A stretch of 49,228 bases of DNA. It comes from Candidatus Daviesbacteria bacterium (GTDB taxonomy: Bacteria; Patescibacteriota; Microgenomatia; Daviesbacterales; UBA10151). The translations under genes and the position numbers were made by a program. The stretch covers positions 100,937 to 150,164 of the forward strand of contig JAUYKM010000011.1 in assembly GCA_030699125.1 (NCBI GenBank). The letters are read 5' to 3'. The notes under the pieces were generated by a model. The model saw only the letters and a program-made list of their open reading frames with translations, was not told the DNA's origin and did no database searches. Positions 1 through 49,228 of this stretch are shown in pieces (positions within the stretch are counted from its first letter, which is position 1; each line of letters opens with the position of its first letter).

Positions 1-1599
1 CAAAATATCTATCTTATCCTTTTTAAACTCACCCATCACTTTTTCTTTATCTTTACTGCTTAGTCTACCGTGTAAAAGGCCCAATCTTAACTTAGGTAAC
101 ACTTTAGTTTTTAACTTTTTAAATTCCTCTGTAGCGGCCCTGGCAGATTGTATTGTTTCAGAAAGATCAATTAAGGGTGTAATAACGTAGGCTTGGTCCC
201 CTTCCTTAATTTTTTTCTCAATAAACTTATAAGCATCATTTCTTTTTGATGAAGGTACTACATATGTTTTTACTCTTAGTCTTTCCTTGGGCAGCTCATC
301 AATGACAGATAAATCCAGATCTCCGTAAAGGGTAAGTGCCACAGTTCTGGGGATGGGGGTGGCAGTCATGGTCAAAAAGTGCGGCAGTTTGGCCCGGTTT
401 CTCAAAAAGCTTCTTTGTTCCACCCCAAACCTTTGCTGTTCATCAACAATAATAAGTCCCACATCAGAGATATTTAATTTGGATGAAAGTAGCGCATGAG
501 TGCCCACTATCACATCACTACTTTCCACGCTTTTTTTTGATCCGGTATAAATGCCCACCTTGATCCCAAATGGCGTCAAAAGTTTAGAGATTGTCTCATA
601 ATGCTGAAAGGTTAGTATCTCTGTTGGGGCCATAAATAGAGTTCGCAATCCATTTTTATAGACAAGGTATGCGATAAGTGTTGCCACCACAGTTTTTCCG
701 GACCCCACCTCTCCCTGCAAAAGCCTGTTCATAGGATGGGTTTTCTTAAGATCATTTAAAATTTCCTGTAAAACTCTTTCTTGGGCGCCTGTTAATTCAA
801 AGGGAAGTTTTTTTATAAATTCCTTAAGAAAAAGTTTATTAATCTTTAAAGGATGGATCAGCGGTTTTTTCTGCCATGCTAACCTCACTTTTTGAGTGGC
901 CAAAGATACAAAAAATAACTCGTCAAAACCTAATCTTTCTCTGGATTTTTCTACCTCCTGCCAATTTTGGGGAAAATGAATTTGATGGAGGGCTTGAGAA
1001 AGATCCAGCATGTCTGCCTTGATAATTTTAGGTAAAGGATCGTCAATTTTCTCAATTACTTGTGGCAGAACTTGAGAAATTTTGGTTCTAAACCAGCGGG
1101 AGGTTAACTTTTCCGTCTCAGGATATACAGCAACTAACTTTCCTGTATGAAGCGGCTGATGACTGACAGCTGTGGGCCCCCGTAGGGGAAGAAGACTTTC
1201 TAATTTTTCCCATTTAGGCATTATAATTGATAGTTTATTCTTATACTTGGCCATCTTGCCTGAAATCTGCAGTCTGTCCCCTACTTGAATCTGTTTTGCC
1301 AACCATGACTGATTAAACCAGGTGAGAGTAATAGGAGTGGTTTCGTCATTAAAAATAGCTTGTGTAAGAACTTTCCTGGCTCTGGTGTAAACATTTTTAA
1401 TGGACCAGATTTCCCCCTGCAGGGTGACAATCTGACCAATTTGCGTATCCTTGGCTGTTGACATGGCGGAAAAATCATCATAGCGGAAAGGAAAATGATA
1501 AATTAAATCTTCTAAAGTGTTTAGATTTAGTCTTTTTAGTTTAAAGATAAGAGATGGACCAATGCCTGTAAGGTAAGATAAAGATGTATGAAGATCCAT
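1..1599 (-). CDS. recG: ATP-dependent DNA helicase RecG (3' end truncated by window edge)
   Basis: Manual minus-strand translation from ATG at 1599: MDLHTSLSYLTGIGPSLIFKLKRLNLNTLEDLIYHFPFRYDD..., Walker A GEVGSGKT, DEQQRFGVEQR, MTATPIPRT, LLHGRLSSKDKEKVM. Open at the left edge, so absent from the ORF track. Confidence 0.95.
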   Translation of the reverse strand, partial: MDLHTSLSYLTGIGPSLIFKLKRLNLNTLEDLIYHFPFRYDDFSAMSTAKDTQIGQIVTLQGEIWSIKNVYTRARKVLTQAIFNDETTPITLTWFNQSWLAKQIQVGDRLQISGKMAKYKNKLSIIMPKWEKLESLLPLRGPTAVSHQPLHTGKLVAVYPETEKLTSRWFRTKISQVLPQVIEKIDDPLPKIIKADMLDLSQALHQIHFPQNWQEVEKSRERLGFDELFFVSLATQKVRLAWQKKPLIHPLKINKLFLKEFIKKLPFELTGAQERVLQEILNDLKKTHPMNRLLQGEVGSGKTVVATLIAYLVYKNGLRTLFMAPTEILTFQHYETISKLLTPFGIKVGIYTGSKKSVESSDVIVGTHALLSSKLNISDVGLIIVDEQQRFGVEQRSFLRNRAKLPHFLTMTATPIPRTVALTLYGDLDLSVIDELPKERLRVKTYVVPSSKRNDAYKFIEKKIKEGDQAYVITPLIDLSETIQSARAATEEFKKLKTKVLPKLRLGLLHGRLSSKDKEKVMGEFKKDKIDIL

Positions 1600-1618
1600 A
1601 TGCGGATTTTACACCTTT

Positions 1619-1723
1619 TTAAAGTGCGGTCAAAAGTGGTAGAAGAGAAAAGATCAGGATGGCAAATCCGGCAATCACAGAGAGGATTATCCAAAATATC
1701 CTAAACTTTTTTGAGTACATCAT
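1619..1723 (-). CDS. Possible 34-aa single-pass membrane peptide
   Basis: Minus-strand reading MMYSKKFRIFWIILSVIAGFAILIFSLLPLLTAL*; hydrophobic; no clear Shine-Dalgarno. Confidence 0.3.
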   Translation of the reverse strand: MMYSKKFRIFWIILSVIAGFAILIFSLLPLLTAL

Positions 1724-1784
1724 AAAAAGATATTAAATATATAATTACCATAATATTTGAAAACTTTAAAGTCCTAAGTTATAA

Positions 1785-2111
1785 TTGATCGCTATGGAAA
1801 TGGAAAAATTTGGAGGAAATAGAAACCCAGAAGAACCTGGTAATAGCGTAGAACTTAAGGCACCATCTTATAATCCCCGACATAATGAGAACGAAATTAC
1901 AGATAAATTAGGCCGCCAGATTAAGTGCATAATTACCAGTGGAATAGTAGGATTAATAACAGGATTATCATTAGGAGTTGTGATAACTTCTCAAGTTGAA
2001 TTACCCAGTAGGTTGGCTTACGTTCTATCTCTTGGGATTGCCGGGATGCTAATAGGAACAGTTGTGGGAGCTGTAATAGAAAACTGGACAGCTCCTAAGA
2101 TTAATGATTAG
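1785..2111 (+). CDS. Hypothetical membrane protein, two predicted TM helices
   Basis: ORF of 108 aa with hydrophobic segments CIITSGIVGLITGLSLGVVI and LAYVLSLGIAGMLIGTVVGAVI. Confidence 0.6.
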   Translation: MIAMEMEKFGGNRNPEEPGNSVELKAPSYNPRHNENEITDKLGRQIKCIITSGIVGLITGLSLGVVITSQVELPSRLAYVLSLGIAGMLIGTVVGAVIENWTAPKIND

Positions 2112-3276
2112 TTAACTTTTCTATTTCTTCCAACCCCTTTTTTCTTTCTGGATCTTCAAAGTATTTGCGGGCTGGTTCCAGTTTTTTAATTAACCACTCA
2201 GCCACAGCTGATTTTAAATCCTGTGGATGTAAATTTTTATCTGCATAATCCTTTTCTAACTCCTCATAATTTGAATAACTTAAATCCCCTCCCCATTTTT
2301 CATCACGTTTAATTGTCAAGATTACGCCAGTGTTTAGGTTCGACCTTGGTTGAGGTTCGACCTTGGTTGAGGACGAACCTGAACGGTCGTAGAAGATTAG
2401 GTATTTAGTCCAGTTTAAAATAGGATTTCCTTCTACCTGTCCTTCAGGTGCATAAGCTTCATTTATTTTTTGTTTTATTTCCTCTGGACTGTTATGGATA
2501 GTTATTCCACTGCCAGGTTTGGATTTACTCATCTTATTTTTCATGGCCACCTCGTCTGCTTCACCTCCCCCATCAACTGGCCCAGATAAACTTAGTAAAA
2601 TTGGATGATGGATAGCAACTGGTTTAATCCGGTTACCTTTAGCATCTTTAAGTGGGTTAGTTCTAATCTGCAGCGCTGCATCCCGTGCAATTACATGTAC
2701 TTTTCTTTGATCAATTCCTGCATGAGCAATATTTGCTTGGAGTAAAAAAATATCTGCCGCCTGCATAATTGGATAGAATAGTTTATCTGTTGGCATAGAA
2801 TCATCTGATGCCTCCCTACCCATTATTGTTATTGATCTTTTTGTCCTGGCGACAGTTGTAGTTTTTGCAGCTTCCAGCATAGTCTGCCAAAAAGATGGAT
2901 TTTGGGCATAAGTTTCTGAAGTAAGCTTAAAAATTAATTTTTCCGGATCTCCGCCAATGCATAAAAATAGAGCCTTCATGGCTTCCCTAAAATATTCGTT
3001 TGCCATTCTTTTAATAGTTTCAATATTCCCATCCAATTTATCATTAATAGCTGAATGCAAATCTGCCATCCAAATAACTGTTTCTGCTCCCACGTCCTGT
3101 AGATCCTTTACTTTAAGCAAAGTAAACAAATAACCTAAATGTAGCTTCCCGGAGATTTCAAAGCCGATATAGTGTTTAAGTGGAGTTCCGGATTCAATTA
3201 AAGATTTTAGCTCATTTTCAGTTAAAACTTCCTCCAGATTTCTAATAATTAATTTATATTTTTCTTCATTAGTCAT
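2101..3276 (-). CDS. tyrS: Tyrosyl-tRNA synthetase, archaeal/eukaryotic type
   Basis: YIGFEISGKLHLGY (HIGH region), MADLHSAIN, YPIMQAADIFLLQ, GIDQRKVH, KMSKSKPGSGITIHNSPEEIKQKINEAYAPEGQVEGNPI, LHPQDLKSAVAEWLIKKLEP; these follow the Methanocaldococcus jannaschii TyrRS layout. Confidence 0.93.
   Translation of the reverse strand: MTNEEKYKLIIRNLEEVLTENELKSLIESGTPLKHYIGFEISGKLHLGYLFTLLKVKDLQDVGAETVIWMADLHSAINDKLDGNIETIKRMANEYFREAMKALFLCIGGDPEKLIFKLTSETYAQNPSFWQTMLEAAKTTTVARTKRSITIMGREASDDSMPTDKLFYPIMQAADIFLLQANIAHAGIDQRKVHVIARDAALQIRTNPLKDAKGNRIKPVAIHHPILLSLSGPVDGGGEADEVAMKNKMSKSKPGSGITIHNSPEEIKQKINEAYAPEGQVEGNPILNWTKYLIFYDRSGSSSTKVEPQPRSNLNTGVILTIKRDEKWGGDLSYSNYEELEKDYADKNLHPQDLKSAVAEWLIKKLEPARKYFEDPERKKGLEEIEKLTNH
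2336..2390. repeat. Dispersed repeat (AGGTTCGACCTTGGTTGAGG, tandem) inside tyrS
   Basis: aggttcgaccttggttgaggttcgaccttggttgaggacgaacctgaacggtcgt; related copies at 16766-16815 and 32097-32134. Confidence 0.8.
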
Positions 3277-3327
3277 ACTTGTATATTAAGAAATACTGGT
3301 GTATTTTACAAGCTATCGCCAGTAGCT

Positions 3328-4899
3328 ATGACGCAAAACCTAACTAAGATATCTCAAGCTCTAATTTCTGCCTACGATAAAGATTATTCATCATTCGATC
3401 AAGAAACCATCTCTGTTAACCCGGTAGTGGCAGAGCTTGCTTCATGGTATGAGAAATTTAGGACTGCCATGGAATACCGGGATGATGAGGTAATTTTGCG
3501 CTCTGCCATTGAAAGAATCCTAAGAAGAAGAATACTTCTAAACGGTTCAGGCGAGAGTGTGGCTGCTCCCTTAATCAGAGAGCTGATCTGGGCAAGGTAC
3601 TTCCCTGACTCTACCATTGCCGAAACTAAAATAATCAGAGTCTCCGAGGCCATAGATTTATACCTTCAATTGGAGTCAGCCATCAATAAGAAACATAAGT
3701 TAAATAGAACAACTCTGGGTGAGTGGATTGTTCATCTTCTATCCTCAGAAATTGAAGATATTTTAAAACCCTCTCCGGAAAAAGAAGTGATGGTTAGTTT
3801 TATGTTCAGTATTTTTCAGGATAAGATTCATATTGCAGATGATTCTGAAGAAGCCAAAAATGTGCAGATTTTTATTGGTGTCAGACGAGCTTATGCCAAT
3901 GAGGACTTGGCTCTTTTAAGATTTGCCCTGTTTAAACAATATTTTGGCAAACTCTCAAAAGATAATCTGGATAAAATTGCCCAAGATTTCCCGGAGGGTT
4001 TTCATAAAATTAATGAGTACTTAAAATATCCTCAAAAGGATAAGATCCTAAATTATATCAAGTCTCAAACAATTTCCTTTATTATTTTGGACGATATATT
4101 AAAAAAGAATAAGGGCAGAAATTTTACTTTATTTTCAGATAAAGACAAACTAAATTTGGAAATTATTAATGCGTGTACATCCCGTTACCAAGTAGTGGTC
4201 AGAAAAGTGGGCCGTGCCATTATCCGCTCAATTATTTTTATACTTCTTACCAAAGCTTTGTTTGCCTTGTTTGTGGAAGGAGCAGTTGATAGATATTTAT
4301 ACGGACAGGTAATTTGGTCAACGCTGGTTCTAAACACCCTCACTCCGCCGATCCTCATGGCTATGGTGGGGTTTTTCATTGAAACACCGGGCAGGGAAAA
4401 CTCTTACAAAATTATGCATAAAATAAACTCGATTCTCGTGGATGAAAATCCCAACCTAAATTCACCCCTTAATATAAAAAGAAAAACTTCCAAAACAGAT
4501 CCGCTTTTGGGTGGGTTGTTTGTAATACTTTGGTTACTTACTTTTGTTGTGAGCCTGGGTACAGTAATTTTTTTCCTAACTAGAATGGGAGTAAATCCTC
4601 TATCTCAGGTAGTATTTATTTTCTTTTTGGCAATTGTGTCATTTTTAGCTTTTAGGATACAAAGGACAGCCAATATGTATATTTTAAGGGATAAAAAAGA
4701 GGGTCTGGGATCCATGCTTTTTGACTTTTTCTTTATGCCTTTTATATACGCGGGAAGAAGATTAACTACTGCTTTTTCTCAGATAAACATTCTCCTATTT
4801 ATTTTTGATTATATAATTGAGGCCCCCTTTAAAGGAATAGTGTCCTTTTTTGAACAATGGCTCCTGTTTTTAAGAACCCAAAGAGAAAAACTTGACTGA
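3328..4899 (+). CDS. Hypothetical multi-pass membrane protein
   Basis: 523-aa ORF with several hydrophobic segments in the C-terminal half. Confidence 0.75.
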   Translation: MTQNLTKISQALISAYDKDYSSFDQETISVNPVVAELASWYEKFRTAMEYRDDEVILRSAIERILRRRILLNGSGESVAAPLIRELIWARYFPDSTIAETKIIRVSEAIDLYLQLESAINKKHKLNRTTLGEWIVHLLSSEIEDILKPSPEKEVMVSFMFSIFQDKIHIADDSEEAKNVQIFIGVRRAYANEDLALLRFALFKQYFGKLSKDNLDKIAQDFPEGFHKINEYLKYPQKDKILNYIKSQTISFIILDDILKKNKGRNFTLFSDKDKLNLEIINACTSRYQVVVRKVGRAIIRSIIFILLTKALFALFVEGAVDRYLYGQVIWSTLVLNTLTPPILMAMVGFFIETPGRENSYKIMHKINSILVDENPNLNSPLNIKRKTSKTDPLLGGLFVILWLLTFVVSLGTVIFFLTRMGVNPLSQVVFIFFLAIVSFLAFRIQRTANMYILRDKKEGLGSMLFDFFFMPFIYAGRRLTTAFSQINILLFIFDYIIEAPFKGIVSFFEQWLLFLRTQREKLD

Positions 4900-4951
4900 T
4901 TTTAAAAGCTTCTTGTAAAATGATCCATTAAGTTGAGATAATATTAATATA

Positions 4952-4976
4952 GATTCCCGCCTTCGCGGGAATGACA
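4952..4976. repeat. Palindromic repeat GATTCCCGCCTTCGCGGGAATGACA immediately 5' of atpB
   Basis: Inverted repeat CCCGC/GCGGG; same family as the insert in atpG. Confidence 0.8.
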
Positions 4977-4982
4977 AAGAAG

Positions 4983-5741
4983 ATGGAACATGCAATTGTT
5001 TTAAAGCCGGAAATTTTGGGATTTTATAACATAAATGTTGCGGGCTTCGCCCTAAAAAATTTGCCCATTACCAATACCCTTTTGGTATCTTGGTTAGCTA
5101 TGATTATTTTGATAATTATCTCCCTTGTGGCAACTTGGAAACTAAAAGCTGTGCCTTCAAAATTACAGAATTTTTTTGAAATGATTATTGAATTTGGCTA
5201 TCAGACTGTAGAGGATTTATCCGGATCCAAAAAAGCCAAAGTTTTTTTTCCGATTGTGATGACCTTTTTTTTATTTATTCTTACTGCAAACTGGATGGGA
5301 CTTCTGCCCGGTTTTGGCACTCTTACCTTGAGCCAGAAACCACTTCTTCGCTCCATTAATTCGGATCTAAACATGACTTTAGCATTAGCTTTAGTATCAG
5401 CCGCTCTTACCCATATTTTTGCCATAAAATATTTAGGGTTGGGGAATTATTTAAAAAGATGGTTCTCTTTACAACTTTTTCCGGTCTTTCTATTTGTGGG
5501 ATTTTTGGAGATAATTTCAGAGATTACCAAGGTGATATCCTTATCCTTTCGACTTTTTGGTAATATCTTTGCCGGAGAGGTAGTACTCTCAACTGTCTCT
5601 TCCATCTTTGCTTTTGTGGTTCCTCTCCCTTTTTATTTTTTGGAAATTATTGTAGGATTTGTACAGGCGGCTGTTTTTATGATGCTGACCTTGGTTTTTA
5701 TGGTAATTTTATCTGAAAAACACGCTGCAGAGGAGCATTAA
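4983..5741 (+). CDS. atpB: F1Fo ATP synthase subunit a
   Basis: MEHAIVLKPEILGFYN...SFRLFGNIFAGEVVL, LEIIVGFVQAAVFMMLTLVFM. The ATG at 4971 in the ORF track lies in a repeat; 4983 is preferred. Confidence 0.93.
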   Translation: MEHAIVLKPEILGFYNINVAGFALKNLPITNTLLVSWLAMIILIIISLVATWKLKAVPSKLQNFFEMIIEFGYQTVEDLSGSKKAKVFFPIVMTFFLFILTANWMGLLPGFGTLTLSQKPLLRSINSDLNMTLALALVSAALTHIFAIKYLGLGNYLKRWFSLQLFPVFLFVGFLEIISEITKVISLSFRLFGNIFAGEVVLSTVSSIFAFVVPLPFYFLEIIVGFVQAAVFMMLTLVFMVILSEKHAAEEH

Positions 5742-5764
5742 TAACAAGAAAGGAGGATAGCTAA

Positions 5765-6043
<279 letters not shown>

Positions 6044-6049
6044 ATTCAT

Positions 6050-6544
6050 ATGGAAATTTTAAATCAATTCGGTATAAGTCCCATACTTTTGGCAGCGCAA
6101 GTTGTCAATTTTTTCATCCTGCTCTTTATCTTAAAAAAACTTTTATATAATCCAATTCTAAAGGTTTTAGAAACCAGAAAGAAAAAGATTGAAGAGAGTT
6201 TAAAAAATGCGCAGGAAATTGAACTAAAATTACAAGCAACTGAAGAACAGTCAGAAAAGATTATTGAGAAAACTTTAAAACAAAGTCAGCAAATTCTAGA
6301 TGAGACAAAAGAAGCATCATCACAAATGCTGGATGATGCAAAAAATACAGCTGCAGAAATCATAACTAAGGCCAATGAACAGGCAATCGAGCTGAAAAAA
6401 GCTGAATATATGAAGCTCGAGCAAGAGGTAAAGGAGAATGCGGCTTCTTTAGTGAGTTTAGTTTTTGAAAAAGTTATCGGTAAGAGGATCACCAGTGAAG
6501 ATCAAAAAGCACTGATTGAAAAAGAGGTCAAGAATTTATCATGA
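6050..6544 (+). CDS. atpF: F1Fo ATP synthase subunit b
   Basis: MEILNQFGISPILLAAQVVNFFILLFILKKLLYNPILKVLETRKKKIEESL followed by coiled coil; internal ATG preferred over 6011. Confidence 0.92.
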   Translation: MEILNQFGISPILLAAQVVNFFILLFILKKLLYNPILKVLETRKKKIEESLKNAQEIELKLQATEEQSEKIIEKTLKQSQQILDETKEASSQMLDDAKNTAAEIITKANEQAIELKKAEYMKLEQEVKENAASLVSLVFEKVIGKRITSEDQKALIEKEVKNLS

Positions 6545-6942
6545 AAAAAAACAAAGATTTAAAAAAATTAGTAGAGATTTGTTGTAGATCCTGTTTTCAT
6601 GAAGGGAGGATTAATGAGAAAAAGGCTTTGAGTATCTTAAAAGATCTCAAATCTCTCCCCCGCTCCCAGGCAATCTTTGCAGTTTCTGAATTTCTAAAGG
6701 GTTTGAAAAAAAGACAAGATCAGGCCACACTGGTGATAGAATCCTCTGTTCCTTTATCAAAACCTCAATACCGCAGTATAGTGAAAAAAATGAAAAAAGA
6801 ATTTTTAATAAATGAGGCAAAAAATATTGTTAATCCAGAAATTTTGGGCGGATTTAAAATAAAAATCGGCGATACAGTTTTAGACTATTCTCTTTCCAAT
6901 AAGATTTCTCAAGTTAGGGAGGCTATCTCACATCAGATATGA
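6541..6942 (+). CDS. atpH: F1Fo ATP synthase subunit delta (short)
   Basis: Position between atpF and atpA, C-terminal [22 protein letters not shown]; 133 aa. Confidence 0.85.
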
Positions 6943-8439
6943 AAGCAGACATCATCTCAAGAATTGAACAAGACATCAAAGGCTTAAAATTACAAGCCAG
7001 CAGACAGAATGTGGGCAAAGTTACAGAAATTGGTGATGGTGTGGCAAGAATTGAAGGTCTATCTGAAGTACTCTCTTCAGAGCTCTTAGATTTTGGAAAA
7101 GGAGTTTTTGGCTTGGCACTAAATTTGGAACAATACAGTGTGGGTGCCGTGATTTTTGGGGATTTTACCAAAATTAAGCAAGGTCAGGAGGTTAAAACTA
7201 CCGGTAAGGTTCTGGAAGTGCCGGCTTCTGAAGCGTTAATTGGCCGGGTAGTAGATGGATTGGGTAGCCCAATTGACGGCAAAGGTGCTATCAAAGCCAA
7301 AACTCAATACCCGGTGGAAAAAATTGCTCCTGGTGTGATTACCCGTCAAGGAGTTAATACTCCCCTTCAAACAGGTATAAAAGCCATTGATGCTTTAATT
7401 CCTATTGGCCGGGGGCAGAGGGAACTTATTATTGGAGATAGAAACACCGGTAAAACCACTATTGCACTGGATACGATCATCAATCAGAAGGACGTCATTT
7501 GTATTTATGTGGCCATTGGGCAAAAAACCTCCAAAATCGCTCAACTGGTATCAAAATTGGAGGAACACGGTGCCATGAAGCACACAATTGTAGTCTCAGC
7601 CTCAGCTTCTGATTCTGCCACCATGCAGTATTTGGCCCCCTATGTAGGTTGTGCTATGGGGGAATATTTTATGGATCAAGGCCGTGATGCCCTTATTGTT
7701 TATGATGATTTATCCAAACATGCAGCCTCTTATCGACAAGTCTCTCTGCTCTTGAGGCGTCCCTCCGGACGTGAGGCATATCCGGGTGATGTTTTCTATC
7801 TTCATTCAAGACTTTTGGAGAGAGCTGCCAGATTAAATAAGGATTTTGGTGGTGGTTCGCTGACTGCCCTTCCTATTATAGAAACTCAGGCAAATGATGT
7901 GTCCGCCTATATTCCCACCAATGTGATCTCTATCACCGATGGACAAATTTATCTTGAGCCGGATCTTTTCTTTGCCGGAGTAAGGCCTGCTCTTAATGTG
8001 GGTATTTCTGTTTCTAGGGTGGGTGGCGCTGCTCAAACTAAAGCCATGAAGAGTGTTGCTGGCCGACTTAAGCTGGATCTGGCCCAATTTAGGGAGCTGC
8101 AAGCTTTTGCCCAATTTGCTCAGGATTTGGATCCTGCTACAAAACAGCTGATTGAGCGTGGACGCAGAATTACTGAAGTTTTAAAACAACCCCCCCTTTC
8201 CCCTGTGGCGGTTGAAGAGCAGGTGGTGGCTTTATGGGCAGTTACTAATGGATTCATGGATGAGGTGGAAGTAGAAAGAATTAAAGAATTTGAGAATAAA
8301 TATATTCAGCATTTAAAGTTAAGAGAGAAGAAGCTGTTGGGTGAAATAGCTTCTAAGAAAGAGTTGGATGAAAAAATGACTCTTGAGTTAGAAAAGATTA
8401 CAAAAAGCTTTGTTACTACATTTGGGAAAGGGAAAAAGA

Positions 8440-8447
<8 letters not shown>
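6939..8447 (+). CDS. atpA: F1Fo ATP synthase subunit alpha
   Basis: [57 protein letters not shown]. Confidence 0.98.
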
Positions 8448-10795
<2,348 letters not shown>

Positions 10796-10799
10796 GAGA

Positions 10800-11249
10800 C
10801 TAATGTTCGATTACTCCTAAATAAGTTATGCGATTTCTAGGGGTACAACTTCGTTGCAGTATTCCTGCAAATGAATCAGGGCGATATAAATGATTAGGTG
10901 AGACAAGTTCTAAACGAAATGAAACAGCAGGTCTTATAGGAGTACTTACTCTGGTTGAGAAAACCTTTCCTAATTCATTAATCTGTTTAGATTGTGCTAA
11001 TGAGCTTAAATCTATAGGAGCAGGCCAAAGAAGGTAAACTGCTAGGTGAGGTGTCCCAAAGTCTGGGGCAGATCCAGTTATACACATTACTGTATCTTCC
11101 AAAGAGATATTTCTTCTACGGAGATTATGAAAGCCAGTTAGCCTATCAACAACACCTTGCGCACTTTCCTCAGAAAGGGATTTTCTTAATAACCAACCCT
11201 TTATTTTAGAAGATATTGGTTCAGTTTCTCCTACCATATAATTCTCCAC
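10800..11249 (-). CDS. Hypothetical protein
   Basis: 149-aa ORF on the strand opposite to the atp operon. Confidence 0.55.
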   Translation of the reverse strand: MENYMVGETEPISSKIKGWLLRKSLSEESAQGVVDRLTGFHNLRRRNISLEDTVMCITGSAPDFGTPHLAVYLLWPAPIDLSSLAQSKQINELGKVFSTRVSTPIRPAVSFRLELVSPNHLYRPDSFAGILQRSCTPRNRITYLGVIEH

Positions 11250-11329
11250 GGAAAATATAACACAAGTGTCTCTAAAAGTAAATTTTTGTAGTTTGCCACA
11301 ATCATGTAAACTGATTGTGGTTTGCCCTT

Positions 11330-11572
11330 TTAAATTAAGGGGTGAAGTTCTACTTCAAAAGGTAAATTTAGCTTAGGAGTTTTCTTGGAAGTTCTCTTAG
11401 AAAAGTTTAGAACTGTAAAACCATTAACCTCTCTGGTTTTTTTGTTCTTCCAAATCACTACATCATCTCCTAACTCTTCAGAGGTATCATCTTTGGTTAA
11501 TTTCCCTCTAGTTAGGTATAAAATATCTCCATCTGTATCATATTCCAATTGAAAATTTTTAATCTTCTTCAT
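11330..11572 (-). CDS. DUF2283-like protein
   Basis: LEYDTDGDILYLTRGKLTKDDTSEELGDDVVIWKNKKTREVNGFTVLNFSKR matches my recollection of the DUF2283 pattern. Confidence 0.65.
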   Translation of the reverse strand: MKKIKNFQLEYDTDGDILYLTRGKLTKDDTSEELGDDVVIWKNKKTREVNGFTVLNFSKRTSKKTPKLNLPFEVELHPLI

Positions 11573-11742
11573 ATTTTCTCCAATATAGCATCACTTCTAT
11601 TGCTATACCTTATTTCTTTTGGTCTTTCTAAAACATCTTTTAGATGAACAGAATAGTCTTCCATAATTGGATGATGTTGGATAATATGAGCTTTTCTTTC
11701 TGGAGTTAATGCAACAAAACCTATTTTAGTTTTGAATTTCAC
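11569..11742 (-). CDS. Small ORF overlapping the DUF2283 start; possibly a truncated toxin-like partner
   Basis: GTG start: (M)KFKTKIGFVALTPERKAHIIQHHPIMEDYSVHLKDVLERPKEIRYSNRSDAILEKI*, ATGA overlap with the downstream gene. Confidence 0.45.
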   Translation of the reverse strand: MKFKTKIGFVALTPERKAHIIQHHPIMEDYSVHLKDVLERPKEIRYSNRSDAILEKI

Positions 11743-11763
11743 AATTAAATATTAACACAAAGT

Positions 11764-11811
11764 CTGAACAGTCCTTCTACATGGTTGGAACTATAGAAGA
11801 AGTTAAGTAGA
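11764..11811 (+). pseudogene. Remnant of a second atpD 3' end ([15 protein letters not shown])
   Basis: tctgaacagtccttctacatggttggaactatagaagaagttaagtag parallels the true atpD end ([15 protein letters not shown], 10748-10795) with mostly synonymous or conservative differences. Confidence 0.85.
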
Positions 11812-11815
11812 GTGT

Positions 11816-12034
11816 TTAATTGGTCCAATAAACTTCGAGAAGAAATGGGCCCATAGATCGGCCTTTATATTCGTTCTCTAAATCTCTTTCTCTTTGCATT
11901 AAGACTTCAGGATGGAAACCTGTTAACTGTTTCACAATAATATCTTTAAGTACTCTTCTTATTCCTTCTTCTGTCCATGCAAATGCGCCGTACCATTCTA
12001 TTGGTGGTATTTTTTGGTCTTGTTCGCAAGTCAT
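11816..12034 (-). CDS. Hypothetical protein
   Basis: 72-aa ORF. Confidence 0.4.
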   Translation of the reverse strand: MTCEQDQKIPPIEWYGAFAWTEEGIRRVLKDIIVKQLTGFHPEVLMQRERDLENEYKGRSMGPFLLEVYWTN

Positions 12035-12096
12035 GGCTGAATTATAACAAAAAGGCAGAGAATATACCCTTTTTGGGATTTCAAGTTTCCTGGGGT

Positions 12097-12537
12097 TTAT
12101 TTTTGAAAATTTAAATTGGAGTAACTAAAGGTAGCCGCAATTAAATGTGTAAGCTTTGGGTCATCAGGATCTACACCAAAGTAGTATTTGTTTGTTGAAT
12201 CCCCAGTTATTTTTCTAGTGAAAGTATCAAAAATCAAACCTTGCCTAATTTTAGGGGTTGATCTCAAAACACCGTCCAATGTTGAGATTAAAAAAGCTAA
12301 ATTTTGAAGTTTTGTACTAACTTCTTCTGAAAAGGGCAAATAAGGTCTGTCTACCTCAAGAGATAGTGGCCATGCTTTATCGGAAACGCGGGTAATAATT
12401 AAAAATCCTAAATCCGGTAGTTCAGATGTTCGCAGTAAAACCCTGGAAACAATTCTATTGGAATGTATTTCCAGAGGGAGAAGATATGGGTGGAATGTTT
12501 GATCAAATCCGACTATTGTTTCTGTTTCTAAAGCCAT
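12097..12537 (-). CDS. Hypothetical protein
   Basis: 146-aa ORF. Confidence 0.5.
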   Translation of the reverse strand: MALETETIVGFDQTFHPYLLPLEIHSNRIVSRVLLRTSELPDLGFLIITRVSDKAWPLSLEVDRPYLPFSEEVSTKLQNLAFLISTLDGVLRSTPKIRQGLIFDTFTRKITGDSTNKYYFGVDPDDPKLTHLIAATFSYSNLNFQK

Positions 12538-12593
12538 TAATTCATAATAACAAAATAACGAACTTAAATCAAACTATAGGTTGGAGTTTGCCA

Positions 12594-12661
12594 CCCTTCG
12601 ACGAAGTTTACACTGAGCGAACTTGTACTGAGCGTAGCCGAAGTAGTCGAAGTGCTCAGGT
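12594..12661. repeat. Intergenic palindromic repeat (CCTTCGAC...GTCGAAG type)
   Basis: cccttcgacgaagtttacactgagcgaacttgtactgagcgtagccgaagtagtcgaagtgctcagg. Confidence 0.8.
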
Positions 12662-12731
12662 CTGTAGTCCTATGACTAACCCATGCTAACCCATGCCCGG
12701 CATGGGTTGAGGCGACATACTGGGACAGAAG

Positions 12732-13115
12732 CTAACTTATAGGTTCAAAGAAGCCATCCAAGTGGAGATAAAATGTTTCTACTTCTAAATCTGGGTGTTT
12801 TTCCTTAATTTTGGCTTTAGCATTTCTTAAATCTTCTGTATGTCTTAAATGCTCGGTTTGAGTATCTGGAAAATTCTCCTGCCCGTATGCGCCACAATCA
12901 TCATGATTTATTAAAACAACTTTTTTAATATTATGAAGTCTTACAGCAATATCAATTTGTCCCAGGACAGTATCCAAACTTTTTACTCCTCCGGCCAAAG
13001 CTACCCGATCATATGCTTTAGGCTGAAAATTTTGGGCAATCCACCTATTTATAGCCTCTTGTAGCCTAAAATCTATACAAGTTACTACTAAACCTTCGGC
13101 ATTATGGTCATTCAT
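12732..13115 (-). CDS. Beta-carbonic-anhydrase-like protein
   Basis: CIDFR and HDDCGAYG give the Cys-Asp-Arg / His-Cys zinc-site pattern of beta-class carbonic anhydrases. Confidence 0.75.
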   Translation of the reverse strand: MNDHNAEGLVVTCIDFRLQEAINRWIAQNFQPKAYDRVALAGGVKSLDTVLGQIDIAVRLHNIKKVVLINHDDCGAYGQENFPDTQTEHLRHTEDLRNAKAKIKEKHPDLEVETFYLHLDGFFEPIS

Positions 13116-13139
13116 ATCAAGATATTATACAATACCTCT

Positions 13140-13550
13140 ATGGCTCAGCTGCATTTAAAGGTTGTTACTCCGGAAAAGTTATTAGTTGATGAAGAAGTTT
13201 CTCAAGTGAATGTGTCAACTGAACAAGGGGAAATTGGGATTTTACCAAACCATGCCAACTTAATGGCCAAGCTTGAACCGGGTGAGCTGGTTATAAAAAA
13301 AGGTGGAAAAGTGGATACTTTGGCTGTGGGAGATGGGTTTTTACAAGTTTCTGATAATGTACTCACCATCATGACAGATCTGGCAACATATGCAGAAGAT
13401 ATAGATGAGAGGGCAGTTGAGGAAGCTAAAAAAAGAGCTGAACAGGCTTTGGAGCAGACTTTGTCAGATGAAGAATATGCAGAAACGCTGGCCGCCTTAG
13501 AAAAATCCTTAGCCCAACTCCGCATTAAAAGAAGACACAAAGTTAGGTAA
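13140..13550 (+). CDS. atpC: F1Fo ATP synthase subunit epsilon
   Basis: MAQLHLKVVTPEKLLVDEEVSQVNVSTEQGEIGILPNHANLMAKLEPGELVI; start at 13140 preferred over 13104. Confidence 0.93.
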   Translation: MAQLHLKVVTPEKLLVDEEVSQVNVSTEQGEIGILPNHANLMAKLEPGELVIKKGGKVDTLAVGDGFLQVSDNVLTIMTDLATYAEDIDERAVEEAKKRAEQALEQTLSDEEYAETLAALEKSLAQLRIKRRHKVR

Positions 13551-13586
13551 TTTGACAGATAAAAGGGGTGTTGATAGAATTCCCTC

Positions 13587-14030
13587 ATGTCTAGAGAATA
13601 TGATCAGGATTTTTCCCTAACTCCAATACAAATAGATAGAGAACGGGAAGAACGCATGAGACGTTTTGGAAGTTTACTCAGGATTGCTTCAGGCTCTCCA
13701 GATAAATGGGTTGAAACAACAGAGCTTCTTGATCCTTATTTAGAATTTGTAAGGCTTAGAATTACCGGTAGGATACCTGATTCGGAATCATCTGTTCAAG
13801 ATACCAATATAGAACAGACATTACCACAAGATTCTCTTTCTCAAATTTATAGTCTTCCTGACCTTTTAAATGTAAAAGAAACTGCTGCGGTTCTACGCAT
13901 TTCTTCTATAACCCTTAAAAGGTGGGGTAAAAGAGGATTACTTCACCCAATTAGAGTGAATGAAAGAGGCGATCGTAGATTTAGAAAAGAAGATTTAATT
14001 CAATTCATGCAATCAAGACTCGAAACTTAA
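13587..14030 (+). CDS. MerR/excisionase-like helix-turn-helix protein
   Basis: LLNVKETAAVLRISSITLKRWGKRGLLHPIRVNERGDRRFRKEDLIQFM. Confidence 0.7.
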   Translation: MSREYDQDFSLTPIQIDREREERMRRFGSLLRIASGSPDKWVETTELLDPYLEFVRLRITGRIPDSESSVQDTNIEQTLPQDSLSQIYSLPDLLNVKETAAVLRISSITLKRWGKRGLLHPIRVNERGDRRFRKEDLIQFMQSRLET

Positions 14031-14071
14031 TTAATTTGGTAATATCTCTTCCCTGTTATACAATTAACTAC

Positions 14072-14986
14072 ATGGCTGAAAGTCCTGATTTATCAATTAT
14101 TATTCTTAACTATAATGTTAAGGATCTTTTATTAAAGTGCCTGGAATCTATTTTTAGAAATAAGACTCCTAAGGATAAATGGCAGATTATTGTGGTGGAT
14201 AATGCTTCTGAGGATGGATTAGTGAAGGCTGTAAAAGAAAAATATAATGACAATGTGGTAGAACTGGTGGAAAATAAAGAGAATCTAGGTTTTTCTGCCG
14301 GGAATAACGTGGGTGTAAAAAAAACCAAAGCTCCTGTTATGCTTTTTCTAAATCCAGACACGATAGTTGTGGATGAGGCTATCCAAAAGACCTACCAATT
14401 TTTAATGGGAAATCCGGATATTGGAGCCATCACCTGCCGGGTGGAACTGCCAAATGGAAAGCTGGACTATTCATCTCACAGAGGTTTTCCTACTCCCTGG
14501 AACGCTTTTGCCTATTTTAGTGGTCTTGCTAAACTATTTCCCCACTCCTCTTTCTTTGCCGGATACACTGCAACACACCTAGATACCCGTAAAATACATG
14601 AAATTGATTGTTTAACAGGAGCGTTCCTAATGGTTCGTAAAATTGCCGGGGACCAGATAGGCTGGTGGGACAAGGATTATTTTTGGAATGGTGAGGATAT
14701 TGAATTTTGTTACTCTCTAAAAGAGAAAGGGTGGAAAATTTATTTTTATCCTGAGGAGAAAGTTATTCACTATAAGGGTTCTTCTTCCGGACTCTGGAAA
14801 ACTGCCGGTACAAAAGTGGATAAGAAGAAAAGAATTGAGGCAGTCAAACACGGCGTTTCCGCCATGAGAATTTTTTATAAAAAACATTTCTATAATAAAT
14901 ATCCTCTCATAATCCGGGATTTAATCTTAGCCGGCATAAAATTATTGGAGCACTACCGAAAGGCAAAACTATGGATCTCACAGTAA
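14072..14986 (+). CDS. Glycosyltransferase family 2
   Basis: LSIIILNYNVKDLLLKCLESI, VVDNASEDG, ENLGFSAGNNVGV, LFLNPDT, CLTGAFLMVRK. Confidence 0.9.
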   Translation: MAESPDLSIIILNYNVKDLLLKCLESIFRNKTPKDKWQIIVVDNASEDGLVKAVKEKYNDNVVELVENKENLGFSAGNNVGVKKTKAPVMLFLNPDTIVVDEAIQKTYQFLMGNPDIGAITCRVELPNGKLDYSSHRGFPTPWNAFAYFSGLAKLFPHSSFFAGYTATHLDTRKIHEIDCLTGAFLMVRKIAGDQIGWWDKDYFWNGEDIEFCYSLKEKGWKIYFYPEEKVIHYKGSSSGLWKTAGTKVDKKKRIEAVKHGVSAMRIFYKKHFYNKYPLIIRDLILAGIKLLEHYRKAKLWISQ

Positions 14987-15876
14987 TTATTCTAAGCTAC
15001 AATACCAAGGACGTTACTCATAGATGTTTATTGAAGCTTAAAGAAGCCAAAAATTATTGTGAAAAAAGACAAGGAAATAAAATAGAGATTACAGTTTTAG
15101 ATAATGCCTCAGCAGATGGATCTGCTCAGATGATTAAATCCCAACACCCGCAGGTAAAACTAATTGAATCAAAAGAAAACAGCGGTTTTTCTAAAGGTAA
15201 TAATTTGGTTATGAAACAAGTTAAGACCCCCTATATCCTGCTTTTAAATTCCGATGTTTATTTAGCTGAAGAAAGTTTAAATAAGGCTTTATCTTACTTT
15301 AAGGTTAACAAAAATTGTGATGTTTTAGGGGCAAGACTGAACTATTCCACCGGCAAGCTGCAACCTAGTGCCGGGAATTTGCCCAACCCCTTAAACATTA
15401 CCTTTTGGATTTTGGGGATTTCCAACCTGCCTCTGATCAGTCAGTTAATTGGACCATATCATCCTAAACATAAATCTTTTTTCAGTAAAGCCCACCCTGT
15501 TGGTTGGGTTACCGGAGCTTTTTTTATGCTTAGAAGACAGGTGTATGAGGAAGTGGGCGGATTTGATGAGAATATTTTTATGTATGCTGAGGAAGTGGAA
15601 TGGTGCAAAAGAATAGAAAGTAAGGGATTTAAAATATGGTATGTCCCACAAATTGAGGTAATACATCTTCATGGGGCCAGCAGCCAGTTTGATCCATCAA
15701 ACCAGTATATTAGTGAGCTCAAGGGCATAAAATACTTTTTCTTAAAACATTCTTCAGTTTATTTTTTAATCAGGATTTTTTTAACAGTGGGGCTTATTTT
15801 AAGGATTCTGGCTTTTTCAATATTGGGACAAACTAAAAGGGCCAGAGTGTATGTGGAAGGATTAAGGGTGATATGA
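14971..15876 (+). CDS. Glycosyltransferase family 2
   Basis: LTVIILSYNTKDVTHRCL, VLDNASADGSAQMI, ENSGFSKGNN, LLLNSDVYL, WVTGAFFMLRRQV. Confidence 0.9.
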   Translation: MDLTVIILSYNTKDVTHRCLLKLKEAKNYCEKRQGNKIEITVLDNASADGSAQMIKSQHPQVKLIESKENSGFSKGNNLVMKQVKTPYILLLNSDVYLAEESLNKALSYFKVNKNCDVLGARLNYSTGKLQPSAGNLPNPLNITFWILGISNLPLISQLIGPYHPKHKSFFSKAHPVGWVTGAFFMLRRQVYEEVGGFDENIFMYAEEVEWCKRIESKGFKIWYVPQIEVIHLHGASSQFDPSNQYISELKGIKYFFLKHSSVYFLIRIFLTVGLILRILAFSILGQTKRARVYVEGLRVI

Positions 15877-17681
15877 AAAAAGTTGCTATTATTACAGTTA
15901 ACTATAATGGTAAAAAAGATACTCTTGAGTTTCTTACATCTTTAAAAAGTCTGAAAGCAGATGGCTGTCAGCTGAAGACTATCATTGTTGATAATGCTTC
16001 ATCTGATGGATCAGTCCCGGCCATCCATAATGCATATCCTGAGGTTGATATCATCCAGACTGGATCAAATTCAGGTTTTTCCGGAGGATATAACAGAGGT
16101 ATTGAGTATGCCCAAATTTGGGGTGCGGATTATTTTTTGCTGATTAACAATGATGCCCTGATAAAGGATGAGAATTTACTCGGTGAATTAATTAAGACCG
16201 CGGAGTCAGATCCAAGAATTGGTATTGTATCTCCCAAAATCTATTTTGCACCGGGCTTTGAATTTCACAAAGATAGATATAAAAAGAATGACAAAGGTCA
16301 GGTGATTTGGTACGCAGGTGGAAGTTTTGATTGGAATAATGTGATGGGAGTGCACCGGGGCATTGATGAGGTGGATGCCGGTAAATACGATGGCACAGAG
16401 GAGACTGAATTTGTCTCCGGCGCTTGTATGTTAATTAAAAAAGAAGTTGTTGAAGAAGTGGGAATGTTTGATAATGACTACTTTTTATATTTTGAGGATC
16501 AAGATTTTCAAAAAAGAATATTGGAATCTGGTTTTAAACTTTATTACAACGGAGGGGTGGCCATTTACCATAAAGTTTCCCGCTCAACAGGGATTGGTTC
16601 CATTGTCACAGATTATTATCACACCAGAAACAGACTTATTTTGGGAATGAAATATGCGAAGTCTCGCACGAAATTTGCTCTTTTACGTGAAGCTTTTAAG
16701 TTGTTTATTTCTGGCCGTCCCGCCCAAAGACAGGGAATTCTGGATTTTTATCTGGGTAATTGGGGCAGGTGCGACCTTAACCAAGGTCCGACCAAAACCT
16801 TGGACGCACCTGAACATGTAGAGTATCCACTGAAATTGTCCATAGGAATAGTTAATTACAATACTGCTGATCTGACTAAAAAGTTAGTAGAAAGTATATT
16901 TAAAAAAGATTCTGGATTTGATCCAAAAACTATGGAAGTTATTGTTTTGGATAATGGGGACGTTGATCCTTGTGTGGATAAGATAAAAGAATATTTGCTC
17001 GCCTCGCGAAGCGGGTCCAAAATTAAATACTTAAAAAATGAGGAAAATGAGGGATTTTCCAAAGGTTATAACAGGACAATTAAATATTCCTTAGGTGAGT
17101 ATTATTTGATGCTCAATTCTGATATTGAAGTTATAAAGAATGGATTATCAGAAATGGTGAAATGGGCGGATCATTATAATGGTGAAGCTGTTTTAGGAGG
17201 AAAATTAGTTTTTCCGGACAAAAGCGATCAAGACTCTGCCTTTCATCTCCCGACTCTCTGGGGAGCTTTTAAGGAGTATTTTTTAGGTATAAAAGGCTCG
17301 TATTTTATGTACCTGCCCAAAAGTGATAAACCATCTAAAGTGGAAGGATTAGTAATGGCCTGTTTGTTGATTCCAAAAAAGATCCTAAGTAAGGTGGGGC
17401 TTTTGGATGAGGGAACTTTTATTTTCTTTGAAGATATAGAATATGCCAGAAGACTAAAAAAGCTCAAGATTCCCCTCTACTTTATCCCTTCTGCTCATTT
17501 TATTCATCATCATGGCGCGTCCACTAAAAGGATTGGTCAGGAAAAGGCTTATGATCTTTTACAAAAAAGCGCAGAGCATTATCATGGCGTTTTCTATTAC
17601 ACGCTGTTATCTTGGGTCCTAAGAATCGGCCAAAAATTAGGCAGAGTAAAAACCCCTATTTCCAGATGGGTCAAAGATTAA
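15873..17681 (+). CDS. Tandem two-domain glycosyltransferase family 2 protein
   Basis: Two GT2 cores: VAIITVNYNGKKDTLEF...IVDNASSDGS and LSIGIVNYNTADLTKKL...VLDNGDVDP...NSDIEVI. Confidence 0.9.
   Translation: MKKVAIITVNYNGKKDTLEFLTSLKSLKADGCQLKTIIVDNASSDGSVPAIHNAYPEVDIIQTGSNSGFSGGYNRGIEYAQIWGADYFLLINNDALIKDENLLGELIKTAESDPRIGIVSPKIYFAPGFEFHKDRYKKNDKGQVIWYAGGSFDWNNVMGVHRGIDEVDAGKYDGTEETEFVSGACMLIKKEVVEEVGMFDNDYFLYFEDQDFQKRILESGFKLYYNGGVAIYHKVSRSTGIGSIVTDYYHTRNRLILGMKYAKSRTKFALLREAFKLFISGRPAQRQGILDFYLGNWGRCDLNQGPTKTLDAPEHVEYPLKLSIGIVNYNTADLTKKLVESIFKKDSGFDPKTMEVIVLDNGDVDPCVDKIKEYLLASRSGSKIKYLKNEENEGFSKGYNRTIKYSLGEYYLMLNSDIEVIKNGLSEMVKWADHYNGEAVLGGKLVFPDKSDQDSAFHLPTLWGAFKEYFLGIKGSYFMYLPKSDKPSKVEGLVMACLLIPKKILSKVGLLDEGTFIFFEDIEYARRLKKLKIPLYFIPSAHFIHHHGASTKRIGQEKAYDLLQKSAEHYHGVFYYTLLSWVLRIGQKLGRVKTPISRWVKD
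16766..16815. repeat. Dispersed repeat, in frame between the two GT2 domains
   Basis: caggtgcgaccttaaccaaggtccgaccaaaaccttggacgcacctgaac; imperfect palindrome related to the copy in tyrS. Confidence 0.8.
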
Positions 17682-17738
17682 ATATCCAAGATGTTGTGGA
17701 CTTGACAGGTATGGCCCGCCTATTCACATAATAAATAG

Positions 17739-17990
17739 ATGAACCAAAAAGGAGTCATTCATCTGGCCCTTCCGTTATTTCTACTGCTATTTATGGCAGT
17801 TTTGACTTTTGTATTCTTAATTTATTTTGGAATTATTAAAAATCCCCTTAATACCTTACCAGTACCGGGTGTTAAAAAAGAACCAACGGTCTCTTTACAA
17901 AATCAATATCAGAACCCTTTTGATAAAAGCTCTCAATATGTCAACCCATTTGCATCTTACAAAAACCCATTTGACGCACTGAAAAAATAA
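17739..17990 (+). CDS. Small membrane-anchored protein with NPF repeats
   Basis: 83 aa, one TM helix, then QNPFDKSSQYVNPFASYKNPFDALKK. Confidence 0.55.
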   Translation: MNQKGVIHLALPLFLLLFMAVLTFVFLIYFGIIKNPLNTLPVPGVKKEPTVSLQNQYQNPFDKSSQYVNPFASYKNPFDALKK

Positions 17991-17995
17991 AAAAT

Positions 17996-19798
17996 ATGAA
18001 ATTGAACACACTAACAATCAATATCTGGTCTTTTATCGAGAAACAATTATTACTTATTGCAGCACTAGCAGTTATAGCTCTACTCCAAACTACAATTTTG
18101 GTTTCTCCCTCCCATCCCTTTGTGGATAATAACAATAATGGTATTGATGATTTTGAGGAAAGTACTGGTGAATATGCAGACCCAGAGAGTAGAGCAAAAA
18201 TTTATGGTGTTACTTTTCCAATTGCTGAGTTGGGTAACTGCGCCAATTATTATGACTGTCGGACATTTTGTGAAGACCCGGTTAATGCTCAAAGTTGTAT
18301 AAACTATGGAAAATCAAGAGGTTTTTATAAAGAAGATGAGGTTGATTCTAAAAAAGAGGGTATTTTAGAGGCGGCAAAAAGAACATTGGGTTGTGATTCA
18401 TACGAAACCTGTAAAAACTTTTGCGAAATTCCCACAAATCAGGAGAAATGCGATGCTTTCGCCAAGAGTCAAAACATTGTTGGCGGCCATGTAGATGATC
18501 CCGCCAAACAAGATATCCTGGAAAAAGCACAGGAAGTTTTAGGCTGCGACTCTTATGCTGCGTGTGCCACATTTTGTTCTCAAGAAGCTAATCAAAGTCA
18601 ATGTTCTGAGTTTGCCAGACAGGTTGGACTTCGCGGCGGAGAAGTACAGGTTGGTCCAGGTGGTTGTACCTCTAGGGAAACTTGTAAAGCCTTTTGTTCT
18701 GATCCGCAGAATTATCAGATTTGTAGTGGGTTTAGTGGGGCCTCAGGGGGGAGTTTTTCCGGCCCGGGAGGATGCAATAGTGAAGGATCTTGTCGAGCTT
18801 ATTGTCAGGAGCATAAGAATGAGTGCAGTAGTCTAGAGGGCCCAGGTGGTTTCCCACCTCCTGGTTACAATCCACAAGAGATGTGTAATAGGACTCCCAA
18901 GTGTGCTTGGAAAGATAATACCTGCCAATGTGGTCTCTATGAAGGTTCTGACGCCACTCAAAAGGCTGAGGAATATACCAGAATCTGTCGGGAGAACCCC
19001 TCAAGATGTACTCCGGGTGGTGTGGCAGGTTTTGAAACAGCAGCCCAGCGGGCGGAATTTGAAAGATATTGCCGGGAACACCCGGAAGCTTGCCGCCCTT
19101 CCTATTCAGGTTTTGGTGGTAGTACATATGATCCTGCCAAAGAATGTGTTAAGTACTCCGGATGCAGCTGGACCAACAACTCTTGCCAATGTTCAACCAG
19201 ATATGAGACTGATCCTGCTCAAGCTTGCCAATCCGGTGGATGTAGCTGGACAGGAAACACATGTGATTGTTCTAAATCATCGGGTGGAAGTGTAAGCCCC
19301 AGTTATGGGAGTCGGGAGACTCAGGAAGCGGGCTGCAAGGCAGGCGGAGGTACTTGTGATTGGAGTAGTGGATATTGTAATTGTAGAGGTTATACCTCTA
19401 CCGGAGGTACATCCGGCGGAGGTTCAACTCCTGCTCCCACTGCCTATCCAAATACTACCCCTTATAGTGCTCCTTCGGGTATGACCAGAGAATCTCAGGA
19501 GGAAGGCTGCAGATCTTGTGGAGGTACCTGTAACTGGAGCGGAGATTTCTGTAATTGTCAGTGTACTACCTCCGGTTCTACTACATCAACCAGCAGTACT
19601 CCCCAACCCACCACCAGCTCAACAGACACTCAAACTCAGACTTCACAAGAGGGTAGTTCTATCCAGGATCCTGCCACGGCTTGTGCCCAAACGCCCGGTT
19701 GTTCCTGGAACGGTTCAAGTTGTCAGTGTGGTAGCACTCAAGGAGTAAGTACAAATCGAAGTTTTTTCCAAATTATTATGGATTGGCTGGGATTTTAG
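17996..19798 (+). CDS. Large modular cysteine-rich exported/surface protein
   Basis: N-terminal TM segment, Ca2+-loop-like DNNNNGIDDFEE, about five C-x5-C-x3-C-x(6-8)-C modules, then about six C...C-x-W-x(4)-C-x-C modules with Gly/Ser/Thr-rich linkers. Confidence 0.85.
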   Translation: MKLNTLTINIWSFIEKQLLLIAALAVIALLQTTILVSPSHPFVDNNNNGIDDFEESTGEYADPESRAKIYGVTFPIAELGNCANYYDCRTFCEDPVNAQSCINYGKSRGFYKEDEVDSKKEGILEAAKRTLGCDSYETCKNFCEIPTNQEKCDAFAKSQNIVGGHVDDPAKQDILEKAQEVLGCDSYAACATFCSQEANQSQCSEFARQVGLRGGEVQVGPGGCTSRETCKAFCSDPQNYQICSGFSGASGGSFSGPGGCNSEGSCRAYCQEHKNECSSLEGPGGFPPPGYNPQEMCNRTPKCAWKDNTCQCGLYEGSDATQKAEEYTRICRENPSRCTPGGVAGFETAAQRAEFERYCREHPEACRPSYSGFGGSTYDPAKECVKYSGCSWTNNSCQCSTRYETDPAQACQSGGCSWTGNTCDCSKSSGGSVSPSYGSRETQEAGCKAGGGTCDWSSGYCNCRGYTSTGGTSGGGSTPAPTAYPNTTPYSAPSGMTRESQEEGCRSCGGTCNWSGDFCNCQCTTSGSTTSTSSTPQPTTSSTDTQTQTSQEGSSIQDPATACAQTPGCSWNGSSCQCGSTQGVSTNRSFFQIIMDWLGF

Positions 19799-19848
19799 TG
19801 TCCACCTGGTAAACGTTAGTCTCATCACCCTTGATTATTATTTGAAGA

Positions 19849-20178
19849 TTAGGTAAATAATTTACGAACATCCTTTAAAATTTTATTTCTGATTGTTGGA
19901 GTTAATTGGCCGGCCACATCTTTAATAATGGTTGCATCAGCTGTAAACAATTTATCCACTCTGACATAAGAAGTAACTGGTAAATTACCTTTAGCAAAAT
20001 TCTCTGATTTAATACAAATGGCTTTCTTGCTCGTATAAGGCTTTGAGGTGATCTGGCATAAAACAAAATTACCAAACTCAACGTTTGCCAGGACCAGTGC
20101 TGGACGGATTTTCTGACCTTTTAAATTAGAGAATGGAAATGTAACTAAAACAACGCTGCCTATTGCAAGCTTGCCCAT
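19849..20178 (-). CDS. PemK/MazF-like toxin
   Basis: GSVVLVTFPFSNLKGQKIRPALVLAN, VLCQITSKPY, VRVDKLFT. Confidence 0.85.
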   Translation of the reverse strand: MGKLAIGSVVLVTFPFSNLKGQKIRPALVLANVEFGNFVLCQITSKPYTSKKAICIKSENFAKGNLPVTSYVRVDKLFTADATIIKDVAGQLTPTIRNKILKDVRKLFT

Positions 20179-20399
20179 GCTTCATCCTCTTCAGGTCGAT
20201 CCCAGTCAGCCGCGAGAGCCCTTTCTGATAGCAGTAATGTATTTACTACGGATGTACTTTTTACAGGTGCTGAAATAATTCTTATTTCACCCTTTTTTAC
20301 CTGTAATTCAACCTCTTTCCCAAGACCACTTTCATTTAAGATGGGTTTTGGTATACGTATTCCACGGGAATTGCCTATTTCAATAATTGTAGTTATCAT
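20160..20399 (-). CDS. MazE/AbrB-like antitoxin
   Basis: MITTIIEIGNSRGIRIPKPILNESGLGKEVELQVKKGEIRI; overlaps the toxin start. Confidence 0.85.
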   Translation of the reverse strand: MITTIIEIGNSRGIRIPKPILNESGLGKEVELQVKKGEIRIISAPVKSTSVVNTLLLSERALAADWDRPEEDEAWASLQ

Positions 20400-20438
20400 A
20401 GTAATTACATTGTACTCACGTATAAAAAGAATGTCAAG

Positions 20439-20511
20439 TCCATGGGGTAGGAGTCGAACCTACTTGGCACAGATTTACAGTCTGTTGCATAAACCGTTCT
20501 GCCACCCATGG
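20439..20511 (-). tRNA. tRNA-Tyr(GTA), class I (short variable loop), C1-G72, A73, no encoded CCA
   Basis: CCATGGG TG GCA-GAACGGTTTA-TGC A ACAGA-CTGTAAA-TCTGT GCCAA GTAGG-TTCGACT-CCTAC CCCATGG A. Confidence 0.92.
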
Positions 20512-20519
20512 TAAAGTTA

Positions 20520-20990
20520 TTATAAGGTATTTTTTCCTCTATATCCAAAAGTATTTGTCTGAGAATGACAATTTGGACACAAGAATCTTAGATTTTCTAT
20601 TCGATTATCTTCACTATTACCGTCAATATGATCAATTTCTAAGTTAAGCTTAATATCTTTCCATTTATTAATACCGCAAATTAAGCATTCATATTCAACC
20701 CCTGACTCCAGCAATGCCCTTCTTAAATGGAATGATTTTTGTCTTTGACCAATGATAAAGATCTGTGCAGGCAGTTTCTTCTTATTTGAAGGAATTCCCA
20801 GCATATGTCTGTATCCTAAGAAATGACTACTATCAATACCAAACTTTTGAATCATTTTTTTAATGTGCCGATGTTGGTTGCCGCTTACTGGTTTACCTAG
20901 AATTATTCTTGCTACTCCTTGGACTGAGATGGACTTTGAGACAGCATCTTCCAATTTTTCCTTTGTATATTTATAAGCTGAACCCTGCAT
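20520..20990 (-). CDS. HNH endonuclease family protein
   Basis: YECLICGINKWKDIKLNLEIDHIDGNSEDNRIENLRFLCPNCHSQTNTF. Confidence 0.8.
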   Translation of the reverse strand: MQGSAYKYTKEKLEDAVSKSISVQGVARIILGKPVSGNQHRHIKKMIQKFGIDSSHFLGYRHMLGIPSNKKKLPAQIFIIGQRQKSFHLRRALLESGVEYECLICGINKWKDIKLNLEIDHIDGNSEDNRIENLRFLCPNCHSQTNTFGYRGKNTL

Positions 20991-21135
20991 ACTTTTATAG
21001 TATGGTATACAGTGTAAATTGTCAACGAGCTATGTCAACTGTAATTGGCCACTCCGCCACCTCGGGATATGCCCATATTATATCCTAACACTCAGATGTG
21101 ATCCAGTGCTCAATCTCTGGTATAATCTAAAAGTT

Positions 21136-23694
21136 ATGTCTAATGGTTCATTTAAGGCCAGAAAAGAATCCTCCCAAATTTGGAAATCTAAATTATTTTC
21201 CAAATTTTCCTCCTTGGCTATATTTTTAATACTGGGGTCAATCTTTTTATTCTTTGCCTCTATTATTTTTTTTGCTACCCAGGTTCCTTCTCCTGATAAT
21301 TTAACTAATAGAAATATTGCACAAGCCACCAAAATTTTGGACCGGGAGGGAGAACTTTTATATGATATTTATGAAGAACAAAATAGAACTCCCATCAAAC
21401 TTGATGAAATCCCTCAGTATGTTAAAGAAGCCACAATTGCCATAGAAGATAAGGATTTTTATACACATCGGGGATTTTCCATTGTAGGCATTGGACGAGC
21501 CGTGGTGGATCTGGCCATGAACAGACAAGTTTCCGGTGGAGGTTCCACTCTCACTCAGCAGCTGGTGAAAAATGCTCTTCTTTCCGGCGAGAGAACTCTA
21601 ACCAGAAAAATGAAGGAATTTATTCTGGCTGTACAGGTAGAAAGGGCTTATTCTAAGGACCAGATTCTGGAAATGTATCTTAATGAAATTCCCTATGGAG
21701 GAACTGCTTATGGAATTGAAGCTGCAGCCAATCTATATTTTGGTAAACATGCCTCAGAGCTGAATTTAGCTGAGGCAGCCCTACTTGCTGGACTTCCCCA
21801 GAGGCCCTCGGTTTACTCCCCTTATGGGTCAAGGCCGGAATTATCCCGGGAGAGGCAAAAAGCCGTGTTAAGAAGAATGGTGGAAGACGGCTATATTTCT
21901 CAAGATGAAGCAAATCGGGCAGGTGATCAGTCCCTAACCTACAGGACCTCCCAAAACGAATTAGGATTTAAGGCTCCCCACTTTGTTTTATATGTGAAGG
22001 AAAAGCTGATTGAGCAGTTTGGAGATAAACTGGTGGAACAAGGTGGATTAAAAGTTACTACCACCCTGGATTATCAGATGCAAGAAGAAGTGCAAAAAAT
22101 AGTTAAAGAACAAATAGAAAAACTGGCAGGAGCTCAGGTGGGTAATGGTGCGGCCGTTGTTTTGGATCCTAAATCCGGTCAAATATTGGCCATGGCGGGA
22201 TCAAAAGATTATTTTGGTACCTCATCTCCGGAAGGCTGTATTGAGGGGGATAGCTGTGTTTTTGAACCCAATGTTAATGCCACCCTTTCCTTAAGACAGC
22301 CTGGTTCAGCCACCAAACCAATCAACTATGCCAAGGCTTTGGAAAAAGGCTATACAGCCAATTATTTATATATGGATGTTAAAACAGAATTTCCCGGTGG
22401 CGACCGGCCCTCGTATATACCTGTTAATTATGATGGTCAATACCATGGCCCGGTGCAGATGAGATATACCCTGGGCAATTCATATAATATTCCGGCGGTG
22501 AAAAATTTAGCTCTGGTGGGGGTCAAAGACGTGATGGAGTTAGGATACAGGATGGGGCTTTTGAATTGGGAGCCTACTGAGGAAAATGTTAACTCAGTAG
22601 GACTCAGCCTGACCTTGGGTGGAAGAGAAGTAAGGCTTCTTGATTTAACCTCTGCTTTCGCCACCTTGGCTAATAAAGGCTCCCAGAAGGATCCCATCTC
22701 CATATTGTCTGTTGAGGATAATAAGGGTAAGAAATTGTTTGAGTATCACGAAAATGAAGGCAGAAAGGTGCTAGATCCCGCAATTGCCTTTATCATCTCA
22801 GATATCTTATCAGACAACGGTGCCAGAACTGCGGCTTTTGGAGCCAACTCTGTTTTAAATATTTCTGGAAAGAGTGTGGCTGTAAAAACCGGTACCACCG
22901 ATGAAAAAAGAGACAACTGGGCAGTGGGCTATACACCTTCATTTGTGGTAGGTGTTTGGGTAGGCAATAATGATAACTCCCAGATGAGTCCCACTGTTTC
23001 CTCAGGTGTAACTGGTGCTTCCCCTATCTGGAATAAGATCATGAGCTTTGTCCTAAAAGATAAAACCAATGAGTCTTTCGAAAGGCCCTCAAATGTGGTT
23101 CAAGAGGAGGTAGATGGTTTAATGAGTGGTAAACCTCATGGAGGTTCTCCCACCAGACGTGAATATTTTATATCCGGTACTCAACCTCAGGGTGAATCAC
23201 CTGCTTACCAGCGGCAAAAGGTCTGCCGGCAAAATCCTCACAGGTTAGCTTTTGATCACGAAGAAGCTGATGAAAAAGATGTGATAGTCTTGCAGGAAGA
23301 TGATCCAACTGGCGCCAACAAATGGCAGGCCGGGATTGATAGCTGGGTGTTGACCTCGCCTGATGCCAGGTTTGTCGGTGCCACCAGGGGGTGCGCCGGG
23401 ATTCCGGGATTTTCCGGCGGCAGCGGGGCCCCGATTCAGATTGTTAATGTCAACAATGGAGCCAATGTACCCAGGGTTTTTGATGTATTGGCTGCGGTTA
23501 ATTCCCCAGCCGGGATTAAAAAGGTTACCTGGTTAATAGATGGAGGTGTATCTTCCACACAAACCTCAGAACCTTTTGCTTTGCATGTAGAGTTTCCTCC
23601 TGGAGATAAGGGCTCACATACTATCACTGTAACTTTGGAAGACAATAACGGAGCTCAACATTCTACTTCAATAGGTGTAACAGTAGCCCTTTAG
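21136..23694 (+). CDS. Penicillin-binding protein 1A-type bifunctional transglycosylase/transpeptidase
   Basis: EDKDFYTHRGFSIVGIGRA, GGGSTLTQQLVKN, LNEIPYGGTAYGIEAAA, transpeptidase SATKPI, SVG and KTGTT. ATG 21136 follows TATAAT at about 21120. Confidence 0.95.
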   Translation: MSNGSFKARKESSQIWKSKLFSKFSSLAIFLILGSIFLFFASIIFFATQVPSPDNLTNRNIAQATKILDREGELLYDIYEEQNRTPIKLDEIPQYVKEATIAIEDKDFYTHRGFSIVGIGRAVVDLAMNRQVSGGGSTLTQQLVKNALLSGERTLTRKMKEFILAVQVERAYSKDQILEMYLNEIPYGGTAYGIEAAANLYFGKHASELNLAEAALLAGLPQRPSVYSPYGSRPELSRERQKAVLRRMVEDGYISQDEANRAGDQSLTYRTSQNELGFKAPHFVLYVKEKLIEQFGDKLVEQGGLKVTTTLDYQMQEEVQKIVKEQIEKLAGAQVGNGAAVVLDPKSGQILAMAGSKDYFGTSSPEGCIEGDSCVFEPNVNATLSLRQPGSATKPINYAKALEKGYTANYLYMDVKTEFPGGDRPSYIPVNYDGQYHGPVQMRYTLGNSYNIPAVKNLALVGVKDVMELGYRMGLLNWEPTEENVNSVGLSLTLGGREVRLLDLTSAFATLANKGSQKDPISILSVEDNKGKKLFEYHENEGRKVLDPAIAFIISDILSDNGARTAAFGANSVLNISGKSVAVKTGTTDEKRDNWAVGYTPSFVVGVWVGNNDNSQMSPTVSSGVTGASPIWNKIMSFVLKDKTNESFERPSNVVQEEVDGLMSGKPHGGSPTRREYFISGTQPQGESPAYQRQKVCRQNPHRLAFDHEEADEKDVIVLQEDDPTGANKWQAGIDSWVLTSPDARFVGATRGCAGIPGFSGGSGAPIQIVNVNNGANVPRVFDVLAAVNSPAGIKKVTWLIDGGVSSTQTSEPFALHVEFPPGDKGSHTITVTLEDNNGAQHSTSIGVTVAL

Positions 23695-25385
23695 AGGGTA
23701 ATTTCTAATATGGCTATTCTTTTTTCTATACCTAGCTTATTTAACACTCTCAAATGAACTTCTGATAAGCCTCCGATTTGTTTATGATCTTTCTCAATTT
23801 GTATAAATCTTTTAGGATGGAAGAGTGTCTTCCCGATTCCCTCTGGTTCAGACTCTTTTAAAACCAGATCTAATCCCACCCCTTTTGTAAGAGAAATTAA
23901 TTCTTCCAAGGGATTATCTGTGTTATTGGATAAAGCTATGGTCAGTCTGTATTCCTCATTTGGTTCACCGTGAATATTGTCAAAAGCCTTCCCTATCTCA
24001 AAAATCGCCATATCCTTAAATCCCTTTCTGATATTTTTACCAACTACCTCCACTAAATTTGGCCAAAGATTCATCCGTAAGAACTCTGTTTCAGCGGAGA
24101 TGGGATTGGCCACTTTAATGAGAACGCCTTCGTTATCTTTATTGAATCCTAAGGAACTTAAAACATCTGTTGAATAAAAAGAATAAGTTTGCACTTCAGT
24201 TAAGCCCAAATCCACCAGTTTCTCCCTCAAGTGGGAAATTTTTTGGAAAATAGCATCCTCAGATTGCAGGGGTTTGGATTCGCTCACCTCCACAGCTGGA
24301 ATTTTTTCATAACCGTACATTCTGGCCACTTCCTCAATCAGGTCCTCTTCCAACTCAATATCCAATCTCCAATACGGAACTGTGATCTCCCACGCACGCC
24401 GAGTCAGACTCGGCGAGGCTGAACTAAATCCAAGCTTGGTAAGATATGTTTCCACTTCCTCTGGTTTAATTTCCACTCCAATTAAAGAATTAATTTTTTC
24501 CTGAGTGAGCTTGACTTTTTTAACCGGAACTTCTAAATCTCCAATAAAAGTTTGGGCAGTTATTTTCCCTCCTAAATCCTGATACTTTTTAATAGCCGCA
24601 TTTAAAGCTTGAAAAAGCCCTATTTTGGTTAAACCGTGCTGAAATCTTTTGGAAGCTTCAGAGGAAAGATTTAGTCTGGTAGCAGTTTTTCGAATATTTA
24701 CAGGATCAAATATAGCTGCCTCAAGTAATATAGCAGTGGTATTTTCATTTACTTCAGAGTCTTTTCCCCCCATCACTCCGGCTATTCCCAAAGCATGCTC
24801 TGAGTCAGCAATCAGCAAATCAGAATCTTGGAGATTCCTTACTTTTCCATCTAGGGTGGTAATTCTCTCTCCTTTTTTGGCAGTCCTCACCACAATTGCT
24901 TCATCTTTAACTTCTTTTGCATCAAATGCGTGCATTGGCTGACCATACTCCAGCATGATTAAATTGGTGATGTCAGTAATATTATCTACAGATCTTAATC
25001 CCGCATCTGCCAGTTTTTTTACCCATCCTGTTGGGGATTTTTCCGCTTTCAGCCCTACTATTTTGGTAACAGTATAAAATGGAGCCAATTCAGGGTTTTG
25101 CACTTCCACCCTGCCTTTTGGTAGTTGAGACTTATTCCAGACGAAATTAGCCTCCTCAACCTCCTCAAAAACCAAAGCGGAGCCTGTTATAGCAGAAATT
25201 TCTTTGGCCACACCGCGCATGGACAAAAGATCAGCCCGATTATATCCTTTCATATCCAGCTCTATATAGGAATTAGTTACTTCTTTAGTACTGATTGACC
25301 TTAGAGGTAATAAATTAATTAGCTCATCCATTGAGCAATTTAGATCAACTAATTCTTTCAACCAGGCAATAGATACTCTCATCAA
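23691..25385 (-). CDS. pheT: Phenylalanyl-tRNA synthetase beta subunit, compact form
   Basis: SVDNITDITNLIMLEYGQPMHAFDA, GIAGVMGG, EASKRFQHGL; 564 aa. Confidence 0.93.
   Translation of the reverse strand: MMRVSIAWLKELVDLNCSMDELINLLPLRSISTKEVTNSYIELDMKGYNRADLLSMRGVAKEISAITGSALVFEEVEEANFVWNKSQLPKGRVEVQNPELAPFYTVTKIVGLKAEKSPTGWVKKLADAGLRSVDNITDITNLIMLEYGQPMHAFDAKEVKDEAIVVRTAKKGERITTLDGKVRNLQDSDLLIADSEHALGIAGVMGGKDSEVNENTTAILLEAAIFDPVNIRKTATRLNLSSEASKRFQHGLTKIGLFQALNAAIKKYQDLGGKITAQTFIGDLEVPVKKVKLTQEKINSLIGVEIKPEEVETYLTKLGFSSASPSLTRRAWEITVPYWRLDIELEEDLIEEVARMYGYEKIPAVEVSESKPLQSEDAIFQKISHLREKLVDLGLTEVQTYSFYSTDVLSSLGFNKDNEGVLIKVANPISAETEFLRMNLWPNLVEVVGKNIRKGFKDMAIFEIGKAFDNIHGEPNEEYRLTIALSNNTDNPLEELISLTKGVGLDLVLKESEPEGIGKTLFHPKRFIQIEKDHKQIGGLSEVHLRVLNKLGIEKRIAILEITL
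24391..24420. repeat. Palindromic insert GCCGAGTCAGACTCGGC in pheT
   Basis: cacgcacgccgagtcagactcggcgaggct encodes SSASPSLTRRAW. Confidence 0.65.
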
Positions 25386-26422
25386 AATCTCTCCAAAAAC
25401 TTTAAATCACCACTGTTAAATAATCTGATATCTTCTATGCCATATTTAATCATGGCCATTCTGGCCGGTCCAAAACCCCAGGCTATTCCGGAATACTCAT
25501 TAGGGTCAACCCCTCCTGCCTTTAGAACATTGGGATGAATCATGCCTGCTCCTGCCAGTTCCAGCCAACCGATTCCGCCGCAAACCTTACAGCCCTTGCC
25601 TTTGCAAAAAATACAAAGCCCATCTACTCCTACACCCGGCTCTACAAAAGGATAATATTTAGGTTTTAGTCTTACCTTTATATCCGATCCAAAAATAGCT
25701 TTTAGAAAATATTCAGAAAGATACTGCAAATTAGCCATACTAACCCCGTGATCAACATAAACAATCTCAAATTGCTCAAAGGTGTGTTCATGTCTGGCAT
25801 CCAGATTTTCATATCTAAAACAGCGGCCAATATTCATCAGCCTTATAGGAAGTTTGGATGATTTCAAAGCCCTAATCTGCGAATTAGAAGTATGTGTTCT
25901 AAGTAAGAGTTTGGTAGTTGGTAGTTGGTAGTTAGTAGTATCAAGATAAAGAGTATCCCAAAGGTCTCTGGCCGGGTGATTTTCAGGGATATTTAACACC
26001 TCAAAGTTGTTGTAATCAGTATCAATTAAGGGCGCGTCAATTTGGACAAACCCTAATTTATTAAAAATCTTGGCAGTTTCTTCCTCAAAAGCAGTTAAAG
26101 GGTGCATATGCCCTGTCCTTTTTTTAATTTCATTACCTTTAATATCAAAAGTTTCATTTTCTAACGATTTATAAATCTCTTCCTTTATTACCTGTCGCCT
26201 GTTGCCTATTGCCTGTTCTAACTCCTGTTTGATCTGATTAAAAAGCGGACCAACTATTTTAAGTTCATCTTTGGAAAGTGTGGAAAATTGTCTGGAAAGC
26301 TGATCAACTTCCCCATTTTTCCCAAAAAGCCCAATAAAAATCTCATCCAACTGTTCTAGAGTTGATGCTTTCTGGATTTTATGTAAATATTCTTTTTTAA
26401 TTTGGGAAATTTTTTCTTCCAT
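25382..26422 (-). CDS. pheS: Phenylalanyl-tRNA synthetase alpha subunit
   Basis: HPLTAFEEE, HPARDLWDTLYL, LLRTHTSNSQIR, FEQFEIVYVD, GAGMIHPNVL, GIAWGFGPARMAMIKYGI. Confidence 0.96.
   Translation of the reverse strand: MEEKISQIKKEYLHKIQKASTLEQLDEIFIGLFGKNGEVDQLSRQFSTLSKDELKIVGPLFNQIKQELEQAIGNRRQVIKEEIYKSLENETFDIKGNEIKKRTGHMHPLTAFEEETAKIFNKLGFVQIDAPLIDTDYNNFEVLNIPENHPARDLWDTLYLDTTNYQLPTTKLLLRTHTSNSQIRALKSSKLPIRLMNIGRCFRYENLDARHEHTFEQFEIVYVDHGVSMANLQYLSEYFLKAIFGSDIKVRLKPKYYPFVEPGVGVDGLCIFCKGKGCKVCGGIGWLELAGAGMIHPNVLKAGGVDPNEYSGIAWGFGPARMAMIKYGIEDIRLFNSGDLKFLERF
25911..25940. repeat. Tandem TTGGTAG microrepeat in pheS (encodes TTNYQLPTTK)
   Basis: ttggtagttggtagttggtagttagtagta, in frame. Confidence 0.75.
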
Positions 26423-26440
26423 GCTAGATTGATTCTAGCA

Positions 26441-26785
26441 TTACTTAATCTCTGCCACAATCCTTTTAAAATCCTCCGGGTGGTTAACTGCCAAATCAGA
26501 AAGGATTTTTCTATCAAGTCTTATGTCTTTAGTTTTAAGTAGATTTATAAACCTGGAATATTTTAGTCCCTCTTGCTCAACTGCTATCCCCAGTTGAGTA
26601 ATCCAAAGTCTTCTCATATCACGCTTTCTTAGCTTCCTGCCGGCAAAAGCATATTGTCCGGCATGTAAAAGAGAAGATTTAGCTTCCCTGATATTTTTGG
26701 ATCTGCCGCCACGGTGACCCTTGGTCAGTTCTAAAACCTTTTTATGTCTTCTATGGGAAGTAACACCTCTTTTAACCCTTGCCAT
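26441..26785 (-). CDS. rplT: 50S ribosomal protein L20
   Basis: MARVKRGVTSHRRHKKVLELTKGHRGGRSKNIREAKSSLLHAGQYAFAGRKLRKRDMRRLWI. Confidence 0.97.
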   Translation of the reverse strand: MARVKRGVTSHRRHKKVLELTKGHRGGRSKNIREAKSSLLHAGQYAFAGRKLRKRDMRRLWITQLGIAVEQEGLKYSRFINLLKTKDIRLDRKILSDLAVNHPEDFKRIVAEIK

Positions 26786-26922
26786 AATACCCGCCTTTTT
26801 TAAAAAAGTTAACTATTTTCCCAAAATATCCGGCCCGGTTAATCCCGGAATAATTTCTGGGGATAGAATTGCCTTTTCTGGAGCTCCCTGTTTGTTTAAA
26901 ATTTCTAGTTTCTCTGCCCATT

Positions 26923-27117
26923 TTAGAGGCCTATCACCTTTCTTAATTTTCTTGCTTCGCCACCAAAATAGATTGAGGTTTTAGCTTGTCTTCCCAGAGC
27001 ACTTTTACTTTTTTTCCTCTTCAGGTGTCCGGCACCTAACTGATGCCTTCTTAAAAGTTTGCCCTTAGATGTTATTTTGATCCTTTTCAGTATTGACTTC
27101 CTTGTTTTCTGTTTCAT
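26923..27117 (-). CDS. rpmI: 50S ribosomal protein L35
   Basis: MKQKTRKSILKRIKITSKGKLLRRHQLGAGHLKRKKSKSAL; position infC-rpmI-rplT. Confidence 0.93.
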   Translation of the reverse strand: MKQKTRKSILKRIKITSKGKLLRRHQLGAGHLKRKKSKSALGRQAKTSIYFGGEARKLRKVIGL

Positions 27118-27637
27118 CTTTTTTTACTCCTTTTGTTTTTGTTAAAACAACAGATAATTTCCTTCCTTCAAATTTTGGTTCCCGATCAGCGCTTACCCTT
27201 TCTCCTAATATGGCCAATGCCTCATTTAAAACCTTATAACCCAATTCCCTATGTCCTAATTCTCTCCCCTTAAACTTAACAGTCAGTTTTACCTTATGTC
27301 CTGCCTCAAAAAATTTATTGGCCTGATTTAGCCTAACTCCTAAATCATGCTCGGCAATCCTGGGGGAAAGCCAGAGCTCTTTCATACCCCCCTCAGTTGC
27401 TCCTTTCTTGGCAGCCCGATCCCTTTTATTTTCCTCATACCTAAATTTTTGAAAGTCAACTATTTTGGCAACAGGAGGATTGGCATTGGCAGCAATTTCT
27501 ACCACATCCAAACCCTCATTCTTAGCTTTCAAGAGCGCCTCATCTCTTGTTAAAATACCGATCTGTTTGCCCTGGGCATCCAGCACTCTTAAAGTGGGCG
27601 CTGAAATTCTTTCGTTTAGGCGGTAGAACCTAACCAG
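27065..27637 (-). CDS. infC: Translation initiation factor IF-3, probable CTG start
   Basis: ORF extended upstream of GTG 27586 by LVRFYRLNERISAPTLR, matching canonical IF-3 N-termini; AAGGAG Shine-Dalgarno 8 nt before CTG at 27637. Confidence 0.88.
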   Translation of the reverse strand: MVRFYRLNERISAPTLRVLDAQGKQIGILTRDEALLKAKNEGLDVVEIAANANPPVAKIVDFQKFRYEENKRDRAAKKGATEGGMKELWLSPRIAEHDLGVRLNQANKFFEAGHKVKLTVKFKGRELGHRELGYKVLNEALAILGERVSADREPKFEGRKLSVVLTKTKGVKKDETENKEVNTEKDQNNI

Positions 27638-27680
27638 AAAAAGAACTCCTTATCATTGTTATTTTGGATTCTATCATAAA

Positions 27681-28904
27681 TCAGGCTTTTTGATCAATGT
27701 CTTTTTTAACTTTCTCTAGAAACTCATCCTGGGAGATGCCAGATAGATTTTTTCCTGACCTTGTTCTCACAGAAACTTTTTTCTCTTCCTCTTCTCTATT
27801 TCCCAAAATTAGCATATATGGCACCTTTTGAGTTTGCCCGTCTCTGATTTTTGATTGCATGGTTTCTCCTCGGAAATCAACATTAATTCTTAAGCCCTCT
27901 TTTTTTAAAAAATCAGCTACTTTATTTGCATATGCATTATTTTTATCTGTGATTGGGATTACAGTGACTTGGGAAGGTGAAAGCCAGGTGGGAAAAGCTC
28001 CCTGATATTGCTCTGTTAAGATTGCTATAAATCTTTCAAAAGATCCAAAAATTGCCCGATGAATCATGACCGGTCTTTTAGGTTTCCCGTCACTATCTGT
28101 ATATTCCAATTTAAATGCTTCCGGTTGATGAAAATCCAACTGCACTGTTGCCAGCTGCCACTCCCTGCCTTGTGAATCCTTTATATGTACATCAATTTTA
28201 GGGCCATAGAAAGCTCCGTCACCCATTTTATCTCCAGCAGTAAGTCCTTTCTTTTTTAAAGCATCGCTCAAAGCTTTTTCTGCTTTATCCCAATTTTCAT
28301 CGGATCCTGCTCTTGTCTCAGGTCTAGTGGCCAGCCTGAATTCATATTCGAAACCAAACATTTTATAAAAGCTTATCATCATATCTAAAATATTAGAAAC
28401 TTCATCAAAAATCTGGTCTTCTGTGGCATAAATATGCGCATCATCCATTGTTAGCTGTCTTACTCTAAGTAATCCATTAACTTCTCCACTCTTTTCTCTT
28501 CTGTGCAGTCTGCCAATTTCAGAGAGCCTTAAAGGAAGTTCTCTGTATGATCTTGGTCTAAATCTATATAAAATGGTGGATTCAGGACAATTCATGGGCT
28601 TTAAAGTATATGAAACAGACTTATTGCCATCTGCTTCATCTGAAAGTTGCAGATTATACATGTTATGTTCACCAAATTTTTCCCAATGACCAGATTGCTT
28701 AAATAATTCTGCTTTCACCATAATTGGGGTTGAGGTTTCTAAATAGCCTGCATTCTCAGTTAATTCCCTGATATATTTTTCCAACTCCTTGAAAATTATC
28801 ATGCCCTTGGGAAGCCAAAATGGGGCCCCGGGAGCTATTTCATCTGTAAAGAAAAGCTCTAATTCCTGTCCGATTTGCTTGTGATCTTTTAAGTTATTGC
28901 TCAT
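27681..28904 (-). CDS. thrS: Threonyl-tRNA synthetase, short form without TGS or editing domains
   Basis: PGAPFWLPKGMII, SGHWEKFGEHNMY, LKPMNCPESTILYR, RVRQLTMDDAHIY, GAFYGPKIDVHIKD, RAIFGSFERFIAILTE. Confidence 0.95.
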   Translation of the reverse strand: MSNNLKDHKQIGQELELFFTDEIAPGAPFWLPKGMIIFKELEKYIRELTENAGYLETSTPIMVKAELFKQSGHWEKFGEHNMYNLQLSDEADGNKSVSYTLKPMNCPESTILYRFRPRSYRELPLRLSEIGRLHRREKSGEVNGLLRVRQLTMDDAHIYATEDQIFDEVSNILDMMISFYKMFGFEYEFRLATRPETRAGSDENWDKAEKALSDALKKKGLTAGDKMGDGAFYGPKIDVHIKDSQGREWQLATVQLDFHQPEAFKLEYTDSDGKPKRPVMIHRAIFGSFERFIAILTEQYQGAFPTWLSPSQVTVIPITDKNNAYANKVADFLKKEGLRINVDFRGETMQSKIRDGQTQKVPYMLILGNREEEEKKVSVRTRSGKNLSGISQDEFLEKVKKDIDQKA

Positions 28905-29116
28905 TGATAAAATTGGGGGGCCTGTGAAACTTGTTTAAAGATATCAAAAATACCGAACCAGTTTAAGATTCCGCCTATTATGGCCACAATCAAACCGGCG
29001 CCAACAGCTGTGCCTACTCCCCAGGATACGCCTCCCAAAAAATTGGCCCACATAATTTGTCTTTTATTCCAGGTCATATTGGCAGATAGGTGTCTTTCAA
29101 TCTGTTCAGTTGGCAT
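28901..29116 (-). CDS. Small membrane protein (DUF5665-like)
   Basis: 71 aa, WANFLGGVSWGVGTAVGAGLIVAIIGGILNWFG; overlaps the thrS start. Confidence 0.6.
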   Translation of the reverse strand: MPTEQIERHLSANMTWNKRQIMWANFLGGVSWGVGTAVGAGLIVAIIGGILNWFGIFDIFKQVSQAPQFYQ

Positions 29117-29136
29117 AAATTAATGATAACACAAAG

Positions 29137-29212
29137 TGGTGGGCGGTACAGGACTCGAACCTGTGACCTCATTCACGTCAAGAACGCGCTCTACCAGCTG
29201 AGCTAACCGCCC
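29137..29212 (-). tRNA. tRNA-Val(GAC), with encoded CCA
   Basis: GGGCGGTTAGCTCAGCTGGTAGAGC...CGTTC-TTGACGT-GAATG...CACAGGTTCGAGTCCTGTACCGCCCACCA. Confidence 0.95.
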
Positions 29213-29256
29213 ACAAATTGAATTTTAAATTATGATGAAAAGATATTCAAGCAGAA

Positions 29257-29904
29257 TTAACCGGTAGCTTTGGTAAAATGATTTGGATTCTCGTTACCCA
29301 TAAGCAACTCCCCTTCGCGCATAGCCGGTTTTGTTTGGATTTGGGCGTTATCAGTTTGCTGATTTTGTATTTCTATAGCCTCTATTTGCTCCTTCTTTTT
29401 TGCTCTTAAGGATTGAATGTGGTATGCAGTATTTGTATGTCTTTCATCTAAATCCAAATTAAAGCCAAGGTTTCTATTTCTTTCCTCTGCATTCATTCCG
29501 GCAACTTCAGCTCTTACCAATTCATCCATAATTTTTCCGCGGGAAAACCCTTCCACATCTCTTATTGTTTTTTCTTGTGCAGCAAAAGTTTGTCTTTTAA
29601 ACTGAGCCTCTTGTTCTTTTTCCAAAAGCTCAGGAGTTTTAGCTACGTTATTTTGGAATTCAATTGAGCCTATTGCAGGCATGGTCCCTGGTTCTTGTTC
29701 TTGACCAGCAATATCATCTTTTATGAGGTCTCCTATAGAAGATAAAGCTTCACCTAGGAATGTTTTGCCTGCGGAAACCACTCTCTGAGGATTTGGTAAG
29801 TCTATCTCAAAATTTTCAAAAGAGCCTCCTATTTGATTTTGCGGTGCTACTTTAACTTCCTTTGGCTTAGTTGAAAATGGATTTAATGTTTGTAAGTCAG
29901 TCAT
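29257..29904 (-). CDS. Hypothetical charged/coiled-coil protein
   Basis: 215-aa ORF. Confidence 0.65.
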   Translation of the reverse strand: MTDLQTLNPFSTKPKEVKVAPQNQIGGSFENFEIDLPNPQRVVSAGKTFLGEALSSIGDLIKDDIAGQEQEPGTMPAIGSIEFQNNVAKTPELLEKEQEAQFKRQTFAAQEKTIRDVEGFSRGKIMDELVRAEVAGMNAEERNRNLGFNLDLDERHTNTAYHIQSLRAKKKEQIEAIEIQNQQTDNAQIQTKPAMREGELLMGNENPNHFTKATG

Positions 29905-29967
29905 AATATGGTGTAGATTCTACTACTTTCTGGCTATAAGTCAAATCGTCTGGTAAAATATATTCGC

Positions 29968-30050
29968 GCCGAGGTGGTGGAATGGTAGACACGCAGGATT
30001 TAGGATCCTGTGTCCGAAAGGACGTGGAGGTTCAACTCCTCTCCTCGGCA
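29968..30050 (+). tRNA. tRNA-Leu(TAG)
   Basis: GCCGAGGTGGTGGAATGGTAGACACG CAGGA-TTTAGGA-TCCTG ... GTGGAGGTTCAACTCCTCTCCTCGGCA. Confidence 0.95.
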
Positions 30051-30206
30051 CTAGAGAATAGTGAATGGTTAGAAATAGCCTGTTTAGACTGTTCTAACTG
30101 TGTAATCGGAGGTTCAATCCAGAGGTTTTTCTCCCAAAAATTTCATGCCTAGATTTTTGACACCAAGGAGAGGAGTTGAACTGCAACAGTTGCAAATCCT
30201 TTCATA

Positions 30207-31127
30207 TTAGTTGTTTAGAACCCATTCTAAATTATTATTTTTGGCAAACTCTTCAAAACTTTCTAAGTCTCCTTCAAAACCAATTTTATGCATATCTGCC
30301 CAAGTTTCCGCTTTTCCAGTATAAGCAATCCAGCTTTCATTTTTATCCTCAAAACTGGCTACCCAGCTTGGCTTTGGGTCACGCGGAGCAACTTTACGGA
30401 TCTTTTCCAGCGCACTTTTTGAATCTAAGTCAAAATAATCAAAAGCGCTTATAGCTCTGGCAGCCCGACTTGAAATTAGCTTATCAAGTTCAATTTCTAA
30501 AAATGAGAAGGTCAAACTCCCGTCTCCTAAACTAGCTGTATGTGTATATCCCAAAAGTTGCCCTACTTCTATCTTGTCTCCTATCTTTAGATTTTTATCA
30601 AGGTTTTTAATATGCATATGTTTTAGGGCATATTTTCTACCATACTTAATAGTAACTTCACCTTGTTCACTGCTATCAATATTAGTAATAATTCCTTTAG
30701 TAAAAGAATAAATTGGATACTCACCAACCTTAAGGTTTATTTCCATCTCAGAGTTTGGTTCTAAGCCTTGCTTAAATGGAGTTGGATGACCTCCTCCTTC
30801 CCAAGTCCCAAATTGACCAGTTTCTAAAACTAAATCATCAGAAATACCTACTTTTTTCTCCTTACCAAAATATAGGGTAAGAGTTGGCGGATTATCTGTA
30901 TTAGGATAAATGGCAGATTCTTCTTTTTGGGGATTATTTACTGTTTGCTCAAACTTTTTTTCTTTTTGTTTGAGTTTATCCTGGTCATTTTTTATTCCAA
31001 AATTTCCATGCTGAATATTAGACCAAAGAAAAACCCCAGCAAAAATGGCTAAACCAATCCCTACCAGAACTACTAGAATATTGGCAAATCCTTTTTGGCT
31101 CACACTGAGTCTTATCGAAATGGGCAT
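30207..31127 (-). CDS. Membrane-anchored M23/LytM-like protein (degenerate)
   Basis: IYSFTKGIITNIDSSEQGEVTIKYGRKYALKHMHIKNLDKNLKIGDKIEVGQLLGYTHTASLGDGSLTFSFLEI resembles the LytM beta-sheet core; canonical first His/Asp motif not evident. Confidence 0.6.
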   Translation of the reverse strand: MPISIRLSVSQKGFANILVVLVGIGLAIFAGVFLWSNIQHGNFGIKNDQDKLKQKEKKFEQTVNNPQKEESAIYPNTDNPPTLTLYFGKEKKVGISDDLVLETGQFGTWEGGGHPTPFKQGLEPNSEMEINLKVGEYPIYSFTKGIITNIDSSEQGEVTIKYGRKYALKHMHIKNLDKNLKIGDKIEVGQLLGYTHTASLGDGSLTFSFLEIELDKLISSRAARAISAFDYFDLDSKSALEKIRKVAPRDPKPSWVASFEDKNESWIAYTGKAETWADMHKIGFEGDLESFEEFAKNNNLEWVLNN

Positions 31128-31359
31128 TACTTTACTCTAGCATATTTTAAAGCTCTTATAGTGTGCTCTTTATACATATTTAAATTTCATCTTACATACC
31201 ATAAACCTTTCAGCTCAAGATGATCTTTGAGTTGCTTAAGCTGGAAAGCCAGGAGCTTTGCCTCTTCAAGATTTGGAAAGAAAAGTGTATAATTGAGGCT
31301 AGAGATGCTGAGGGGAGATTCAATCTGAATCCTGTCCCCGGCACCAGAGAAAGATTAAA

Positions 31360-32025
31360 ATGTCTATAGAATCTATAAAGCATCACTTAATAGAAAAATC
31401 AAAGGGGTTTAGGCCAGTTTTATATATGACTTTTCTGTCCTCAGTTTTAGCAAGTTGCACTCTTCCACCAACTCTGGCAGAGGTTTCTTATGATATAACC
31501 ACCAGAGTAGGTATTGTAGAAGACTTTGCAAATCCAAATAGGCCCAGTTCTGACTTTTTATTTCCTAATATCCCTGATTTTAGAACAGATCAAATGTTAA
31601 AAGAAATAGAAGTACCTTGGACTGGTTATTTTGAAGTTGAATGTCGCGCTATCCAGGTTATAGGCCCCCAAAAACAGCCATTACAATTAGGAATGAGCTC
31701 TGATGAAGGTGATGTAACTTATCTTCATCTACAGTCCGGGAATGGAGGGTTTCTGCTAGACAAGAGTAAAGCTCAAAAAGTAAATAGAAGACAATATCAT
31801 GACGTAACAAAAAGTATAGTAATTAAAGTTAGTGATAACATTGTTGATAGATCATATGACAGAAATGGACCCGATAGTTCTACAGCGATTACAGGAACAT
31901 CAAAAACTGTAGAAGCTTACAAATTTAAAACAGGTAAAAACCAAGTTAGCTGTGAATTTACTACAATAGAAGGCAATACATATACAGATATTGCAGTTGT
32001 TAATATCATAGATAACAGAAGTTGA
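31360..32025 (+). CDS. Hypothetical lipoprotein
   Basis: Lipobox-like VLASC after a hydrophobic segment; 221 aa. Confidence 0.6.
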   Translation: MSIESIKHHLIEKSKGFRPVLYMTFLSSVLASCTLPPTLAEVSYDITTRVGIVEDFANPNRPSSDFLFPNIPDFRTDQMLKEIEVPWTGYFEVECRAIQVIGPQKQPLQLGMSSDEGDVTYLHLQSGNGGFLLDKSKAQKVNRRQYHDVTKSIVIKVSDNIVDRSYDRNGPDSSTAITGTSKTVEAYKFKTGKNQVSCEFTTIEGNTYTDIAVVNIIDNRS

Positions 32026-32096
32026 TTGTAAAAGTATCCAACCCCCGGTGTTGACTAGCTGGAAACCTAAGGTACAAGGATGGTATCCACATTTGT

Positions 32097-32134
32097 TCAG
32101 GTCGAACCTCAACCAAGGACGAACCTTAACCAAA
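32097..32134. repeat. Dispersed repeat overlapping the gatD stop codon
   Basis: ttcaggtcgaacctcaaccaaggacgaaccttaaccaaa, same family as in tyrS. Confidence 0.75.
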
Positions 32135-32848
32135 TCTTCGGATTGCCGATTGATGGACTTGGAGTTCAAAGGTATCATCTAGTGGCTTTAATTCAATATT
32201 TTTCCCATATTTTACTTCCAAAGCTTTTTTGATTAACCAGTCTGCAAGACGCGGGTTTTTGGGCAAAAGCGAGCCGTGCATATAACAGCCAATGGCATTT
32301 TTATAGATGCAACCCTCAGTTTTATCTTCGCCGTTGTTACCAAAGCCTTTTATAACCATTCCCAAAGGAGTTGAGCCTTTCTTAAGATAAGTTTTCCCGG
32401 AGTGGTTTTCAAACCCCACTAGTTTGCCAAACATTGATTCAGTGGTAATATTGCCGATCATTCTTTTATCACCAGCCACAGTGTAAGCACCAAATAATTC
32501 AACTCCAGGTAATTTTGGGCCTTTATGGGGTTTATAGTACTCTCCCAATAATTGATATCCTCCACAGATTGAAAGTAAAGGTACTCCCCTTTCTATTTCT
32601 GAGGTAATCACTTTGCCCTTTGCACTTTTTACTAAGTCTTTTGCCACCACCTCCTGTTGCTGATCCTGCCCACCTCCAAAAAAGAACAAATCGCAATCTC
32701 CTTTGGACAATAATGTTGCGATCGAAATATTTTTGTCCACTACTTCAATTCCCCTCCACTCACAACGTTTTTTTAAGGCAATAATATTGCCAGTATCTCC
32801 ATAAATATTCATCAGGTCACCATATAAATAGCCAATTGTAAGTTTCAT
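32126..32848 (-). CDS. gatD: Lipid II isoglutaminyl synthase glutaminase subunit GatD
   Basis: LTIGYLYGDLMNIYGDTGNI, SICGGYQLLG, GFENHSGKT, HGSLLPKNPRLAD; adjacent to murT. Confidence 0.9.
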   Translation of the reverse strand: MKLTIGYLYGDLMNIYGDTGNIIALKKRCEWRGIEVVDKNISIATLLSKGDCDLFFFGGGQDQQQEVVAKDLVKSAKGKVITSEIERGVPLLSICGGYQLLGEYYKPHKGPKLPGVELFGAYTVAGDKRMIGNITTESMFGKLVGFENHSGKTYLKKGSTPLGMVIKGFGNNGEDKTEGCIYKNAIGCYMHGSLLPKNPRLADWLIKKALEVKYGKNIELKPLDDTFELQVHQSAIRRFG

Positions 32849-34182
32849 ACTTCCTCCCAGTAATTTTTCTTTATTCCAGATTTAGTTAAGATACCTTGGA
32901 GCTCAAGCATGGCTGTATAGGTAGGTAGGATGAACAGATGCCCGTTTAATCCATCTCTAGCTTCCTGTAAGGCTTTTGAAAGATCCTTCTGAACATTAAT
33001 TAACTCAGGATTAAAACCTGCATATTTTAGTCTGTTAGCCAAATCATAAGCTCTATTTCCGCTTGCAATCAAAGTACACCCTTGGGGTGTTTTTACCTTG
33101 ACACCTGCGGATTTTGAAGACTTTTTGTGTCTGAGAAGGACTTCGAAATTCGCGTCCCAGATCCAGGAAACATCTGTGCCATCTGCTAAGTTATCATTTA
33201 AGGCCATAAGAAGTCTATCGTTTGGCTTAAGATTGGGAGCAATGGTTTCAAAAACTTGGGTAGCTCCAGCAGGGTTTTTAATAAGGAAAATTGAGCCAAA
33301 TTCTAATCTCTCTACTCTGCCAAAGGCGGGCTTAAAGTTTTTCAGTGTATCAGTGTATCGGTGTATCAGTGTATCAGGAAAAAGTTGAGTAGCACAAGCT
33401 ATGGCTGCTAAAGCATCATAAATATGATAAATTCCTGGAAGTGGCAATGCAACTGGAAGATGCTCGCTTCGCGAAGCGAGGAAGCTGGGAGATTGAAGAT
33501 GGAAAAAAGAACCTTTCAGGCCGTTTAATTTGACATTTTTAGCTTCAAAATCAAAATTTTCCTGTTCTTTTTGATGCTGAATGGATTCCCCCACAATCTT
33601 ATAATCCCTGACTCCAAACTTTAAGGTCTTACCTTTAAAGCATTTTGTCAGTTTGGCGCAATTGGCATCATCTCCATTAACTAAAACCGTAGCTTGTAAA
33701 TTGAGCATCTTTAATGTATTGCACCATCTTTTAACCACACTATCAACCTCCCCATACCTGTCCAGCTGATCCCGGAAAACATTAAGAAAGACAACTATAT
33801 CTGGTTTAAGTTTGGGTGCGACTGTATTGAAAGCCGCCTCATCCAACTCCCAGATACCTAGCTGGAAGTTGGAAACTGGAAGTTGGAAACTGGAAATGAG
33901 AGTAGAAGCAATGCCCCGTTCTAAATTTGATCCTGTGTGGTTTCTGATAATTTTTAGACCACTCATCTTCGCAAAGTGGGCAAGTATTCTGGATGTGGTG
34001 GTCTTGCCATTAGTACCGGTGATAATCACATGTTTGGGGATGCGGGAGGCTAATTTTTCCACCAAATCAGGATCAATTTTGAGGGCATATAATCCGGGGG
34101 CAGCACTGCCGCCGCCTATCTTTAAGAATCTAATTAGTTGGGCGATAATTTTTCCTACCAGGATTGCCAGAAGTAACCTCAT
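32845..34182 (-). CDS. murT: Lipid II isoglutaminyl synthase ligase subunit MurT
   Basis: VIITGTNGKTTTSRILA, NVFRDQLDRYGEVD, NPAGATQVFE, NDNLADGTDVSWIWD. Confidence 0.92.
   Translation of the reverse strand: MRLLLAILVGKIIAQLIRFLKIGGGSAAPGLYALKIDPDLVEKLASRIPKHVIITGTNGKTTTSRILAHFAKMSGLKIIRNHTGSNLERGIASTLISSFQLPVSNFQLGIWELDEAAFNTVAPKLKPDIVVFLNVFRDQLDRYGEVDSVVKRWCNTLKMLNLQATVLVNGDDANCAKLTKCFKGKTLKFGVRDYKIVGESIQHQKEQENFDFEAKNVKLNGLKGSFFHLQSPSFLASRSEHLPVALPLPGIYHIYDALAAIACATQLFPDTLIHRYTDTLKNFKPAFGRVERLEFGSIFLIKNPAGATQVFETIAPNLKPNDRLLMALNDNLADGTDVSWIWDANFEVLLRHKKSSKSAGVKVKTPQGCTLIASGNRAYDLANRLKYAGFNPELINVQKDLSKALQEARDGLNGHLFILPTYTAMLELQGILTKSGIKKNYWEEV
33462..33481. repeat. Palindrome GCTCGCTTCGCGAAGCGAGG inserted in murT (encodes LASRSE)
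   Basis: gctcgcttcgcgaagcgagg; similar palindrome at 16997-17018 in the tandem GT2 gene. Confidence 0.75.
33850..33898. repeat. Tandem TGGAAGTTGGAAAC microrepeat inserted in murT
   Basis: agatacctagctggaagttggaaactggaagttggaaactggaaatga; encodes SSFQLPVSNFQLGI. Confidence 0.75.
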
Positions 34183-34216
34183 GTGGGAATTGTATTATAT
34201 TAACAGAGTCTAGTCA

Positions 34217-34897
34217 TTAGTCTGGATTTACTTGGCCGGAGATAACTGCAATCTTTATGATAGGTTGATACAAATCCACCACAGGTCCATAGTCAGCCTC
34301 ATATTGAGAGGCAAATTTTCCCAGATCATTCATAAAGTAGGTTACTTTACCTCCCCAAAGGGGTGAAGCTGCATAAACTCTATTCATCTGATAAGGGTTA
34401 TTTAAGCCTTTATTGACATAATTTTCTCTGAGTCCTTTGGCCACAGTAAACATTCCGTCTCTCCAAGATTTAAAATAGAGCCTGTTTGAGCCATAAATCC
34501 CCCAACCATAAGCGTTGTAGCCACCAGGGATGTGCTTACCAAAGGTGGATTCCACTCCGGCAATAGATGGTAAAAGCTTCCAGTCCAGGTTGTATTCTTT
34601 AGCAGCATCCACAAAATCCTGGGCATGATACTGCATAGGAGAGTTATATTTGGCCAAATAGGCATTTAAAATTTGAGCTTCCCTGTCCAATTTTCTGGCC
34701 TCAATTTGGTTTGGTATCTCAACAGGTGCTTGAATCGCAACGTAGGAGGCACTCACTGGATTGGTGAGGATTAAGGAAAAAGCCATCAGAGGTATTAAAA
34801 GGTTTTTTAAGTTCATATAATTTACCTTAAAAAATCCATATACCAGCTGGTATATGGTTTGGACCGATAGTATAGCAGAAATCAGACGGAAAAGCAA
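34217..34897 (-). CDS. Exported lysozyme/glucosaminidase-like protein
   Basis: AKEYNLDWKLLPSIAGVESTFGKHIPGGYNAYGWGIYGSNRLYFKSWRDGM; catalytic-Glu-like AGVESTFG. Confidence 0.65.
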   Translation of the reverse strand: MLFRLISAILSVQTIYQLVYGFFKVNYMNLKNLLIPLMAFSLILTNPVSASYVAIQAPVEIPNQIEARKLDREAQILNAYLAKYNSPMQYHAQDFVDAAKEYNLDWKLLPSIAGVESTFGKHIPGGYNAYGWGIYGSNRLYFKSWRDGMFTVAKGLRENYVNKGLNNPYQMNRVYAASPLWGGKVTYFMNDLGKFASQYEADYGPVVDLYQPIIKIAVISGQVNPD

Positions 34898-34915
34898 ATT
34901 ATGGAAGCCTAGAGT

Positions 34916-35497
34916 TTAGAGCATTTCCGATATAAAAGTATTAACCCCTTTGGCCCAGGCGCCACCCTTTTCCAAAGATGGAGGGGTATATTTTGTCATA
35001 ATCTGCTCAGTGGTTTCTAATCCTTGATTTAGATAATCTTCCCTTAAAGAATAACCCACTTTTTCGATTGCCTCCTCAAATGATTCAAATCTCAGGGCTT
35101 TACTGCCATAAATGCCAAACCCAAAAGGGTTATATGAATCCTTAATCATTCTTCTTCCTCCATTAGATTCCTGCATGGAAATGGCCGGCAGTAGTCTGTA
35201 GTCCAGATTATACCTATCAGCCACCTGAATAAAATAATCACTATAACCTGCCAGTTGAGATTTGTAGCTTAAGAAAAAGTCTTCCACAATTTTGGCTCTG
35301 GCGTCTTTTATTTCAATTGAGTCAGTCACAATTTGGGTGTTGTCCGGAAGAGCAGCATAAAGTTTAAAATTTTGGGCTACTGGAATACTGGTATGCTCAA
35401 AACTTAAGTATAATAAAAATAGTATGGAGATAAGAAGTGAAATTGAGGCCGCCCCAAACCATGAGGCAGCCATGGTAAGCTGTTTGTCCGTCTGCAT
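34916..35497 (-). CDS. Exported lysozyme/glucosaminidase-like protein, paralog of its neighbour
   Basis: ADRYNLDYRLLPAISMQESNGGRRMIKDSYNPFGFGIYGSKALRFESFEEAI. Confidence 0.65.
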   Translation of the reverse strand: MQTDKQLTMAASWFGAASISLLISILFLLYLSFEHTSIPVAQNFKLYAALPDNTQIVTDSIEIKDARAKIVEDFFLSYKSQLAGYSDYFIQVADRYNLDYRLLPAISMQESNGGRRMIKDSYNPFGFGIYGSKALRFESFEEAIEKVGYSLREDYLNQGLETTEQIMTKYTPPSLEKGGAWAKGVNTFISEML

Positions 35498-35549
35498 TTT
35501 TAGATGGTAAGATACTAAAGAAAAATTTGAAAAATTGCAATACTGACTT

Positions 35550-36569
35550 TCAGCTAATTTTCAAAATAGCCTTGGCCAATTTCTCCGGAGAATGTCTGAG
35601 TAGATGTTCCCTAATAAGGTATACGGCCAAAGGTTGTTTGATAATTTTTATTTTGGGAGCAAGTCTCAGACAATTTTCTTCATCTACTTTAACAGGAATT
35701 TTGCCTTCCTTTTTATAGGCACTGAGAACTTCCGGATCAAGGCCATTTGAATTGACAATAACATAATCAATAATTGAGGAATCTTCCAGATAATAAATAA
35801 AGGCTTTTAAGTAGTCTGAGGCTTTATAATAATCTGTCTCCCCTCTTTTAGTAACTAAATTTAAAACTAGGATAACCTTAGTTTTGGATTTGGCAATGGT
35901 CTCTTTAATACCGGTAACCAAAAGATGAGGCAGAATAGAGGTATATAAGTCCCCTGCTGAGAAAACAATTTTATCTGCAATCTTAATCTTATCTAAAACT
36001 CGAGGATTTACTTCGGCAGTGCTGTCAAAATAAACTCTTAAAATCTTCTCCCTGGGATCATAATTTTTCTTCTCACCCCTAACGTCAATATTTGTTTCTC
36101 CTTCAATTTCTCTTCCGCCCTCCAGTTTGGCCATCAAATGTAAGTCTGTTAAGCTGACCGGTAAGACATTAGCCCTGATCCTAAAGAGCCATTTTTCAGC
36201 CTCCACTGTCCTGTCAGCCCCTTTATAAAGCTGCTCAAGTCTGGCGGCAATTAAGTTGCCCATGTTGTGGCCTCTTAAGAGACCTTTTATATCAGTTAGT
36301 CTGTCCTCGAATAATCTGTGGGCAACCTGTCTTTGTTTGGAATCTTCCATTAAAGCCAGCAGGCACTGTCTGATATCCCCGGGAGGTAAAATGCCTAACT
36401 CAGAGCGGAGTTTGCCTGATGAGCCCCCGGAATCCCAAGTGCCTACCACAGCTGTAATTAACTCCGGCTGGTTTAGCTCCACCAAACCACGAAGCAAAGA
36501 AAAGTGGCCAGTTCCTCCACCAAAGGTGACTACTTTTTGGGCAAATTGATACTTCTTATTATTTACCAT
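35550..36569 (-). CDS. YvcK-family (gluconeogenesis factor / CofD-like) protein
   Basis: VVTFGGGTGHFSLLRGL, VVGTWDSGGSSGKLRSELGILPPGDIRQCLLAL, GHNMGNLI, FSAGDLYTSILPHLLV. Confidence 0.92.
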   Translation of the reverse strand: MVNNKKYQFAQKVVTFGGGTGHFSLLRGLVELNQPELITAVVGTWDSGGSSGKLRSELGILPPGDIRQCLLALMEDSKQRQVAHRLFEDRLTDIKGLLRGHNMGNLIAARLEQLYKGADRTVEAEKWLFRIRANVLPVSLTDLHLMAKLEGGREIEGETNIDVRGEKKNYDPREKILRVYFDSTAEVNPRVLDKIKIADKIVFSAGDLYTSILPHLLVTGIKETIAKSKTKVILVLNLVTKRGETDYYKASDYLKAFIYYLEDSSIIDYVIVNSNGLDPEVLSAYKKEGKIPVKVDEENCLRLAPKIKIIKQPLAVYLIREHLLRHSPEKLAKAILKIS

Positions 36570-36600
36570 TTGGGAAATATTATACCAAAATGCTAAGAAG

Positions 36601-38211
36601 TCAAGAATTTGTTAGAATATGGAGGGCAGATATGCCGAAGTGGCGGAATGGCAGACGCGTAGGCCTCAGAAGCTTATCCCAGCAATGGGGTGGAGGTTCG
36701 ACTCCTCTCTTCGGCACTGAAAGGGAGTTTTGAAGGGAGCCAGAAGGTTGGCTCTGCGCGGGGGTAGGCGCGCAGAGCTCTGCAAAGCCCTTTTTGAAGG
36801 TCGGGACGAGCCGCCGATTAGTTAAAAAGAAGTTCGAGCCGACAGTTTTTGCTCCGATTGCTAAATCGGAGCATGTATTTTTTGCGCGCGCGATTTTTGC
36901 GCACGATAGTGCGCTACCAATGAAGTTTTTGAAAGGTTCAATCCAGTATGAACCGTTGTCCCCAATTTTCTCAATTTCCTCATTTATTTTTAATTTCTCT
37001 TCAAAAAATTCGTTCTTTTTATTTCTGTAAGTCTCAGCATCAATTACTTGATCTAAGTAACTGTCCAAAAGCAGGTTTAACCTTTTATCAAGGTTTTCCA
37101 GCTCGAGATTTAATTTCTTTATGTTTTCTTCTGTTGATTGCTTTTCCAGAATTTCATCTGCTTCAAGCCACTTATACCAATCTTTAGCCCAGCTTTGGGG
37201 TAAGGCTACATCATCAATAACTTTTCTTATTTGTAGTTCTAATTCGGGTTCAGTAATTGGTTTTTGAGAACAAGGCTTTAATTTTTTAGTACAACGATAG
37301 TAATTGTAGGTAACATTTCTATTTGTGCCCTTGTAATATTTGGTATGTGTTTCAGCTGTGATAGAGGCTCCACATTCGCCACATTTTATTAGGCCAGTAA
37401 AAGCAAACTCATGTTTTCTTTTTCTCGGTTTTATAATCTGATCTATTCTTTTTTGTACAGCGTCAAAAATTTCTTTTGAGATAAATGTTTTATGCTTTCC
37501 TTCGTAATATTCACCCGCATATTTCATAATGCCAATGTAAAATCTATTAGAGAGCATTTCTTTGACGTAATCAATTTTTACTGGTCTATTTTTCCTTGTT
37601 GTAAAACCAAACTTGTGTAGAAACAGACAAATATCTGTAAAAGTTTTATTGCCTTCTGCAAAAAGTTGAAAGGCTTTCTTTATTGCTTTTGATTTTACAG
37701 GGTCAACTTCAATAGTTCGAAGTTTGGGTTCATTAAAATATCCCCAAGGTGCTTTATTAGGATAAACTCCATTTCTTAACTTCTGCCTATTCCCACGCTT
37801 TACATTCTCACTTAAATTGTCTACATAATACTTAGATTGTCCAAAAGCAATTGATAACATAAATTTCCCCTGGGGAGTACTTTCAAACCAAAAGGAGGGA
37901 AATTTTAAGTCCAGAAGTTTTCCAGTATCAAGTAAGTAGATAACTTTTCCACCATCAATAGAATTTCTGGCTAAACGATCGGGATGCCAACTCAAAATTC
38001 CAGAGGCTTCTCCTGCTTCAATCTTTTTGAGGACTTGAGCAAATACTTGCCTGCCGGGGACTTTAGCCGTTTTTGCCTCACTAACAAACTCTACAACTTC
38101 TAAATGTTCCCTTTGAGCAAATTCCTTTAGTTCTGCAATTTGAGCCTCAATGGACAAAACCTGTTTATCTTTTTCGTCTGTACTTTTTCTGCAATATGCA
38201 ATGTATTTCAT
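36601..38211 (-). CDS. Large serine recombinase (true C-terminus uncertain)
   Basis: YIAYCRKSTDEKDKQVLSIEAQIAEL, SWHPDRLARNSIDGGKVI, APWGYFNE, KCGECGASITAETH zinc ribbon, coiled coil. The last ~100 aa are read through hairpins, the inverted repeat and the antisense of tRNA-Leu. Confidence 0.92.
   Translation of the reverse strand: MKYIAYCRKSTDEKDKQVLSIEAQIAELKEFAQREHLEVVEFVSEAKTAKVPGRQVFAQVLKKIEAGEASGILSWHPDRLARNSIDGGKVIYLLDTGKLLDLKFPSFWFESTPQGKFMLSIAFGQSKYYVDNLSENVKRGNRQKLRNGVYPNKAPWGYFNEPKLRTIEVDPVKSKAIKKAFQLFAEGNKTFTDICLFLHKFGFTTRKNRPVKIDYVKEMLSNRFYIGIMKYAGEYYEGKHKTFISKEIFDAVQKRIDQIIKPRKRKHEFAFTGLIKCGECGASITAETHTKYYKGTNRNVTYNYYRCTKKLKPCSQKPITEPELELQIRKVIDDVALPQSWAKDWYKWLEADEILEKQSTEENIKKLNLELENLDKRLNLLLDSYLDQVIDAETYRNKKNEFFEEKLKINEEIEKIGDNGSYWIEPFKNFIGSALSCAKIARAKNTCSDLAIGAKTVGSNFFLTNRRLVPTFKKGFAELCAPTPAQSQPSGSLQNSLSVPKRGVEPPPHCWDKLLRPTRLPFRHFGISALHILTNS
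36634..36716 (+). tRNA. tRNA-Leu(CAG)
   Basis: GCCGAAGTGGCGGAATGGCAGACGCG TAGGC-CTCAGAA-GCTTA ... GTGGAGGTTCGACTCCTCTCTTCGGCA. Confidence 0.93.
36714..36816. repeat. 103-bp inverted repeat, left copy
   Basis: gcactgaaagggagttttgaaggg...gaaggtcgggacgagccgccg; reverse complement of 38329-38431 with one mismatch. Confidence 0.95.
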
Positions 38212-38328
38212 AGCAGTTTTTTTTATTCTCCCTATAAGTAAATGTTCTTTTGCGAGCGAAGCGAGCAGGATTTCTTCTTAAGAAATCCAAAATTTTTGCG
38301 TGCCTTCGTTTTTTGTTCTTTTTTACTC

Positions 38329-38431
38329 CGGCGGCTTGTCCCGACCTTCAAAAAGGGCTTTGCAGAGCTCTGCGCGCCTACCCCCGCGCAGAGCCAACCT
38401 TCTGGCTCCCTTCAAAACTCCCTTTCAGTGC
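38329..38431. repeat. 103-bp inverted repeat, right copy
   Basis: cggcggcttgtcccgaccttcaaaaaggg...cctttcagtgc. Confidence 0.95.
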
Positions 38432-38470
38432 GCGCTTATGAAAAAATCCGAACCTCTTTTCGCCAAAGGT

Positions 38471-38691
38471 AGGCGGCGCGCCCCTTCCCGCGCCGCCCTC
38501 TATCCGCTCGGCCTTCGGCCGAAGCTCTAAAAAATGTCGGCTCGAACGGGTTGCTTCAGCAACCCCAAAAAACGCAAAAATTTTAAAGAACTTTTCTTAT
38601 CCTAAAATTCAAATGGCCGCTCTGGTGTAGTCAAATCCTTGCGAATCTGTCCAAAGCGACCATTAAAAAACGCAAGGAAAAATTTGACTAC
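38471..38691. repeat. Array of hairpins downstream of the right inverted repeat
   Basis: GGCGGCGCG..CGCGCCGCC; CGGCCTTCGGCCG; GGGTTGCTTCAGCAACCC; GTAGTCAAATCCTTGCG..CGCAAGG..ATTTGACTAC. Confidence 0.8.
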
Positions 38692-38783
38692 AAAAATAAT
38701 GTATCAATTATTGAGAAAATTTGCAACCATAAAAATGTTTAGGCATTTGCAATTTACTCTTAAATTTGAAATACTGTTAGTAC

Positions 38784-39932
38784 ATGGAAAGCATTCAAGA
38801 ACAAGTAAATACAGATGCTGATATTAAACAGGATTCTCCTCCTGTTAATCCAATTTCAAATCAAAAAGGAAATTTTCTACTTATAATCGGGCTGGTAGTA
38901 TTAGTGCTTGTAGTGGGTGCGGGTGGATATTTTCTTTATCAAAAACAGGTTAATAAACCAGTTACTACTCCACAGACATCTCAAGTTACACCCTCTCCGA
39001 TTCCTGACGAAACAGCCAATTGGAAAACATATTCTAATTCCTCTCTAGGTTTTTCTTTTTCGTATCCGATGATTCTTGACCATCTGTATGATCAGTTTGG
39101 GTTCAATCACCCGGATAACCCTGAAGGTAATCTATTGCTCCAGAACTTTGATGGATCAAAGCCAAGACAAGACCAACCAACAGATTTTCAAATGGTTGTA
39201 GAAGCATATAAGAATTCTGATCAAGTAACCTTAGATAAATACGTTAAAGATCCAAATAAAGTTTGGAATCAAAGTGGCGTCCAAATATTTGCTGATATAA
39301 CTTTAGGTAATGAACCAGCATTGAAAGGTCTAGCAATTCAGAAAAATGAAAAAGTTCCTACCATATGGGTATCTCATAAAGGGTATGTTCTTACTATTTA
39401 TCTTGAAACTCCAAAATCTACAAACGCATCTTTATTTGATCAAATCCTCTCCACATTTAAATTCTCAGATCAAAATCAAGCAAATGTCAATTCTTCGTGG
39501 GAAACATATAAAAATCCAAAATACGGTTTTGAATTGCAGCATCCTGTAAATAGCACTATTGAAACACGAACAAACGGCGGTGTTAATCCATACCAGTATA
39601 TTCGTATTCAAAACTATACTGACCAAGATGTAATGAAGAATAATGGAAAACTGGTAACAGGACAATACTATTTAGAAATATCTATCTATGACCATCAATT
39701 AGGACAAAAGACTGCTGAAACTTGCCCAGAAAGTTTAGCAAATCCTAAAAAAGTTGATTTAGGTGCGGGAGTAACAGCTTATCGAGGAAATGGATTAGGT
39801 GGTGGTGATTCTGCTCCCTATATTTATGCTATTTGTGCTACTAAGCCAAATGTGGATTACTACATTCAAGCAAGTGAGAACTTTGATACTGTTGCGAGTA
39901 AAATTATAGATTCCCTTAAATTCACAAATTAA
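38784..39932 (+). CDS. Membrane-anchored protein with two PsbP-like repeats
   Basis: TM LLIIGLVVLVLVVGAGGYFLY, then NWKTYSNSSLGFSFSYPM and SWETYKNPKYGFELQHPV repeats. Confidence 0.75.
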   Translation: MESIQEQVNTDADIKQDSPPVNPISNQKGNFLLIIGLVVLVLVVGAGGYFLYQKQVNKPVTTPQTSQVTPSPIPDETANWKTYSNSSLGFSFSYPMILDHLYDQFGFNHPDNPEGNLLLQNFDGSKPRQDQPTDFQMVVEAYKNSDQVTLDKYVKDPNKVWNQSGVQIFADITLGNEPALKGLAIQKNEKVPTIWVSHKGYVLTIYLETPKSTNASLFDQILSTFKFSDQNQANVNSSWETYKNPKYGFELQHPVNSTIETRTNGGVNPYQYIRIQNYTDQDVMKNNGKLVTGQYYLEISIYDHQLGQKTAETCPESLANPKKVDLGAGVTAYRGNGLGGGDSAPYIYAICATKPNVDYYIQASENFDTVASKIIDSLKFTN

Positions 39933-40924
39933 AAAGGTTTAGAAGAAATTTCTGCTAAAATAGTGGGAGTAAAAAAGTTTTCGCGCTGGGTGGGTTGGGG
40001 CAAGAAAACATTTGAGTTTCTTGTTTTACCTGTCCGCCATAGGCGGACTATAAATAAAAAAATCGCGCGCATTGCTTTTCTGTCTTAGCAAAAAATACAT
40101 AGAGCGAGGCCGAAGACTGCCGTCGACATAGCCTTTGGCGACGTACGACAAAAATGAATTGAAGCTTACTCGGGACTCAATTTGGACTCGTTTCCAACTG
40201 TCCGATTGCGCCATTAAAAAAGTAATCCGTTAAAATTGGATCCATTGATTCTTGTTACAAAATATGAGTAATTCAAATCACTAAATTTAAGAAATTTATA
40301 TTACTGAATATGAATAAATTTAAAGTTACACTTCGCATTAGTCAAAGTTGAGGCAGGTAGTTAACGAAAAGTTAAATATAGAGAAGTACATTAGGTCACA
40401 TATAAAAATATCTAACTCTTCTCTTCCTGCCCCAGCTTGGCAAAGAATATGAATACCATCCAGGTTATTTCAGAAGATTTAATTTTACCCAATAAGTTAG
40501 CCGTAGAATCACCCCTTCGGAGTAATTATCTGTGGAGAAATTTAATTATTGAAAAGCGTACTTCAATAAACTGGCTATCCAGATTATTAAAAGGTAGTCC
40601 TCTGCACGATTTTTGGTTACTTCTATCATCGCCAGTAAGCTGAAACATAAAGAAAGGGTGTAAGCGATAGACGTGGTTAAATACGAGTGATTGATTTTAA
40701 CCCCCCTCTCCATATATAATGCTCCTATAAAGTCTTCAAAAAAATGTCAATGAATACAGATAAGACAAAGGAATTTGAAAGTATTAAGAAATTAGAGCTT
40801 GAATTAGCCTCAAATCATAAAAAGTCGTAAGTAGGATCACAGAAAATTTGTTATCCCTATCACACATATATAACCAGGCACATTGCTGTGTATTTTCTTA
40901 AACTCCCATATACTTTCATTTACT

Positions 40925-41374
40925 ATGACAGAATTGGATACTACAACCGAAGAAGTAACAACAGTGGAAAAGGCATCCCCGGATCAGGTTGTCACAAAAA
41001 CAACCAGAGAAGTTGAACCCAAGGCAAAAGGGGAAGCTCCTCAAAAAGTCTATGAGCAAAAGAAAACAATTTTCAGGTTTAATCAAATTGTTTGGTATAT
41101 TTTAGGCTTGATTGAAGTATTGCTTGTATTCAGGATTGTTTTGAAAGCTGTAGGAGCCAATCCATCTTCTGGATTTACCAGTTTAATTTATGCCTTAACT
41201 GCACCCTTAGCAACTCCTTTTAATGGTATTTTAGGAGCATCTATAACCGGAAATTCTCTGATTGAATGGTCAACAGTGATTGCTGCCATCGTATATCTTT
41301 GTGTAGCCTGGGGATTTGTCTATCTTATGGATCTTATCTATCCAATTACACCAAGAGATGTGGAAATGCGGTAA
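40925..41374 (+). CDS. YggT-family membrane protein
   Basis: VWYILGLIEVLLVFRIVLKAVGANPSSGFTSLIYALTAPLATPFNGIL; start MTELDTTTEEV at 40925. Confidence 0.8.
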   Translation: MTELDTTTEEVTTVEKASPDQVVTKTTREVEPKAKGEAPQKVYEQKKTIFRFNQIVWYILGLIEVLLVFRIVLKAVGANPSSGFTSLIYALTAPLATPFNGILGASITGNSLIEWSTVIAAIVYLCVAWGFVYLMDLIYPITPRDVEMR

Positions 41375-41377
41375 GCC

Positions 41378-41686
41378 ATGTTAGCAGCAATCGTTATTAT
41401 TCTTGCCATCCTTTGGATTCTTGGATACGCTCCTTTATCGGGAATTTCTATCCCTAATATCATTCTTTTTACAATCAATAATCACCCGGTTACTTTATGG
41501 GAAATTCTTATAATGGCGGTTATCGTTTGGGCAATAGGCATTTTACCCGGTCCATTTCAAGCAATTGCAGGAATACTGCTTCTCTTGTGGATTTTGTCTG
41601 TGCTAGGCATTCTGGCTATTTCAGGCCTTTCAAATATTATCATTTTAGTAATTATCCTAGGACTTGTTATATCTATTTTTCTATGA
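41378..41686 (+). CDS. Small multi-pass membrane protein
   Basis: 102-aa hydrophobic ORF directly after the YggT-like gene. Confidence 0.6.
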   Translation: MLAAIVIILAILWILGYAPLSGISIPNIILFTINNHPVTLWEILIMAVIVWAIGILPGPFQAIAGILLLLWILSVLGILAISGLSNIIILVIILGLVISIFL

Positions 41687-41812
41687 CAACCGTTAAAATA
41701 TTTTATTCTAAAAAATGCTGGCAAATAATTTAACATGAATATACAGGACGAAAAACACAAGAAGCTTAGAAAATTCAAAATTAGGCTTAAAATTAAAGGA
41801 GGTGAATAAATA

Positions 41813-42067
41813 ATGGGTATTATACTTTGGATAATTTTTGGAGCAATTGCCGGATGGATCGCGTCGGTCATCATGAAGACCGATTCCAATCAAGGTACCA
41901 TGATGGATATATTTATGGGTGTGGTTGGAGCTGTGGTAGGCGGTTTCCTCATGGGCTTGGTTGGTCAATCAGGGATTACAGGATTTAACCTATACAGTCT
42001 TTTTGTTGCCGTAATTGGTGCAGTTGTTGTTATTTATTTTGGTCGCATGATCCGACAGAATAGATAA
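41813..42067 (+). CDS. GlsB/YeaQ/YmgE-family (transglycosylase-associated) membrane protein
   Basis: MGIILWIIFGAIAGWIASVIMKTDSNQGTMMDIFMGVVGAVVGGFLM; AGGAGGTGA upstream. Confidence 0.88.
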   Translation: MGIILWIIFGAIAGWIASVIMKTDSNQGTMMDIFMGVVGAVVGGFLMGLVGQSGITGFNLYSLFVAVIGAVVVIYFGRMIRQNR

Positions 42068-42127
42068 AAGGTTGACTATTATTATATTGACAAATAGGAT
42101 AACTTAGATTATCTTTAGTTCCTATCC

Positions 42128-42787
42128 ATGTCAAGCTTACAGAAAAAATTAATATTTTTAGCCCTTTTTTCCTTTCTTAGCTTTGCTGCCTTGCAGATTC
42201 CCTTTAATAAACTGGCCGGTTCAAATGTTTCTTTTACCCTTTTTGACTTTTTTGCCCCCATCACCGGAGCCTTTTTAGGACCGGTGTTTGGGATAATTTC
42301 TGTTTTTTCGGTACTTTTGGCCAATAACCTTATTAATAATGTCCCCTGGACAACCGGAACAATAATCAGGCTCTTTCCCACTCTTTTTGCTGTTTACTAT
42401 TTTGCTGTTATTTCTAAAAAGGGAAGTGGCAGATGGATTTTAGGGGTGCCTGTTTTAGCTATAATAGCATTTTTGGCCCACCCCAACGGAGGGCAAGTCT
42501 CATATTACACTCTATTTTGGATTATTCCTTTAATTGCCTATAAATTTAGGTCTAATTTGTATATGCGGAGCCTGGGAGCCACATTTACAGCCCATGCTGT
42601 GGGTGGAGCTACCTGGATCTGGGCCTTTAACCTGCCTGCCTCTGTCTGGAACTCCCTAATTCCGGTGGTGATCTCTGAAAGATTACTGTTTGCGACAGGA
42701 ATTACTGCCTCTTTTATCTTAACTAAAAAGGCTTTAACATATCTTGCCCACAGGCGTATTCTTCCAGAGATCCCACTAAAAATCTAA
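42128..42787 (+). CDS. Multi-pass membrane protein, possibly ECF-transporter S-component-like
   Basis: LFDFFAPITGAFLGPVFGIISVFSVLLANNLIN and several TM segments. Confidence 0.55.
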   Translation: MSSLQKKLIFLALFSFLSFAALQIPFNKLAGSNVSFTLFDFFAPITGAFLGPVFGIISVFSVLLANNLINNVPWTTGTIIRLFPTLFAVYYFAVISKKGSGRWILGVPVLAIIAFLAHPNGGQVSYYTLFWIIPLIAYKFRSNLYMRSLGATFTAHAVGGATWIWAFNLPASVWNSLIPVVISERLLFATGITASFILTKKALTYLAHRRILPEIPLKI

Positions 42788-42800
42788 CCACTATTTTTAA

Positions 42801-43061
42801 TTATCTGTCTTCTCGTGGACGGGCAATGTTAACAACAATCTTGCGACCTTCAACATCTGTTCCGTTTAAGTTAGATACAGCTGCATTAGCTTCTTCCTCT
42901 GTAGACATTTCTACAAAACCAAAGCCTCTTGACCTGCCTGTATCACGGTCTTTAACCACTTGTGCTGAGACAACAGTACCTGCCTGCGAAAAAAGCTGAG
43001 CAAGTCCTGCGTCATCAATAGCCCAAGGCAAAGAGCCTACGAACAATTTTCTATTATTCAA
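42801..43061 (-). CDS. RRM-domain RNA-binding protein (probable TTG start)
   Basis: KLFVGSLPW (RNP2), RSRGFGFVEM (RNP1); the GTG at 43070 in the ORF track lies inside the Shine-Dalgarno GGAGGTGA. Confidence 0.92.
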   Translation of the reverse strand: MNNRKLFVGSLPWAIDDAGLAQLFSQAGTVVSAQVVKDRDTGRSRGFGFVEMSTEEEANAAVSNLNGTDVEGRKIVVNIARPREDR

Positions 43062-43062
43062 A

Positions 43063-43100
43063 AAAATCACCTCCTTTTTTCATTATTTCGAGGTGATTTT
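43063..43100 (-). promoter_or_regulatory. 5'UTR hairpin sequestering the RRM gene Shine-Dalgarno
   Basis: AAAATCACCTC (43063-43073) and GAGGTGATTTT (43090-43100), perfect 11-bp inverted repeat. Confidence 0.8.
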
Positions 43101-43179
43101 AAATTAAAAAACTTATACTCAACACTCTATTTAATAGTATTACATATCTGTCAATAGAATGCAAGTTTGTTCCGCTAAT

Positions 43180-43209
43180 CGCGAAGTTTTCGCGAAATCT
43201 ATCGCGAAA
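43180..43209. repeat. CGCGAAA iteron array at the 3' end of fic
   Basis: Units start at 43180, 43191, 43203. Confidence 0.85.
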
Positions 43210-44257
43210 GGACATAATAAGTACCCGGACCACTACCCTGCAGTTTAATTAATTTATTTTGAATTAACCTTTTAAGTTTTAACTGGGCAGCCCTTTTAGT
43301 AAATTTTAAAATATCAGCTACATCATCCGAGGTAATCCTGCCTGTAGTTGTTAAAAAATCCATAATTTGAATCTCATCTTTATCAAGAAAAATCTGTTCT
43401 GATTTTTTGCTGACTTGCCCGTAGCCGATAGACTGGATCTTTTCTAATACCTTCCGTGCCTCAACTAAAAAGCCGGTAGTGAAATACTCCAGCCAAACTG
43501 TTGACTGCCTGCCTTGTTTATATTCTTTTTCTTCATCAGAATGCAGAGCGTTATAATAAGCCAGTCTATTTTGATTATAGTAATCTTCTAAAACTAAAAT
43601 TTTCCTGAAATCCCAATTTAATCTATAGAGCAGCAGTTGAGTTAAAAGCCTGGTGACTCTGCCGTTTCCATCTGTAAAAGGATGGATAGAGACAAATTCT
43701 AAATGGAAAATACCGGCAATAATAATAGGGTGAATACCCTCTGCTTTAGCTTTTTTTAACCACTCTAAAAGATCACCCAAAAGCTTGGTAACTTTGGGTG
43801 CAGGGGGACCTTTAAACCGGAGCATCTCTTTGCCTCCCCCTAAATCATCTAAAATATAAATATCGCTTGGCCTGATTTTTCCCACCTTTTCCTTGTCAAC
43901 CAATCCATCTATGATGGTCTGGTGCAGCTTCAAAATTTCTTCCATAGTCAAATCTTTTTTTGTTTTGGAGAGCTCATCTAAAAGTTTTAACCCGTTTAAG
44001 TAATTTTCTACCTCCAGGATATCTTTGGGGGGAGCACTGACTCTCTTACCTTCAAATACTTTTCCTACCTCAAATTGGGCTAATCTGTTACCTTCGATAG
44101 AAGTTGAGGTGTGGGCCATTCTAAGGATTGCCTGACGCCGAAGCTGAGCCTCATTCAGCGGTAAAACACGCGAGCGTTCAACAGTGGCCTTAATTTCTGC
44201 AATCTCTGCAATGTGGGAAAGGATGATAGGAGTAATGACGTATTCAGGTTCAAACAT
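43199..44257 (-). CDS. Fic-family protein with C-terminal winged-helix-like domain
   Basis: HPFTDGNGRVTR catalytic motif; inhibitory motif STSIEGN; C-terminal ILKFTKRAAQLKLKRLIQNKLIKLQGSGPGTYYVL. Confidence 0.92.
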   Translation of the reverse strand: MFEPEYVITPIILSHIAEIAEIKATVERSRVLPLNEAQLRRQAILRMAHTSTSIEGNRLAQFEVGKVFEGKRVSAPPKDILEVENYLNGLKLLDELSKTKKDLTMEEILKLHQTIIDGLVDKEKVGKIRPSDIYILDDLGGGKEMLRFKGPPAPKVTKLLGDLLEWLKKAKAEGIHPIIIAGIFHLEFVSIHPFTDGNGRVTRLLTQLLLYRLNWDFRKILVLEDYYNQNRLAYYNALHSDEEKEYKQGRQSTVWLEYFTTGFLVEARKVLEKIQSIGYGQVSKKSEQIFLDKDEIQIMDFLTTTGRITSDDVADILKFTKRAAQLKLKRLIQNKLIKLQGSGPGTYYVLSR

Positions 44258-44270
44258 ATATATATTATAT

Positions 44271-44300
44271 CACGAAATTATCGCGAAATATACCGCGAAA
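44271..44300. promoter_or_regulatory. C(A/G)CGAAA iteron array at the fic promoter
   Basis: Units start at 44271, 44282, 44294; adjacent to TATAAT immediately before the fic ATG. Confidence 0.85.
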
Positions 44301-44329
44301 TGATTTAAACATGTTAGAATCATCATATC

Positions 44330-44998
44330 ATGTTAGGAAAGATTATAGAGAGAAGAGAGATAACCCATGGCACGCTTCAGGTAGTTTTTAAACTTTCTCA
44401 GCCTGTGAATTTCAAGCCAGGCCAGTACTTTTTTGTTAATCTGCCTATGGGCAGAAAACAATTTTCCATTAATAACTCCCCAAATCAAAGTAATATCTTA
44501 ACTTTAACTACCAGATTAACAGGCAGTGATTTTAAAAATGCTTTAAATGAACTGCCAATTGGTGCCGAGGTGGAACTGGGCCCCATTGCCGGTATCTTCA
44601 CTCTGCCGGAGGATCAGACAAAACCCCTGGTTTTCATTGCCGGAGGCATTGGCATTACCCCTTTTATGAGCATGCTTCGTTACCTTAGAGAAACTGAAAA
44701 TCCATACAAAATAACTCTCGTTTATTCAAACAGGAATCAGGCTTCAACAGCCTTTTTAAACGAGGTTTCGGACTTCAAATTCATTAAATTAATATTAACT
44801 ATGACAGATGATCCAAACTGGATAGGGGAGAAAAGAAGAATAGATGCAGGATTTATAAAAGAATATTTCCCCAATATTAATGAGAATTTATATATGGTAG
44901 TAGGCCCTCCAGCTATGGTGGAGGCTGTTAGGAAGGCTCTGGAAGAAGCAGGAGTTAGTAAAGAGAACATCAAGTTTGAGAATTTTACCGGCTACTGA
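44330..44998 (+). CDS. FAD/NAD(P)-dependent oxidoreductase (ferredoxin reductase-like)
   Basis: FKPGQYFFVNLP, FVFIAGGIGITPFMSMLRYL, YSNRNQASTAFLNE, VVGPPAMVEAVRKALEEAGV. Confidence 0.9.
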   Translation: MLGKIIERREITHGTLQVVFKLSQPVNFKPGQYFFVNLPMGRKQFSINNSPNQSNILTLTTRLTGSDFKNALNELPIGAEVELGPIAGIFTLPEDQTKPLVFIAGGIGITPFMSMLRYLRETENPYKITLVYSNRNQASTAFLNEVSDFKFIKLILTMTDDPNWIGEKRRIDAGFIKEYFPNINENLYMVVGPPAMVEAVRKALEEAGVSKENIKFENFTGY

Positions 44999-45020
44999 CA
45001 ATTCTGTTAAAATAACTTCC

Positions 45021-45332
45021 ATGGTTGAAGAAAAATTGTGTCCTGATACTTTCGGAGAATATCTGGCTGGCTTGGTGGAACAAAAAAGAAGGGACCCGTT
45101 AGCGCCACTTGATATTCCTGTCTTTGATAGCGCTACCAATCAAGAACTATATGCAGATAGCCCCTTTGCGGATCTAGAACGGGCCTTTGGGGTAAATCGG
45201 AACCATCCAACTACGAGAGTTGATATAGGAGAACTTTTGATTAAAGTTTATCCAACCCGATTTAAGGGCGTAGCTTTTGTAGAAAGAGTTGTTCGCGAAA
45301 GGATAGATCAAACCTGTCTGGAGATATTGTAG
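45021..45332 (+). CDS. Hypothetical protein
   Basis: ORF with internal start MVEEKLCPDTFGEYLAG. Confidence 0.55.
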   Translation: MVEEKLCPDTFGEYLAGLVEQKRRDPLAPLDIPVFDSATNQELYADSPFADLERAFGVNRNHPTTRVDIGELLIKVYPTRFKGVAFVERVVRERIDQTCLEIL

Positions 45333-45366
45333 ATTCTTAACCATACTAAAATGTTAAAATCTAGCT

Positions 45367-46740
45367 ATGCGGGTTAAAATACTACTACTTTTTTTTGTTT
45401 TTTCATTTTTTTTTAAAACAGACACGGCCTTTGACCAGGATTTGGGAAGACATATCAAGCTGGGGGAGATAATTGTCCAAACCGGACAAATTCCTAAAAC
45501 TAATTTATTTTCCTATACTAACCCTGATTTCCCTTTTATTAATACTCACTGGCTCTTTGGAGTAATAGCATATGGATTTAGTAAAACTATTGGATTGCAA
45601 GCCTTTCTGGTTTTAAAAATTATCATTATCTTGCTTTCACTCTGGCTAATTTTAAAAATTGTCCCTCCACAAAATTATGTTCTGCTTCTACCAATTGGCT
45701 TTATATTCTTACATGTTTTAAGGGAAAGGACAGCACTGAGGCCGGAAATATTCAGCTTTCTATTTACAGCTCTGACATTCTATATTCTGGAAAAGAGAAA
45801 AACAAAGCTATTTTTTCTTTTGCCCATCATACAACTGATTTGGATTAATACCCATATTTATTTTTTTGTGGGACTGATGCTTCAAACCATTTTTTTAGTT
45901 GTTAAAAGACAAAAGTTACCGGCAATAATCCTGGGGTTTTCATTAGTTTTATCTTTAATAAATCCTAACGGGATCAGCGGACTTCTGTACCCCTTAAATG
46001 TAACCAAAAATTATGGCTATACAATTGTGGAAAATCAGACCCTTTTCTTTCTAGAAAATATTAATTTTCAAGATCCTAATTTTATTTTTGTTAAAATCTC
46101 AGCAGTAATAGTAGGAATCTCTCTGTTTATTTCTTTTATCAGGAAACAATTTGTCATAAAAAATATTCTTCTGGCATCAGCCGGAGTGGGGTTGGCGCTA
46201 ATGCATGTCAGAAGCTTTCCATATCTGGTTTTTCTCTCCTTACCTGCAGTTCTGCAAAATATTGGTCCAATTAGAAAATCAATTTTAACAACTATGATAG
46301 CTACGGTTTTTACCATACTGGCCTTGTATGAATCCTTTAGCTATTTAAAAGAGTCTCCGGGATTAAAGATGGCTGAAAATGGTAAAAATGCCCTGGATTT
46401 TGTGATAAATAATAATTTGCCTAACCCTATTTTTAATAACTTTGATATTGGCAGCTATATTATTTACAGAGGCTACCCTAAATACCGGGTGTTTGTAGAT
46501 GGCAGACCGGAAGCTTACCCGGCAGATTTTTTTACAAATACTTATATCCCCATGCAGTCTGATTACGCTAGATTTAAAAAGGAGGAGCAAAAATGGGGCT
46601 TTAAAACTATTGTTTTCTCCCATACAGACCAGACCCCCTGGGGCAGAAATTTTTTACAAAATGTAGTTAAAGACCCCTCCTGGGAGACAGCTTATATTGA
46701 TAATTTCATGGTGGTTTTAGTAAAGAAGGGAGTTAATTAA
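45367..46740 (+). CDS. Multi-pass membrane protein, possibly GT-C-type glycosyltransferase-like
   Basis: 457 aa; FDQDLGRHIKLGEIIVQTGQIPKTNLFSYTNPDFPFINTHWLFGVI then many TM segments. Confidence 0.7.
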   Translation: MRVKILLLFFVFSFFFKTDTAFDQDLGRHIKLGEIIVQTGQIPKTNLFSYTNPDFPFINTHWLFGVIAYGFSKTIGLQAFLVLKIIIILLSLWLILKIVPPQNYVLLLPIGFIFLHVLRERTALRPEIFSFLFTALTFYILEKRKTKLFFLLPIIQLIWINTHIYFFVGLMLQTIFLVVKRQKLPAIILGFSLVLSLINPNGISGLLYPLNVTKNYGYTIVENQTLFFLENINFQDPNFIFVKISAVIVGISLFISFIRKQFVIKNILLASAGVGLALMHVRSFPYLVFLSLPAVLQNIGPIRKSILTTMIATVFTILALYESFSYLKESPGLKMAENGKNALDFVINNNLPNPIFNNFDIGSYIIYRGYPKYRVFVDGRPEAYPADFFTNTYIPMQSDYARFKKEEQKWGFKTIVFSHTDQTPWGRNFLQNVVKDPSWETAYIDNFMVVLVKKGVN

Positions 46741-47647
46741 GTGCTTTTCTGGATTTAAGGAAGAAGTAGGCTACAATAATGGCTGTAGCAACAGGTGAAA
46801 GCCACTGGGGAATATGAAAACCAAAGCTTTCTAAAATCATTATTACTCCCAAGACAAAAATAGAATACATCGCCCCGTTTTTTAGAAAAATATATTTTTT
46901 AATTCTTTCTATATTGGAAACAGTAAATTGGCGAACAACTATAGCTCCTATGCCATTACCCAATAAAATTAAAGGGACTGACAGCGTAAAAGCAAAAGCT
47001 CCCAGGACCCCATCCAAAGAGAATGTAGCATCAAGTACCATTAGGTAAAGTACTTTGCTGGTATCTGTAATGGTTCCGGTTTTACTTTCAATTTGCTTTT
47101 CCATTTTTTCGGCATTCTCCTTAAACCCGTGGGTTAGAAAAAAGGCAGTTGAACCCAAAACCGCCCCAAATGCCATCAAAGGATCTTTATTCAGGGCAAA
47201 CCAGACAATCAGGGAAAGAAGTATTGAGACTATGGCATAAAACCACACCCCCTGGGAATGGAAAAATCTCTCACCCCGGATTCCATAGTACTTTGGTTCT
47301 AAAAAAAGCCAATAAAAGAATAGGAAAATCATAAAAGTACCCCCGGCAATCAACAGCATGGGGGCAGAAGATTCAATGGCCTCTGTTACCTCTGCGTCTC
47401 CGCTAAAAGTGGCAGTTAAAGAGCCGATTGGGCCCAGTGAGGGAGAAACAGCCCAGACAATCATCCAGGGTAAAAGGCCCCTAACCACAAATACAGCCAC
47501 TAAAAGGCCCCATGTTAAAAACCACCTCCTGGCCTTCTCTCCCATGGTAGAAAGAACCTGGGCATTAATAATGGCATTATCAACTGAGGAAACAGTTTCA
47601 AAAAGAACCAGTCCTGCCACCACTAAAATGATTGATAAAAAATCCAT
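46733..47647 (-). CDS. DUF475/TerC-like integral membrane protein
   Basis: LFETVSSVDNAIINAQVL, VLDATFSLDGVLGAFAFT. Confidence 0.85.
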   Translation of the reverse strand: MDFLSIILVVAGLVLFETVSSVDNAIINAQVLSTMGEKARRWFLTWGLLVAVFVVRGLLPWMIVWAVSPSLGPIGSLTATFSGDAEVTEAIESSAPMLLIAGGTFMIFLFFYWLFLEPKYYGIRGERFFHSQGVWFYAIVSILLSLIVWFALNKDPLMAFGAVLGSTAFFLTHGFKENAEKMEKQIESKTGTITDTSKVLYLMVLDATFSLDGVLGAFAFTLSVPLILLGNGIGAIVVRQFTVSNIERIKKYIFLKNGAMYSIFVLGVIMILESFGFHIPQWLSPVATAIIVAYFFLKSRKALN

Positions 47648-47670
47648 GTTTTGTATTATACTAGAGCATA

Positions 47671-48873
47671 ATGCAATTTTTTAAAAGAGTCTTTCCTTTG
47701 TTAATTGTCTTTCTGCTGGGCCTGGCCTTAGGATTTTATTTTGTAAATAATCAAAAAATACCGCTTGATAAATCAGCGGAAAAAAATACCCCCAAGGCTT
47801 TCATCTCGGAAGTTTATGACAAAATCAAGGCAAATTATTGGGACAATTTATCCGACGGCCAACTGATTGACATGTTTAAAACTGCCTCATCTGCGCTAGG
47901 TTCCCCTTTATCTTCAAAAATTGAAAGTAAAGACGAATTAATAAAAAAACTTGATTCCAGTAAAGCCGCTAAACTGGTTTCCCAGGTTTTAGCATCGCTG
48001 CCACCGGCAGGCAGGTCAGGATTATATACCGAAAAACAGGAAACTGCACTTAAAAACACTGTAGAAAATGTCAATCCGGAAAAAGATTTATATAAGGATT
48101 TGGGATTATCCAAAGGGGCATCTGAAGGGGCTGTTTTAGAAGCTTATGAAAAACTCCCTCCTACGCAAAAAGAGCAGTTATCTTATGCCAGGGATGTGTT
48201 AACTCAAAAGGATAAAAAGGCCAGATATGATCAAAAAGGAGTTGAACCTACAATTTTTACAAAAATTTTGGGCAATACCCTTTATCTGCAGTTTAAAAAG
48301 TTTTCCCCTACCTCATATGATGAATTTATCAAGACTTTTGATGATTTTAAAAATGAGGCTCTCCTGAATAGTCTTGTTCTTGATTTAAGAGGCAACGTAG
48401 GTGGAGCAATAGATGCCACCCCTTACTTTTTAGGCTTGTTTCTAGGCAAAAATCAGTATGCCTATGATTTTTATCACCGGGGGGCATATGAACCTTTTAA
48501 AACTCCGACTGATAAACTCCCCTCCCTGGGCAAATACAAACAGATGGTAATTCTGGTTGATAATGCCACCCAATCATCGGCTGAGATGATGGCTGCATCT
48601 TTAAAAAGATACCACCTGGGGGTGGTAGTAGGAGTACCAACCAAAGGCTGGGGCACAGTGGAACGGGTTTTTCCTCTGGAAAATCAGTTTGAAAAAGGGG
48701 AAAAATATTCCCTATTCTTAGTTCACTCAATTACTTTGCGGGATGATAACCAGCCCATAGAAGGCAGGGGAGTGGATCCGGATATAAATATTAAAGCGAC
48801 AGACTGGCCTCAGCAGCTCTTTTCTTACTTTAGAAATAATCAATTAATTGATGCAGTCAAGGGTGTTCTTTAA
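47671..48873 (+). CDS. S41-family (C-terminal-processing) peptidase-like protein with J-domain-like insert
   Basis: LVLDLRGNVGGAIDATPYFLGLFL, LVDNATQSSAEMMAASL, VGVPTKGWGTVERVFPL; insert DLYKDLGLSKGASEGAVLEAYEKL...ARDVLTQKDKKARYDQKG. Confidence 0.88.
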   Translation: MQFFKRVFPLLIVFLLGLALGFYFVNNQKIPLDKSAEKNTPKAFISEVYDKIKANYWDNLSDGQLIDMFKTASSALGSPLSSKIESKDELIKKLDSSKAAKLVSQVLASLPPAGRSGLYTEKQETALKNTVENVNPEKDLYKDLGLSKGASEGAVLEAYEKLPPTQKEQLSYARDVLTQKDKKARYDQKGVEPTIFTKILGNTLYLQFKKFSPTSYDEFIKTFDDFKNEALLNSLVLDLRGNVGGAIDATPYFLGLFLGKNQYAYDFYHRGAYEPFKTPTDKLPSLGKYKQMVILVDNATQSSAEMMAASLKRYHLGVVVGVPTKGWGTVERVFPLENQFEKGEKYSLFLVHSITLRDDNQPIEGRGVDPDINIKATDWPQQLFSYFRNNQLIDAVKGVL

Positions 48874-48926
48874 GGAATAAAAACCGGCTGTTGAAAACAG
48901 CATACTTATCAATATATACTTTAACG

Positions 48927-49076
48927 ATGAATGATATCCAAAAAATAGATAAAGTTGAAAAAAACTTAACTGGAAGAATAGACAAACTGGGCAAGTCACT
49001 TGCGTATCTTGAGGATGATGCTCCGACTAGGGAGGAATTTGATAATTTAGAGGATAGAGTAGATAAGGTAGAGTAA
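48927..49076 (+). CDS. Small coiled-coil protein
   Basis: MNDIQKIDKVEKNLTGRIDKLGKSLAYLEDDAPTREEFDNLEDRVDKVE. Confidence 0.45.
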   Translation: MNDIQKIDKVEKNLTGRIDKLGKSLAYLEDDAPTREEFDNLEDRVDKVE

Positions 49077-49105
49077 AGAGCTTCCTCAACATTATAACAA
49101 ATATG

Positions 49106-49176
49106 CTGCGGGACATGGATTCGAACCATGATAGATAGCTCCAAAGGCTATCGTCCTACCATTAGACGATCCCGCA
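49106..49176 (-). tRNA. tRNA-Gln(TTG)
   Basis: TGCGGGATCGTCTAATGGTAGGACG ATAGC-CTTTGGA-GCTAT CTATCATGGTTCGAATCCATGTCCCGCAG. Confidence 0.93.
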
Positions 49177-49228
49177 ATATCATATTGACTAAATTTTGTC
49201 TACTTGTAGACTTCTGTACTTGGTTTGG

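Follow-up and report, generated by a model that had tools for sequence, protein, structure and literature searches.

The large serine recombinase gene next to tRNA-Leu(CAG) in the window, by which we mean the whole analysed stretch of 49,228 nucleotides from Candidatus Daviesbacteria, is most likely part of an integrative element, a predicted genomic island of Patescibacteria that is driven by a large serine integrase. From sequence comparisons, we show that the 103-bp inverted repeat around this gene represents the putative P' half-site at attL, next to the tRNA, and the P' half-site of a second, inverted attP (attP2). The comparisons also show that integration is predicted to remove a conserved C-terminal motif from the integrase, of which the inverted attP retains an intact copy. 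We are highly confident in this predicted anatomy (attL, attR, attP2 and a split gene), and we favor, with moderate confidence, the reading of the element as a serine "suicidal integrase" island that carries its own invertible backup copy of attP and of the gene end.

The inverted repeat at the tRNA-Leu(CAG) locus

A repeat search identified two inverted arms, 36714-36816 and 38329-38431, which are 103 nt long, 99% complementary and spaced by 1512 nt, in agreement with the near-perfect repeat described around the recombinase in the initial annotation. If one small gap is allowed, the similarity reaches 118 columns at 96%. A chance origin of the repeat is excluded, since the next-longest inverted pair within 7.5 kb is far shorter and weaker (26 nt at 77%). 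The tRNA gene was placed on the plus strand at 36634-36717 by ARAGORN and at 36634-36716 by Rfam. The left arm starts at G36714, which is nt 71 of the tRNA, and takes in tRNA nt 71-73 (GCA) and C74, so the edge of the repeat does share the terminal GCA of the tRNA, as had been noticed.

The recombinase gene is located on the minus strand between both arms, with the ATG at 38211, and its frame stays open across the whole left arm and then through the antisense strand of the tRNA to 36601. The product contains the Resolvase (PF00239), Recombinase (PF07508) and zinc-ribbon (PF13408) domains above the Pfam cut-off, and the full-length PDB relative YokA was matched over residues 4-405. The predicted element-encoded protein is a member of the large serine recombinase family. 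The features of the locus are as follows:

36634-36716, plus strand: tRNA-Leu(CAG), the integration target, with the T-loop GTTCGA as proposed attB half-site (B); from ARAGORN, Rfam and conserved geometry
36714-36717, plus strand: predicted attL core GCAC (tRNA nt 71-74), the sole stretch where attL, attP2 and attR agree
36714-36816, plus strand: left arm, putative P' half-site at attL; its minus strand encodes the C-terminal region of the recombinase
36717-38211, minus strand: large serine recombinase (integrase) gene, element-encoded part, from the frame and domain matches
36601-36713, minus strand: integrated-state tail of the recombinase frame, from antisense tRNA and host DNA
38329-38431, minus strand: right arm, putative P' half-site of the internal inverted attP (attP2)
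38428-38431, minus strand: predicted attP2 core, GCAC on the minus strand
38432-38456, minus strand: X half-site of attP2, with the T-loop mimic GGTTCGG at 38448-38454
38329-38472, plus strand: spare coding copy of the integrase C-terminus, ending in SLSVRAYEKIRTSFRQR and a stop
38529-38547, minus strand: motif Z, GTTCGAGCCGACA, common to the elements
38566-38595, minus strand: motif Y, AAAAGTTCTTTAAAATTTTTGCGTTTTTTG, common to the elements
38609-38694, minus strand: conserved covarying RNA pseudoknot, upstream of the integrase
38784-39932, plus strand: probable cargo gene for a 382-aa membrane-anchored protein, with a weak PsbP_2 match
39965-40115, plus strand: truncated right-end module; the expected attR beyond it is absent
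40155-40246, minus strand: degenerate second pseudoknot copy

The genome that contains the window (1.13 Mb, 19 contigs) encodes two further recombinases, of 65% and 71% identity and with a comparable repeat, one adjoining tRNA-Gly(CCC) on contig C8 and the other at the end of contig C17. Every arm copy detected in this genome adjoins such a recombinase gene; repeats scattered independently of the recombinase were not found. The complete copy is the element on C8, which is 9.6 kb long and has an attL at tRNA-Gly and a located attR. For the window element, no attR was found within the window, and the right-end module at 39965-40115 looks truncated. On C17, the 93 nt at 51019-51111 (G000; L016 positions 20-112) are 100% identical to the X region of the window (38432-38620) and are situated at the far end of the cargo of that other element. 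An exchange or rearrangement between the two elements is the likeliest explanation for this half-site match; the alternative reading is a mis-assembly in which contigs were mis-joined. Elsewhere in the window, a 156-aa ORF that looks like an HNH endonuclease (20438-20990) immediately precedes tRNA-Tyr, with both in the same orientation.

Distribution, targets and boundaries of the elements

The family set consisted of 94 distinct recombinase genes of at least 42% identity, with 91 loci that had flanks, and the source data were all assemblies, mostly metagenomic. An inverted repeat around the gene was scored if it covered at least 50 nt at a level of at least 80%. Relatives of the recombinase were identified at E <= 1e-60 in 145 of the 374 genomes of the class. 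Those relatives that bear a name belong to Daviesbacteria, Woesebacteria, Gottesmanbacteria, Levybacteria and other Microgenomates. The repeat was present at 76 of the 91 loci; together with the two additional copies in the window genome, this provides the further copies and the same repeat pair in relatives that the initial annotation had proposed to look for. In 67 of the 76 loci, the gene-3' arm directly adjoins the 3' end of a tRNA, and the gene-5' arm does so in none of them (0/76), which bears out the suspected mobile element aimed at tRNA genes, unusual for a serine recombinase. The recombinase is convergent with the tRNA, and the 76 loci with an inverted repeat make use of 28 isoacceptors; the suggested targeting of tRNA-Leu was thus too narrow.

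A search with each locus's own X half-site detected attR at 48 of the 69 loci having upstream sequence, 0.8-10 kb upstream of the gene and in direct orientation relative to attL. The elements are 2.3-11.6 kb long, with varied cargo. Alignments of element pairs at different tRNAs begin at the predicted core of attR, end at that of attL and scarcely extend further. Both features expected of a tRNA island are present, with attL at the 3' end of the tRNA and attR as a direct repeat of the core. Uninterrupted tRNA pairs were identified in relatives: tRNA-Leu(taa) and tRNA-Pro(tgg) are adjacent in G048 and 2.5 kb apart with an intervening element in G080, and tRNA-Leu(gag) and tRNA-Val(tac) are adjacent in G079, G064 and G385 and 2.3 kb apart in G094. 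Since these empty sites belong to other families, they show the arrangement and not a recent insertion. The search for empty targets thus succeeded at other loci only, and none was obtained for tRNA-Leu(CAG) at the window locus.

The cargo arcs of L193 (at tRNA-Ala) and L194 (at tRNA-Pro), which represent two families, are 93% identical over 5.2 kb, as compared to integrase genes that can be aligned over just 473 bp at 66%. Such shared cargo next to diverged integrases indicates that cargo and integrase modules have been exchanged. The cargo shared by these two loci includes an OLD-like ATPase and a DNA methyltransferase-like gene. Across the islands, the cargo includes cytosine methyltransferases with Vsr-like nucleases and AAA/OLD-like ATPases, and the cytosine methyltransferase and Vsr-like endonuclease genes of L201, L178 and L147 constitute restriction-modification sets. 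Tandem or nested insertions are suggested by L137, L174, L202 and L125, where attR immediately precedes a further P' arm or the cargo includes a second recombinase fragment. The smallest elements have no further ORF of at least 80 aa and no visible origin.

A conserved directionality factor (RDF) is not apparent, because each accessory gene occurs in at most 7 of the 48 elements, and the search for an RDF gene in the cargo yielded no shared candidate. A phage origin was also rejected, with just two partial matches in viral contigs. About 15 contigs terminate near attP2. An assembly artefact as a general cause was discarded on the basis of the same gene order with unique flanks in dozens of independent assemblies, and the order is the same in the single-contig genomes G094, G213, G084, G132 and G153. 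Searches of the open-access literature, with subscription papers and preprints outside their scope, returned no paper on such elements.

Attachment sites, the inverted attP and the end of the integrase gene

With tRNA nt 73 as the anchor of the comparison, the agreement between attL and attP2 begins at nt 71 (43/45, as compared to just 6/45 at nt 70), and that between attP2 and attR extends through nt 74 (44/45, as compared to 19/45 at nt 75). Because the two agreements end there, the common core corresponds to 4 bp, tRNA nt 71-74. C74 is invariant (61/61), and the remaining core bases match the tRNA, as exemplified by TCAC in Lys, Glu and Val, GCAC in Leu, CGAC in Pro, CCGC in Ser and Asp, CAGC or CAAC in Gln, CTGC or TTGC in Trp, and GCTC in Gly and Thr. 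No conserved sequence is found past the core on the host side.

Outside the gene-5' arm, nearly all loci contain X, a mimic of the tRNA T-loop (e.g., GTTCGAATTTTTTCGTAAACG). The TTC of the T-loop motif is located 19 nt from nt 73 in the tRNA and 23 or 24 nt from it in X, so that the motif in X is displaced 4-5 bp outward relative to the tRNA. With the crossover assumed at nt 72/73, the motif is situated at 12-20 in the tRNA and at 16-24 or 17-25 in X. For the Listeria integrase, the zinc-domain motif maps to 11-19 in attB and to 16-24 in attP, i.e., with a 5-bp shift (PMC3783163). Since the displacement of the T-loop motif matches this shift between attP and attB, the integrase is taken to read the tRNA T-loop, a conclusion for which the evidence is strong but indirect. 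The two features of attP and attB sites that we tested, a shared short core and a difference in half-site length, are both present.

The attP is located within the integrase gene: the frame crosses the core, and a conserved tail follows beyond it. There is no stop codon before the core in 69 of the 76 loci, and if the frame is read onward into X, as would correspond to the predicted circle or to attP2, it ends about 12 codons later with the motif [YF]-x-x-[IV]-R-T-x-F. Several codons are used for R and T in this tail, and F is encoded by TTC and TTT about equally. An X spacing of 23 goes with gene phase 1 (28 cases) and a spacing of 24 with phase 0 (22 cases), in a test of frame compensation that was anchored on the tRNA and not on the end of the repeat; at least two of the three exceptions are found in damaged frames. 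The synonymous codon variation and the tracking of the X spacing by the phase argue that the tail is conserved as protein. Given a conserved tail in the attP frame, integration would therefore replace the native C-terminus by antisense-tRNA codons.

A complete attP2 (X-core-P') is located in inverted orientation inside the element, directly upstream of the integrase gene, and its halves are repeated at the ends, P' at attL and X at attR. For the X half, this is seen as a matching inverted repeat of ~100 bp between attP2 and attR. The median identity of the P' arms is 98.5% within an element as compared to 72.5% to the nearest relative, with the within-element value being higher in 63 of 66 cases; the corresponding values for the X halves are 98.8% and 65.6% (38 of 38). 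As judged by these identities, both half-site pairs evolve in concert. The core of attP2 equals that of the current target in 62 of 62 cases.

The repeat is spread throughout the clade and is retained down to 44% protein identity, with scattered losses; L150, L181, L183 and L198 have intact frames but no repeat. Among related integrases of 25-38% identity, the repeat was found in none of 19 loci. Thirteen of these 19 loci converge on a tRNA, and the frame reads into the tRNA in 12 of the 13. Since the repeat is absent from the distant relatives and both tRNA convergence and overlap are present, the tRNA habit and the gene-end overlap probably predate the inverted attP, which is an innovation of this clade.

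In ~30 elements (the window, L124, L126, L130, L131, L141, L163 and about 25 others), an H-type pseudoknot adjoins motif Y at a distance of about 270-300 nt from attP2, on its outer side. It consists of two helices with 19 pairs, of which 12 have changed on both sides, and 99.8% of the cells are paired; the covariation is 0.542, as compared to 0.160 ± 0.016 in shuffles. A nearly invariant U-G pair argues that the pseudoknot acts as RNA rather than DNA. The number of copies per genome varies from 0 to 7, and no matching family was found in Rfam. The pseudoknot may belong to the integrase mRNA as its leader, or constitute an RNA of its own. Many copies have a TATATT-like box upstream, and the pseudoknot is located on the integrase side of the cargo arc. 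At L189, the pseudoknot end is at attR instead of attP2, and this is the only clear case of the opposite orientation of the cargo arc.

Proposed mechanism, alternative explanations and known systems

In the mechanism that we propose, the zinc-ribbon domain would read the tRNA T-loop at the attB spacing and the X mimic at the attP spacing; with the T-loop read at both spacings, tRNAs with a matching core could therefore serve as targets. The loss of the C-terminus upon integration may switch or lock the integrated state. The inverted attP would serve as a backup. Either the integrase or RecA could mediate a crossover or gene conversion involving the two P' arms, which would flip or repair the gene, rejoin its 3' end to X and restore a complete integrase; the exchange would also keep both attPs identical. 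We put the chances of such a backup or repair role of the inverted attP at somewhat below even. For the suicidal integrases, it has been proposed that the complete integrase plays the part of the directionality factor (PMC8371274). A bacterial serine "suicidal" integrase with a resurrection device, in which flipping the gene across the P' arms within the integrated element would rebuild the enzyme, the tail would replace the directionality factor and one T-loop-reading family could target nearly every tRNA gene, is a tentative idea that we consider less likely than not.

The recombinase-inverting switch suggested in the initial annotation is geometrically possible, and it is attractive because an inversion would restore the C-terminus of the integrase; the flipped gene orientation was observed at only one of the 87 loci with readable 5' context. 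This locus, L143, is located beside tRNA-Glu, on an incomplete contig that ends inside the integrase gene. Known serine integrases recombine attP with attP, or attL with other sites, poorly (PMC3783163), and an inversion made by the integrase would be unusual for this reason. No excision circle or inversion product was seen in the assemblies, which are mostly metagenomic.

Four alternative explanations have to be weighed against the island with a backup attP. A regulatory switch, in which the P' repeat mainly flips the integrase on and off and both attP2 and the spare gene end are by-products, would account for the near-identity of the inverted arms, for the flipped L143 and for the other orientation of the cargo arc in L189. 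We consider it rather unlikely, since 86 of the 87 loci are unflipped; moreover, attP2 matches attR in both its core and its X half, an identity that a simple switch has no need to maintain. That attP2 is a functionless relic of an old head-to-head insertion, kept identical by RecA gene conversion, is unlikely. Homologous recombination alone can yield concerted evolution, and the repeats are lost or decayed in some elements, but the site is kept throughout the clade down to 44% protein identity, in small genomes and with arms of about equal length everywhere, and its core follows the current target without exception.

In the predicted circle, the recombinase would occupy one of the two arcs between a pair of identical, inverted sites, which fits with an amplification of the circle copy number, in which the two attPs split the circle into a gene arc and a cargo arc and an inversion at the time of replication leads to double rolling-circle amplification. 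This is highly unlikely: the circle itself is predicted, the smallest elements lack both another ORF of at least 80 aa and a visible origin, and attP x attP recombination is inefficient in the serine integrases studied (PMC3783163). We regard as extremely unlikely a compact transposon, i.e., a 1.7-kb unit ending in the 103-bp repeats that the recombinase moves into tRNA genes. The recombinase does have a repeat on either side, and the tRNA adjoins the outer edge of one of them, yet the homology between copies runs past the right repeat to an attR of the same core, and a conserved half-site, not variable target DNA, is found outside this repeat. The transposon-like unit proposed at the outset gave way to one arm at attL and another in an internal, inverted attP, with attR 0.8-10 kb further away. 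More generally, a transposon with terminal inverted repeats is refuted by attR and by the ends of the pairwise homology; the arms are not both ends of the mobile unit.

In the yeast 2-micron plasmid, FLP inversion between inverted sites has been proposed to give double rolling-circle amplification. The 2-micron/FLP system resembles the island reading favored here in that the two recombination sites form an inverted pair and the recombinase gene adjoins one of these sites; it differs in being an autonomous plasmid with a tyrosine recombinase and no tRNA integration, whereas the circle is a prediction in our case. With the large serine integrases (Listeria A118/LI, phiC31, Bxb1, SPbeta YokA), the elements share the Resolvase, recombinase and zinc-ribbon domains, a short shared core and a difference of ~5 bp in half-site spacing between attP and attB. 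In contrast to those systems, attB is one-sided and set by the tRNA T-loop, attP is located inside the integrase frame, a second complete inverted attP is present, and no conserved RDF gene was found in the elements.

Genomic islands and IMEs that integrate into tRNA genes also have the tRNA 3' end as target, attL and attR sites and restriction-modification cargo. They usually have a tyrosine integrase and use one tRNA per integrase (PMC4383910); here, in contrast, one serine integrase family uses 28 isoacceptors. T-loop reading, with the 4-bp core setting the target, suggests how a single integrase family may use almost any tRNA gene, and such targeting matters both for the integrases used in genome engineering and for gene flow among Patescibacteria. 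In the integration-dependent immunity of mycobacteriophage BPs, attP is located inside a gene and integration alters the C-terminus of the product (PMC4557955), as is predicted here, but the affected gene is a repressor and there is no inverted second attP, whereas the gene affected here is the integrase, with such a site.

A parallel in operation is seen with the archaeal SSV-type integrases (SSV1, pTN3, pT26-2), where attP is located in the integrase gene and integration at a tRNA site disrupts the gene (PMC8371274), as is predicted for the elements described here. Those are tyrosine recombinases that are split into two large parts, as compared to a serine recombinase that loses ~12 C-terminal codons, and they differ in having no spare inverted copy of the gene end. 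The window-type integrase is thus predicted to work like an SSV-type suicidal integrase and is not a member of that group. In a review, self-gene-disrupting integrases were described as exclusively archaeal and their persistence as a paradox (PMC8371274). The elements would represent a bacterial serine-recombinase counterpart to the archaeal suicidal integrases, with an anatomical candidate answer to the persistence paradox.
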